In this document: positions 1 through 41,265 of the stretch, one piece after another | Numbering within the stretch: the stretch's first letter is position 1 | Layout of the letters: each line of letters starts with the position of its first letter | Virus record (IMG/VR): IMGVR_UViG_3300022682_000015 | Location: 1 to 41,265 of that record | Length of the DNA stretch: 41,265 nt | Origin: a virus | Reading direction: 5' to 3' (one strand) | Notes under the pieces: model-generated | What the model was told of the DNA's origin: nothing | The model's database searches: none | What the model saw: only the letters and a program-made list of their open reading frames with translations | Position numbers and translations under genes: made by a program

Positions 1-1333
1 TAAGGGGCTTCATTTCTATTTTTGACATAATCTGTAAGAGGCCTGTTCCATTATATTTTCTAGGGATCCTACAAAGCTCAGACCGCAGTTGCTTAAGGTC
101 TTCTATTTCAGCACTAATCGAAAGCATTTCATCAGGGTCAGTATATATTCCTTTTTCAACTGCTAAATACGTAGCATACAATTTATCACGTACCATCCAA
201 TAAAATTGAGCCCGTTTATTCTTAAAAGTTTCTTTGTTGGTCCGTTCTTTTTCCTGAATTTTAGAAGTTGTTAACATTGGTTTATATTTTGCATGTGGTC
301 TCCAAGGAGCTTCAGAACCTTTAAACATGCTAATTTTTATTGGCTTATCTTTAAAGCCAAGGGCTACTTGCCTTTTAAGTGCTACACCCATACCATCACA
401 GTCCCATACAAATAAGTCACTTAAACTGTTAATGGCTTTATCAACCGCCCAGTCTGTTCCTTCATTGACATCACCAAAGGAACGAGATTCCGCTTCTAGA
501 ATAACAGACCCTTGTCGCTTAACATATCCTTTATCATCTGTTCCAAGATCTGAGGGGTCATAGGCCGTGATAATCGCACCGCGAGGTTTGAAGCCAAGTT
601 TGACATGAGCATTGATCGCTGCGTCAAACCATTCTGCTTTAATGATCGAGTCTTCAACTGAATCATTGAACTCGCCTTCCCAGATGTGATCATAACTAGC
701 TCGCGGTAAATATTTTTTATCATACTGGCGCTCTTGCTCAAGTACTTCAGGAAACCACGGATTATCACGCCAGTTAATTTTTACAATATAGTGAAGTTCA
801 TCCTCATAAAAGCCATACTTATCTAACTGTTTTTTATAAGGCAAAATAAAGCGCTGCGAGAAAGGATCAGCAGAGGAAAGTGGATTGGCAGATATCCAAA
901 GTTCTGACCCTTCCTCGCGCAGCGTCGGCGTTAAAATTTTCAAAGAAGCTTCACTGATAAACTGTCCTTCTTCTAACCAGAAGACATCAAACTTGTACAT
1001 TGACTTGATGGCCTCTATAGATCGTGCGAGTCCCCTAAACCTAAAACCTCCCCCTGCATTATGATCTATCTTATTACTGAGAACTCTAAATCCAGGGACC
1101 TTAAGAACTTTAATTCTGTCAACCATCAAACTATAGACAGAATCTTCTAAGGAATTCTGGAACTCACGTATACAACCAATTAGCGCATGTTCAACTTGAG
1201 ATTTCTGGCAAAGCATGCTTGCAATCGACATACTCTTCGCAGCACCGCGGCCGCCATAAGCAATTTTATATCTCTTCTTCTTTTTCAGAAACGGCGCTAA
1301 CTTGGCTGGTATTTTTAGGTTCAGGGCTGACAA
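1..1333 (-). CDS. terL: Terminase large subunit, N-terminal 444 codons (gene continues across the window edge)
   Basis: DNA-packaging motor ATPase and headful nuclease that binds the portal. Seen: GGRGAAKS Walker A (about residues 27-34), VFWLEEGQF Walker B, and nuclease-domain acidic motifs AYDPSDLG and WDCDGMG. The frame is open to base 1. There is no ATG before Walker A, and an in-frame stop lies just upstream, so the TTG at 1333 (protein begins MSALNLKIPAKLAPF) is the best start. The gene overlaps the small terminase by 68 bases. The second glycine of the P-loop GxGKS is alanine here, a change also tolerated in other large terminases. The C-terminal 33 codons are at 41161-41265; collapsing the shared terminal taag gives a 477-residue protein, normal for P22-like terminases. 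Confidence 0.95.
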   Translation of the reverse strand, partial: MSALNLKIPAKLAPFLKKKKRYKIAYGGRGAAKSMSIASMLCQKSQVEHALIGCIREFQNSLEDSVYSLMVDRIKVLKVPGFRVLSNKIDHNAGGGFRFRGLARSIEAIKSMYKFDVFWLEEGQFISEASLKILTPTLREEGSELWISANPLSSADPFSQRFILPYKKQLDKYGFYEDELHYIVKINWRDNPWFPEVLEQERQYDKKYLPRASYDHIWEGEFNDSVEDSIIKAEWFDAAINAHVKLGFKPRGAIITAYDPSDLGTDDKGYVKRQGSVILEAESRSFGDVNEGTDWAVDKAINSLSDLFVWDCDGMGVALKRQVALGFKDKPIKISMFKGSEAPWRPHAKYKPMLTTSKIQEKERTNKETFKNKRAQFYWMVRDKLYATYLAVEKGIYTDPDEMLSISAEIEDLKQLRSELCRIPRKYNGTGLLQIMSKIEMKPL

Positions 1334-1814
1334 AAGTCACTTTCCATTCTCGATCTTTCTCCTCAGGACGAATCCCACTATCCTGCATGTCCGGAGACAA
1401 CATCGGGTTGTGTTTAAGTAAATCAGTTAATGAATTAACTAAAGATCTGATGGTAGCTGCGGCTCCCGGAGTACTCGATTCCAAAGAAGACGCCAATTGA
1501 ATAGATTTTTGAAGAAGGATATTTTCTAACTGGATATATCTCGGGAGAAGATGGTATTGTTTCAGGAGGAGTTGTGCTGTAGATTGGTCTTTTACTTGCG
1601 CGGTTATCTCGTCTGTAAGATCTTTTATTGACTCCAGTTTAGTAAACTTGATGTCATGGTGCTTGCTTAAACCGGATTGCACCCAGTCCCGGGCTTGGTA
1701 TTTCATTACTGCAGGATTTATTTCGTAGGCTTCTTGAATCTCTTCTAAAGACTTGCCCAGAACTTCAAATTCAAATTTCAGTAAATTCCAGTCGATTTCC
1801 GATAACTTTGCCAT
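1266..1814 (-). CDS. terS: Terminase small subunit
   Basis: 182 residues; recognises the packaging site and hands DNA to the large subunit. No catalytic motif is expected. The call rests on position directly upstream of, and overlapping, the large terminase, plus an N-terminal helical HTH-like segment (about residues 8-50: LLKFEFEVLGKSLEEIQEAYEI, split here by wording only) and a helical middle suited to ring assembly. The acidic tail ends KEEEI. It is the first gene of the minus-strand late operon, 27 bases below a perfect promoter -10 box. The start context AGAAATATGG has only a weak Shine-Dalgarno sequence. In P22 the pac site lies inside the small terminase gene, so the pac site could be here or in the repeats upstream. 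Confidence 0.8.
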   Translation of the reverse strand: MAKLSEIDWNLLKFEFEVLGKSLEEIQEAYEINPAVMKYQARDWVQSGLSKHHDIKFTKLESIKDLTDEITAQVKDQSTAQLLLKQYHLLPRYIQLENILLQKSIQLASSLESSTPGAAATIRSLVNSLTDLLKHNPMLSPDMQDSGIRPEEKDREWKVTFVSPEPKNTSQVSAVSEKEEEI

Positions 1815-1840
1815 ATTTCTTTTAACTCCGTTTTTCTTTT

Positions 1841-1869
1841 ATTATAGCATACTTTTATCTCTTTGTAAA
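1841..1869 (-). promoter_or_regulatory. Late-arm promoter, TTTACA-N17-TATAAT
   Basis: On the minus strand the -35 box TTTACA (1869-1864) and -10 box TATAAT (1846-1841) are separated by exactly 17 bases. Transcription would start near 1834 and read small terminase and then the late genes. It is the only strong promoter I see for the minus strand, so it probably drives the late arm. Confidence 0.75.
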
Positions 1870-1916
1870 CCCTTAATGTGTCCAAGTCTCAGAAAGTTTT
1901 GGGTTATTCTGTATTT

Positions 1917-2090
1917 GCTGGGTAATGGTAATTTCTAAAATTGCTGGGGTCTAAAAATTGAGGTTACTAGAAAAATGCTGGGTAATGGTAATTTCTAAAA
2001 TTGCTGGGGTCTAAAAATTGAGGTTACTAGAAAAACGATGGTAATTTCTAAAATTGCTGGGGTCTAAAAATTGAGGTTACTAGAAAAACG
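1917..2090. repeat. Three near-identical 53-60 bp tandem repeats
   Basis: Two 60-base copies (1917-1976, 1977-2036) differ at essentially one base. A third copy starting at 2038 lacks the first GCTGGGTA and follows at a spacing of 53. Each unit itself contains a degenerate direct repeat, TCTAAAATTG and TCTAAAAATTG. The array sits between the late promoter and the iterons, with no open frame conserved across copies. Possible roles are a terminase (pac) site, an origin enhancer or a transcription-factor array; the sequence alone does not decide. Confidence 0.9.
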
Positions 2091-2156
2091 GACGTGGAGA
2101 GGAGAAATAGATAAAGAAAGTGGGCGGCATAGCCCTTGACCTGGATCGGATCCATA

Positions 2157-2289
2157 TTCACCAGTATGATCCGTGTTCACCACTGTAAACAGTGTTCACC
2201 AGTACAATCCGAGTTCACTAGTACAACCCCTGTTCACCAGTATGATCGCTGCCAAAGAAAGTAAACAGTGTTCATCATAATGGATACAA
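2157..2289. repeat. Iteron-like array: seven phased 19-bp units, candidate replication origin
   Basis: The word TTCAC occurs at 2157, 2176, 2195, 2214 and 2233, exactly 19 bases apart. The sixth unit (2252) keeps only the unit end TAAACAGTG, matching unit 2. The seventh (2271) starts TTCAT. The working consensus is TTCACCAGTAYRATCCGTG. Unit 2 into unit 3 also forms the dyad CACTGT-AA-ACAGTG (2181-2194). Exact phasing, followed by about 200 bases of AT-rich DNA, is the arrangement of iteron origins. The binder is unknown; the HTH protein at 2541 and the primase-helicase at 4015 are candidates. Confidence 0.8.
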
Positions 2290-2324
2290 TCCAGTGAATG
2301 AGCCCGATTCAACCATTGAATATA

Positions 2325-2398
2325 ATTCATAAATCATAGTCCTCATTTAATCCTCAATTGAATATTCATTTAACAAGTGAGGATTATAATTTATGAAT
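2325..2398. repeat. 21-bp inverted repeat in AT-rich DNA (possible unwinding element or operator)
   Basis: The arms 2325-2345 and 2378-2398 match at 19 of 21 positions as inverted copies. The 32-base spacer contains a further TAATCCTCA (2348-2356) that also pairs with the right arm. The surrounding 2300-2520 is strongly AT-rich and full of ATTCAT/ATGAAT words. It lies between the iterons and the promoter at 2454, fitting either a DNA-unwinding element or a looped operator. Confidence 0.75.
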
Positions 2399-2453
2399 GT
2401 AATTTATTTATTGTTGTAAATTCAACAAATGAACAATTAATTTAAAATAAATG

Positions 2454-2482
2454 TTTACATTTGAATTTTTATTTTATATAAT
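2454..2482 (+). promoter_or_regulatory. Rightward early promoter, TTTACA-N17-TATAAT
   Basis: TTTACA at 2454-2459 and TATAAT at 2477-2482 with a 17-base spacer, reading into the small HTH gene at 2541. It is the same hexamer pair as the divergent late promoter at 1841-1869. Confidence 0.8.
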
Positions 2483-2487
2483 TAAAT

Positions 2488-2509
2488 TATCAATGAGTGA
2501 GCATTGATA
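2488..2509. promoter_or_regulatory. 8-bp-arm palindrome at the early transcription start (operator candidate)
   Basis: TATCAATG (2488-2495) and CATTGATA (2502-2509) are perfect inverted arms around a 6-base spacer, 5 bases after the -10 box, so they cover the expected +1. A protein bound here would block the promoter. The winged-HTH protein encoded next is the natural candidate; that autoregulation is inference. Confidence 0.6.
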
Positions 2510-2540
2510 TTTAATAACTTTTTTAAAGAAAGGTGGAAAA

Positions 2541-2843
2541 ATGAAAACTATTGAAGAAATCAAAGAAATCTATGAAATCAATGGAACTTTAGAAGATCAA
2601 GAAATTAATGAACTTTTTGAGATTATTGAAAATCTTGAAAAACAAATAGCTTCTAGAGGGAAAGGCAGAAAACAAGAAGTTTATGAAGTTCTTGAAAAAT
2701 ATGGACCTATTAGTATTAAGAAAATTGCTGAGAAACTTGGGATTTCCACAAAAAATGTAAGTTCTCAATTGACCTATTTGAAATCAGATAATATTAAAAT
2801 TTTCACAGATGATAATGGTTTCAAATTCATTTATAAATCCTAA
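2541..2843 (+). CDS. Small winged-HTH DNA-binding protein
   Basis: 100 residues. An acidic N-terminal helix pair (about 1-40) leads to a winged-HTH (about 42-100): RKQEVYEVLEKYGPISIKK, then AEKLGISTKNVSSQLTYLK as helix-turn-recognition helix, and a hairpin wing near IKIFTDDNGFKFIY. The Shine-Dalgarno sequence AAAGAAAGGTGG lies 6 bases before the ATG. It is a single-gene unit with its own promoter, an operator-like palindrome over +1 and an intrinsic terminator 8 bases after the stop. Its recognition helix and wing resemble those of the protein at 10100 (SQLTYL versus SQFTYL). Likely an autoregulated repressor/activator or iteron binder; the exact family is not recognised. Confidence 0.85.
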   Translation: MKTIEEIKEIYEINGTLEDQEINELFEIIENLEKQIASRGKGRKQEVYEVLEKYGPISIKKIAEKLGISTKNVSSQLTYLKSDNIKIFTDDNGFKFIYKS

Positions 2844-2850
2844 TTCATCA

Positions 2851-2886
2851 AAAAATTCGAGGAACTCACTTTCCTCGAATTTTTTT
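2851..2886 (+). terminator. Intrinsic terminator after the first HTH gene
   Basis: A perfect 14-bp stem (2851-2864 with 2871-2884) around loop CTCACT ends in a T run to 2886. The A-rich left flank means it may also work on the other strand. Confidence 0.9.
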
Positions 2887-3066
2887 ATTCCTCAAATGAA
2901 TTGAATTCATCAAATGGATTTCATTCACCATAAGGCTGGGCCCTCAGTAAAAGAGACTATAGGGCTGGACCGAGGCAGCCTGCATGGCCAAAATTTAACC
3001 TCCCGTGTTCTATCCATCTAGGCCTATATGGCTGGATCGAAGCCACCAGACCCCCAGCATTTTTGG

Positions 3067-3345
3067 ATATGGCTATATTCCAAAGAAAAATGTTGAGATT
3101 TGGCCGGTACAATGGACTTTTTATCTCCGGAAAAAGTTAGAAATGGAGCTAAGAAATGGACAAAAAGTAGATATGGCCTTAATCCAATAGAAAATGTTGA
3201 GATTTGTCCGGTACTGGTGGCCACTTTTTGGGAGTAAAAAGTCAGAAATGGAGCTAAGAAATGGCTAAAAACAAGGATATGGACTCAACTCCAAAAGAAA
3301 AAAGAGGAAATGGTGAGAGAATGTGGCTGATTTTGCCATCCGGTA
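3067..3345. repeat. Three imperfect tandem repeats of about 105 bp
   Basis: Copies begin with ATATGG at 3067, 3171 and 3277. Copies 1 and 2 share long blocks: AATGTTGAGATTTG, CCGGTAC and AGAAATGGAGCTAAGAAATGG. Copy 3 is degenerate but keeps ATATGG, TCCAA, AAAGAAAAA and CCGGTAC. Reading frames are not preserved between copies, so the unit looks like a DNA or RNA element rather than coding sequence. Function unknown. Confidence 0.75.
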
Positions 3346-3511
3346 CTTCAGAGCCTATCCTGTTCCTATTACTTATTTATAATTATATTAGTACTTTATA
3401 TTATTTTAATAGGAAAATAATAAAAAATAAATAAAACAAAAGTTAGTATAATAAAACTTCATATAGAAAAGTTTTTTCGGAGCCCTTCCTATTACTATTG
3501 CTTTTCAAATA

Positions 3512-3710
3512 CTTAATAAATTCAAGTACTTAGGAATTAGGAACTTCCTAAACTGACCACTGACCACCAATCCAGCACTATCAAAAATTACTATTCTTAA
3601 TAAATTCAAGTACTTAGCCCTAACTATCTGAATTTATTAAGAATAATAGCTATTTACAAATTTTAAAATTCGTGTTATAAAAAATATATATAATAAATTC
3701 AGGCACTTAG
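3512..3710. repeat. Direct and inverted repeat cluster around TTAATAAATTCA
   Basis: A 22-base direct repeat CTTAATAAATTCAAGTACTTAG occurs at 3512-3533 and 3596-3617. A variant TAATAAATTCAGGCACTTAG is at 3691-3710. An inverted copy creates a perfect 16-bp hairpin (3593-3608 with 3629-3644, 20-base loop). The last copy lies just downstream of the promoter at 3653-3681. It could be an operator array for the replication operon or a second origin-like element. Confidence 0.8.
3653..3681 (+). promoter_or_regulatory. Promoter for the primase-helicase operon, TTTACA-N17-TATAAA
   Basis: TTTACA 3653-3658 and TATAAA 3676-3681 with a 17-base spacer, placed about 105 bases before the HTH gene at 3786. 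The repeat copy at 3691-3710 overlaps the expected transcription start, suggesting regulation. Confidence 0.65.
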
Positions 3711-3785
3711 AAGGAACTGGATGCAGCACACTGCCAAACGAGACCGCGAGCATAAATAGGACTAAGAAAAAGGAGGTAGAATACA

Positions 3786-4001
3786 ATGTCCCCATCAAAG
3801 ACTAATCTCTTAATTGCACTTTACAGCGCTCATTACAATGCAAAAGAAGCCTCAGCACTCACAGGAATTCCATATCAGAAAGTCGCTGAAATATACCGCA
3901 CCCTCAAATTAACCAAACAAAAGAAGCATTCCCGCAAGACTCTACTATCCAAGCAAGCTCGCTACTTTCTCGATTCTCTTGGAACAACCCAAATAGCGTA
4001 A
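3786..4001 (+). CDS. Small HTH protein (Lys-rich C-terminus)
   Basis: 71 residues. SAHYNAKEASALTGIPYQKV followed by AEIYRTLKL reads as a helix-turn-helix (about 14-42): Ala-rich first helix, Thr-Gly-Ile-Pro turn, recognition helix. A basic tail follows (KQKKHSRKTLLSKQ). Strong Shine-Dalgarno AAAGGAGG. It precedes the primase-helicase gene by 13 bases, so the two are cotranscribed and this is probably a regulator or loader for replication. No family is recognised with certainty. Confidence 0.75.
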   Translation: MSPSKTNLLIALYSAHYNAKEASALTGIPYQKVAEIYRTLKLTKQKKHSRKTLLSKQARYFLDSLGTTQIA

Positions 4002-4014
4002 ACGGAGCTACAAT

Positions 4015-6435
4015 ATGGATAATTCCATCAATGTTGTTCCAAATAAGGAACAGCTAATAAATGCTATTCGCGCGAACGTACCTGCTTTTCTCTTGGAACA
4101 GCCTATTTGGATTGCATATTACTATAGAAAAAATAAAGATGGTACGTATTCCAAACCACCTTGTAAAGGGTACTCTGTAGACCCAAATGAACCTAGCTAT
4201 ATCTTTGACCACGTAATAAATGATGGGTTCCCAGGAATACGAATAAATGAGGATAATAACTTAGTTGCTATTGATGTCGATGATAAAGAAGCGAAAGCTG
4301 GTAAAAGGCCGTTCTCGACCAAAATATTACCCAAAGAATTCAAAGCTTTTCTCAATAAACACAAGTCGTACACCGAAATCTCACCATCAAATTGTGGACT
4401 CCGCACGCTCTTTGTATGTGACGATAAATCCAGCCTTCCTGGACGCGCTAATTTAAACGAAAAGCTGTGTTTGGGAGGGGAGCTGTTTGCGAATAGTGGT
4501 TATGTGACGTTGACAGGTAGGGCGTTGAGGCAATGGGATATAAAAAGTATTGCGGCAGAGGACTTGCTTCCTTGGTATAAGAAAAATGGCCATCCTGCTG
4601 AGAAAGAAAAAGACATTATAAAGGCGGACCAAGATGAACAGGCTAAAGCCTTTCAGCAGGTATCGAATCTTCCCTCTTTGAATAGCGCCCTCGAAGCTTT
4701 TCGTCTATGTAAGCTAGATCAATCTGCGGCTGTCAGGAACGCTTATGAAACAGTAATGGGTCAGTCTTATAACCATTACGACTTTTGGTTCAAGATAATG
4801 TCCGCAATACATCATTACATGACAACACTTGGAACGGATTCAGCCACGATATTAGCAAATGTTTTAGAATGGTGCCAAGAAGATCCAGTATCGTATCAAG
4901 ATGATGATGACGTACTAGATCATTGGCAATCCCTGGGTGAACAAGAGAATCCAATTACCTATCACACTTTATTCAAGATTGCTAGACTGATTAAGTTTAA
5001 TTGGCCTGTTGAGAAATGTGACAAGAAAGGACTTGGAACAGGGAAACCTTTGGTTAATGAACTACGAAATTTTAAGTATCTTCTTGATTACTTTGATATA
5101 ACTGTCTACCATGAGCCTTATACTAAAGCACTGTATGTCTCAAGTGATTTAAGTACAATAGAAAAGTTTTTCAAGACAGAACGTACTGCTCAATTCTTTG
5201 GAAAGATAGGACCATTTTCTGAAGAAGAACTAATCTTCATGCTATGGGATATAGCTCAGCAAAATCACTACGACAATGTAACACTTGGAACTATCTCACC
5301 ACTCGCTAAAGCATACTTTACGAAAACTGTTAAAGAGTTTAATCTTATGGAGCATTGGTTAGAAACTCCGTATAATGAGCTTCCCGAAGATTTAAAAGAA
5401 CCAGGTACTGATCCTTCGTTATCCACTATTGATTACGTCATGGATTGCATTAAATTCCATCCCCTCCAGAATAAAAAACTCGCCAAGACATATTTGAATG
5501 CCTTCTTCTTTGGTATAGTTATGCCGATGTACAATCCAGAACGAATATGGCCAGAACATAATTTCATGTTAATATTTACGGGCCCAGAAAACTGTAGAAA
5601 GTCAACATTCTTTTCATCTTTAATACCAAAGCAATTTCAGGAATACTTGGTTACCCATTCCACTGAAACTCTTTCTTCTGCCAAGTCTTTACGTGATTTC
5701 ATGATTCAAATGACATCTTCGGCTTTACTTGTTGTTGATGAATTTGAAATCTTCTATTCCAAAAAGAACGACTCACTGTTTAAAACTCTTGTTACTTGTA
5801 GCTCTGTAGATTTTGTACCTATATACAGTAAAGTAACCAAGAAAACCTTTAGAACTGCGGCATTAGCAGGGACCACCAATAAACAAAAACTTCCTTTAGT
5901 GCAGGATAGTTCTCGAAGAGTTGCATTGATTGAGGTTGACTTCATTGATACTGATGCCCTTGCTAAAGTAAACTGGCATGCCTTTTACAATAAGTATATA
6001 CGAAAAGGTAAGGAGTTAATTAAGCAACATGTATTTCCATGGAAACTTAAACAGTCTGAAATAAACATGCAGTATGAGGAAAATGAAAGATTCAGAGCTC
6101 CCACTGAACTAGAATACATAATGAGAGAGCTGTATGATTTTGATTATCCGTTTCCTGGTCTTGATGTTATCACATCAGTACAAACTGAATCAGTTTGGTT
6201 AGCTTCCCGAAGTGATATAATCGCTACTATCAAACAAAAGTATCCTTCTATGCCAATTAAGGTACCCGCGTTAGTGAATGTGTTAGAACAAATGTGTGGC
6301 AAGTATAGTGGAACTTCTAGAACCGCAAAACATCTCCCCAACTGTAAAGGAGAAGTTTCTAAAGGGGTCGTGACACAGAAAAAATATACTAGATATATCG
6401 TACCTCCTAGAAACACGGAGTTTATTTCTGAATAA
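4015..6435 (+). CDS. PrimPol-like primase fused to SF3/D5-type helicase
   Basis: 806 residues; expected to prime and unwind DNA at the origin. N-terminal half (about 20-195): LVAIDVDD with the DxD metal pair near 86-91, YTEISPSNCGLRTLF near 120-134 and GGELFANSGYVTLTG near 154-168, the pattern of bifunctional primase-polymerase domains. C-terminal half (about 480-700): P-loop-like GPENCRKST (523-531), LLVVDEFE Walker B near 571-578, sensor-like LAGTTNK and DSSRRVALIEVD near the arginine finger, as in VirE/D5-type helicases. Oddity: the Walker A glycine before Lys is Arg (CRKST). Genes of this kind replace separate primase and DnaB helicases in some phages. The first product of the replication operon together with the HTH gene upstream. 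Confidence 0.85.
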   Translation: MDNSINVVPNKEQLINAIRANVPAFLLEQPIWIAYYYRKNKDGTYSKPPCKGYSVDPNEPSYIFDHVINDGFPGIRINEDNNLVAIDVDDKEAKAGKRPFSTKILPKEFKAFLNKHKSYTEISPSNCGLRTLFVCDDKSSLPGRANLNEKLCLGGELFANSGYVTLTGRALRQWDIKSIAAEDLLPWYKKNGHPAEKEKDIIKADQDEQAKAFQQVSNLPSLNSALEAFRLCKLDQSAAVRNAYETVMGQSYNHYDFWFKIMSAIHHYMTTLGTDSATILANVLEWCQEDPVSYQDDDDVLDHWQSLGEQENPITYHTLFKIARLIKFNWPVEKCDKKGLGTGKPLVNELRNFKYLLDYFDITVYHEPYTKALYVSSDLSTIEKFFKTERTAQFFGKIGPFSEEELIFMLWDIAQQNHYDNVTLGTISPLAKAYFTKTVKEFNLMEHWLETPYNELPEDLKEPGTDPSLSTIDYVMDCIKFHPLQNKKLAKTYLNAFFFGIVMPMYNPERIWPEHNFMLIFTGPENCRKSTFFSSLIPKQFQEYLVTHSTETLSSAKSLRDFMIQMTSSALLVVDEFEIFYSKKNDSLFKTLVTCSSVDFVPIYSKVTKKTFRTAALAGTTNKQKLPLVQDSSRRVALIEVDFIDTDALAKVNWHAFYNKYIRKGKELIKQHVFPWKLKQSEINMQYEENERFRAPTELEYIMRELYDFDYPFPGLDVITSVQTESVWLASRSDIIATIKQKYPSMPIKVPALVNVLEQMCGKYSGTSRTAKHLPNCKGEVSKGVVTQKKYTRYIVPPRNTEFISE

Positions 6436-6442
6436 TTTTGAG

Positions 6443-6534
6443 CTTTCTTTGGTATAAACTATTTACTTTTGGTAGTAAATTTAGTATAATATATTTATAA
6501 GTTACTGAGAGTTTTTATTAACTACCAAAGAAAG
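6443..6534. promoter_or_regulatory. 12-bp inverted repeat flanking a promoter (possible looped operator)
   Basis: CTTTCTTTGGTA at 6443-6454 and its perfect inverse TACCAAAGAAAG at 6523-6534 bracket the promoter at 6462-6490. An 11-of-12 relative TGCCAAAGAAAG occurs in the iteron array at 2250-2261. The right copy overlaps the Shine-Dalgarno of the gene at 6544, so binding there could affect transcription, translation or both. Confidence 0.55.
6462..6490 (+). promoter_or_regulatory. Promoter, TTTACT-N17-TATAAT
   Basis: TTTACT 6462-6467, TATAAT 6485-6490, spacer 17. The block ATTTACTTTTGGT around the -35 recurs at 10005-10017. Reads into the accessory block starting at 6544. Confidence 0.75.
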
Positions 6535-6543
6535 GGGATTACC

Positions 6544-6963
6544 ATGATGGAACGATTTTGCCTACCTGAGCAGCAGGAACAAAAGGAAATTTATGAATTG
6601 CCTGAGTCACTATGTAATAAATACTTCATAGATTATTTTGCTGAGACCTATCAGGTCAGTCGCCTTGTAGCCAAGCTTTGCTGGACATCCACACGAAAAC
6701 GTATGATTCGTAATCAATGGAATCTTGTTGATACAGGTGGGGGATGTACAGCTTGGGAATTCAAACTTGATGATGGTAGGTATTTCCTTATCACTGATGC
6801 TGAAGGTGCTGTTGCAGCATGTATGCTTGATCAATGTGTAACCATTGGATTTTATGACCCTGAAGGTGAATACTATAGTTTTGAGAATCACATATTGTAT
6901 GATATTCTAGAAGCATGGGAAGGAATCATTCTTGAAACAGGAAAAAGAGCTACTGTTCTATAG
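6544..6963 (+). CDS. Hypothetical protein (139 aa), accessory block
   Basis: No family recognised. The predicted fold is mixed: an N-terminal helical part (LPESLCNKYFIDYFAETYQ) and a later strand-rich part (AWEFKLDDGRYFLITDAEG, VTIGFYDPEGEYYSF). No catalytic motif, signal peptide or membrane segment is visible. Strong Shine-Dalgarno AAAGAAAGGGG; two adjacent ATG codons at 6544 and 6547, either of which may start. It is the first gene after its own promoter, separated by 8 bases from the next gene, heading a run of small proteins whose position between replication genes suggests host interaction or regulation (inference). Confidence 0.7.
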   Translation: MMERFCLPEQQEQKEIYELPESLCNKYFIDYFAETYQVSRLVAKLCWTSTRKRMIRNQWNLVDTGGGCTAWEFKLDDGRYFLITDAEGAVAACMLDQCVTIGFYDPEGEYYSFENHILYDILEAWEGIILETGKRATVL

Positions 6964-6971
6964 GAGATAAA

Positions 6972-7166
6972 ATGAATTTAACAAAAGTATACTTTCCAGA
7001 CAATAATATTAGCATGTCTCTTCTATGCGATAATTGTGTGGATGAGCTTCCAAAATTCTTTTGTTCCTGTGAATACCGCATAGACCATGAGTCAAGAACA
7101 GATTATACAGCATTCTCTTGTTCCCAATGTGGGGGAAGGAACCTTGGCAATGAAAAAGTCATCTGA
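6972..7166 (+). CDS. Small Cys-rich, probable zinc-binding protein
   Basis: 64 residues with CDNC, CSC and CSQCGG motifs spread along the chain (about residues 19-22, 31-33, 50-53), enough for one or two zinc sites. Shine-Dalgarno AGGAGATAA before the ATG. Its 3' end overlaps the next gene by 17 bases. No enzyme motif; small zinc-ribbon proteins of this type in phages commonly bind nucleic acid or protein, but which applies here is unknown. Confidence 0.7.
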   Translation: MNLTKVYFPDNNISMSLLCDNCVDELPKFFCSCEYRIDHESRTDYTAFSCSQCGGRNLGNEKVI

Positions 7167-7416
7167 AACTTACAGATTTTGGCTTGGCACACTCAAGTCT
7201 AACAATGGAAATAAAGAACATGTTTTTGATACTGACAAAAAGGATGGTTTGCTTTCACGATGTGGCACTGCACATTTTGAAAATTGTCATTCACATAAAG
7301 GAATCTGTGATAAAAAATTAGATCTAATGGTAAAGACAAACCCTGCTGAGATGTGTAAGCGTTGCCGTATGAGTGTCTGTTTTGAGATTTGGAAAGAGCA
7401 TAAAAGGGATTCCTGA
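7150..7416 (+). CDS. Small Cys/His-rich protein
   Basis: 88 residues from the ATG at 7150 (GGGGGAAGG upstream); a longer frame starting at 7087 would run inside the previous gene and is less likely. Contains CGTAHFENCHSHKGIC, then CKRCRMSVC: a run of Cys and His that could hold one or two zinc ions. The stop overlaps the start of the next tiny gene by ATGA, showing translational coupling. Function unknown. Confidence 0.65.
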   Translation: MKKSSETYRFWLGTLKSNNGNKEHVFDTDKKDGLLSRCGTAHFENCHSHKGICDKKLDLMVKTNPAEMCKRCRMSVCFEIWKEHKRDS

Positions 7417-7478
7417 TGATATGGGTATCCCTTTTAATACTATGGCTCATTGGAATAATCATAATTTTGAAAGGATGA
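7416..7478 (+). CDS. 20-residue single-pass membrane peptide (candidate microprotein)
   Basis: ATG overlaps the previous stop as ATGA, and the stop lies 3 bases before the next ATG, so it fits the operon exactly. The product MIWVSLLILWLIGIIIILKG is almost all hydrophobic with a Lys near the end, one transmembrane helix. The coding end AAAGGA also supplies the Shine-Dalgarno of the next gene. The tight packing favours real translation, but at 20 codons chance cannot be excluded. Confidence 0.5.
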   Translation: MIWVSLLILWLIGIIIILKG

Positions 7479-7481
7479 TCA

Positions 7482-7715
7482 ATGAAAATAGCAGTTCTTA
7501 TCCCAGCATATGGTAGGTGTTATTTGGAAAAAGATGATGTCCTGGACGCTTTTACCAGCGACAAATATTTTATTCAAAGGACTGTAACAGACCAATGGTA
7601 TGGTAAATACTGTAACTGTAGGGATCTCATGAAATACTCTGATTATACCCATGTGGAACTCAGGTATGGTCAATACAATGAACACCTTACTTTAGTACCC
7701 TTGGAGGCAGATTAA
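7482..7715 (+). CDS. Hypothetical protein (77 aa)
   Basis: No family recognised. Aromatic-rich (many Tyr), slightly acidic, with a Cys-Asn-Cys and one further Cys; no membrane segment. Preceded by AAAGGATGATCA. Ends in TAATG, coupled to the membrane protein that follows. In a row of small genes of unknown role. Confidence 0.7.
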   Translation: MKIAVLIPAYGRCYLEKDDVLDAFTSDKYFIQRTVTDQWYGKYCNCRDLMKYSDYTHVELRYGQYNEHLTLVPLEAD

Positions 7716-7900
7716 TGAATACTCAATTGTTTCATAAACTTGCCGAATTCTTTGATGCCATGAGAATTACTCCGAAATCCTGGGATCCAGCGCCATTAAT
7801 AGACTGGATCGTTATAGGAATTGTTGTGGCAATCCTCTACGCTTCTTTCTTGGCACTGGCTTGGACAGCAGAATATCTTTGGAATAAAATGCAAGGCTAA
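7715..7900 (+). CDS. Small inner-membrane protein, one transmembrane helix
   Basis: 61 residues: a short amphipathic N-terminus, then a hydrophobic stretch WIVIGIVVAILYASFLALAW (about 31-50) and a charged tail. Both start and stop overlap neighbours as TAATG, so it is translated with the 77-residue protein before it and the lipoprotein-like gene after it. A membrane protein plus lipoprotein pair expressed early could modify the envelope or block superinfection; that is inference. Confidence 0.75.
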   Translation: MNTQLFHKLAEFFDAMRITPKSWDPAPLIDWIVIGIVVAILYASFLALAWTAEYLWNKMQG

Positions 7901-8106
7901 TGAAAAAATTATTCCTCTCTACCTGTATGGCTATAGCTTTTGTAGCATGTGATCCAACTTCACATGACTATAATGAGCAGCTCTTGCTTGAACTGAAAAT
8001 TGTCAAGCAAGAGCTGCACCTTTTGAATGAGCAAATCAACGGCATCAATAGAAATCTTAGAAACTTGGGAATTTTTTATGCTGTCAAACCAAAGGAGGAC
8101 AGATAA
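7900..8106 (+). CDS. Small lipoprotein-like protein with coiled coil
   Basis: 68 residues. MKKLFLSTCMAIAFVACD is a signal sequence ending in FVAC-D, close to a lipobox, with Cys17 as lipidation site and Asp at +2. In enterobacteria Asp at +2 keeps lipoproteins in the inner membrane. The mature part (about 30-58) is a Leu-rich coiled coil (LLLELKIVKQELHLLNEQI). The -3 residue is Phe, not the usual Leu, so processing is probable rather than certain. Size fits spanin outer subunits or superinfection-exclusion lipoproteins, but there is no Pro-rich spanin signature and the gene is not beside lysis genes. Confidence 0.7.
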   Translation: MKKLFLSTCMAIAFVACDPTSHDYNEQLLLELKIVKQELHLLNEQINGINRNLRNLGIFYAVKPKEDR

Positions 8107-8522
8107 TGGATAAGTCAGTCGAAGCTTTTGGGGATACTATTATTAAACTTATAGATAGAATGACAGAACTTGAAGCAAACATGGACCATGTGGAATATGA
8201 AATCTGCGAAGTGCGTAAACAAATAAACAAGTTTGAAGATGCGTATCCAATGGGAGCCAATAAAGCTAAAACAGTAGATAAAGTATTTCCATGGTTAGTA
8301 ATGGGAACAAAAGATAGGGGTGGATCCACATGGATTAGCGCAGAAGAAATATATGTCAAAGACAAATATGTTGCCGAACTTCAAGGTATTATCAAAAATC
8401 AAAAACGTCTTCCCACCGCTAAGGACCTTAAAGGCATCTATATAGATATTGGACGAGACATCGGTAGGTCAGGCCATGCGGTTTTTTGTAGACTTGAACT
8501 GCTTGGCTTTGAAATGTGGTAA
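8106..8522 (+). CDS. Hypothetical protein, N-terminal coiled coil (138 aa)
   Basis: Residues about 8-50 (IIKLIDRMTELEANMDHVEY onward) form a coiled coil. The C-terminal part contains KDKYVAELQGIIKNQKRLPT and DIGRDIGRSGHAVFCRLELL, the latter resembling a small HTH. Possibly a DNA-binding dimer. Start overlaps the previous stop as TAATG with AAAGGAGG upstream. Family not recognised. It ends the tightly packed block that began at 6544. Confidence 0.7.
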   Translation: MDKSVEAFGDTIIKLIDRMTELEANMDHVEYEICEVRKQINKFEDAYPMGANKAKTVDKVFPWLVMGTKDRGGSTWISAEEIYVKDKYVAELQGIIKNQKRLPTAKDLKGIYIDIGRDIGRSGHAVFCRLELLGFEMW

Positions 8523-8533
8523 TAATATCGTAG

Positions 8534-8593
8534 CAGGGAGCCTTTAAGCCCTGTGCGTCCATGCCCTAGGTCTACCACCTTTCTTCCTAGGGC
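8534..8593. other. Two consecutive hairpins in an intergenic gap (structured RNA candidate)
   Basis: CAGGG/CCCTG (8534-8538, 8549-8553) and GCCCTAGG/CCTAGGGC (8563-8570, 8586-8593) form two hairpins in the 111-base gap after 8522. No T run follows, so a simple terminator is unlikely. Could be a processing site, an mRNA stabiliser or a small RNA. Confidence 0.5.
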
Positions 8594-8633
8594 GTGGGGT
8601 AGGCAATAACATTATAACAAAAGGAATTGTGAT

Positions 8634-8771
8634 ATGAGTTTAGACTATTACAAGCTGTACAAGGCGTACAAGGAAGCGTGGGCCAAAGTTCATTCCCAGC
8701 CATACCCTGAGTATGAGGAGTGGCTAGAATGGTTAAAGGAAGACAGAAAGGCTGATGCCGCGGAGGCATAG
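8634..8771 (+). CDS. Small hypothetical protein (45 aa)
   Basis: Open frame MSLDYYKLYKAYKEAWAKVH onward, ending KADAAEA, with AAAAGGA placed 8 bases before the ATG. Helical and strongly charged, with YPEYEEWLEWLKED in the middle and no Cys or membrane segment. It fills the gap between the hairpins and the DUF2800-type nuclease and reads in the same direction. Function unknown. Confidence 0.6.
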   Translation: MSLDYYKLYKAYKEAWAKVHSQPYPEYEEWLEWLKEDRKADAAEA

Positions 8772-8805
8772 AACAGTTACATATAACCCTAAATAAGGAG
8801 GAAAC

Positions 8806-9969
8806 ATGGAAAATTATGACAAGCATGCATTTTTTGCACCTTCAAACTTGCATTTGATTCTTAAATGTCCAGGCGCTATTATGCTTGCTGACGCTCTGTA
8901 TCGCCAGGGAACCCTAGTAAAGGGCGAAACAAATGAAGCGGCTGAGCATGGCACGATGTTGCATAGCTATGTTCCTTTGGCATGGAAGTCAAAAGATGTA
9001 TTGCAAGAACTTTCACTGAATGATCGTGCCCAAGTACAAGAATGTTTAGATTATCTTAAGACAATAATCAAAAGCTTTGGGCATGATAATTACTGGTTAT
9101 TCTTTGAAAAACAAGTTTCTCTTCGTAATTTTGGGCTTCCAGAAGTATGGGGAACTTGTGATGTCATTCTCTTTGATAATGTTACACAGACCCTATATAT
9201 TATCGATTGGAAATTTGGTTATTGGGGAGTCTATGCCTACAATAATCCTCAGTTACGCGCATACGCTGGTGGTGCTTTAGAGTACTGCCGTGCCAAAGAA
9301 ATAGAAGTGCATATTGTTCAGCCACCACGAGACAATATGACTTCTGAGCGAATGTCTTATATGGAACTGTACTCATGGCTTCATAAAGACTTGGCCATAG
9401 GCATTGAAAAATGTAAACAGAATACGCCTGAGTTTATTCCAGGTGAAGCCCAGTGTAAGTTCTGTCCTGTAAAAAATTTCTGTGATACTAGAACGCGGTA
9501 TGTTAAAGAAGTAGCACAACAAATGTTTGAGGCCCATAAGATCCTGCCTAAACTGACTAGCCCCGAAGTAATCACAGAATTTATTAAAAAAGCTCCCCTG
9601 ATTGAACAGACTATTAAAGACTTCAAGAAGTTTGTTTTTGAAGAGCTACAGCGTGGGAGCAACAGTTTCCCAGACTACAAACTGGTTAGGGGTAGAGCTA
9701 ATCGAAAATGGGTCAGCGAAGAAAAAGTTCTTGAGTTCTTTGAAAAACAAGAAATGGATGAAGTCTTTATCAGTAAGCTTATATCGCCGGCCCAGGCTGA
9801 GAAGCTCAATACCAAACTGAAGAAAGACGAGGAGTTCCAGAAGCTGTACACAGTTCCAGAAGGAAAGCTTTCTCTGGCACTGAGTACTGACCGCCGTAAG
9901 GCAATTACACCTCAGCGTAAAGCTATTGATATTTTTAGTGAGTATGCAAGCTCGGATAAATTGGAATAA
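8806..9969 (+). CDS. DUF2800-type PD-(D/E)XK nuclease (Cas4/RecB-like)
   Basis: 387 residues. Seen: AAEHGTMLHSY near 45-55 (conserved His of RecB/Cas4-like nucleases), GTCDVILFDN followed by LYIIDWKFG (the D and DxK active-site pair, about 121-143), then GEAQCKFCPVKNFC with Cys spaced as in iron-sulfur-bound Cas4/AddB nucleases (about 208-222). These are the hallmarks of phage DUF2800 proteins, thought to be recombination or replication exonucleases, usually found near DUF2815 proteins and family A polymerase, as here. Shine-Dalgarno AAGGAGGAAAC supports the ATG at 8806. Confidence 0.85.
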   Translation: MENYDKHAFFAPSNLHLILKCPGAIMLADALYRQGTLVKGETNEAAEHGTMLHSYVPLAWKSKDVLQELSLNDRAQVQECLDYLKTIIKSFGHDNYWLFFEKQVSLRNFGLPEVWGTCDVILFDNVTQTLYIIDWKFGYWGVYAYNNPQLRAYAGGALEYCRAKEIEVHIVQPPRDNMTSERMSYMELYSWLHKDLAIGIEKCKQNTPEFIPGEAQCKFCPVKNFCDTRTRYVKEVAQQMFEAHKILPKLTSPEVITEFIKKAPLIEQTIKDFKKFVFEELQRGSNSFPDYKLVRGRANRKWVSEEKVLEFFEKQEMDEVFISKLISPAQAEKLNTKLKKDEEFQKLYTVPEGKLSLALSTDRRKAITPQRKAIDIFSEYASSDKLE

Positions 9970-10005
9970 ATCTGGAACTTTTTGAGCTTATTTTGGCGTT
10001 ACGCA

Positions 10006-10034
10006 TTTACTTTTGGTGTATAACTTGATATATT
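10006..10034 (+). promoter_or_regulatory. Promoter, TTTACT-N17-TATATT
   Basis: TTTACT 10006-10011 and TATATT 10029-10034 with a 17-base spacer. The upstream 37 bases (9981-10017) match those before the promoter at 6462 at most positions (TTTGAGCTT, ATTTACTTTTGGT). Reads into the wHTH/coiled-coil gene. Confidence 0.65.
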
Positions 10035-10050
10035 TAATATAACAATTGAT

Positions 10051-10067
10051 GTTCACGTGGTGTGAAC
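10051..10067. promoter_or_regulatory. Palindromic operator GTTCAC-N5-GTGAAC
   Basis: Perfect 6-base arms (10051-10056, 10062-10067), 17 bases after the -10 box. The arm TTCAC is the same word that begins each iteron at 2157-2251, suggesting one protein may bind both places. Confidence 0.6.
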
Positions 10068-10099
10068 AGTAACAAACCCCAAATGAAAGGAGCAGTACC

Positions 10100-10615
10100 A
10101 TGGCAATGAGAGACGAGATTTTCGAGGCAATCAATAAGGGCGGAGCTACTCAGGAATCTTTGCTTGAGCTCACCGGCACCACGAAGAAAGGCCTGGCCAG
10201 TCAGTTCACCTATTTGCGTATGCTGGGCAAATGCCCGATGAAACAGGAAGACGGCACCTACAAGATCGTCACAACTGAAGAGTGGGAAGCTTCCCGTTCC
10301 AGTGGCGGTACAGCTGGTAAAGTTCTTTCTCCTGCTGAGCGTGTGGAAAAAGCCGAAAAGCGTGAAAAACGCGCTTCCACAGCCCTCACGAATGCCAAGA
10401 AAAAGCTTGAGGCCAATCCTGATGATCGTGTTGCTCAACTCACTGTAGCTAAAGCTGAAGCTGAACTGGAACTCAGCTCGATTCTCCTGGGCAAAGCTGA
10501 AAAAGCATTCGCCGATGCATTCACCGAGGAACCCGTTGATCCCGCCGAACCCACCGATGAATCTGAAAATCAGGATGACGTCGAAGGATTTGAAGCCGAA
10601 GGTGACCTGGAATAA
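10100..10615 (+). CDS. wHTH protein with acidic coiled-coil C-terminus
   Basis: 171 residues. N-terminus (about 1-60): IFEAINKGGATQESLLELTG then TTKKGLASQFTYLRMLGKC and a wing near EDGTYKIV, a winged-HTH related to the protein at 2541. Middle (about 80-135): Ala/Lys/Glu-rich coiled coil. The C-terminus is very acidic and ends AEGDLE, the same last five residues EGDLE as the ssDNA-binding protein at 12741. Its codons are GC-richer than those of its neighbours. It has its own promoter, palindromic operator and terminator, so it forms a separate and probably abundant transcription unit. Role inferred: regulator or origin/replication-associated DNA-binding protein. Confidence 0.8.
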   Translation: MAMRDEIFEAINKGGATQESLLELTGTTKKGLASQFTYLRMLGKCPMKQEDGTYKIVTTEEWEASRSSGGTAGKVLSPAERVEKAEKREKRASTALTNAKKKLEANPDDRVAQLTVAKAEAELELSSILLGKAEKAFADAFTEEPVDPAEPTDESENQDDVEGFEAEGDLE

Positions 10616-10641
10616 CACCTTATGCTTCAAGCTATCAAAAT

Positions 10642-10678
10642 AAATATGGGTACTCACTGTGAGTACCCATATTTTTTT
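10642..10678 (+). terminator. Strong intrinsic terminator
   Basis: A 15-bp perfect stem (10642-10656 with 10660-10674), loop CTG, followed by Ts to 10678. Isolates the 10100 gene from the nucleotide-metabolism operon. Confidence 0.9.
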
Positions 10679-10696
10679 ATCTGGAGGAATTAACGA

Positions 10697-11098
10697 ATGG
10701 ATATAAAAAGCTTTGAAGAGTTTTTGGAAGGCTTATTTGAGAAAATTGGAGAACTTGAGAGACGGAAACGATCTGAATACGTTATGGAGGAGAGCGCTGA
10801 TCGTCTTAGTCATTTTAAAGAGATTGGTGCTATCACGGGAGAACCTGCCCATCAAGTTCTTCGAGGTATGATGGTTAAGCATACTAAATCCATTTACGAT
10901 ATGCTTAAATTCCCTGGTCTTATAGACTGTGATCAAGCCAGCTGGATTGAAAAAATCAATGATCATATCGTCTATCTTATACTCTTAGAAGCCCTTGTGG
11001 CAGAAAGCTTTGAAAATGTTAAAACCCTATCAAGCCCAGATGATCAAAGTTGTACAGGGGACAGAAGCACCACACCGTATAGTAAGCTTAGCAGCTAA
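10697..11098 (+). CDS. Hypothetical protein (133 aa), helical; in nucleotide cassette
   Basis: Mostly helical: DRLSHFKEIGAITGEPAHQV, MMVKHTKSIYDMLKF and SWIEKINDHIVYLILLEALV. The last pattern, a helix with Asp and a hydrophobic INDHIVYLILL face, recalls phage all-alpha domains associated with nucleotide modification, but I cannot assign it with confidence. Shine-Dalgarno CTGGAGGAATTAACG. The last about 25 codons overlap the start of the thymidylate synthase gene, so the two are coupled. Confidence 0.65.
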   Translation: MDIKSFEEFLEGLFEKIGELERRKRSEYVMEESADRLSHFKEIGAITGEPAHQVLRGMMVKHTKSIYDMLKFPGLIDCDQASWIEKINDHIVYLILLEALVAESFENVKTLSSPDDQSCTGDRSTTPYSKLSS

Positions 11099-11708
11099 TA
11101 TAACACAAAAACGCATTTCAGCAGGTACTGAACAAGATTCAGATAACAGGGCTGCTGAGTTATGCAAATACCTGGTCAAAGCAAACCACACTTCTTTACT
11201 TGAACACGCTTCAATTTCTTTTCTAATCGTCAATGTGTCCAGGTCTTTCTTGGCACAGATTACTCGACATCGTATGAGTTCTTTCACTTCTGCTTCACAG
11301 CATTATCAAGAGTATAGCGGATACGATGATCTTGTGGATGAACAGCTCACTCGTATCCCACTAGTTAAGAATACCCTTAACACTGTTGACCTAGCTTATA
11401 AGGATCTCATAAACCATTATGATATTGCTCCGGAAGAAGCAAGACAAATTCTTACTAACTCGAAAGCGGTAAACATTCTGTGGACAATTAACGCTAGATC
11501 TCTTATCAATTTTTTGAATCTTCGATTATGCAAACGCAATACCAAAGAAATGCTACGCTTTGCTAAAACAATCCACAAATTAGCAAAATCCTGGTTTCCA
11601 GAAGTATTTAATCACGTGGGCCCTGATTGTGTAATGTTAACATATTGTCGGCAGGGTCGTATGCAAGCAAAGGAATGTGCTGGTGTCAGACTCAACCCGT
11701 GTATCTAG
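11040..11708 (+). CDS. thyX: Flavin-dependent thymidylate synthase
   Basis: Converts dUMP to dTMP using methylene-tetrahydrofolate and FADH2. Seen: ITRHRMSSFTSASQHYQEY, the ThyX signature region (RHR near residue 76 followed by S..SQHY, where many members have SxRY), and NARSLINFLNLRLCKRNTKE, the conserved late block with LRLC. 222 residues, a normal ThyX length. Start choice: ATG 11040 begins the first core strand (MIKVVQGTEAPH); upstream in-frame options are ATG 11016 and TTG 10995, none with a good ribosome site. Overlaps the previous gene by 59 bases and the deaminase by about 26. Works with the deaminase and MazG-like enzyme that follow. Confidence 0.9.
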   Translation: MIKVVQGTEAPHRIVSLAANITQKRISAGTEQDSDNRAAELCKYLVKANHTSLLEHASISFLIVNVSRSFLAQITRHRMSSFTSASQHYQEYSGYDDLVDEQLTRIPLVKNTLNTVDLAYKDLINHYDIAPEEARQILTNSKAVNILWTINARSLINFLNLRLCKRNTKEMLRFAKTIHKLAKSWFPEVFNHVGPDCVMLTYCRQGRMQAKECAGVRLNPCI

Positions 11709-12135
11709 GGATGAAGCTTATCTTCGTATGGCCTTAGCTATTGCCCAGCGATCCACCTGCCTTGATAAGCAGGTGGGTTGCATTATAACCAATGACTGGA
11801 ACGAAGTTATTGCTAGTGGTTATAACGGGGCTCCTCGTGGGTACTCTCATTGTATAGATAATGGTACTTGCTGGAAAGATCTATATGATAATCCAGATAG
11901 GTGTCCTTCAGCTCATGCAGAACAAAATGCTCTAATTCAATGTAAAACTCCAAATAAAATTCACACTATCTATTGTACCCTTAGCCCGTGTATAACCTGT
12001 GTTCGAATGATATTGAATACAACATGTACTCGTCTTGTTTTTATTAATGAGCATAGGCACACAGAGCCTAAAGACTTATGGCTTAGAATGCCTGGAAAGG
12101 AGTGGATTCAATATGACATCAAAATTAACCTTTGA
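11683..12135 (+). CDS. dCMP deaminase (zinc-dependent)
   Basis: Turns dCMP into dUMP, feeding ThyX. Seen: SAHAEQNAL (zinc His and catalytic Glu) and LSPCITCVRM (the two zinc Cys), plus VGCIITNDWNEVIASGYNGA near the N-terminus, all typical of phage dCMP deaminases, about 150 residues. Start taken at GTG 11683 because AAAGGA lies 8 bases upstream; GTG 11677 is too close to it. Overlaps ThyX at its 5' end and the MazG-like gene at its 3' end. Confidence 0.9.
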   Translation: MSDSTRVSRDEAYLRMALAIAQRSTCLDKQVGCIITNDWNEVIASGYNGAPRGYSHCIDNGTCWKDLYDNPDRCPSAHAEQNALIQCKTPNKIHTIYCTLSPCITCVRMILNTTCTRLVFINEHRHTEPKDLWLRMPGKEWIQYDIKINL

Positions 12136-12499
12136 GGAAATGTACAAAGTCATTCAAGATTATCATGGCGCCCTTGGTCATTGTCGAGTATTTGATACTG
12201 AACTTCAACGCTTTCAGGCAATTCGCAATAAAAGCTTAGCACTTATGATGGAAGTTGCTGAATTGGTTGATAGCTTGCCGTGGAAACCATGGCGAGAAAT
12301 TGAAGATCAGCCTTATGACCTCGATAACGCTAAGCGTGAAATTGTGGATATTATCTTTTTCTTGGTAGGGATATGTGAAGACCTGGCAATCGAGCCTGAA
12401 GATATTGAAGAAAAGTTTTTTCAGGTTTTTCACAATAACCAGAAACGTATAGCTTCTGGCTATAATAAAATAGATTTTGACAGAAAGGAGGTGATTTAA
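12113..12499 (+). CDS. MazG/dimeric dUTPase-like NTP pyrophosphohydrolase
   Basis: 128 residues, all helical. MMEVAELVDSLPWKPWR has the Exx(E/D) metal motif followed by the Trp-rich segment common in dimeric dUTPase-type enzymes, and KREIVDIIFFLVGICEDL supplies the second ExxD. Expected to hydrolyse dUTP or dCTP-type nucleotides to monophosphates, giving dUMP for ThyX and keeping uracil out of DNA. Substrate cannot be fixed from sequence. Start ATG 12113 has GGAAAGGAG upstream; a longer frame from 12035 lies inside the deaminase gene. Confidence 0.8.
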   Translation: MTSKLTFEEMYKVIQDYHGALGHCRVFDTELQRFQAIRNKSLALMMEVAELVDSLPWKPWREIEDQPYDLDNAKREIVDIIFFLVGICEDLAIEPEDIEEKFFQVFHNNQKRIASGYNKIDFDRKEVI

Positions 12500-12693
12500 T
12501 GCGTCGGCTAAAGATCTCATATGGTCGTACAGTTCAGCCCATGAAGTTTGAATCAATTAGAATGGACGTGGCCGTTGAGAAGGACGTGCCTGATGGGGAT
12601 GCACTGCTTGAAGAAGCAAATAAATCTGTCGAAAGCCTCAGAAAGTACGTCGAAGTTAAACTTAACGAAACTGTTAAAATGCTGTACAACTGA
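12499..12693 (+). CDS. Hypothetical protein (64 aa)
   Basis: Start overlaps the previous stop (TAATG) and is served by a very strong AAAGGAGGTGATT. Predicted as an N-terminal beta segment (LKISYGRTVQPMKFESIRMD) and a C-terminal amphipathic helix (LEEANKSVESLRKYVEVKLN). Position directly before the ssDNA-binding protein suggests a replication accessory role. Family not recognised. Confidence 0.7.
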   Translation: MRRLKISYGRTVQPMKFESIRMDVAVEKDVPDGDALLEEANKSVESLRKYVEVKLNETVKMLYN

Positions 12694-12697
12694 CAAC

Positions 12698-12710
12698 TGA
12701 CAATTTGTCA
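12698..12710. promoter_or_regulatory. Dyad TGACA-ATT-TGTCA with flanking direct repeats
   Basis: A 13-base perfect dyad just before the ssDNA-binding protein gene, preceded by a CAACTGA/CAACTGA duplication and followed by GTCAAAACGTCAAAACGTTAAAA. In mRNA it would lie in the leader; it may be an operator or a translational control site. Confidence 0.45.
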
Positions 12711-12740
12711 AAACGTCAAAACGTTAAAAAGGAGAAAGTT

Positions 12741-13292
12741 ATGATTACCTCAATTATTCGTTTTTCTTATCTTAGCGCTTGGGAGCCAAAGAAAACTCCT
12801 TCTGGAGACCTGAAGTACTCGGCATCTCTTCTCATCCCTAAAACTGATGAAAAAGGTGTCAAGGAAATCAAAGCTGCCATTAATGCTGCTGTTCAAAAGG
12901 GCATAGACGGCAACAAGTTTTCTCAGGTTCAAGCTAAGGCTCCTAAGTTTCACAATCCTTTGCGGGATGGTGATGAGGAATTTGAAGCAGGCAACCGCGG
13001 GCCCGAATATAAAGGGCATTACTTCCTGAACAGTACGTCAACAAACCAACCCGGTATCGTTGGACCTGACGCTAAGCCTCTGTTTGATCCTGAGGATCTT
13101 TACAGTGGCTGCTACGGCCGAGCTGATATCAATTTCTTTCCTTTCAAACATGCAGCAAATGTCGGTATTGGCGTTGGCCTCAATAACTTGATGAAAGTTA
13201 AAGATGGTGAACGTCTAGATGGCCGAATGAAAGCAGAAGATGCTTTTGCTCAGTTTTCCGAAACCCCTGCTGAAGAAGGCGATCTCGAATAA
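12741..13292 (+). CDS. DUF2815-type ssDNA-binding protein
   Basis: 183 residues from ATG 12741 (AAAAAGGAGAAAGTT upstream; the frame is open to TTG 12705 but without ribosome site). Pattern of phage DUF2815 proteins, which are gp2.5-like OB-fold ssDNA-binding proteins: IRFSYLSAWEPKKTPSGDLK, YSASLLIPKTDEKGVKEIK, later LYSGCYGRADINFFPF and VGIGVGLNNLMKVKDGERL. The acidic C-terminal tail ends EEGDLE, as expected for an SSB tip that contacts polymerase; the protein at 10100 ends identically. Lies just before the polymerase gene, its usual genomic partner. Confidence 0.85.
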   Translation: MITSIIRFSYLSAWEPKKTPSGDLKYSASLLIPKTDEKGVKEIKAAINAAVQKGIDGNKFSQVQAKAPKFHNPLRDGDEEFEAGNRGPEYKGHYFLNSTSTNQPGIVGPDAKPLFDPEDLYSGCYGRADINFFPFKHAANVGIGVGLNNLMKVKDGERLDGRMKAEDAFAQFSETPAEEGDLE

Positions 13293-13296
13293 ATAA

Positions 13297-13401
13297 ATGA
13301 TAGATATGTCGCACATAGTGTTTTTGGCCTATGGTTTTGCGCATACTTCTTTATTGTCTCTCGTGGGACAATGGGTCGCAGGGCAGGAATTGCTAAGATG
13401 A
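13297..13401 (+). CDS. Possible 34-residue membrane peptide
   Basis: Open frame starting 4 bases after the SSB stop: MIDMSHIVFLAYGFAHTSLL onward, ending QELLR; hydrophobic centre long enough for one membrane pass. No good Shine-Dalgarno, so translation would rely on coupling to the upstream gene (ATG at 13297 or 13306). It sits immediately before a UUCG hairpin. Weak candidate; the gap may instead hold only regulatory RNA. Confidence 0.3.
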   Translation: MIDMSHIVFLAYGFAHTSLLSLVGQWVAGQELLR

Positions 13402-13406
13402 TCTAC

Positions 13407-13430
13407 ATGGGGACCCTTCGGGGTCCCCAT
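13407..13430 (+). terminator. GC-rich hairpin with UUCG tetraloop before the polymerase gene
   Basis: ATGGGGACCC (13407-13416) and GGGTCCCCAT (13421-13430) form a perfect 10-bp stem closed by C-UUCG-G, one of the most stable RNA loops. Only ATACTATTTGG follows, not a clean T run, so termination is probably partial. It may instead protect the mRNA 3' end or act as an attenuator ahead of polymerase. Confidence 0.6.
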
Positions 13431-13446
13431 ACTATTTGGAGGATAA

Positions 13447-15354
13447 GTGAAACCTTTAATTGGAATTGACTTTGAAACTAGATCAGATGTCGAGCTAACT
13501 AAGTATGGGGCCATGAAGTACTTTTATGGTAGAGATGCAGCGATTCTATTTTTGTCTTATAAAATAGATACTAATCCAACTAAACAATGGCATCCGAGAC
13601 AAGACCCCCTAGACTTTATGTTAAATCCTAACAGCTACCATTTTTACGCATTCAATGCTTTGTTCGAGTATAGAGCCTGGAATATCTTAGGAACCAAAGA
13701 TCATGCTTGGTCTTCTTTGGCATTATCTACTATGACAGATGTTATGGCCCTTTGTGGCCGTTTTACTTATCATCAACAATTAGGTTCTGCTGGTGATGAC
13801 CTTAACTTGAAGATTAGAAAAGATAAGCGGGGCAAAGCGCTTATGAAAAAGATATGTATGCCCCCTTATAATTATACCAAAGAAGAATGGGATGCGTTTC
13901 TAAAATATGGCTACGATGACGTAGAAACCATGTATGAGATGCTCCATGCTTTACCTGCAATTAAACTATCTGATAAAGAACAGCAAATCTGGGAGCTTAC
14001 TCAGAGAATTAATTTGCGCGGAGTTCCTGTTGACATAAAGGCAGTTAAACAAATTCTTAATGTCACAAGCGCTTATAAGCTCGAACAGAATACGCTGCTT
14101 CCTGAACTCACAGGGGGTAGTGTTACCAAGGCTACTCAAGCTGCTCGGATTAAACATTGGTTAGTTCGTAAAGGCGTGCCAGCGCCTAATCTTCAAGCAG
14201 ATACTGTTGAAAAACTACTTGAACGAGTGGATCTGTCTGATGATGCTCGTACTGTTCTTACACTACGGCAAGAGCTTGGCAAGTCTTCTACTGCTAAATA
14301 TCAAAAAGTATATGATCAATGTTATGAAGGCCGTGTTTATGATAACTTACGATATTATGGCGCTAATACTGGCCGTTGGTCTGGTATGGGCTTCCAGATT
14401 CATAATTTACCAAGGTCTAAAGTAACAGATGCAACTCCGATCATAGACAAATTTTATGATCTAACTATTGTCGAGGATAACCCAATTCAAGCCGCAAAGT
14501 CTATTGTACGCGGAATGATCTGTGCTCCTCCTGGAAAAATGCTGTGCTGGGCAGACTATAGTTCCATTGAGAATAGAGCTCTTGCTTGGCTGGCTAACGA
14601 TGAAAAAACTCTTAAGCTATTTCATAAGGGGCTAGACCAGTATATAGACATGGCGGCTGAAAGGTATGGGGTTCCTTATGATAAAGTTACTGATGACCAG
14701 CGAGCTTTTGGTAAAATGCTTATACTTGGCTGTGGCTACGGCTTAGGGTATAAAGGATTCCAAAAGAATGCAGCTAAGTGGGGCGTTTATATCGACTTGG
14801 TGGAATCTAAAATCGCAGTAGATGCATATCGTAGCAGGTATCAAAAAGTTGTTAATTATTGGTATGATTGTAAACGCGCAGCTATAAATGCAATTTCGCA
14901 TCCTGGGACTGAATATATCGTTCATTTAACCATTTATAAAGTCATCAAAGATAAAAACGGGACTATGTGGTTACGGTGCATGCTTCCCTCTGGTAGGGCA
15001 ATTTATTATAACAGTCCACTCATTGTCGAGGGTACTTATGGCGCTGAAGTTTCTGCTATGGGTATCAATCCATATACTAAAAAGTGGATGCGCCTTAAAG
15101 TTATTCCTGGAAGACTTGTTGAGAATAATACTCAAGCTCTTTGCCGTGATGTTCTTGCTGAAGGTAAACTAAGTCTCGAGCGAGCTGACTTTAAACTAGT
15201 TGGCTCAATTCATGATGAAGCAATTGCAGAAGTTGATAAAGACTTTACTGATTTGTCTCTATATTGTGATCTGCTTTGTACTATACCTAACTGGGCTGAT
15301 GGTTTACCAGTTAAAGCTGAAGGAGCAATTGAGAAACGTTATAGGAAATTATAA
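13447..15354 (+). CDS. Family A DNA polymerase with 3'-5' exonuclease domain
   Basis: 635 residues; replicates the phage genome. Exonuclease: IGIDFETRSD (DxE, residues 8 and 10) and GYDDVETMYEM (Asp near 158). Polymerase: LCWADYSSIENRALAWL (motif A near 368), DDQRAFGKMLILGCGYGLGY (motif B near 418-437) and GSIHDEAIAEV (motif C near 588). No N-terminal 5' nuclease, as usual for phage enzymes. Starts at GTG 13447 after TTGGAGGATAA. Follows the SSB and a strong hairpin, and overlaps the next zinc-ribbon gene by one base (TAATG). Confidence 0.95.
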   Translation: MKPLIGIDFETRSDVELTKYGAMKYFYGRDAAILFLSYKIDTNPTKQWHPRQDPLDFMLNPNSYHFYAFNALFEYRAWNILGTKDHAWSSLALSTMTDVMALCGRFTYHQQLGSAGDDLNLKIRKDKRGKALMKKICMPPYNYTKEEWDAFLKYGYDDVETMYEMLHALPAIKLSDKEQQIWELTQRINLRGVPVDIKAVKQILNVTSAYKLEQNTLLPELTGGSVTKATQAARIKHWLVRKGVPAPNLQADTVEKLLERVDLSDDARTVLTLRQELGKSSTAKYQKVYDQCYEGRVYDNLRYYGANTGRWSGMGFQIHNLPRSKVTDATPIIDKFYDLTIVEDNPIQAAKSIVRGMICAPPGKMLCWADYSSIENRALAWLANDEKTLKLFHKGLDQYIDMAAERYGVPYDKVTDDQRAFGKMLILGCGYGLGYKGFQKNAAKWGVYIDLVESKIAVDAYRSRYQKVVNYWYDCKRAAINAISHPGTEYIVHLTIYKVIKDKNGTMWLRCMLPSGRAIYYNSPLIVEGTYGAEVSAMGINPYTKKWMRLKVIPGRLVENNTQALCRDVLAEGKLSLERADFKLVGSIHDEAIAEVDKDFTDLSLYCDLLCTIPNWADGLPVKAEGAIEKRYRKL

Positions 15355-15548
15355 TGACTGGTGTACCTAACGATTTACGAAATCGTACTTTTTGTAAATG
15401 TCCAAAATGTGGCAAAGAATTTTATAGATGGACAACGTATACCGGCAGGTTGCCAGCTAGATATTTCTGTAATGACTGTGCTAGGTTTAGTCATGGAGAA
15501 GCATATGCAACCGAGTTTGAAGATAATACTTATGGCGGCAACTACTAA
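15354..15548 (+). CDS. Small zinc-ribbon protein
   Basis: 64 residues: FCKCPKCGKEFYRW and YFCNDCARF give two CxxC pairs, a treble-clef or ribbon zinc site. Coupled to polymerase through TAATG. Small zinc-ribbon proteins between phage polymerase and nuclease genes are common but uncharacterised. Confidence 0.75.
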   Translation: MTGVPNDLRNRTFCKCPKCGKEFYRWTTYTGRLPARYFCNDCARFSHGEAYATEFEDNTYGGNY

Positions 15549-15565
15549 CATAGAAAGGAAGAAAA

Positions 15566-15796
15566 ATGCCTGAGTATGACAGTTGTATTCCAGTAACATG
15601 TAGGTCTTGTCGAAAGCGGTTTTATGTGCATGCGAATAAAGCGGATGTTCACGCTTGGCTTCAAGGCGAGCTTATCCAAAATGCTCTACCGTATTTGAAT
15701 TCTAGTCAGCGTGAACTGCTGATTAGCAAAACATGTCCTGAGTGTTGGGAAAGATGGTGCGTAGAATCTCCTGACCTCGACTTTGTGGAGGATTAA
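15566..15796 (+). CDS. Small Cys-rich protein (76 aa)
   Basis: VTCRSCRKRFYVHANK at the N-terminus and TCPECWERWC near the C-terminus provide CxxC pairs separated by about 45 residues with a helical insert, likely one zinc site. Shine-Dalgarno AGAAAGGAAG. The stop overlaps the next ATG (TAATG). Function unknown; the second consecutive Cys-pair protein in this operon. Confidence 0.7.
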   Translation: MPEYDSCIPVTCRSCRKRFYVHANKADVHAWLQGELIQNALPYLNSSQRELLISKTCPECWERWCVESPDLDFVED

Positions 15797-16131
15797 TGAG
15801 AATGAGAGAAACAGAATCTAATATCGAAAAGTTTTTTCAGCAAACAGTTAAAAGTATGGGAGGAAAAGCTTATAAATGGGTTTCCCCTAATAATCGGGGA
15901 GTTCCTGATCGTATTTGCTTTTTCCCAGGCGGCCTAATTATCGTAGCAGAATTAAAAGCTCCAGGTAAATCTCCAAGGCCTTTACAAGAAAAAGTTATTA
16001 AAACTTTGAGGGCTTTAGGAACTGAGGTGGTAGTCATTAGCTCTTTTAACCAAATCCGTATTTTTAAAGAAATCGTATCGGAGGTACTAGACAATGCATT
16101 GGCCACAGATCAAGAAAAAAGCAATAAATAA
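15796..16131 (+). CDS. VRR-NUC domain nuclease
   Basis: 111 residues; Holliday-junction or flap type endonuclease of the PD-(D/E)XK fold. Seen: WVSPNNRGVPDRICFF with the active-site Asp, then LIIVAELKAPG with the ExK pair, and a Gln (PLQEK) after it, as in phage stand-alone VRR-NUC proteins. Start coupled to the previous stop. The last 38 bases overlap the ligase gene. Confidence 0.9.
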   Translation: MRMRETESNIEKFFQQTVKSMGGKAYKWVSPNNRGVPDRICFFPGGLIIVAELKAPGKSPRPLQEKVIKTLRALGTEVVVISSFNQIRIFKEIVSEVLDNALATDQEKSNK

Positions 16132-17305
16132 TACCCTGAGTAGCGAGCAAATCTTTGATAGAATTGAACGTATAGCTAAAGCAAGTGGGCATGCTAAGTA
16201 CGCCCAATTTCATCCCGACTTAAGGCCTTACCTTGCGGCGGCATATGACCCCTTTATACGATACTATACCAAAAGAAAAGAAGGCTGCGGTGGAATGGGC
16301 GACTGTATATTCGGATTAGAGACTTGGAACCTTTTAGAAGACCTAGCTACACGGGCCCTCTCTGGAATCGCGGCAGATCAAGCTGTTGATGAACATTTGT
16401 CTATTTTGACTGATAGCTCAGCTCGCCTTTTTTGCCGTATTCTTAACAAAGATCTCCGCATGGGAGCTGGCGCAAAAACAATCAATAAAATATTTCCGGA
16501 CCTAATTCCGGTCCATAAAATAATGCTAGCACATAGAATACAGTGGAACAGAGTAAAGTATCCCTGCTGGGGCTCAGTAAAGAAGGATGGTGTCCGTGCA
16601 GTATTTCGCAAAGGATCTTTTTATTCTCGCCGTGGTCTTCCTTTCAAAGGCCTTGATATACTTGAGGATGAATTGAAATACCTTGGCTATCTTGACGTAG
16701 CTCTTGATGGTGAACTAACAGTTCCTGGATGTTCTTTTCAAGTAGGGTCTGGTTTAATCCGTAGTGATAATCTGGTTCTTTCTGCCCATTTTTCTATCTT
16801 TGAATTGCCTAATTACAGCGGAACTTTTAAACAGCGTATCAAGGCTATGGAGGCTATGCGGGGAGCTTCCAAGAACTTCGGGCCCCTTAAGCACTGGCCA
16901 ATCAAATCTAAAAAGCAAGCCATGGCCTTTTATACACAAGCTCGTAAATTAGGGTTTGAAGGAATCATTATAAGGCCGTACGATTATAAATACGTTGGTT
17001 CAAGATCATATAGCTGGATGAAAGTTAAGCCACTTATAAAAGACCTTGAACTTAAAGTTGTATCGGCTTATGAGGGTACTGGTAAATATGAAGGAATGCT
17101 TGGCGGAGTAACTGTTGAATATTTTGGTTCCAAAGGATGGACTTTAGTGGATTGTGGTTCTGGTTTCACAGATGAGCAACGAGCTATATGGTGGCCCTGG
17201 CCTAACAAGTCTCCTTTGATAGGACAACGAATTCAAATGGAGGCTATGGAAGAAACCGATGAGGGCTCTTTACGTCATCCCGTATTTAAGGAGGTAAAAG
17301 AATGA
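16094..17305 (+). CDS. ATP-dependent DNA ligase
   Basis: 403 residues. Motif I KKDGVR with nucleophile Lys163, motif III ALDGELTVPG, motif IV GFEGIIIRPYDYKYV and motif V YSWMKVKP, then a C-terminal OB domain (KVVSAYEGTGKYEGMLGGVT). An N-terminal DNA-binding region of about 150 residues precedes the catalytic core. Seals nicks after replication and recombination. The ATG at 16094 is served by CGGAGG inside the nuclease gene. Ends overlapping the next small gene. Confidence 0.95.
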   Translation: MHWPQIKKKAINNTLSSEQIFDRIERIAKASGHAKYAQFHPDLRPYLAAAYDPFIRYYTKRKEGCGGMGDCIFGLETWNLLEDLATRALSGIAADQAVDEHLSILTDSSARLFCRILNKDLRMGAGAKTINKIFPDLIPVHKIMLAHRIQWNRVKYPCWGSVKKDGVRAVFRKGSFYSRRGLPFKGLDILEDELKYLGYLDVALDGELTVPGCSFQVGSGLIRSDNLVLSAHFSIFELPNYSGTFKQRIKAMEAMRGASKNFGPLKHWPIKSKKQAMAFYTQARKLGFEGIIIRPYDYKYVGSRSYSWMKVKPLIKDLELKVVSAYEGTGKYEGMLGGVTVEYFGSKGWTLVDCGSGFTDEQRAIWWPWPNKSPLIGQRIQMEAMEETDEGSLRHPVFKEVKE

Positions 17306-17556
17306 AACTTGTCCGTCGTTGTAAAGAACCAATGGTTAGGCAAATTAAGGCTATGTCTAACAATCTTACGATTGTAACTGGTGATTCCGTGAATATTCAA
17401 ATAGATAACTGGTCACATAGGCATAACGACGAGCCTATTAGTCATTCGCTTGAAATCACCATATGGCTTACGAAGGAGGCTATGCACTATAAAGTAAAAA
17501 CCTGGCCAGAAATCTTTGATGTGTACTACAAACTTATGGAAAAGTATCGTAAATAG
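17302..17556 (+). CDS. Hypothetical protein (84 aa)
   Basis: Overlaps the ligase stop by four bases (ATGA), served by AAGGAGGTAAAAGA. Strand-rich centre (LTIVTGDSVNIQIDNW, HSLEITIWLTKEA) and a C-terminal helix (WPEIFDVYYKLMEKYRK). No known motif. Its place between ligase and helicase suggests a replication accessory. Confidence 0.7.
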   Translation: MKLVRRCKEPMVRQIKAMSNNLTIVTGDSVNIQIDNWSHRHNDEPISHSLEITIWLTKEAMHYKVKTWPEIFDVYYKLMEKYRK

Positions 17557-17564
17557 GAGGATCT

Positions 17565-17801
17565 ATGGACACTGCATTAGCTCGGTTAAAAGCAGAATTT
17601 ATTCACATTGACGAACTTTGTGCTTTTCTTGGTATAGCTAAAAAACGATGTCAAGATCGCATTAGTATTCATAAGCAAAAAGGCGGTTTTATGCCAGCAT
17701 ATAAGGCCGCAGCTGGTGTATATTACTTTAAGTATGAAGACGTCAAAGCGTATTTAGAAAGTCAGGTTACGACATCTGAGACTTTAGATGAAAAAGAGTA
17801 A
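17565..17801 (+). CDS. Small HTH protein, PrtN/excisionase-like
   Basis: 78 residues. FIHIDELCAFLGIAKKRCQD is a winged-helix style HTH, followed by a basic loop and AAAGVYYFKYEDVKAYLESQ. The order (acidic helix, recognition helix, K-x-A-x-GV-x-Y, D-x-x-A-Y-L) resembles pyocin-activator PrtN and related excisionase-fold proteins, which bind DNA; exact family unproven. Shine-Dalgarno TAGGAGGATC. Could be a middle or late regulator or replication factor. Confidence 0.65.
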   Translation: MDTALARLKAEFIHIDELCAFLGIAKKRCQDRISIHKQKGGFMPAYKAAAGVYYFKYEDVKAYLESQVTTSETLDEKE

Positions 17802-17828
17802 CTTAGCTAAATTTAAGAGTCTGGGTTA

Positions 17829-17858
17829 TTGTTAAAAGTTCCAGAAAGTCATTATAAG
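17829..17858 (+). promoter_or_regulatory. Weak promoter candidate, TTGTTA-N18-TATAAG
   Basis: In the 90-base gap before the helicase gene, TTGTTA (17829-17834) and TATAAG (17853-17858) are 18 bases apart. It departs from the form of the other promoters here, so it may be chance. Confidence 0.3.
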
Positions 17859-17891
17859 AGAAAAATTAAAGGTGAGTAGGGATATAAAGGC

Positions 17892-19274
17892 ATGAGCATA
17901 AAGAAAGAAAAAGAAAATTTAAGTTATCTGGACCAGGCTTTGCATCCATACCAAAGGAAAGCCGTGGACTTTGTTATCAAGAAGGAAACGGCTTTTCTTG
18001 CTATGGATATGGGCCTCGGTAAAACCCTTGTTGCTTTATTAGCAGCAAAACAACTAAATCTGCCCGCTTTAGTTATAGCTCCGATTAATCCTATGTATTC
18101 TACTTGGCCAGAAGAAATAGAAAAGTGGGAGTTAGATCTTACATGGGATATTTTGCATGGGCCAGACAAAGACAAAGTATATTGTACAACTAATGCGGAT
18201 GTTCTACTGATTAATTACCACGGTATTAAATGGTTATACAACAAGATTTTAAATGGTGAGAAACCGTGGAAAAAGCGTATGTTAATCCTTGATGAGTCTT
18301 CTATGGTTAAGTCTCCTAAAACTCAAAGATTTAAGCTTCTGAAAAAGATGTGGCCTTTGTTCTTGAAGAATAGAATTTGTCTTTCAGCAACTCCATCTCC
18401 AAATGGGTACCATGAACTGTGGTCACAGTATTATTTATTGGATCGCGGTAAGACTCTTATGGATTCATTTTATAAGTACCGCAATGCCTTTTTTAATTAT
18501 ACTGGCCCGCCGTTGTTTAAAACAACACTTCGTAGTGGTTCCTATGAAACAATTAAAAACCGAATAAAACCAGTTACTTATAGATTAAAAGCCGAAGATT
18601 ATCTGGATATGCCGGAATACATACATAATGAGATAAAACTTACAATGCCTGCTAAACGGCTTCAAGAGTATAAGAAGCTTGAGAAAGATTTCTTCCTTGA
18701 GTTTACCGATTGCGAGGCAACGGCATTTAATGCTGCAGCTTTATCTTTAAAGTTGCGACAATACATTCAGGGAGCGTTATATACAGATGAGGATAATGGA
18801 GCCTTTTATCCTGTTCACAAGATTAAAATTGATGCGCTGAAAGAACTTATTGAAGCAAGCCCTGGTCAGCCTATCCTCTGTCCAATTCAATTTAAGTTTG
18901 AACGGAAAATGATTAATGCCTTTATGAAGTCGGACGTGCCTTGTATTGCAGGTGGGACGCCTACAAGAGTAGCTCAAAACTATATCAAGCAATGGAATAA
19001 TGGTGATCTTCCATTGTTGTTATGTCATCCCGCTTCTTTAGGACACGGTGTCAATTTACAGGCTGGGGGTCATGTCGTATTATGGTTTGGCTTAACGTGG
19101 AGCTTAGAACATTATCAACAGTTAAACGGTCGGGTTTATAGGCAAGGCCAAAAGAGAGCTGTTATCATAAACCACCTTATAATGGAGGGAACAATAGACG
19201 AACGAGTGATTAAAGTTTTAAAGCAAAAGGATGCTACACAACAGAAACTATTGGATGCATTAAGGAGGTACTAA
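17892..19274 (+). CDS. SNF2/SF2-type DNA helicase
   Basis: 460 residues. Motif I FLAMDMGLGKTLVALL (near 34-49), motif Ia VIAPINPMYSTW, motif II ILDESSMVK (DESS in place of the usual DEAH), motif III CLSATPSPNG, and motifs V-VI LGHGVNLQAGG and QLNGRVYRQGQKRAV. This is the phage SNF2-like helicase commonly found next to VRR-NUC nuclease and family A polymerase; likely a branch-migration or replication-restart translocase. Preceded by TATAAAGGC. Ends in TAATG, overlapping the peptidase start. Confidence 0.9.
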   Translation: MSIKKEKENLSYLDQALHPYQRKAVDFVIKKETAFLAMDMGLGKTLVALLAAKQLNLPALVIAPINPMYSTWPEEIEKWELDLTWDILHGPDKDKVYCTTNADVLLINYHGIKWLYNKILNGEKPWKKRMLILDESSMVKSPKTQRFKLLKKMWPLFLKNRICLSATPSPNGYHELWSQYYLLDRGKTLMDSFYKYRNAFFNYTGPPLFKTTLRSGSYETIKNRIKPVTYRLKAEDYLDMPEYIHNEIKLTMPAKRLQEYKKLEKDFFLEFTDCEATAFNAAALSLKLRQYIQGALYTDEDNGAFYPVHKIKIDALKELIEASPGQPILCPIQFKFERKMINAFMKSDVPCIAGGTPTRVAQNYIKQWNNGDLPLLLCHPASLGHGVNLQAGGHVVLWFGLTWSLEHYQQLNGRVYRQGQKRAVIINHLIMEGTIDERVIKVLKQKDATQQKLLDALRRY

Positions 19275-19618
19275 TGATTAGTAAATACTTTAGTAGAGAG
19301 GAATTTGCTTGTGAATGCGGTTGCGGGTTTGCAGCCGTAGACAAAGAGCTTTTGGACTTGCTGAATCTTGTACGTGAAAGATTTGGGCGACCTATAACAA
19401 TCAATAGCGGATGCCGTTGCGAGAAACACAATAAGAAGGTAGGCGGCAAACCCGAATCTTACCATTTGAAGGGAATGGCGGCTGATATAGTTATCGGCCA
19501 AGTAGATCCTGCAATAGTATTCGCTTTCTTCGATTCCGTCTTTCCTCATAAACTTGGGTTGGGGAACTACGACACCTTCACTCATGTAGATTCGCGGTCC
19601 TACAAAGCTCGATGGTAG
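19274..19618 (+). CDS. Peptidase M15 family cell-wall hydrolase (endolysin candidate)
   Basis: 114 residues. SYHLKGMAADIVI (SxHxxGxAxD zinc motif, about 62-74) and FTHVDSRSYKARW (zinc HVD near the C-terminus) identify an M15_3 D,D-carboxypeptidase/L,D-endopeptidase of the L5/ Ply118 kind. Full family length; no signal peptide or membrane anchor, so it would need a holin. It is the last plus-strand gene, coupled to the helicase, so it is made with the replication proteins rather than from the late arm that holds the holin-like genes. Confidence 0.9.
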   Translation: MISKYFSREEFACECGCGFAAVDKELLDLLNLVRERFGRPITINSGCRCEKHNKKVGGKPESYHLKGMAADIVIGQVDPAIVFAFFDSVFPHKLGLGNYDTFTHVDSRSYKARW

Positions 19619-19647
19619 TGTAATGTACATTACAATTAAGACTGTAT

Positions 19648-19696
19648 AAAAAGGCCCCTCCTGCCTCATTTCCCCAAATGTCAGGAGGGGCCTTTT
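19648..19696. terminator. Bidirectional terminator between the converging arms
   Basis: AAAAGGCCCCTCCTG (19649-19663) pairs with CAGGAGGGGCCTTTT (19682-19696), with an inner CATTT/AAATG hairpin in the loop. A runs on one side and T runs on the other let it stop transcription from both strands. Confidence 0.9.
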
Positions 19697-19850
19697 GCCT
19701 TGTCAATCAGCGTAGTCACATAAGGAGGGTTGGAGCGGCTCTCCTTTTCAGTTTTGCCCTCCTCACGCTTTACGCAACCACTCGCTACTAGCTAATACTA
19801 CAGCATAAAGTCTATAGCCCCACCTCCTTCCTTTGGTACAGCGTTAGAGG
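19697..19850. other. 154-base gap after the terminator
   Basis: No open frame of convincing length. It contains AGGAGG-like words in both orientations (CCTCCT, AGGAGGG) and CTTCCTTTGGTA (19827-19838), an 11-of-12 match to the motif at 6443-6454. It is 3' to the last late gene, so it is probably an untranslated trailer. Confidence 0.5.
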
Positions 19851-20546
19851 TTACACAAACAGAGGATGACCGAACACCCTAATGAGGAACTGCCCGGCGT
19901 TGTAAACACCCGTAGTAGCTCCAGCATCACCCTCACCAAGATAGAAATAATCTTTGTCAGTGAGTCCCGGTTCGTTGTCGATCTTCATCATGCCCGCTGT
20001 CCAACTGCCGCCAGCAGCAAGCACAGTATCATCGACAGGACCGTCATACTCGACATCGTCATCGTCCTCCATCATAAGGTCGATATCGTCTGTGATAGTG
20101 GCTGTACCCTCACCGGGGGTTTCAAGGCATATCATTTCGATACGGTGGCAGATACCATAGATAGCCGCATCATACTGGCCGAAATACGCCGCACCCCCGG
20201 CAGCAAGACCGATAGCGTCTCCTTGAGCGTCTCCCTTACAGCCAAGACCAGTAATGTCGATATGATGTTCTGTAATAATGGTGCCGTTTCTGATATACCG
20301 ATGGGCCGAAGGGGCAACGCCTGTACCAATAAAACCAGCCCCATGTTGAGCAGAAAGCAGAACGCCCTCATTACGGATCAAGATGCCTTCATTAGATTTG
20401 ATCCATGCGTCTTCCCACATATCCCAGTAATCGTCGATATCAGCATCGTCGATATCTAGGATTGCCGCTGTTTGAGCCTTGGTGTACCCCGCCATGTACA
20501 AGTCTTTCGAGAACAAAATTTTCTGCGCGTCTGTGTAACCACTCAT
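19851..20546 (-). CDS. Hypothetical virion-associated protein (231 aa)
   Basis: N-terminus is HTH-like (MSGYTDAQKILFSKDLYMAG, YTKAQTAAILDIDDADIDDY), followed by Gly/Asp-rich beta sequence with runs such as MMEDDDDVEYDG and a C-terminus QFLIRVFGHPLFV typical of phage receptor-binding or decoration proteins. No family recognised. Three bases upstream lies the holin-like gene. Its codons are GC-richer than those of the early genes. Last gene of the late arm; most likely a virion or fibre accessory protein. Confidence 0.65.
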   Translation of the reverse strand: MSGYTDAQKILFSKDLYMAGYTKAQTAAILDIDDADIDDYWDMWEDAWIKSNEGILIRNEGVLLSAQHGAGFIGTGVAPSAHRYIRNGTIITEHHIDITGLGCKGDAQGDAIGLAAGGAAYFGQYDAAIYGICHRIEMICLETPGEGTATITDDIDLMMEDDDDVEYDGPVDDTVLAAGGSWTAGMMKIDNEPGLTDKDYFYLGEGDAGATTGVYNAGQFLIRVFGHPLFV

Positions 20547-20548
20547 AG

Positions 20549-20932
20549 CTAATCTCCTTTTTTAACTTTGTTAAAACCATAGTAACCGAAATAAAATACT
20601 ATGATCGACATTTGAATCCACCCTAAGCTAAAGGCGTTTGCCAATTCAACCACGCTTTTTACCACTTCTGTTTTTCCTAAGCAAGCGAAAACTATGGAAA
20701 CCAGCAAGACGGTACAGAATACCAAAGAAAATAACACTGCTATATATCTGCGGGATAGCGCCCGAGGTAAGTACTGATCTTGCAAAGTAGTTACCATTTT
20801 CATGATAGCAGCAGTTTTCTCCTCCTTGGTAAAGATAGCTGCATCAAGCCCTTTTGTAAGCCCCGTAGTTAGAGTATCCGCAACTTTCTCTACTGCTTTA
20901 GGCGCTCCAAATAATGTACCGAAAAAACCCAT
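20549..20932 (-). CDS. Holin-like membrane protein
   Basis: 127 residues with two clear transmembrane segments (about 63-85 and 103-120), an amphipathic N-terminal half and a basic C-terminus NKVKKGD. The general form fits phage holins of the 3TM family, where the first segment is only amphipathic. Directly overlaps the next upstream gene by one base. Would release the M15 hydrolase. Exact holin class unproven. Confidence 0.6.
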   Translation of the reverse strand: MGFFGTLFGAPKAVEKVADTLTTGLTKGLDAAIFTKEEKTAAIMKMVTTLQDQYLPRALSRRYIAVLFSLVFCTVLLVSIVFACLGKTEVVKSVVELANAFSLGWIQMSIIVFYFGYYGFNKVKKGD

Positions 20933-21318
20933 CAGCGCATCCTTTCTTTTAGAGTATCAAGCTCTTCCCAAATCTTGTCGATATCATCTTTACTGGCATA
21001 CTTTATTTCTTTGATGTCTTCTTGAACCACGTCTAAGGTATTTATGATTACTTCTTGACGGATCTTTATATCACCAAGAGCCTCTGTAGTCGCGGAAGAC
21101 ATTGCCAAAGAAATAGAGAATAAAGCAATAAATATAGAGCAGACCAAGGCGATGGCCCATTTAAACAGGTGTAACGAAACAAAGTCTTGTAATCTCATAT
21201 CATGTATAGCAATTTCTGCTTGTTTAGTTCTTTCCTCTAAGCCTGTGTGGTTCTTACATTCCCCGCCTAATGGGCACTCGACGATAGTTCTCTCTTTTAG
21301 GTCCTGTCTCTCTGTCAT
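20932..21318 (-). CDS. Membrane protein with coiled coil (holin accessory or spanin-like)
   Basis: 128 residues: N-terminal soluble part with Cys (IVECPLGGECKNH), one transmembrane segment LFKWAIALVCSIFIALFSIS (about 51-70) and a long C-terminal coiled coil (about 80-128, DVVQEDIKEIKYASKDDIDK). GAGGACCACG upstream supports the ATG. Its 3' neighbour is the holin-like gene and its 5' end overlaps the DUF1617-like gene by 65 bases. Role in lysis inferred from position and topology. Confidence 0.6.
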   Translation of the reverse strand: MTERQDLKERTIVECPLGGECKNHTGLEERTKQAEIAIHDMRLQDFVSLHLFKWAIALVCSIFIALFSISLAMSSATTEALGDIKIRQEVIINTLDVVQEDIKEIKYASKDDIDKIWEELDTLKERMR

Positions 21319-21700
21319 CGTGGTCCTCTATGTCCAGTATTGGGCGTAGAATGGTAGCTTCTGTTAGCGATAGGTCGGGCCAGTTTTTCTTAGGCTTGAC
21401 ACGATAGCCATTAATCTCCAATACTTCTTCATTGAGGGAATTAACGGCTTCAGTAAACGCTTGCTGGTCTTCAGGTTTCTCGTATCTCACCATGCCATTA
21501 GCTTCAACAGTTCCATGATGCTCATTGACAAGTTTCTTGATTTGCCCACGATACGCCTTAATTCGCTGTCCTATCTGCTCTATCATGTCCGCCATTCGTA
21601 GAGCATCGTTCATAGGAAAGGTCCTCTTAGAATCGTTAAAGAGACCCGTAATTGCCGGTGAAACTAATGCACTTGCCTGTCCGTAAGTCAACTTTACCAT
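21254..21700 (-). CDS. DUF1617-like helical protein (148 aa)
   Basis: Pattern resembles phage DUF1617 proteins found near lysis and tail genes: short N-terminal region, helix ALRMADMIEQIGQRIKAYRG, then EKPEDQQAFTEAVNSLNEEV and a hydrophobic C-terminal part SLTEATILRPILDIED. The tail DDRETGPKRENYRRVPIRRGM is basic and is encoded in the overlap with the downstream membrane protein. Function unknown; family call is by eye only. Confidence 0.55.
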   Translation of the reverse strand: MVKLTYGQASALVSPAITGLFNDSKRTFPMNDALRMADMIEQIGQRIKAYRGQIKKLVNEHHGTVEANGMVRYEKPEDQQAFTEAVNSLNEEVLEINGYRVKPKKNWPDLSLTEATILRPILDIEDHDDRETGPKRENYRRVPIRRGM

Positions 21701-21721
21701 TTTACTGCCTTTCGTTAAGGG

Positions 21722-23749
21722 TTATTCATAGTATGCGCATCCGACTAAGTACATATTAATGTCATGAACTGTAGGCGAAGTTCCTGATGCGTCTTCTTCT
21801 AGATCAAACATCATATTACTATCTACTGGTATCCACAGATAAGTCACTTTATAACTAGAGGCCTCCGTACTGATATAGTCCTCCCCTAGTCCTGTAGCAA
21901 ACAGCAGTTGAGAATCATCGTTTGTATCTATAGTCTCTCCGTGTTTCCCGCCATAAACTGCATAACGGTACGGGTCAGGACCAAAGCCGTTTTCCAATAG
22001 CATTATAACTTTTACATAGATAAAAGTAGTATTAGCAGGTAAGGAGTCTAAGGCAGTCCAAATATGACTAGCCCCGGAACCTGTAGGACCTACAGAAGAG
22101 GTTATACCGCTTATGTTAACAAATACGTTAAAAACTGTGGTGGACATTACAGGATGGCCCGAAGCGTCCCCCATCATTGTTCTTGAAGGGCGTACAGTTT
22201 TCTCTGCGCCAGAACCTAGTTCTATAGAATCGCATGTTATAGCCCCACAATCAAGAGCAGCTAACGTAGATGTTCCTGTTACATCTAGTGTAGTTCCTAT
22301 AGTAAGGCTAGCAGTTAATACCACATCACCAGCAGAGTCAATGGCAAGTTGTTCTGTACTATTTGTATAAAGCCCTAAACTATCAGTCCCTGTGGTCCCT
22401 AACTGCATATCCCCGCCATCGACTATCATGAATGCAGTAGAACCATCGAAATAATGATAGAAATCATCACCCGTACCTAAGTACAGTTTCTTATTGTCAT
22501 CTACGAAGATATCACCCAACCTTTTAGAAGTTGAGCCTAAATCTAAGACGCTGTTTGGATATAATACCCCATCAGCGTCTATAACCCATCTAAGGGTGTC
22601 CGTAGTGTAGAACTCAATATCTTCCGCACCGACTGTACCAAGGAGAAAACCGCCGGTTGCTGTAGTGATGACGAAATCTGACCCATTGAATACCGCTGTA
22701 GCATCGCTATCTGTGCCAAAGTACAGATTAGCAGAGTCGAGCATTATGAAACTATCTATATAGTCTACTGAGAGATTTGTTACATAAATCGTGGAAACAG
22801 GGAGAGTAACGGTTCCTAAGTCTTGTCCGCCCAGAGCAGGGCCTATATTACCGACTGGAACCCAAGCAGTTAGCGTATGGAGATAGATAAGCTCAAGAAA
22901 AGCCCCTTTGGTAACGACTACCGTACCTCCGGTATCCACCCATACTCCGGTTGCCCCGCCATCTATAGTTAAGTTATAGTCGGAGGCATTGTAGAAAGAG
23001 ATACGAAAGAAATCATAAGTTGCATCTACAGCGGGTAAATCAAATTGAGAATCCGCACCAGCCCCACTACCCAAAATGATTGTTTTGCCCCTGTCAGAAT
23101 CTACTACAGTATAGTCAGTAATCCTTAGATTATCATCATAGTTGTCATTGGCAGTTCTTCGCCACCAATCAGGGTTTTCGTCAGGAGTATTACCAGTGTT
23201 CAACGATGCCAAAGAGACATAAATGTCTCCACCGTAGCGGACGTAGTCGTTCACTTCATAGGTAATGTTAGCATTGTAGATATCTGTGAAATCAATTTCT
23301 TCCCAAAACGCGGTTTCAATTACAGGGTTACGATTATCACCAGCCTGCAAAGCGCGGTAATATTTTGTATTGTACACTACAATATCACCGAGAACATAAG
23401 AGGTAGAGTTATCCCATGACTCAAAGCTACCGCCACTCCCGCCGCCCGAGGTAGTGCCTTGAGCAGATACGGGATCAAATAGCTGAATTTGTTCGCCTAC
23501 ATCGGCTTCATCTTCAATATTCTTGGTATAGGAGATAACTCTATAGTCGCCGGTCCCAAATACATTTGGACACCTACCAGCAGCATCTAACTGAACAGGG
23601 TTAGAATTAGGAACTTGATAGTTTTCGTCTGCGTAGGTGTCTTTTAACGTATTATTGAAACCTGGCTGTAGAAATTTCAGCCAACCGTTTTCCAGAGGAT
23701 CACCGGCGTCATCAAAAAATTGAGCAAACGCATGGATTACTCGTCCCAT
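21722..23749 (-). CDS. Tail fibre protein, copy 1
   Basis: 675 residues. N-terminal adsorption domain (about 1-90: FAQFFDDAGDPLENGWLKFL, SNPVQLDAAGRCPNVFGTGD) shared with the fibre at 24756. Then two carbohydrate-binding-like modules with Trp/Tyr (SFESWDNSTSYVLGDIVVYN and YNANITYEVNDYVRYGGDIY), two degenerate beta repeats with LGSTSKRLGDIFVDDNKKLY, and a distinct C-terminus ending GCAYYE. Likely binds the host surface; the C-terminal third is the probable receptor specificity region. The shared N-terminus suggests both fibres attach to the same tail site. Confidence 0.85.
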   Translation of the reverse strand: MGRVIHAFAQFFDDAGDPLENGWLKFLQPGFNNTLKDTYADENYQVPNSNPVQLDAAGRCPNVFGTGDYRVISYTKNIEDEADVGEQIQLFDPVSAQGTTSGGGSGGSFESWDNSTSYVLGDIVVYNTKYYRALQAGDNRNPVIETAFWEEIDFTDIYNANITYEVNDYVRYGGDIYVSLASLNTGNTPDENPDWWRRTANDNYDDNLRITDYTVVDSDRGKTIILGSGAGADSQFDLPAVDATYDFFRISFYNASDYNLTIDGGATGVWVDTGGTVVVTKGAFLELIYLHTLTAWVPVGNIGPALGGQDLGTVTLPVSTIYVTNLSVDYIDSFIMLDSANLYFGTDSDATAVFNGSDFVITTATGGFLLGTVGAEDIEFYTTDTLRWVIDADGVLYPNSVLDLGSTSKRLGDIFVDDNKKLYLGTGDDFYHYFDGSTAFMIVDGGDMQLGTTGTDSLGLYTNSTEQLAIDSAGDVVLTASLTIGTTLDVTGTSTLAALDCGAITCDSIELGSGAEKTVRPSRTMMGDASGHPVMSTTVFNVFVNISGITSSVGPTGSGASHIWTALDSLPANTTFIYVKVIMLLENGFGPDPYRYAVYGGKHGETIDTNDDSQLLFATGLGEDYISTEASSYKVTYLWIPVDSNMMFDLEEDASGTSPTVHDINMYLVGCAYYE

Positions 23750-23761
23750 AGTAAATACCTC

Positions 23762-24061
23762 TTAGATTACGAAAGGTGCAATAGCATCTCTGGCATTGCC
23801 AACTGAAGTCTTTGCATTGAGAAAATCCTGAACCAGTAAATCTTTTTCAGCCTTTAAATTTTCATACAACGCATTGCCGGGATTGTCAATAGCTAACTGG
23901 TCGATTTCAGCAACAATAGTTTGGTAGGCGGACGGCATGGCATCTAAGTTATTGTACTCAGAAGTAAGCAAATCTAATGCTCTGCCAGACGCCCTAAGAC
24001 CATTCATAGTTTTTTCTGACATTTCGTTAAGACTCTTTTTTAACTGTGAGAAAGTTGCCAT
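23762..24061 (-). CDS. Helical hypothetical protein (99 aa) between fibres
   Basis: All helical (SQLKKSLNEMSEKTMNGLRA, ALYENLKAEKDLLVQDFLNA), no Cys or membrane part. Good ribosome site (AGGAGGTATCA). Such small proteins between fibre genes are often fibre chaperones or assembly partners, but there is no motif to prove it. Confidence 0.6.
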   Translation of the reverse strand: MATFSQLKKSLNEMSEKTMNGLRASGRALDLLTSEYNNLDAMPSAYQTIVAEIDQLAIDNPGNALYENLKAEKDLLVQDFLNAKTSVGNARDAIAPFVI

Positions 24062-24073
24062 TGATACCTCCTA

Positions 24074-24751
24074 TTAAAAGAAAAAGTGAACTCTAGACCC
24101 GCCAGCGGGGTTTTCTACAATCATAGAAAAACTAAGATAAGCATCGAAATTAAGACCGCTATAGTTCCATGTTCTTGTTCCTGTTCCTGTACTCCCAGAA
24201 GAAGATAGTGCTTCATACCCTATTGAAAAACTAACTGTATCTTGGTCAACGCCATTTATTTTAGTATGTCCTGAAGGCGGGATAAAACCAGCAGCAGTAG
24301 AGGCATCATACGCGCCGACTCCTGTAATAAGTATTCCATCAGAACCATTAGCTGTGACTGAAGGCGCTATAGCAGTCGAAAGAGAGCCAGAATCATCAGT
24401 AGACATATCGCTGTCTGATATCTTGTCTACGCTATCTACTCCAGAAAATGCTGCTATCATCCCTATAAAATCAGCAGAAGTGAGGCCACTTGCTTCAAAA
24501 GTATAACTTGCTGGTTCTGAACCCCCTGCTATCTTATAAAATATAGCATAAGAACCTTGGTCACCGCCACTACTATACTCGTAAGAAGTTAAAAGAGTCC
24601 ATCCTGATGGAGTGCTAAAACCCCCGTCATCAGCATACGCTACAGTAGCTACAAGAAGATCACCTGATATTACACCACCGGGTTTATTAACGGTGATCTC
24701 ATCCGTACTATTATCAGTGGCTACACTATTGCTTCTGTATGCTATAGTCAT
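24074..24751 (-). CDS. Beta-sandwich protein, probable fibre or receptor-binding accessory (225 aa)
   Basis: Thr/Ser/Gly-rich alternating sequence throughout (TIAYRSNSVATDNSTDEITV, SGDLLVATVAYADDGGFSTP, SIGYEALSSSGSTGTGTRTW) typical of immunoglobulin-like or jelly-roll virion proteins; no helices, no enzyme motif. Located between the two paralogous fibres. Function inferred from context only. Confidence 0.6.
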   Translation of the reverse strand: MTIAYRSNSVATDNSTDEITVNKPGGVISGDLLVATVAYADDGGFSTPSGWTLLTSYEYSSGGDQGSYAIFYKIAGGSEPASYTFEASGLTSADFIGMIAAFSGVDSVDKISDSDMSTDDSGSLSTAIAPSVTANGSDGILITGVGAYDASTAAGFIPPSGHTKINGVDQDTVSFSIGYEALSSSGSTGTGTRTWNYSGLNFDAYLSFSMIVENPAGGSRVHFFF

Positions 24752-24755
24752 AGTA

Positions 24756-26828
24756 TTAAGGCTTTTGAAAAGTTAAAGTAACAGTAAGACCCTGGGTGCC
24801 CGTACTAATGGCGTCAACATCTATAAAGATCCGGTCACCAGTATTAACATCATCATTAGATGTGTTTATTACGCCGTCAGCGGCGTAGTAAGCAGAAGCA
24901 GAGATAGTTACTTTGGTACTAAGCATATCGGCATCAGTAGAGCTACGAGTTCTACGAACTTGTATATCTGTGGTATTAGCTGATCCTGCTGTGTCTACAG
25001 CAGCCGTGACATCTACAAGATTCCAGCCATTTAATTCAGCAGGTATTGTAATGAAATAGGTACCGTCACCTGTAGCAACAGAAACGTCACTTGCAAAAAC
25101 AGAAATAGCTACATGCTTATATTGACCATCAAGATGGAGGTACGTACCATCCCAATAAATCTCTGCATCTTGATCATCACCAAGATAGTGCTTTCCATTA
25201 TCCGCTTGGTATACATGCTGCACGCCAAGTGTATCTGTGCCTATATTATAGGTGGCATCAGCAGCCGGACCAATGTGTCCTGAGGAATTCATTATCCATC
25301 GATTAGTATTATTTGTGTAGAAATAGATATTTTGGGCTGACTCAGTGCCTACGAATAAATGACTCCCATTATGGTAAATACTGGCGTCTTGATCTGAACC
25401 TAGATAGAATTTACCAGAATTCCCCATGTAGATATTTCTAATTTCGTATGCTGCTGTGCCTATATCATAAGCGTTAGCCGCAAAAGGGTAGATATTTCCT
25501 CCAGCAGCTACAATCCATCGTGCAGTACCTCCAGTGCTAATAGCTATAGTCCCTGTACTACTGTTAATATAAAAATTAGTTCCATCATGGTAAATACTGG
25601 CGTCTTGGTCTGAACCAAAATAGTGCTTGCCGTTATCCCCTTGGTATATATCTTTTAGATTATTAGTAGACTTTCCTAAGCTATAAGTCGTATCATCTTG
25701 AGGGTACATATCCGTTTCGGAAAAAATCCAACGAAAAGCCCCTACAGCATAAAGAGCTATAGCTCCTAATTCACTTTTTAGGTTTACATCTCCAGAGGTT
25801 GCTGAGATGTTGAAATGTGACCCATTAAAAGTGAGATAGGCATCCTGATCGTCGCCTAAATAAAGTCTTTTACTATCCCCTTGGTATATATCACCTGTGT
25901 GTTTTGAAGAGCTCCCTATATCGTAAGTACTAGCAACTTGAGGAATTAAATGTCCTGCGGAAACTACAGACCATCGTATTGTATTATTAGTCCTAAATGT
26001 TAGGTCTGTAGCTACGGTAGTACCTATCCCAAGTACGCCAGTACCATTCAGAATAAACATATTTGAGCCATTATGGTAAATACTGGCGTCTTGGTCACTA
26101 CCTAAGTAGTATTTGCCGTTATCTACTTGATAAATATCGCCAATAAGATTAGTAGGGTCCCCTAAATCATATCCTGTGATATCAGGTACGAAAGATGTAC
26201 CGGACTCAGACCAATTCAGTAAGACAGTTCCTGAGGCAACAGGTTCCCACTTTGTAGGGCTGATATCAGGCTGATTCCCGAGGTTAGACGATACCAAAGA
26301 GAAGTAAATCTTATAGTCATAGTAAACTATTGCAGAATCGTCATATGAGGTATACTCGTCATACTTATTGAAGAACTTAATAGGTTGCCATTTATCCTCA
26401 TTGGTATCAGGAGCGTAGTTCAAATTATCGTCTATAGTAGACTTATAATAGATTCTATTATAGACAACTATATTGTCTTGGTTATACGTAATTGTAGACG
26501 CCCACTCTGAAAAGTAATTCGCGGCAGAAGGGTAAGTATCTTCTGCCGATACTGGATCGGCAGGAACAACCATAGTTCCGGGAGCATGGGTAACAGGGTT
26601 ATTCTCATATAGAACGCATCTGTAAAGACCTATGCCAAAGGCATCTGGACATCTACCAGCAGCATCTAACTGTAAAGGGTTGGAGTTTTTAACAGTTAAT
26701 GCAGCGTCGGCATAAGTATCTTTGTCAGAGTTGTTAGTACCTGAGTTTAGAAAGCGAATCCATCCATTTTCAAGAGGGTCACCGGCATTATCAAAAAACT
26801 GAGCAAAAGCTGGAATTACTCTAGACAT
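24756..26828 (-). CDS. Tail fibre protein, copy 2, with five beta repeats
   Basis: 690 residues. The adsorption domain (1-70) is paralogous to that of the fibre at 21722 (FAQFFDNAGDPLENGWIRFL, LQLDAAGRCPDAFG). Aromatic carbohydrate-binding-like modules at about 105-150 and 155-195. From about 219 to 568, five units of 70-82 residues begin YDIG or TYSLG and carry DIYQGDNGKxYLGSDQDASI-type cores. A beta C-terminal domain (about 570-690) follows. The repeats make a long shaft; copy number could vary by recombination. Probably the second host-binding fibre or the shaft of the same one. Confidence 0.85.
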   Translation of the reverse strand: MSRVIPAFAQFFDNAGDPLENGWIRFLNSGTNNSDKDTYADAALTVKNSNPLQLDAAGRCPDAFGIGLYRCVLYENNPVTHAPGTMVVPADPVSAEDTYPSAANYFSEWASTITYNQDNIVVYNRIYYKSTIDDNLNYAPDTNEDKWQPIKFFNKYDEYTSYDDSAIVYYDYKIYFSLVSSNLGNQPDISPTKWEPVASGTVLLNWSESGTSFVPDITGYDLGDPTNLIGDIYQVDNGKYYLGSDQDASIYHNGSNMFILNGTGVLGIGTTVATDLTFRTNNTIRWSVVSAGHLIPQVASTYDIGSSSKHTGDIYQGDSKRLYLGDDQDAYLTFNGSHFNISATSGDVNLKSELGAIALYAVGAFRWIFSETDMYPQDDTTYSLGKSTNNLKDIYQGDNGKHYFGSDQDASIYHDGTNFYINSSTGTIAISTGGTARWIVAAGGNIYPFAANAYDIGTAAYEIRNIYMGNSGKFYLGSDQDASIYHNGSHLFVGTESAQNIYFYTNNTNRWIMNSSGHIGPAADATYNIGTDTLGVQHVYQADNGKHYLGDDQDAEIYWDGTYLHLDGQYKHVAISVFASDVSVATGDGTYFITIPAELNGWNLVDVTAAVDTAGSANTTDIQVRRTRSSTDADMLSTKVTISASAYYAADGVINTSNDDVNTGDRIFIDVDAISTGTQGLTVTLTFQKP

Positions 26829-26831
26829 AAG

Positions 26832-28286
26832 TTATTCCTCTGTATTTTCTTTCATACGTTCAGGTACTCTTGCTAGAATACCTAATTCACTCCAAGCTGG
26901 TCCCAAAGGAACATTCATTTTTTGCAGTTTATTAGCTGCGACAGCTAACCGTGCTTTAATCTTTGGTAAAGAGTAAAAACTATAAGCGAGGCCCATTGCT
27001 GAACCAGTAGCTGCACCTGGTGCGCCTGCAACTAAAGAGCCTGCAGTAGTACCAATTCCCATTTTAGATAAGGTTCCAATACTGGCTATACTTGAATTAT
27101 CAATAGCATCAGCTCTATTATCAATTGCTTTCAATAAGTCTCTATACGCTCCTTTTTGCTGATTTAACTGCTTAAGCTCAGGAAATATTTTTTCTAAAGA
27201 CTGTTTTGCGGCCCTAGCAACGGCTTTTTTAACAGCTACTTTTGCAGGAGAATTTCTTACCGCGCTATAATAGTTTCCTATGTCCTTATAGATGTTCTGT
27301 TTTATTCGTTGTACGTCGGTTAAAGAAAGCTTTCCATTATTAATTTTCTTATTAGCCGTATGCATTTCTTTAGCGACTTTATTCATTAAGCGTTTAAAAG
27401 CTTGAGGCTCTGTTGGCATTAAAATATGGGCCTCTTTACGCATTTGACTAAATTCTTTGAAAAGGGCATTAACTGGAATAGTTTTTCCGTCAGCTACTCC
27501 TCTTTCAAGTAAGTCGCTAATCTGATCATTTAATATATTTATCTTTCCCCGTACTTTTTCAAGGCCTTTTGTTGTAGGGATAATTGCTTCATCAACCGCA
27601 ATTTTAGATACAGCCTGTCTAGTTTCTCTTGGAATAGATTTAGAGAAATTAGCAGCTTTTTCATAAAGCCTATACCCTCTATCTTTTAGTATATACTGTC
27701 CTACTTCTTTAGGAACTGCTAAAACTGCTGTTACAGGGTCCATAGCTCGGCCAACCTTGGTCACTCGTTCTCCAAGTTTGGTTAAAGTTTTAATTTTAGA
27801 AGCTGTACCTAATCCCCTAGCTGCTTGTCCTCCAGGAATTAATACACTAGCTATATCTGATACCACATTAGGAAGATCAGTTGCAATAGCTTTTTTAAAA
27901 CCATCGATTGTACCGTATCGGTCTTTCAAAAAATCAATAAGTAGATCAGCAGCAGGTTCTTCAGCTTGCTTTCCAGGGAATAACTTTTCTATCATACCCG
28001 CGGTCATATTAGCTAAAGACGTTAAAGTTTTTTTAGGATGGCTAATTGCCTGTTCTAGCTCTTCAACGGTTCGTTTAATAGCTTCAGGAGAAGTTTGGAT
28101 GCCTTTAGAAATGGCGTCACCCCAAGACACATCCTCTAAGTCTTCAGGATTTATAGCCGCAATTTCTTCCTCTTTTGTAGGCTGTACCAAAGAAGCCCCT
28201 TCAGGAAGTGGGGGTAAACCGGTGTCCTGCTGTTTATCATCATTGATTAATGTTGCACCGGGAGGTAAAGGGGGTAAAGTTGCCAT
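26832..28286 (-). CDS. Internal virion / ejection protein (484 aa)
   Basis: N-terminus has a duplicated LPPLPPGATL / LPPLPEGASL motif, followed by long helical segments (KTLTSLANMTAGMIEKLF, VDEAIIPTTKGLEKVRGK) and a Gly/Ala-rich stretch near the C-terminus (GTTAGSLVAGAPGAATGSAM) that could insert into membrane. Position in the block of three long proteins between neck and fibres corresponds to P22 ejection genes 7, 20 and 16. Expected to leave the virion with DNA and help it cross the envelope. Exact orthology to gp16 not proven. Confidence 0.7.
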   Translation of the reverse strand: MATLPPLPPGATLINDDKQQDTGLPPLPEGASLVQPTKEEEIAAINPEDLEDVSWGDAISKGIQTSPEAIKRTVEELEQAISHPKKTLTSLANMTAGMIEKLFPGKQAEEPAADLLIDFLKDRYGTIDGFKKAIATDLPNVVSDIASVLIPGGQAARGLGTASKIKTLTKLGERVTKVGRAMDPVTAVLAVPKEVGQYILKDRGYRLYEKAANFSKSIPRETRQAVSKIAVDEAIIPTTKGLEKVRGKINILNDQISDLLERGVADGKTIPVNALFKEFSQMRKEAHILMPTEPQAFKRLMNKVAKEMHTANKKINNGKLSLTDVQRIKQNIYKDIGNYYSAVRNSPAKVAVKKAVARAAKQSLEKIFPELKQLNQQKGAYRDLLKAIDNRADAIDNSSIASIGTLSKMGIGTTAGSLVAGAPGAATGSAMGLAYSFYSLPKIKARLAVAANKLQKMNVPLGPAWSELGILARVPERMKENTEE

Positions 28287-28296
28287 GTATATGCTC

Positions 28297-29871
28297 CTAT
28301 TGAGTTACAGGAACCCATTGTCCATCTCTTACAACAAGAATTTCGCCATTAGCTCCACGAGCTTGGGGTTCACCTGGCTTTAAAGTTACGGGTGCAGCTT
28401 GAGCGGGCGCTTGAGCGGGCGCTTGAGCGGGCGCTTGAGCAGGCACTTGAGCAGGTTGCATAACAGGATCTGTAGGATTTGGTTCAGAAGGTAGACCTTG
28501 AGCAGCAGGAGCAGGTGCCCCGGTAGCCGGTTGACCAGCAGGAGCAGGAGCATTACTGGCTTTAGCGAGTGAGCCCCCTATTTGTTGCCATTCTGCGGCT
28601 AAAGCATCTAAAGAGCCCGTGCCATAAGTTTCTTCATACCTCCTAGCAAGTTCTCCAGTACCATATGCGCGATCGAGAACAGCCATAGCAGCTAAGTTTG
28701 ACTGCATATCTCTAGTTTCATCAGTTGATGCTTGTAGATAAAATTCAAGTTCTTTCTGGCTATCAAGGCCTCTGACACCCATTTCAGAAGCTTTACGAAT
28801 GTCATTCATAAGTAAAGGCTTCATAGCTTTAATTCTATTACGTAGTGACTGTTCTTTAGTACCAAGAATTTTACCCAGGGTCTGACCAAGTCCAGAAGAC
28901 CGAGCTGATGCCCAAATATTACTCATTGTACGGTTTTCTGTATTAACTATGCCACCCATCTGATCAAGTCTAAAATAGTATTGTCCAAGTGTAGAAAGCT
29001 TTCCTGAAACACCAGTTTGAGCTTGCTGAACAGTTTCAAGTTTAGTATTCTCACCTTTTGCCTTAATAGCGTCATAAGAGGTTTTAATTACAGCAAGCTG
29101 CTCTCCAAATTTAGACTTAAAAGCAATTTCTTGAGCAGTTTCTTGAGTGGCTCTTTGTTCAGCAAGTTTAGTAAAATAGGCTTCTTCTTCTTGCTCGCGT
29201 TTATACTGTATTCTTGCCCGAGCTTTCAAACCCGGAGGCATTTCTTCTCCGTAATTTATTTTATATTGTTCTGCGACTAAGCGCTCGTAGTCATCTACAT
29301 CAGTAGGGGTAGGAGCTTTAGCCGCTATACTACGCTCGTCCTTTTTCTTGGGGTAAGCATCCCATTGATCAGCCATTGCTACAGTTTTCATAATGGCTGT
29401 TTGCCGTGCTATTCTCTGTTCCTTCGTATCAGTGGGCATACCAAGTATATTATCAAGGCCAGTAGCTAAAGGGTTACTAGGATCAGCCCCCAAGGATTCT
29501 CTTGCTCGTTCCAGCCATTTAGTTTGCAGTTCGGGGTCATCACTAGCAAGAGCAGCGCCATACACACCCATAGCACTTTCAACGAAATTAGTTCTATCAA
29601 CTGTGCCAAAAATTTTATACAGTTTTTCGGCTCTTTCTGGATCGACTGAGGAAATTTCGCCTACCTTAGAGTCAAAACCTTTCTGATCCCCACTCTTCCA
29701 TAGGCTAAAAGCATGTTTAGCCATGCCCTCAACTTGCTTTTCCTTTTCCCGATCCTCTTCCTCTTGACGAGCTTTTCTGCCAGTCTCAAGAGCCGTAATA
29801 CCCGTAAGACCATGATCTTCATTAATATCTGCTAATCTTCCAATACTGTTTGCTAATGCTGAAAGACTCAT
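28297..29871 (-). CDS. Internal virion / ejection protein with Ala-Pro-Ala-Gln repeat (524 aa)
   Basis: Mostly helical (AKHAFSLWKSGDQKGFDSKV, KLAEQRATQETAQEIAFKSK) with a C-terminal low-complexity run of APAQ units coded by a five-copy 12-base repeat (28398-28457), then VTLKPGEPQARGANGEILVV. The length and place match gp20-like ejection proteins. No catalytic motif visible. The repeat copy number is a likely hotspot for slippage. Confidence 0.7.
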   Translation of the reverse strand: MSLSALANSIGRLADINEDHGLTGITALETGRKARQEEEDREKEKQVEGMAKHAFSLWKSGDQKGFDSKVGEISSVDPERAEKLYKIFGTVDRTNFVESAMGVYGAALASDDPELQTKWLERARESLGADPSNPLATGLDNILGMPTDTKEQRIARQTAIMKTVAMADQWDAYPKKKDERSIAAKAPTPTDVDDYERLVAEQYKINYGEEMPPGLKARARIQYKREQEEEAYFTKLAEQRATQETAQEIAFKSKFGEQLAVIKTSYDAIKAKGENTKLETVQQAQTGVSGKLSTLGQYYFRLDQMGGIVNTENRTMSNIWASARSSGLGQTLGKILGTKEQSLRNRIKAMKPLLMNDIRKASEMGVRGLDSQKELEFYLQASTDETRDMQSNLAAMAVLDRAYGTGELARRYEETYGTGSLDALAAEWQQIGGSLAKASNAPAPAGQPATGAPAPAAQGLPSEPNPTDPVMQPAQVPAQAPAQAPAQAPAQAAPVTLKPGEPQARGANGEILVVRDGQWVPVTQ

Positions 29872-29880
29872 GTCATCCCC

Positions 29881-31470
29881 TTATTTTTTAGGAGGTTTAT
29901 AACCCATTGCGTATCCGGCTAAGTCGCCTACACTTTTAATCGTATCGCCTGCTGCTTGATACATACCAGCTTGACCTACACCTTGTGCCAGCCCGGCATC
30001 CGCTGTTAATTGGGCTGTTTGAGTTCCTGTTTGTGTGGCGAGGTTAGCTAAAGTAGTGGCTAACTGTTGCTCTGATTGTAGCTTATTAGTGGCGAATCTT
30101 TCCATTAGCGCGGAAGCCCGATTTACACCCTCTTTGTAATTGCTAGTATATTTATCGCCATATCTTTCAAGCATCCCAGATCGAGCCATATTTATCTGAG
30201 TATTAATGTCTGCCAAAGAAAGCCCAGTACTTTGTGCTAACTGCGCTCTTTGCTGTGCAGTCATCTGAGTTAGATCAGCGCCGCGTACACCGAGTTGTTC
30301 AGCAAGAGAAGCAAGTTGGGTAGCTGCTCTTTCTTGAGTACCTGCCACTTGCTGGCCTGTCGTAGAGATTAGACCAGCACCAGTAGTATCTGCCGACTGT
30401 CCTCTCGTAGCAAGATTTCGTAGGTTTTCCATGTACTGCTGTTGCTGCCCTGCTGAGATGCCTATCGCTTGCTCCATCAAAGCAGAACGCACTTTACCAC
30501 CACCAAGTCCACCGATAGCAGCGTTATTACGCAACAAAGCTTTTTCTGCTCTCTCCCTTAAATACTTTTGACCGGGGGATTCCATAAATTCGTTTTGCGC
30601 TTGTTGCTGTGCTTCAGGACCAAGAGCGCCAGAAAGAGCAGCTTCACGCATTTGAGCTTGTCTTCCAGTATCCGTATAAGGCTGGAGTCTACCTAAAGCC
30701 TCGTCCCTTGCACCATACAGAGTATTTTGAGCGGATTGTTGACCAGTTATTACGTCTGATCTAGCTTGATTTGTACCTGCTGCAAGTTCTCCTAAGCCCC
30801 CTGCAAGCCCTTCTTTTAACCTAGCATCAGAACCATAAAAACCAGATTCTGAACCAGACGTAGCAGTTGCTGGTACGTAAGCACCATTAGCAGCTTGAGC
30901 CGTATTAATAGTCTGAGGCTGTCCTTGAGGCTGTCCTTGAGGCTGTCCCTGGGGTTGCGCTTGAAGAGACCCTTGAGGCGCAGTTTGACTTAATACTTGA
31001 GGATTAGTTTGCTGTACAGCCTGGTATACTTGAGGCATAGCCTGCTGAAGGGCCTGATTTCTTTGCTCAGGCGGCAGAGACTGAATTTGTGTCCATTGCT
31101 GATCGAACTGTGCCTTAGGAATACCTTGCGCCCCAGCAGAAGCACCTAAGATCATTTTATGAGCATCAGCACCAGTTTGGCCCATAAACTTATTTATCAT
31201 ATCAGCATGAGTCGTCATCAAGATAGCAGCATTAGTCGTACCCTGAGTAATATGCTGACCTAACTGGCCTACTATAGTTCGGTACTCTGCCATAGCGGGG
31301 CCATAACGATCAAGGATCTCTTGCCGAGCTTGGGTCGCTCTGGCATCAATCATAGCCGCTGCGTCTTTTTGAGCATCTGCTGTGGTTTCAGCACTTTTCT
31401 TAGCCCCATAGGCCGATATAGCCCCACCTACTACGGTCCCTGCTACTACTGCTGTTACTGCTGAGGACAT
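29881..31470 (-). CDS. DNA-transfer/ejection protein, gp7-like (529 aa)
   Basis: N-terminus MSSAVTAVVAGTVVGGAISA is a hydrophobic Gly/Ala segment, then a Gln-rich helical body. A QPQG repeat (about residues 173-186) is coded by 12-base units near 30910-30955. Later parts repeat Gln/Thr/Ala-rich helices (TGQQVAGTQERAATQLASLA, LTQMTAQQRAQLAQSTGLSL). Composition and position directly after the neck genes match P22 gene 7 type transfer proteins. Confidence 0.7.
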   Translation of the reverse strand: MSSAVTAVVAGTVVGGAISAYGAKKSAETTADAQKDAAAMIDARATQARQEILDRYGPAMAEYRTIVGQLGQHITQGTTNAAILMTTHADMINKFMGQTGADAHKMILGASAGAQGIPKAQFDQQWTQIQSLPPEQRNQALQQAMPQVYQAVQQTNPQVLSQTAPQGSLQAQPQGQPQGQPQGQPQTINTAQAANGAYVPATATSGSESGFYGSDARLKEGLAGGLGELAAGTNQARSDVITGQQSAQNTLYGARDEALGRLQPYTDTGRQAQMREAALSGALGPEAQQQAQNEFMESPGQKYLRERAEKALLRNNAAIGGLGGGKVRSALMEQAIGISAGQQQQYMENLRNLATRGQSADTTGAGLISTTGQQVAGTQERAATQLASLAEQLGVRGADLTQMTAQQRAQLAQSTGLSLADINTQINMARSGMLERYGDKYTSNYKEGVNRASALMERFATNKLQSEQQLATTLANLATQTGTQTAQLTADAGLAQGVGQAGMYQAAGDTIKSVGDLAGYAMGYKPPKK

Positions 31471-31473
31471 AGC

Positions 31474-32313
31474 TTATACCCCGCTATTGTGTAATTTCAA
31501 GGCTTCTCTGTAGTCTATAGTAATTTCATTACCTATGATTCCTGCCTTAGATCCAGTTATAACTTTAATCGCTATGAGAGCTACGTCACCGTTACTAAGT
31601 TTAACAAACTTAGCATTAGGATTAGCTCCGTGATTAGTATATCTTCCGGCAGGGGTTTTATGTTTATTTAACAAAGCATAAGCGATAAAGTCGCCTGGCT
31701 TAAAAGGCGCTGTAGCAAATAATCCTTTTCCATGAATAGGCGAAGAGAAAACAGAAACAGAGTACGAGCCACTAGGGAACTCAATATTGTAAGGGTAAGC
31801 ATCCATGTCTTTCTGTATAATCTCTTCTGTAAGATTATACTCTTCCAAGAAAGCTTGAAAGTCTTCTTGGTCTGACTTACCTGAGTTTAACATATTAATT
31901 TCAGCTAATTCTTCCTCTGTCCAAGCGTCATCTTTATCGAGAAATATTTCTTCTATCTTCTCAACAGAAGTTTCATTCGTAGGGTAGACGTTTAACCACA
32001 CCATATCTTCTATAACGTGACCAACTTTACGGCCAGGGTTGCCCGTAAAGATCATGGGGGCTTCAAGAGTTTTTACTTCTCCGTTTATCACCATTGTTAC
32101 TTTACCTTTCAGGAAAATATTCAAGTGGTGAAATTTCTGTTTAAAACCTATTAAAACGGTATCAGCAGGAACATTCAACTCTCTCACATATAAGCCGGGG
32201 CTAAAATGATGGTACAAAGGGCATTCTACTTGCGCCTCTTTCTTGCAAATATCAAGAAGTTTCTCTACGCTAAGATCCTTCATTACGCCTATAACTTCAA
32301 GTTGACTATCCAA
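31474..32313 (-). CDS. Cupin-SET fusion, putative protein-lysine methyltransferase
   Basis: 279 residues. Residues about 35-125 form a cupin: FHHLNIFLKGKVTMVINGEV with His62/His63 in the first motif and VGHVIEDMVWLNVY in the second. An acidic helical linker follows (125-175). Residues about 184-272 read as a SET domain: SSPIHGKGLFA (194-200, SAM-loop glycines), RYTNHGANPNA (224-234, NHxxxPN) and GNEITIDYREAL (261-272, with Tyr268 in the position of the catalytic tyrosine). No pre-SET or post-SET Cys clusters. SET enzymes methylate Lys in proteins; the target here is unknown. Cupin proteins of this type are common among phage structural genes; the SET fusion is less usual. Overlaps the upstream gene by 8 bases, so it is made late with virion proteins. 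Confidence 0.8.
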   Translation of the reverse strand: MDSQLEVIGVMKDLSVEKLLDICKKEAQVECPLYHHFSPGLYVRELNVPADTVLIGFKQKFHHLNIFLKGKVTMVINGEVKTLEAPMIFTGNPGRKVGHVIEDMVWLNVYPTNETSVEKIEEIFLDKDDAWTEEELAEINMLNSGKSDQEDFQAFLEEYNLTEEIIQKDMDAYPYNIEFPSGSYSVSVFSSPIHGKGLFATAPFKPGDFIAYALLNKHKTPAGRYTNHGANPNAKFVKLSNGDVALIAIKVITGSKAGIIGNEITIDYREALKLHNSGV

Positions 32314-32572
32314 TTGCTACCCAACCTTTCTTGGTGTCGTCACCAATAGAAGTTTTTTGTTTAATATATAAAACAGCCCCGGCGGCTCCTTCATCATCCA
32401 TATACTCTGTTCCCTGATTAGCCTCTACTACGCCTTCAGGTGATCCTGTTCCTATGATTAACCCTCTTTCATATACCTGAGACATCCAAAAATTGAAAAG
32501 GTTAGAAACTACGCCATTTTCATTACTAACTAACGGGATTACAGGATCATACTTTGCAATAGTTCTTCTCAT
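32306..32572 (-). CDS. Small virion/tail protein (88 aa)
   Basis: C-terminal half GVVEANQGTEYMDDEGAAGAVLYIKQKTSI followed by GDDTKKGWVAIG matches, by pattern, the short phage module (Gly-x-Tyr-x-Asp-Gly-Ala ... Gly-Trp-x-Ala) placed in tail or collar fibres. Helical N-terminus. Overlaps neighbours at both ends (four bases with the gp10-like gene). Likely a tail or collar component. Confidence 0.65.
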   Translation of the reverse strand: MRRTIAKYDPVIPLVSNENGVVSNLFNFWMSQVYERGLIIGTGSPEGVVEANQGTEYMDDEGAAGAVLYIKQKTSIGDDTKKGWVAIG

Positions 32573-34026
32573 ATTGCTAAAAACTCCAGTTTAATGAAAA
32601 CAGGCTTTACGGCATCTGACAATCTAAATCTGAGGTATACAAAACGTGGAATACGTCCGTTCTTACGCCAGACAATACGACGATTATATTGACCTACTTT
32701 ACCTATTCGCCTTGAGCGTTCATAGGTAAAAAGCTTACCATCTTTTGACATAGCCATGGTAACTACAGGATCAGGTGCATCAGAATTACCTACTCCTGAT
32801 TCCATAGTTAATTCAATGATAGGTAGCCTAAATGAAGCGCCACCATTACTAATAGGTTGGGGCACAAAGGTTCTAATAATATCGTTGTCATATTCTTTTC
32901 TTGTGTTTGCATCAAGTTTACCTATTCTCCCGTCTTGGCTATCGCCGACTAGGGTATAACCGTAAGCCGTTGCCAAAGAAACTACTCTCCACGTATGTTG
33001 CTGCAAGTCTCCATTAGTGTCTGCAATTCCAGACTTCTGTTCATGCCATAGTCCAGTTGAGATATTATAGACGAAGGCTCGATCAGTGAAAACGAAAGCA
33101 ACGAAGTACTGTCCCTTTTGATTCCACGCAAGGCTGAATGCTGCGCCAATAGTAGTATTAGAGTAATTATTAAGTACACTATCAATAGGAGTAGTAGATA
33201 TTTTAGAAAATGCGCCTCCTTGGAACATCCATATAGCAGCTCTTTCATCTTTTCCTCCTCCGATCATAAAGACTTTTTCGTTAGTCGCTATCAACGAAGC
33301 AGGAGCAAAGCAACCCTTATCATAGAACTGATTGCTTCTTTGGAATGGGAAGTCAGCGCCACCAATGTTTTGGAAGCCCTCAGTCGTTTCTGAACCGGTA
33401 AGATAAATCTGATTTCTGTATACTACAGGAGCAACAATATCATCAGGATCAGATTCAGCAGAACCAAAGTCAAGAGCATTCCAATCTGTACCATCATTAA
33501 GCGCGGAAATAATCCACTTCTTACTATCAGTAGAACAAGCAAAAAAGCCGTCAATATAAACGACATACTGAGGATTACCGTTGGCTGTAAAATCAGCATC
33601 AGATATTTCTACTAAGCCTCCTACTGTAGTGTAGATGTACCCGGCCCCTCCAGGAACAAGTATCATGAGTTGGGTACCATTGTCCGCCATAGATACTCTT
33701 CCACTACCCGCCACGGTTCCTAAAGAGGTATACGACCACGTTTCTACACCAGCCGTAATAGTCATTTCTACTTTATACAATGTTGTACCGTTAACGAAAT
33801 AAGGAACCCCATCAAGAACCCAGGACCCACGATTGGCATCAGTCGCCAAAGAGCCAGTAGTAAGGATTGAAATAATACCAGGAGTACCTACTAAGACTCT
33901 TTGAGACAAACCCGGAACTTCTACGCCAATAGGCACAAGATTTACGCACTCTTGATGAGATAGTGGCAGAGAGTCCGACACATAAAAGCCGTTACTAATG
34001 GGTATTTCAGCTAAAGGTGGCTGCAT
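32569..34026 (-). CDS. Packaged-DNA stabilisation protein, P22 gp10-like tail hub
   Basis: 485 residues. The N-terminus (PPLAEIPISNGFYVSDSLPL, HQECVNLVPIGVEVPG) and the body, a series of short beta blades with repeated Gly-Trp/aromatic patterns (GSWVLDGVPYFVNGTTLYKV, KWIISALNDGTDWNALDFGS), follow the P22 gp10 family, the hub that closes the portal after packaging. Length matches P22 gp10 (about 470). Position after gp4-like gene and spike agrees. Confidence 0.85.
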   Translation of the reverse strand: MQPPLAEIPISNGFYVSDSLPLSHQECVNLVPIGVEVPGLSQRVLVGTPGIISILTTGSLATDANRGSWVLDGVPYFVNGTTLYKVEMTITAGVETWSYTSLGTVAGSGRVSMADNGTQLMILVPGGAGYIYTTVGGLVEISDADFTANGNPQYVVYIDGFFACSTDSKKWIISALNDGTDWNALDFGSAESDPDDIVAPVVYRNQIYLTGSETTEGFQNIGGADFPFQRSNQFYDKGCFAPASLIATNEKVFMIGGGKDERAAIWMFQGGAFSKISTTPIDSVLNNYSNTTIGAAFSLAWNQKGQYFVAFVFTDRAFVYNISTGLWHEQKSGIADTNGDLQQHTWRVVSLATAYGYTLVGDSQDGRIGKLDANTRKEYDNDIIRTFVPQPISNGGASFRLPIIELTMESGVGNSDAPDPVVTMAMSKDGKLFTYERSRRIGKVGQYNRRIVWRKNGRIPRFVYLRFRLSDAVKPVFIKLEFLAI

Positions 34027-35579
34027 TAGGACCTCAATCTTATAGTAGCTGCATCTACTACGAAATCTCTAGTATCAGTGTGGTTTTCCACATATAGTTC
34101 AATGTAGTCATCCGTAGCTAATTCTAATTCCCAAAGCATTGATATATTACCTATTGAAGTATCAAATTCTCTTGATACCATAGAGGCCGCGATCTGAGCG
34201 CCATTCTTATAAATATAAAATCTAAAAGTATCCGACACTGCGGCAGCGGCTCCTGATAAAGATACATTAACACTAAGATGACAGCCTTTCCCGTTATAAG
34301 TCCACTTTCCGGCATTATCATGGGTGAACCTATTCATGTCTTGGGACGTCCACGTTCCGGTTATTTTAACCGGGGCGTCTTGGGTAGTAATAGTTATTGT
34401 AGCACCACCATGAGTAGCCAAAGCCAAGTCTACACTGTTAATAATATCAGGGTTAAAATGCATCGCCCAAAGGTCGTCATATTGAGAAATATTTCCATTA
34501 AGGAAGTCAGCAGAGCCTACTTGTTGGCAATTAATAACAGTGCCTAAACCACCAGCATTAATATTAGCAGAAGCGGCAGCCCCCGTTAAACAGTATCCAG
34601 AAGTATCAATGTCAAAAAGAAAGGACTCAAGAGAAAAGGAATTGAAAGTTGCAGTACCCAGATCAAAACCATCACCTGTTCCACTTGCTATAGTGAGACT
34701 ACATATTGAAAAAATCACTATTCCAAGAGATCCTGTGAAAGTAAATCCAGTACCTGTTGCTACGAATGTAGTTTTATCTACGACCAGTAAGCCAAGACCG
34801 TCAAAGTCTCCCAAGTTAAGACAACTAACTTGACTGGTATATATTCTTAGTAAGTGTGCAGACGTAGTAGAGGATACGTCAAATACAGTTCCTGAAGTAC
34901 AAGTAATGATTAGATCTTTGATTTTCCAACTCTTATCAGCAGATGTAAACATCGCTAATGCGCCTGTATACTTCAATTCTATAAGAGTTCCGTCTGAGCC
35001 TGTAAGAACAGTATTAGAGCCTATAGCAAACCTATAGTCAGTTTCTACGTCATTTAGCAAATAATACTCTGTATCATCTTCCAGAGTAATAACGCCAGCA
35101 GAAGGAGTGGGAAAGTCAGATTCCTCGTAGACATATACTGTTTTAGTGGTTCCCGGTGATCCTGATTCAGAAATCGTTACAGTATTTCCTGACTCAGCAA
35201 CGGTAATACCTGTACCACCAACTATACTGCGAAGAGTAGGACTATCAGCAGCCTCATTACGTAAAATTGAAGCACCAGTAGTGTCTACGGTAAAATTATG
35301 CCCAACTTTTACAGCGCCGCCCACACTAAGAGAAGTGACAATTCCCGAACCTCCAAGGATTCCTCGAATGTTGTTTATTGTACCGTCTACATTAAGGACA
35401 GGAATAGCCTCAGCGTCACCCGCAGCAACTAAGGAACCGCATACCCCTAATGCCGCGATCATATCAGAAAAAGTGATCTTGAAATTCTGTCCAGAGCGTA
35501 CTAAATCAAAGGTATCTGTCGATGCCAAAGAAGTAACCGCGACGAAGTTGCTTTTTCTAATATCTTTATCCCTGGACAT
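34026..35579 (-). CDS. Tail spike/fibre-like protein with C1q-like C-terminus (517 aa)
   Basis: N-terminus SNFVAVTSLASTDTFDLVRS then Gly/Ser/Thr-rich beta, with blocks VTITIxx-like runs suggesting a beta-helix (TGFTFTGSLGIVIFSICSLT, DGFDLGTATFNSFSLESFLF). The C-terminal about 110 residues (DTFRFYIYKNGAQIAASMVS, ISMLWELELATDDYIELYVE) have the pattern of a C1q/TNF-like jelly roll that trimerises. Head-proximal position between gp4 and gp10 genes. No lyase motif seen. Confidence 0.7.
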   Translation of the reverse strand: MSRDKDIRKSNFVAVTSLASTDTFDLVRSGQNFKITFSDMIAALGVCGSLVAAGDAEAIPVLNVDGTINNIRGILGGSGIVTSLSVGGAVKVGHNFTVDTTGASILRNEAADSPTLRSIVGGTGITVAESGNTVTISESGSPGTTKTVYVYEESDFPTPSAGVITLEDDTEYYLLNDVETDYRFAIGSNTVLTGSDGTLIELKYTGALAMFTSADKSWKIKDLIITCTSGTVFDVSSTTSAHLLRIYTSQVSCLNLGDFDGLGLLVVDKTTFVATGTGFTFTGSLGIVIFSICSLTIASGTGDGFDLGTATFNSFSLESFLFDIDTSGYCLTGAAASANINAGGLGTVINCQQVGSADFLNGNISQYDDLWAMHFNPDIINSVDLALATHGGATITITTQDAPVKITGTWTSQDMNRFTHDNAGKWTYNGKGCHLSVNVSLSGAAAAVSDTFRFYIYKNGAQIAASMVSREFDTSIGNISMLWELELATDDYIELYVENHTDTRDFVVDAATIRLRS

Positions 35580-36049
35580 TATGCCTCCTCGGTGTCAGCT
35601 TCTACAGCGATAGCCCCACCGGTTTCATCGAGAATTGTGTCTTGCTCACCCGTAAAGAAAGGTACTGTAGGATCATTTCCCGAACCCTGCGGTAATGTTT
35701 CGGGGTAAGCACTTTCTCCTGTGTCTACCGCTAAGTCAAGAATAGCTTTCCACCCTATATCCGCACTTAATCTGAGTTCAGGAGAAATCGGAAGTCCATA
35801 TTTAGGAGCAAGATGGATAGCCAGATTCGCCTTTATCCCTAAAATAGCACCGGGGGCCACTGTAACAGTGTCCCCCAGATCAGCTACATTAGTGTACCCT
35901 AGATTAACTCCTTGAGCCGCCCACATAGCCATCATATCATTAAGAGTACGTATGGCTGCGCGACCTTCGGAAGCTTCTATAGGAGTCTCATCGGCTTGAG
36001 TGACTAAATTCTCAAGAGCATCGACGACTATTTCATTTACCTTTGCCAT
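35579..36049 (-). CDS. Head-completion / tail accessory protein, P22 gp4-like
   Basis: 156 residues: helical N-terminus ENLVTQADETPIEASEGRAA, then MMAMWAAQGVNLGYTNVADL and a Pro-rich middle (VAPGAILGIKANLAIHLAPK). The family pattern with the Trp-Ala-x-x-Gly motif is that of P22 gp4, the first protein added to the portal. The C-terminus is acidic. Shares 17 bases with the gene upstream. Confidence 0.8.
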   Translation of the reverse strand: MAKVNEIVVDALENLVTQADETPIEASEGRAAIRTLNDMMAMWAAQGVNLGYTNVADLGDTVTVAPGAILGIKANLAIHLAPKYGLPISPELRLSADIGWKAILDLAVDTGESAYPETLPQGSGNDPTVPFFTGEQDTILDETGGAIAVEADTEEA

Positions 36050-36245
36050 CTAAAAACTCCTTAATCTGTCTCAGGGCCAAAACCCTACTCTCTGGAGAAG
36101 CTGGAAATTCTTTTCCTGTGACAGATTCAAAGTAGTCGGCCAATTCTTTCATAGTAGTACATTCTAAAATACAATGGCCATGCCAAGTGAGCGAGCCGGG
36201 TACACCTGACCCTTTGTCAGGGTCGTAATGTAAGTCGTTATCCAT
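36033..36245 (-). CDS. Hypothetical structural-region protein (70 aa)
   Basis: Sequence includes HYDPDKGSGVPGSLTWHGHC and a helical C-terminus ESRVLALRQIKEFLDGKGK. No family recognised. One base separates it from the gene before it and its end overlaps the gp4-like gene. Possibly a small head or neck accessory. Confidence 0.6.
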   Translation of the reverse strand: MDNDLHYDPDKGSGVPGSLTWHGHCILECTTMKELADYFESVTGKEFPASPESRVLALRQIKEFLDGKGK

Positions 36246-36246
36246 G

Positions 36247-36447
36247 TTATTCTTTCTCTTTCTTTTTCAATACCTTAGCATTCTTCTCTGCCTCAGTTTC
36301 AGCCCCGATTCTTGCAGCCTCATCCTGATCCAGCAAAGCTCCCTTTTCCAAAAACCAGTCTACCTCGTAGGTGGCTACTGTAGCTTTCCTATAATACAGG
36401 GGGCCTTCAGATTTTGGGAAATAAACAGTATTACGGCTTCTGCCCAT
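36247..36447 (-). CDS. Hypothetical protein (66 aa), Lys/Glu-rich tail
   Basis: SRNTVYFPKSEGPLYYRKAT then a helical, charged C-terminus (LLDQDEAARIGAETEAEKNA). Served by GAAAGGAAAGGATATC. First gene after the coat protein across a 120-base gap that contains an imperfect hairpin. Function unknown; may be a head-decoration or neck protein. Confidence 0.6.
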   Translation of the reverse strand: MGRSRNTVYFPKSEGPLYYRKATVATYEVDWFLEKGALLDQDEAARIGAETEAEKNAKVLKKKEKE

Positions 36448-36567
36448 GATATCCTTTCCTTTCTTATGTAGTGTGCATTACAATTTTACCTCTTAGGAAG
36501 GGTCGCCCGCCCATACAACGGACAACCCTGTACTAAGGAGTATAAGATGAAGTACTACATGAGAATC
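36448..36567 (-). other. 120-base leader between coat protein and downstream genes
   Basis: On the minus strand it contains an imperfect inverted pair GGGTTGTCC/GGGCGACCC and no full T run, so weak termination or mRNA processing after the highly expressed coat gene is possible. No gene fits; the plus strand carries an AAGGAG-ATG context leading into an antisense frame, noted as rejected. Confidence 0.45.
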
Positions 36568-37836
36568 TTAGGCGATTCCCCATCCTTTACCTGCAAAGAA
36601 CGGATTCAAGCAGGCAAATGCAGGCAGAAGGTCAAAACGAATCTTCTGCTCATTTTTATCACCATCACTGTACTTAGAAGCACGAATAGCAATACCATCA
36701 CTGGTAACCGCTACAGTATCCGTAGAGAACAGCTTAGGCAATTTCACGAAAGCAACGCTGAATGCGCTTTTGTGGTAGAACAGGTTAGGTTGATACGTAG
36801 TAGCCGTAGCACCCAGAATGTTAACAACATCGTCCTCTGCGAAAGCAGAATCAACATTGTTATACTGGCCATTAGCCTCATAGATAGCCGGGCCAGACAC
36901 CAACAGAGTGATAACGCCACCAACCGCCGTAGCATCAGCAGTCACAGTACCCTTCCAGGTGATCGGAGAGCCAGACGCATCAAGAATCTTTTTACCAGTA
37001 CGAGGATGTACATAATAACGACCCTCGACCTCGATCATCTCACCAGCCTTAACAACACCAGCAGCAGTAAGCCCATCAACCTCAATGGACTGGATCATAG
37101 TATCTTTGTGAGTATCGTAGGTCTGGTCAATGGCAGTAGCAGTAATTGCGCCTTCACGGTCAGCGCAAGCACCTGAGACGAAAGAACTCATACTGTTACT
37201 GGACAGAGCGCGAAGACCGGCAAAAGGAGAAGAGATTTGAGCATTCTCCCAAGCTGAACGAATCAGTTTATCCGCGCCACTGAGACCATACTGAGCAATT
37301 GCCAGATTTTGAATAGTAAAAGGGTTCATTACATAGTAATGCTCGCCTTCAGGAACACCGATTGCTTTCATCATCGACATTGCCTGAGCAACGTCTTTCC
37401 AAGCATCTACAGCGGTGCCCATAGTGCCGGCCAAAAGAGCGGCTCGCTGATACATGAAGTCACAGAGAGAAGTTTCCAACTCAATGACCGCCGTTTCAGC
37501 AGCAGGTCTAAGGATCGTTTCGAGCTGGTCAAGCTCAAGGGCCTCTTCTTTGTTAGTCCAGTCGATAGGCACTGTGATATAGTTCTGCACAGTAGCCGTT
37601 GCTTTACCGGACGTAATATCGTTCCAAGTCGAACTTGAAACATCGCCGCCAGAAGTACGGATCGCTCTGTACTGATGGGGCCGCTTGATGTCAACGTAGT
37701 CTCCAGAAGAAGGGTTAAACGACCCTTGGAACAGTTGAGTGTCAACGGTCTTTGAAAGCACCCGCTGCTTCTCAAATGCCGGAATAAAGGCCCGCATGAC
37801 CTTCCTGGTGACATTACTTGCAAGACTATTAGCCAT
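36568..37836 (-). CDS. Major capsid protein, P22 coat-like
   Basis: 422 residues. Typical features of the P22 gp5 family: N-terminal helix NVTRKVMRAFIPAFEKQRVL, long extended arm with PSSGDYVDIKRPHQYRAIRT, core TVQNYITVPIDWTNKEEALE, insertion region with Gly/Asn/Ser-rich sequence (AWENAQISSPFAGLRALSSN), and the C-terminal QPNLFYHKSAFSVAFVKLPK. Length equals that of P22 coat (430). Starts AGGAGATTTAGAACA-ATG. It follows scaffold directly, as expected. Confidence 0.9.
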   Translation of the reverse strand: MANSLASNVTRKVMRAFIPAFEKQRVLSKTVDTQLFQGSFNPSSGDYVDIKRPHQYRAIRTSGGDVSSSTWNDITSGKATATVQNYITVPIDWTNKEEALELDQLETILRPAAETAVIELETSLCDFMYQRAALLAGTMGTAVDAWKDVAQAMSMMKAIGVPEGEHYYVMNPFTIQNLAIAQYGLSGADKLIRSAWENAQISSPFAGLRALSSNSMSSFVSGACADREGAITATAIDQTYDTHKDTMIQSIEVDGLTAAGVVKAGEMIEVEGRYYVHPRTGKKILDASGSPITWKGTVTADATAVGGVITLLVSGPAIYEANGQYNNVDSAFAEDDVVNILGATATTYQPNLFYHKSAFSVAFVKLPKLFSTDTVAVTSDGIAIRASKYSDGDKNEQKIRFDLLPAFACLNPFFAGKGWGIA

Positions 37837-37862
37837 TGTTCTAAATCTCCTATGTTAAAAAG

Positions 37863-38786
37863 TTATTCTAAAGTTACCCCTTTCATGTACGGATCTTCGT
37901 TTCCAGCAGCCTTACCCTTGGGAATTTCCAGAGGATCAGGAGTATTAGACACAGCAGGCTTAAACTTCTGAGCAGCAGGTACAACATGAGTAGCTATGTA
38001 AGCAGAAGCACGGATAGGAGACATTTGACCAATTTCCGCAAGCTCATCTATATTATTAGCCAAGTGGTTCACTATCAAAGCAGAGTCCTCTTGATCAAGG
38101 ATAAACTGAGCAAGCTCCGGTTGATGGATGAACGTAGTAACTACACCTTCAGCTTTCTGCATTTCTTCCTTTGAAATCCCCATCTTTTCGCCAGCCTCAA
38201 ACATCGTATTGGCTTTAGTAATGTAGACTTCTCGGGCTGCATCTTGCTTACGTTTAAGCTCATCTTGCTCCCGTTGCTTCGTTAATTCAATTTCTGCTGC
38301 TTTCTTCGCTTTCTCCTGGAGAGCTTGGTCCCTTTCTGCTAACTTTGTCTCATAATTAGGATCATAGGCATCCGGCAAAGGAGGTATAACAATTTCATCG
38401 TCTTCCCCTTTGAGCTTTTTAAGCTCGGCCAGAGTTTTCTCATGCTCCTTTTCGAGGGCTTCGCGTTTCCGCCTTTCCTCAAACTTCTCAAAAGTAAGCT
38501 TGTTGATCTTCTTATTAACCTTTTCTTGGTTAATACCGCCGTCATCCTCCTTTTTCTCCTCCACCTTTACCTCAGAAGTTTCAGGAGTTTCAGGGGTTTC
38601 AGGGGCTTGATCCGTAACACCTTCTTCCTCACCATCATCATATACAACCTGATTTTTAGTCTCAGTAGACTGTGCGGGTTCCTGATTTTCAGTCTCAGTA
38701 GACTTTGGGGCCTCCTGATTTTCAGTCTCAGTAGACTCTGGGGTCGCCTGATTTTTAGTCTCAGTAGACTTTTCTGGAGTGGACAT
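37863..38786 (-). CDS. Scaffolding protein with N-terminal 11-residue repeats
   Basis: 307 residues. Acidic, Lys/Glu-rich coiled-coil body (KINKLTFEKFEERRKREALE, EIELTKQREQDELKRKQDAA) and a C-terminus PIRASAYIATHVVPAAQKFK, the coat-binding helical end expected of P22-type scaffolds. The N-terminus (about 5-45) has four 11-residue units STETxNQ..., coded by exactly phased 33-base repeats (38648-38779). The repeats may be flexible; their role is unknown. Confidence 0.85.
   Translation of the reverse strand: MSTPEKSTETKNQATPESTETENQEAPKSTETENQEPAQSTETKNQVVYDDGEEEGVTDQAPETPETPETSEVKVEEKKEDDGGINQEKVNKKINKLTFEKFEERRKREALEKEHEKTLAELKKLKGEDDEIVIPPLPDAYDPNYETKLAERDQALQEKAKKAAEIELTKQREQDELKRKQDAAREVYITKANTMFEAGEKMGISKEEMQKAEGVVTTFIHQPELAQFILDQEDSALIVNHLANNIDELAEIGQMSPIRASAYIATHVVPAAQKFKPAVSNTPDPLEIPKGKAAGNEDPYMKGVTLE
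38648..38779. repeat. Four 33-bp tandem repeats within the scaffold gene
   Basis: Copies start at 38648, 38681, 38714 and 38747, each with CCTGATTTT[TC]AGTCTCAGTA. Encode STETKNQ / STETENQ units. In frame, so copy changes keep the scaffold gene open. Confidence 0.9.
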
Positions 38787-38829
38787 TGATAATTCCTTTC
38801 TTTAAGTGCCGGGAATCACTCCCGTGGGG

Positions 38830-40941
38830 TTATTGGTTTCTAATAGAGTCGGTCAGTTCTCTTGTCTGGTATGCGAAAGCATTAGATAGTTCAGGAGTGA
38901 CTATAACATCAGCCCCTGAGGCCTCTCTAATCAACTTGAGAGTCTCAGCTTGTACTTTAATCTGGTCATTGAGCTGTTTCATGGCTTCAAGCATCTGTTT
39001 ACTACGGCCATCTTGTTGCTTCATACCAAGTTCAATCTCTTTAAGCTTCAATTTAGTGGCTTCCACTTGAGCCTTGAACTTCGCCTCCTCAGCCTGACTG
39101 TCAGCTTTAGTCATCTCAGCTTGAGCAATCATTAAATTAGCCCTATCTATAGGCGTCATGTCGCTATCTTTATTCTGCTTTTGTTTCTCCATCATAGCTT
39201 GCTCTTCCTTAGTCATCTGATCAGGAGGAATTATGCCCTGAGCAAGCATCATCATACGTTTTCTTGCTGCGATTTTTTCGATTCCAGGAGAATTAATATT
39301 ATTTAATAGAATATCCCCACCCAACTCAAGAATAGTAGGGTCAATTTGAGCATAATCAGTGATAGCGGCTACTGTTTCAGCTTGTTTAGTCTTAAAAGAA
39401 GGACCGGCTTTACATACTGCGCTATAGGTTCCCTGATTGAGGTCGTTTATAGTAATAACCCGACCTGACTGGTTATCTTTAACCTTTTGAAAAATTGATG
39501 TTGTATCCGTTGAGCCATCCTGAGCAGTTAAAACCATAATTTGTGGAGTATCATATACTTTAGGAATAGCCTTCATCAAAATATCAAAGGTATGAGAAAT
39601 TGCAATTTCCATAGACGTAATCCATTTACGTTTAGGAGCATCACTTTTAGTCTGCAATTTCTCAATAGCGATACCTGAGCGCCTTGGAGGTGCTGTACCT
39701 CGGTCCTCATCATAAGTGCCAGAGGTTCTCTGAACAAAATTTTGAGCAGCTTGGGTAGTCTCAACTAAATTGGGGTTTGAAGGAGGGGAACCTACGTAAG
39801 TAGGAGGCACCTGACCTTCTACGAAGTCGTAAAACTGGACTGGATCGTTATTCGTGTTAAGAGTGCGTAAGGTATTACGGACACTTGAGGATTTTGCCTG
39901 ATCCTTAGACATCCATACTTTGCCTTTAGGAGCTAACGCGCCTTCCTCAATCTTTCGGGATTCAGAGTAATTAATGACCCTTTGAGGGTCCATTAATTTC
40001 TCTACGATACCCCAATAAATAACCTTATTATCGGAAATACGGAAGTTTCCAAAAACTGGGACTATTGGTATATAGCAAAAAACAGTTTCTTTCTCATCAG
40101 TGATCCAATCATCGTCATTAAACATACGCTGATAGACGACATTATACTTTCGCTTACGAGTTTTATGTACTTCAATTCCAGCTTGCTGAAGCTCATCTTT
40201 AATAGAAAGGAAATCATTGTTTACAACGTATACTCCTCCATTAGTCATCTGTACGAGTTCACGAGTTTTAGTCTTTTTGTACAGAGCTTCCCCGATAACG
40301 ATTTCATCGGGCTTCTTATGGAAAAAAGCGGAGTCCGTTCTACCTGAGCTTACGGAAGAAGTGCCAGCACCGGGGTATTTCTTCTTATAAGCCCTTTTTG
40401 TAAGCGAGAAAAGGTTCCAAGCAAAGTCAGAATCAGACATATCAGGTTTAACAGCATTAGGGTCGAACCAAATACAGTCTTGGGCATTTGCTACATGATC
40501 AATCATAAGGTCTTGCTGGATTGAATCATCGTCTCTATAGCGGGTAACAACGCGCCAAGCATCAAATCCAGTACTAACCATGATTCTTGCGGATTGATTA
40601 TAAACAAAATTAGCTGTAGGCTTAGATATATTTTGTATGGTACGAATAATGCCAGAGTATATCTCAGCTATTTTCTTAGATGACTGAGTGCCTGTAGGAC
40701 GTACAGATATGCCCCAGTCCATAGCTTCTATTTCACCCATAATCCCGTCAATGATAGGATTACACTCGTCAAAAGTATACCGTGGGCGTCTTTCCCACTT
40801 ATCAAGAACAGACTGTTCCCACTGGCCATTTCTTTTATTAAGAAACAGATCCGCTTCTCTCGACATTTCTCTATTGTCGTGATCGGCTTCTTGGGCTTCT
40901 TTTAGAAGGGTTTTACACTCATCTTGACTTGAAAAGGCCAT
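38830..40941 (-). CDS. Portal protein, P22 gp1-like
   Basis: 703 residues; dodecameric DNA entry channel. N-terminus DECKTLLKEAQEADHDNREM and FLNKRNGQWEQSVLDKWERR, then the clip and wing region (DLMIDHVANAQDCIWFDPNA, YRDDDSIQ), and a helical barrel-like C-terminus rich in Gln/Met (LMIAQAEMTKADSQAEEAKF, QMLEAMKQLNDQIKVQAETL). Length matches the 725-residue P22 portal. Next to scaffold and the Lys-rich gene and terminase, the standard order. Begins at ATG 40941; GTAGACA upstream is a poor ribosome site. Confidence 0.9.
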   Translation of the reverse strand: MAFSSQDECKTLLKEAQEADHDNREMSREADLFLNKRNGQWEQSVLDKWERRPRYTFDECNPIIDGIMGEIEAMDWGISVRPTGTQSSKKIAEIYSGIIRTIQNISKPTANFVYNQSARIMVSTGFDAWRVVTRYRDDDSIQQDLMIDHVANAQDCIWFDPNAVKPDMSDSDFAWNLFSLTKRAYKKKYPGAGTSSVSSGRTDSAFFHKKPDEIVIGEALYKKTKTRELVQMTNGGVYVVNNDFLSIKDELQQAGIEVHKTRKRKYNVVYQRMFNDDDWITDEKETVFCYIPIVPVFGNFRISDNKVIYWGIVEKLMDPQRVINYSESRKIEEGALAPKGKVWMSKDQAKSSSVRNTLRTLNTNNDPVQFYDFVEGQVPPTYVGSPPSNPNLVETTQAAQNFVQRTSGTYDEDRGTAPPRRSGIAIEKLQTKSDAPKRKWITSMEIAISHTFDILMKAIPKVYDTPQIMVLTAQDGSTDTTSIFQKVKDNQSGRVITINDLNQGTYSAVCKAGPSFKTKQAETVAAITDYAQIDPTILELGGDILLNNINSPGIEKIAARKRMMMLAQGIIPPDQMTKEEQAMMEKQKQNKDSDMTPIDRANLMIAQAEMTKADSQAEEAKFKAQVEATKLKLKEIELGMKQQDGRSKQMLEAMKQLNDQIKVQAETLKLIREASGADVIVTPELSNAFAYQTRELTDSIRNQ

Positions 40942-40944
40942 TGT

Positions 40945-41151
40945 CTACTCCATCTCGTAAGTAGTAATGGGACCAATCTTGTATTTTTTCTTAAGGCGTT
41001 TTCGTTTAAGAGCTACGGCTTTTTTCTTCTTTTTCTTTTCCTCTTCCTTTTTCTTGGTACCGATATCTCCGGCCTCATCTAAAGCGGATTTACGATAGCT
41101 CCTACGAGTAAGATAGCTCCCAGCCGGTTTATTGCCTTTTTTCTTAGCCAT
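40945..41151 (-). CDS. Small Lys-rich protein between terminase and portal (68 aa)
   Basis: Very basic: KKKEEEKKKKKKAVALKRKR then LKKKYKIGPITTYEME, isoelectric point extremely high. Three bases separate it from portal and 9 from the large terminase stop; GAGAATACA-ATG. Possibly a DNA-binding packaging helper or internal head protein. No family recognised. Confidence 0.7.
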   Translation of the reverse strand: MAKKKGNKPAGSYLTRRSYRKSALDEAGDIGTKKKEEEKKKKKKAVALKRKRLKKKYKIGPITTYEME

Positions 41152-41160
41152 TGTATTCTC

Positions 41161-41265
41161 CTAAAAAACAGTGTCAAATTGTATTTCTTCGTCATCTCCA
41201 ACAAGTTGAGGAGTTTGTAAACTCATCATTACACTGTCTGCTATATTTGGAGATTGAATTTTAAG
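41161..41265 (-). CDS. terL: Terminase large subunit, C-terminal fragment (joins base 1)
   Basis: The frame LKIQSPNIADSVMMSLQTPQ continues to a TAG at 41161-41163. The SPNIADSVMM block carries the last nuclease-domain Asp of large terminases. It is the end of the gene interrupted at base 1; if the four terminal bases taag are counted once, the codons run CCC CTT AAA ATT without interruption. Confidence 0.9.
   Translation of the reverse strand, partial: LKIQSPNIADSVMMSLQTPQLVGDDEEIQFDTVF

Follow-up and report, generated by a model that had tools for sequence, protein, structure and literature searches.

The non-coding stretch at positions 2844 to 3785 of this phage genome probably forms the right-hand half of a control region that serves both directions (about 1815 to 4014) and contains the phage replication origin, a reading to which we give a probability of roughly two in three. 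From the anatomy of the region and its comparison with related phages, we infer that the origin would be combined with early control at the point where two gene arms diverge. Here an AT-rich element adjoins repeated words and four 19-bp sites (TAATAAATTCARNNNNTTA), and directly downstream come a promoter pattern, the small p71 gene and the gene for a primase-helicase. Three features of an iteron or AT-rich origin are found: an easily melted element, repeated words beside it that could be initiator sites, and an adjacent primase-helicase gene. For this family of uncultured P22-like podophages, with early proteins that have almost no matches, it offers a specific candidate origin open to experiment.

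The window that we analyzed is the whole 41,265-bp phage record IMGVR_UViG_3300022682_000015. When the ends of the record (1 and 41265) are joined and a 4-bp overlap (TAAG) is removed, the TerL frame reads across them and terminates in a motif resembling that of other TerL proteins. Since this frame is continuous through the joined ends, the record is complete or nearly so and probably represents a circular or circularly permuted genome. Its coat protein and TerL are of the kind found in P22-like podophages. Genes left of 1815 run leftward (TerS, TerL, portal), and those right of 3786 run rightward (p71, primase-helicase, exonuclease, DNA polymerase, ligase, helicase). The rightward arm also has genes for a ThyX-type thymidylate synthase, an Enc34-type single-stranded DNA-binding protein and an M15 peptidase, among 10995-11705, 12705-13289 and 19274-19615. 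Between the arms, the control region contains a single gene, the family-conserved HTH100 (2541 to 2843, plus strand), which encodes a winged-helix protein of 100 amino acids (PF08279 HTH_11, 1.9e-6). The p71 protein (3786 to 4001, plus strand; 71 amino acids) had no Pfam or PHROG match; it has an HTH-like pattern by eye and is a candidate origin- or operator-binding protein. The primase-helicase (4015 to 6435, plus strand; PriCT_2 plus VapE-like) has an N-terminal part weakly like the NrS-1 prim-pol and a VapE-like helicase part. Its primase profile gave weak matches (E 0.0015 to 0.0018) to structures 6a9w, 6k9a, 7rr3 and 7rr4, which we take to be those of NrS-1. GC skew switches in this area, with a detrended minimum at 1392, but gene direction switches there too, so the skew is not independent evidence for an origin.

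The original prediction held that 2844 to 3785 contains no credible gene, and this was borne out. The gap runs exactly from the HTH100 stop to the p71 ATG, no open reading frame wholly inside it is above 66 amino acids, and five small open reading frames of the stretch had no match at E <= 0.1 in the compared loci. The repeat-rich region around it is larger than had been described and begins at about 1815.

To place the region in a family, we collected relatives. Profile scans of IMG/VR gave G001 (3300017971_000122), G021 (3300007614_000010), G022 (3300001687_000763), G023 (3300020045_010099) and G009 (3300023440_000018), and a scan of genome contigs gave one clear relative, L335 (JAFCGI010000013.1), and a second, weak match. 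The closest relative is G001, of 43,093 bp (TerL 79%, primase 70%, HTH 64%, polymerase 72%). L335 sits in a MAG labelled Pacearchaeota, and its 22-mer is also found in a viral contig; the label is probably a binning error and is not taken to point to a host. The relatives share an order: a leftward gene at the TerS position, repeats, HTH100, a terminator-like hairpin, non-coding DNA, p71 and the primase-helicase. Exceptions are L335, where the TerS-position gene was not seen (the contig starts just before HTH100), and G009, where p71 was not found. The hairpin behind HTH100 (2850 to 2885, 15-bp stem) folds with z -7.75 in the window and with z -7.97 at the same position in G001; in the other relatives it was recognized by eye. 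A further small reading frame, also judged by eye, seems to come after it in L335. Beyond these genomes, searches of phage records gave only distant relatives of TerL, polymerase and helicase, plus a weak primase match. Among 50,697 phage records, the primase matched two records of one phage, weakly and in part, and the HTH100 protein matched none; blastn of 2400-4300 against phage records found no match either. Scans of viral_contigs with a single primase and a single portal sequence gave no relative. Literature searches, with most subscription journals outside their scope, found nothing on the region or the phage family. The family and its site formula appear to be undescribed in the literature searched; the parts are of known kind.

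The stretch contains an AT-rich element at 3366 to 3475, which ends in the box ATAGAAAAGTTTT (3463 to 3475). Positions 3366-3465 have the lowest melting stability of any 100-bp window in the genome. The element has that property in four of seven records (the window, G021, G022 and G023); it ranks third in G001 and is not the lowest in G009 or L335. Within it lie a 19-bp site, diverged in some cases, together with an A-rich stretch and a GAAAAGTTTT-like box. The original prediction looked to related phages for conservation, and blastn of the 942 bp answered differently for its two parts. Window positions 3354-3666 matched G001 at 68% over 338 bp (E 6e-16), and 3373-3475 matched the more distant G021 and G022 at 71-73% over 105-111 bp, whereas about 2890 to 3345, with the 105-bp repeat described below, is not kept. 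The 22-nt repeat alone matched several other loci.

Word-repeat analysis found three copies of TTCCTATTA, at 3363 to 3371 and 3486 to 3494 on the plus strand and inverted at 3407 to 3415 on the minus strand. The repeated words in and around the element depend on lineage: TTCCTA in the window and G001, TCACTT in G021 and G022, and CTACAC in L366. With element borders drawn by eye, repeat-word scores were significantly above those of shuffles (p <= 0.05) in 8 of the 12 phages (combined p 6.7e-7; window p 0.007), the exceptions being G022, L361, L351 and L344. DnaA boxes (TTATCCACA) were considered as well, and the window has no copy. The window, G001 and G023 have the element right of HTH100, whereas G021 and G022 have it on the left. 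Being found on either side depending on the phage, it behaves as a movable module; its position in G021 and G022 counts against the origin reading.

A cluster of 22-base repeats with a perfect 16-bp hairpin, noted earlier, proved to be a conserved, site-like family (TAATAAAWTCARNNNNTTA) with direct copies at 3514, 3598 and 3691 on the plus strand and an inverted one at 3620 on the minus strand (4 against 0.02 expected). They correspond to IHF-type sites of 19 bp: TAATAAATTCAAGTACTTA at 3514 to 3532, the first hairpin arm at 3598 to 3616, and TAATAAATTCAGGCACTTA at 3691 to 3709, at the predicted p71 transcript start, all on the plus strand and identified from repeat, core-motif, pattern and alignment data; and TAATAAATTCAGATAGTTA, the second hairpin arm, at 3621 to 3639 on the minus strand, from repeat, core-motif and pattern data. 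A diverged site, TAATTATATTAGTACTTTA, lies at 3380 to 3398 (plus strand), where relatives have a site; L351 has a similar one by eye. The hairpin (arms 3593 to 3608 and 3629 to 3644) arises where sites 3598 and 3621 face each other, giving 16 perfect pairs. G001 likewise has two facing sites here, with the outer arms unpaired and another fold (z -2.5). Since the facing sites are kept and the outer arms are not, we regard the hairpin as a by-product and rejected it as a conserved feature.

These sites are concentrated in the control regions. Seven control regions together contain 19 copies of the core 11-mer TAATAAAWTCA, against 0.1 expected, and the remainder of all seven records contains none. 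Control loci contained few core sites: 2 in 80 polymerase-relative loci, 4 in 80 loci picked with an unrelated 15-mer, and 7 in 80 TerL-relative loci, 3 of these 7 belonging to G009. That 15-mer, GGAGCTAAGAAATGG, hit 118 stretches in viral_contigs, which we took as unrelated rather than as relatives; 80 served as a random sample and for chance calibration. The formula TAAT-N4-TCAR-N4-TTR fits 38 sites across 13 phages, with A/T-rich DNA upstream. TAAT seems more constant than IHF sites need, in a search whose pattern had itself imposed TAAT.

The layout of the sites is like that of IHF sites: an upstream A/T tract (judged by eye in the window), WWTCAR, four free bases and TTA. In IHF sites the consensus lies on the right, an A-tract on the left raises affinity, and strong sites are asymmetric (PMC8421141). 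The in vivo E. coli pattern is WWTCARSnnnTTA (PMC8407004); it has 14 occurrences in the 15.9 kb of control regions, compared with 13 in the other 181 kb. In the window this E. coli pattern, which may not be that of the host, matches three of the four sites and nothing elsewhere. It was tested after relaxed IHF patterns had been picked with the sites already in view. The strict consensus WATCARNNNNTTR occurs 16 times in six control regions (3.35 expected; shuffle maximum 10), all in five relatives and never in the control region of the window, whose predicted sites fit the looser pattern only. Among 1,500 permutations of the consensus, 4 equalled or exceeded it by count and 14 did so by ratio; by eye, the 4 resemble variants of a TTCATT word family. 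None of 11 records carries phage-borne IHF/HU genes.

We also scanned 2.9 million viral_contigs with the 19-mer and obtained 38 stretches, against 0.2-1.8 expected from Markov models. The 38 contigs include near-duplicates, such as L352/L361 and L351/L372, which have equal HTH scores. The exact 22-mer of the window was found in one viral contig, by sequence the L335 contig, where the primase has just 46% identity. HTH100 homologs are present in 13 of the 38 contigs, and the fetched DNA of the other 25 contains none. In those 25, after collapsing identical upstream contexts and dropping sites without 60 bases of flank, 20 distinct contexts remained. A run of at least four A or at least four T lies upstream in 11 of these (p 1.6e-5 against a background of 13.7%) and downstream in 3, the same asymmetry as described for strong IHF sites. 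The 19-mer TAATAAAATCAAGTACTTA is mostly outside long open reading frames in these contigs (for example, L340, L347 and L358). Its presence in phages without HTH100 suggests a widely used host-protein site. The 19-bp site is itself a DNA signature for finding relatives and, if IHF is confirmed, would point to hosts having IHF.

Candidate promoters surround these elements. Sigma-70 patterns were found for the TerS/TerL arm (TTTACA-N17-TATAAT, 1841 to 1869, minus strand), for HTH100 (TTTACA-N17-TATAAT, 2454 to 2482, plus strand) and for p71 and the primase (TTTACA-N17-TATAAA, 3653 to 3681, plus strand). The TTTACW-N17-TATAAT-like pattern precedes TerS in the window, G021 and G022, at the same place, and precedes HTH100 in the window; before p71 it occurs in the window (TATAAA), G001, G021 (TATAGT), G022 (TATTAT) and G023 (TACAAT), and G009 has a promoter-like pattern (TGTACT) before the primase. 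The inner site is 19 bp from the -35 box of the p71 promoter in both the window and G001. Ahead of HTH100, G021, G022 and G023 have a sigma-54-type TGGCAC-N6-TGC. In three relatives such patterns stand before HTH100 at L319 4756-4773, L321 4903-4920 (TTGGCACAATTATTGCAT) and L322 4230-4246, where the window has a sigma-70 type instead; no sigma-54 promoter was found in the window's control region, one search yielding chance-level matches only. Just downstream of the HTH100 promoter lies a palindrome, ATCAATGAGTGAGCATTGAT (2489 to 2508), a possible operator or leader hairpin. G001 has a different palindrome at this place, and a distinct one per phage is seen here (L310 7337-7355, L366 12146-12167).

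In the origin that we propose, a phage initiator, p71 or the primase-helicase, would bind the TTCCTATTA words, and host IHF would bind and bend the 19-bp sites. The AT-rich element would then melt and the primase-helicase would load. Transcription from about 3688 may help and could be tuned by the same 19-bp sites. IHF is used for origin opening in pSC101 and R6K (PMC5043065). IHF binding, the identity of the initiator and the replication start are proposed here by analogy with the known origins treated there, which have repeated initiator sites, an AT-rich element and IHF.

The main rival to IHF as the binder is HTH100. The 19-bp sites would then be HTH100 operators that switch the divergent arms, and the region would control transcription only, with no origin here. 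We consider this unlikely. The recognition helix region of HTH100 is nearly invariant, and among the DNA motifs found only the 19-bp site matches it in constancy. The sites adjoin promoters, HTH100 is present in 13 of the 38 contigs, and L366 has HTH100 and four sites, with the primase profile unmatched in the fetched part of that contig. However, the 25 contigs without an HTH100 homolog have sites that share the one-sided, IHF-like A/T run, and four inner bases vary as they do in IHF sites. Operators for HTH100 would also leave the conserved AT-rich element and its repeat words unexplained.

A different type of origin is conceivable from the distribution of CCAGC. This word occurs 67 times in the control regions of seven records, against 11.6 expected, and is not enriched in G009. 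Its strand depends on the side of HTH100: 31 minus and 8 plus on the left, 14 minus and 65 plus on the right (p 1.2e-10). This tally is a hand count of the full list over the window (1815-4014), G001, G021, G022, G023, L335, L339, L344, L351 and L361; a subset gave 29/6 and 11/60. An undescribed prim-pol origin, in which CCAGC would be the template word that starts two outgoing strands with the IHF-type sites and the melted element between them, is a long shot. As a genome-wide lagging-strand priming word, CCAGC was rejected: it runs the other way in the arms of the window (right, 11 plus and 16 minus; left, 30 plus and 10 minus). The orientation of the words does give a way to look, in the sequence itself, for possible start points of a phage prim-pol.

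Much of the control region is tandem repeat. Left of HTH100 lie a 60-bp repeat in three copies with GCTGG cores (1916 to 2090), found by repeat finding and by GCTGG/CCAGC positions, and a 19-bp repeat of 4.8 copies (TTCACCAGTATNATCC, 2157 to 2247). Minisatellites of 18-19 bp related to TTCATT/AATGAA occur in the window (2157-2247 and 2883-2927) and in the control regions of G001, G021, G022 and L341, with units that differ from phage to phage. ATTCATT is found 46 times in the control regions of seven records, against 10.2 expected. Right of HTH100, the array of imperfect repeats of about 105 bp that had been noted is real: TRF reports 2.2 copies at 3065 to 3301 (period 105, score 268), and the self-similarity score is 31, where none of 60 mononucleotide shuffles scores above 12. 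Of the conserved blocks described in it, CCGGTAC has three copies (3104, 3208 and 3340) and GGAGCTAAGAAATGG only two (3145 and 3250). Since the third CCGGTAC is 132 bp from the second, the third repeat copy is only partial. The array is lineage-specific: it was found in no compared relative, and blastn of this part yields only 24-27-base matches, two of them in random-sample loci. The 105-bp repeat has no demonstrated role in the proposed origin.

These arrays lend some color to the idea that the stretch is neutral DNA of a minisatellite kind, where repeats are tolerated beside ordinary promoters. From phage to phage, the sequence of the 105-bp repeat varies, as does that of the arrays of 60 bp and 18/19 bp, and about 2890 to 3345 is without a long match in any relative. 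Neutrality cannot explain 3354 to 3709, however, where an element is conserved and where there are 19-bp sites not seen elsewhere in the genomes, and we judge it very improbable for the region. That the hairpin and the 105-bp copies act as a structured regulatory RNA is scarcely credible: 3585-3655 does fold with z -6.35, but the predicted promoter at 3653 comes only after the hairpin, G001 retains the two sites without the outer arms, each 105-bp copy, folded as the original prediction had proposed, does no better than shuffles (z -0.37 and -0.18; opposite strand, +0.31 and +0.34), and Rfam gave no family match anywhere in the window. Among the functions first offered for this space, an origin, through the comparison with related phages, and protein-binding sites have gained ground, and regulatory RNA has lost it.

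Our preferred reading, an origin combined with early control, has counterparts in several known systems. Satellite phage P4 combines a primase-helicase with paired direct repeats, each of roughly 100 bp, in ori1 and crr; set against these, the 105-bp repeat of the window is without conservation in relatives. The NrS-1 phage prim-pol resembles ours through the weak match of the primase profile to NrS-1-type structures. The template word of NrS-1 polymerase is 8 nt long and occurs twice in its genome (PMC7102993); no such word was identified in the window. The pRN1 replicon shares the succession of a small regulator gene and a primase/SF3-helicase gene, in its case orf56 and orf904 (PMC4234260). 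Its candidate origin is a 100-nt stem-loop behind the replication gene, whereas ours precedes the small gene and has a hairpin that is not conserved. Compared with the iteron origins of lambda (ori-lambda) and of plasmids pSC101, R6K and P1, the words here are short (about 6-9 bp) and mix direct with inverted copies, no TTATCCACA box is present, and the initiator is only a candidate. Yet like those origins (PMC5043065), the region would bring together replicon-specific repeated words, an AT-rich element, sites for a bending protein and replication genes.

Follow-up and report, generated by a model that had tools for sequence, protein, structure and literature searches.

SET domains are best known from histone-marking enzymes, and the enzymes that carry them are known for acting on protein lysine. 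To our knowledge, protein methylation by SET domains has been studied almost wholly in eukaryotes, together with a few bacterial effectors. A viral case is vSET of PBCV-1 (A612L; PDB 1n3j and 3kma), a small virus-encoded SET domain with the GxG, NH and terminal Tyr motifs, all of which it shares with the phage protein described here. As far as we know, the solubility of phage ejection proteins and their loading into the head are still an open problem. In T7 and P22, the slot that immediately precedes the first ejection protein is filled by small late proteins, gp13 and gp14, respectively, which are annotated as internal virion or head morphogenesis proteins. In the cobavirus study, a GNAT beside the internal virion proteins was placed where T7 has gp13, and the authors cited a morphogenesis role of gp13 as suggested (PMC6775973). 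In a T7-like phage, gp13 is not named in the text list of detected virion proteins (PMC4517105). Literature backing for a morphogenetic function of this slot is of an indirect kind. In this study, we analysed a viral DNA stretch of 41,265 nucleotides (IMG/VR record IMGVR_UViG_3300022682_000015; hereafter, the window), in which a late gene encodes a cupin fused to a SET domain.

Domain layout and identity of the SET half

The cupin-SET gene (31474..32313, minus strand) is an ORF of 279 aa with a TTG start, and an alternative in-frame ATG at 32283 would give a product of 269 aa. Inspection by eye revealed no clear ribosome site for either start, and the plus strand across 31474-32313 is closed by many stops. 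The full-length model (pLDDT 90.4, pTM 0.85) comprises three parts on the minus strand: a cupin domain at 31936..32247 (about residues 23-126), supported by Foldseek and cupin homologues; a linker at 31765..31935 (about residues 127-183), helical in the models; and a SET domain with a very short SET-I at 31489..31764 (about residues 184-275), supported by PF00856, the PDB profile search and Foldseek. The preliminary description, which named no strand, had read this ORF as a cupin fused to a SET domain, and Pfam, the PDB profile search and the fold models bear this reading out. It had also listed three SET landmarks, all of which are present in the order given: HGKGLFA, the SAM-binding GxG motif (31714..31734, residues 194-200); RYTNHGANPNA, the NH..PN motif of SET domains (31612..31644, residues 224-234); and GNEITIDY, which holds the catalytic-type Tyr268 (31510..31533, residues 261-268). 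The PHROG family phrog_34170 covers cupin, linker and SET alike, aligning residues 22-273 of the window protein with profile positions 26-280 of 296 (E=1.4e-65).

Several independent searches assign the C-terminal half to the SET fold. The HMM search suggested at the outset matched Pfam SET PF00856 above its curated cut-off (22.9 bits, cut-off 22.4, E=1.1e-4), and stand-alone SET relatives score 35 bits with the same model. When a 44-member profile of the family was compared with PDB sequences, it matched the SET domain of MLL1 in two stretches, SET-N and SET-C (E=8e-10), and vSET with E=3e-6. Modelled alone, the SET half reached a pLDDT of 89.5, and the predicted structure matched SET folds in Foldseek, a comparison that the preliminary description had proposed: MLL1 SET with E=3.3e-6 and probability 1.0, vSET with E=1e-5 and TMt 0.62, and the SET domains of ASH1L, NSD and EZH2. 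This model gave 209 PDB matches at E<=0.001, and the matches listed are all SET enzymes. Profile, fold and conservation together rule out a chance motif as the source of the landmarks.

A peculiarity of the domain is its SET-I segment, which has 11 residues in the window protein versus about 46 in MLL1; the corresponding region counts about 13 residues when set against the roughly 31 of vSET. In characterised SET enzymes, SET-I forms part of the substrate groove and helps to bind the peptide, and its size differs widely across SET proteins. Hence, the short SET-I weakens any specific substrate model, not the membership of the domain in the SET family.

Residue conservation was assessed in 49 relatives with less than 80% mutual identity. 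S191, G195, G197, T220, G223, N227, P232, E263 and Y268 are invariant in all of them, and H228 is kept in 48. In a wider set, 86 of 95 sequences carry a strict pattern, while the others mostly deviate in spacing or adjacent letters and still have the NH and the Tyr. An enzyme would be expected to show such a pattern of retained residues. At three sites that are otherwise mostly conserved, the window protein differs from the consensus of the family: L214, K219 and G229 (mostly Ser/Ala elsewhere). The preliminary description would have been contradicted by an absent SET fold or by the loss of the SAM-binding and catalytic residues; the predicted fold is there and the residues are kept, which makes methyltransferase activity likely. 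The SET fold and its likely activity are well supported, and judged from sequence and model the domain very likely functions as a methyltransferase.

Most members of the family carry an inserted 'GCxGG' loop immediately ahead of the catalytic strand (31531-31554 in the window, residues 254-261), and about half of the cupin-SET members end in a C-terminal Cys, often as 'CQ'. A divergent, PH1-like branch is devoid of the loop, and the window protein has neither Cys. We considered a Cys pair resembling a post-SET element and rejected it: the loop Cys occurs in 37/49 sequences and the tail Cys in 24/49, and the two are not linked to each other (both in 19, loop only in 18, tail only in 5, neither in 7).

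The cupin slot before the ejection protein

The cupin-SET family is common to hundreds of environmental phages and is not unique to the window phage. A first scan of IMG/VR recovered at least 472 loci encoding a relative, and we read the 80 best of these. Among cultured phages, Rhodoferax P26218 and Pseudoalteromonas PH1 carry the gene, and it is also found in the zth2-2 record and in Manatee Spring phage genomes. Nine further loci come from bacterial assemblies, several of which are probably phage contigs or prophages. A few relatives already bear automatic SET labels (UOF81456.1, A0A6J5PTS6), and phrog_34170 is placed in the PHROG category of unknown function. We found no experimental study of phage cupin-SET proteins in the literature searched, which lay mostly outside subscription journals. 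The family as such is already in the databases; the new parts are its slot, the optional nature of SET and the parallel with GNAT.

In the window, the gene order is a head closure Hc3/gp10-like hub (32569..34026, minus; phrog_578, E=3.5e-108), an 88-aa gene that overlaps the TTG start of cupin-SET and has weak PHROG matches only (32306..32572, minus), cupin-SET, and the first DNA-ejection protein, which is gp7/gp14-like (29881..31470, minus; phrog_598 'DNA ejection', E=6e-9). The location between a gp10-like hub and the ejection proteins had been correctly recognised from the letters of the window. The ejection-protein gene begins 3 bases downstream of cupin-SET and is a constant neighbour across the family. 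According to an automatic rule, a hydrophobic MS(G)(I/V)ATA start is present in the downstream product at 59 of 62 cupin-SET loci; of the three that fail the rule, two miss it narrowly and one is an ORF called wrongly. Representative downstream proteins match DNA-ejection families in PHROG. As possible targets of methylation, the preliminary description had proposed the adjacent Lys-rich or coat proteins, or a host protein. Residues 1-70 of the first ejection protein showed no conserved lysine (best column, 20 of 60 relatives), so the N-terminus of this protein gains no sequence support as a target. Elsewhere in the late arm of the window, a 675-aa protein (21722-23749, minus) has weak matches to tail fibres along with a CBM_5_12 carbohydrate-binding module, and a 690-aa protein at 24756-26828 has family matches in common with it.

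The N-terminal half of the model matches many PDB cupins in Foldseek (E near 1e-5, probability 1.0), and its predicted double-stranded beta-helix agrees with the cupin identity proposed beforehand. This half is homologous to the stand-alone phage cupins of phrog_24280 and phrog_12032. Some typical cupin positions are kept (H63 and N65 in 46/49 relatives), H35 is kept in 48/49, and a metal-binding His/Glu set like that of enzymatic cupins would be a candidate feature of this half. The same slot is occupied by SET-less cupin genes in three Vibrio phages (VvAW1, VPMS1 and 234P9), a T7-like Sphaerotilus phage, a Glaciimonas prophage and dozens of contigs. In one further search, 67 of 78 cupin loci were devoid of SET; methylation therefore cannot be a general requirement of the slot, in which the cupin is constant and SET optional. 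In P22-, T7- and BPP-1-like phages, the cupin precedes a hydrophobic 'MS(G)xATA..' protein, which is usually the first DNA-ejection protein. As a practical matter, the cupin marks the gene before an MS-start, Gly/Ala-rich hydrophobic protein (loci L304-L381) and could be used to flag ejection genes in unannotated short-tailed phages.

SET as an optional module and the GNAT parallel

Well-supported branches of the cupin tree imply a minimum of three gains or losses of SET, and parsimony implies seven; the tree is weak and has few columns. Two loci illustrate the modularity of the protein. In Paraburkholderia ferrariae (L096:7668-9115), cupin and SET are two overlapping genes, close to replication-like genes and an integrase and not to head genes. 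In another locus (L095), SET and the helical linker stand alone, upstream of a protein with a hydrophobic start. The profile alignment of the latter begins inside the linker, and the linker is also present in the stand-alone SET gene of L096; the helical linker thus travels with the SET domain. No stand-alone SET relatives were found in viral contigs.

In BPP-1, the order is a GNAT (Bbp24), the cupin (Bbp23) and an MSG-start protein (Bbp22). Bbp22 has no confident PHROG match, and an ejection-protein name for it would have to be inferred. Across BPP-1-type loci (L224-L303 and L006), GNAT is present in 77/81 and SET in 0/81; GNAT mostly lies directly upstream of the cupin and overlaps its start, and Pfam confirms it in 42 of 47 upstream neighbours. 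Among SET loci, GNAT occurs in only 3 of 94 (L080, L003 and L028), and this mutual exclusion largely corresponds to one split between the two main cupin clades, so that the counts are not independent. The three loci differ in their order: GNAT, cupin-SET and an MS-start protein follow one another in L080:2371-3782, and GNAT comes after a short MSA-start protein in L003:5893-7539 and L028:5938-7588. In the window, no GNAT profile matched the cupin-SET protein or any other part of the stretch.

Proposed role, rival readings and known counterparts

The reading that we favour, with a probability of roughly 0.45, is that of a cupin-anchored protein methyltransferase that acts on the ejection module during assembly. 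The protein would transfer methyl groups from SAM to a protein substrate, most likely to lysine. Its cupin would belong to the assembly slot of the ejection proteins and hold a minimal SET domain. In the infected cell, the cupin half may bind the ejection-protein module soon after its synthesis. Lysines of an ejection protein or of another late protein would then be methylated by the SET half, before or during capsid packing. An ejection protein is suggested as the partner by its constant place downstream. In relatives, a GNAT beside the cupin, or the cupin alone, seems to serve in the same capacity. What the analysis shows directly is the two folds, the retained catalytic residues, the fixed gene position and the optional, exchangeable character of the enzyme; its activity, lysine as acceptor, ejection proteins as substrate and the timing are inferred. 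More tentatively, short-tailed phages might keep a cupin morphogenesis protein onto which SET or a neighbouring GNAT is plugged, marking the ejection proteins before packaging; we regard this wider scheme as possible and somewhat doubtful.

An active SET methyltransferase could also be aimed at a host protein, for instance of the envelope, transcription or defence, and be made late or injected. The patchy, optional occurrence of SET is typical of accessory host-interaction genes, and the two-gene form of P. ferrariae, away from head genes, leaves some room for such a role. Moreover, a host-directed role has been proposed for phage GNATs that lie next to internal virion proteins, those of marine podoviruses being read as regulators of host metabolism (PMC6918029). 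However, the near-constant slot before the ejection protein and the slot-specific cupin fusion point to a local partner, and we consider a host target unlikely. It is more improbable still that the SET fold is a non-enzymatic beta-clip module, such as an assembly or binding domain. This idea would fit the very short SET-I and the off-consensus L214, K219 and G229 of the window protein, but the SAM-binding and catalytic residues are among the most conserved in relatives only 25-51% identical to it, and a structural module would not retain NH..PN and the terminal Tyr.

Many cupins are metal enzymes, and the conservation of some typical cupin positions (H63, N65) could be taken to indicate a second catalytic domain and a non-protein substrate, that is, a small molecule or the phage DNA or RNA. 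Against this, SET enzymes are associated with protein lysine, and SET-linked, GNAT-linked and free cupins all occupy the slot with no metabolic gene beside them; such a substrate is very improbable. Equally remote is a tail fibre or adhesin, a reading that derives from database labels of cupin relatives ('short tail fiber protein', 'tail fiber adhesin'), among them the PHROG names of phrog_24280 and phrog_12032. The cupin has about 120 aa, its compact model shows no fibre shape, and the gene is grouped with ejection genes and not with tailspikes. In Ralstonia phage phiAP1, the 'short tail fiber' label arose from an RmlC-like cupin match, with no validation (PMC8703784). We traced the label of the cupin at least in part to this annotation and, on the basis of gene context and of this origin, rejected the fibre identity as a label transfer; the 'tail fiber' labels on the cupin family are probably wrong.

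If SET or GNAT enzymes plugged onto the cupin do mark ejection proteins in short-tailed phages, phage assembly would include a post-translational modification that has gone unrecognised. The widespread occurrence of a phage SET family beside envelope-crossing proteins leads to the prediction that methyl-lysine is present on ejection or other late proteins. This prediction is testable now, as Rhodoferax P26218 and Pseudoalteromonas PH1 are in culture, and cupins with SET, with GNAT or alone offer a natural comparison.

Compared with known systems, the likeness to T7 gp13 and P22 gp14 is one of position: sequence comparison relates neither of these proteins to cupin, SET or GNAT, and the window protein matches neither of their families (PF11090, PF11039). 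Both were also tried as hidden GNATs. Pfam gave no support for either of them, nor did PDB-sequence or hhalign comparisons for gp13, whose profile is shallow (Neff 2.2), so that this negative does not speak against a relation; the best 80 IMG/VR relatives of gp14 are all at least 94% identical and useless as a profile. The notion of a slot for modifying enzymes therefore draws on the cupin phages only. Among SET proteins, MLL1/KMT2 (e.g., 7w67, 6u9m) is the best match in both sequence and fold, with SET-N and SET-C aligned. Unlike MLL1, the phage protein has neither most of the SET-I nor the MLL1 partners, and the 'GCxGG' loop of most phage members is a further difference. vSET, after which the cupin-SET relative UOF81456.1 is labelled, comes from an algal virus, stands alone and has eukaryotic histone H3 as its substrate, whereas cupin-SET is fused to a cupin and encoded by a phage, where no histone is available, and its SET-I is even shorter. 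The stand-alone phage cupins (PHA00672 superfamily; VvAW1 gp04, BPP-1 Bbp23) have a homologous cupin in the same slot, without SET. Finally, phrog_34170, exemplified by Pseudoalteromonas phage PH1, has the identical cupin-helix-SET order, and the window sequence is a divergent member of this family.
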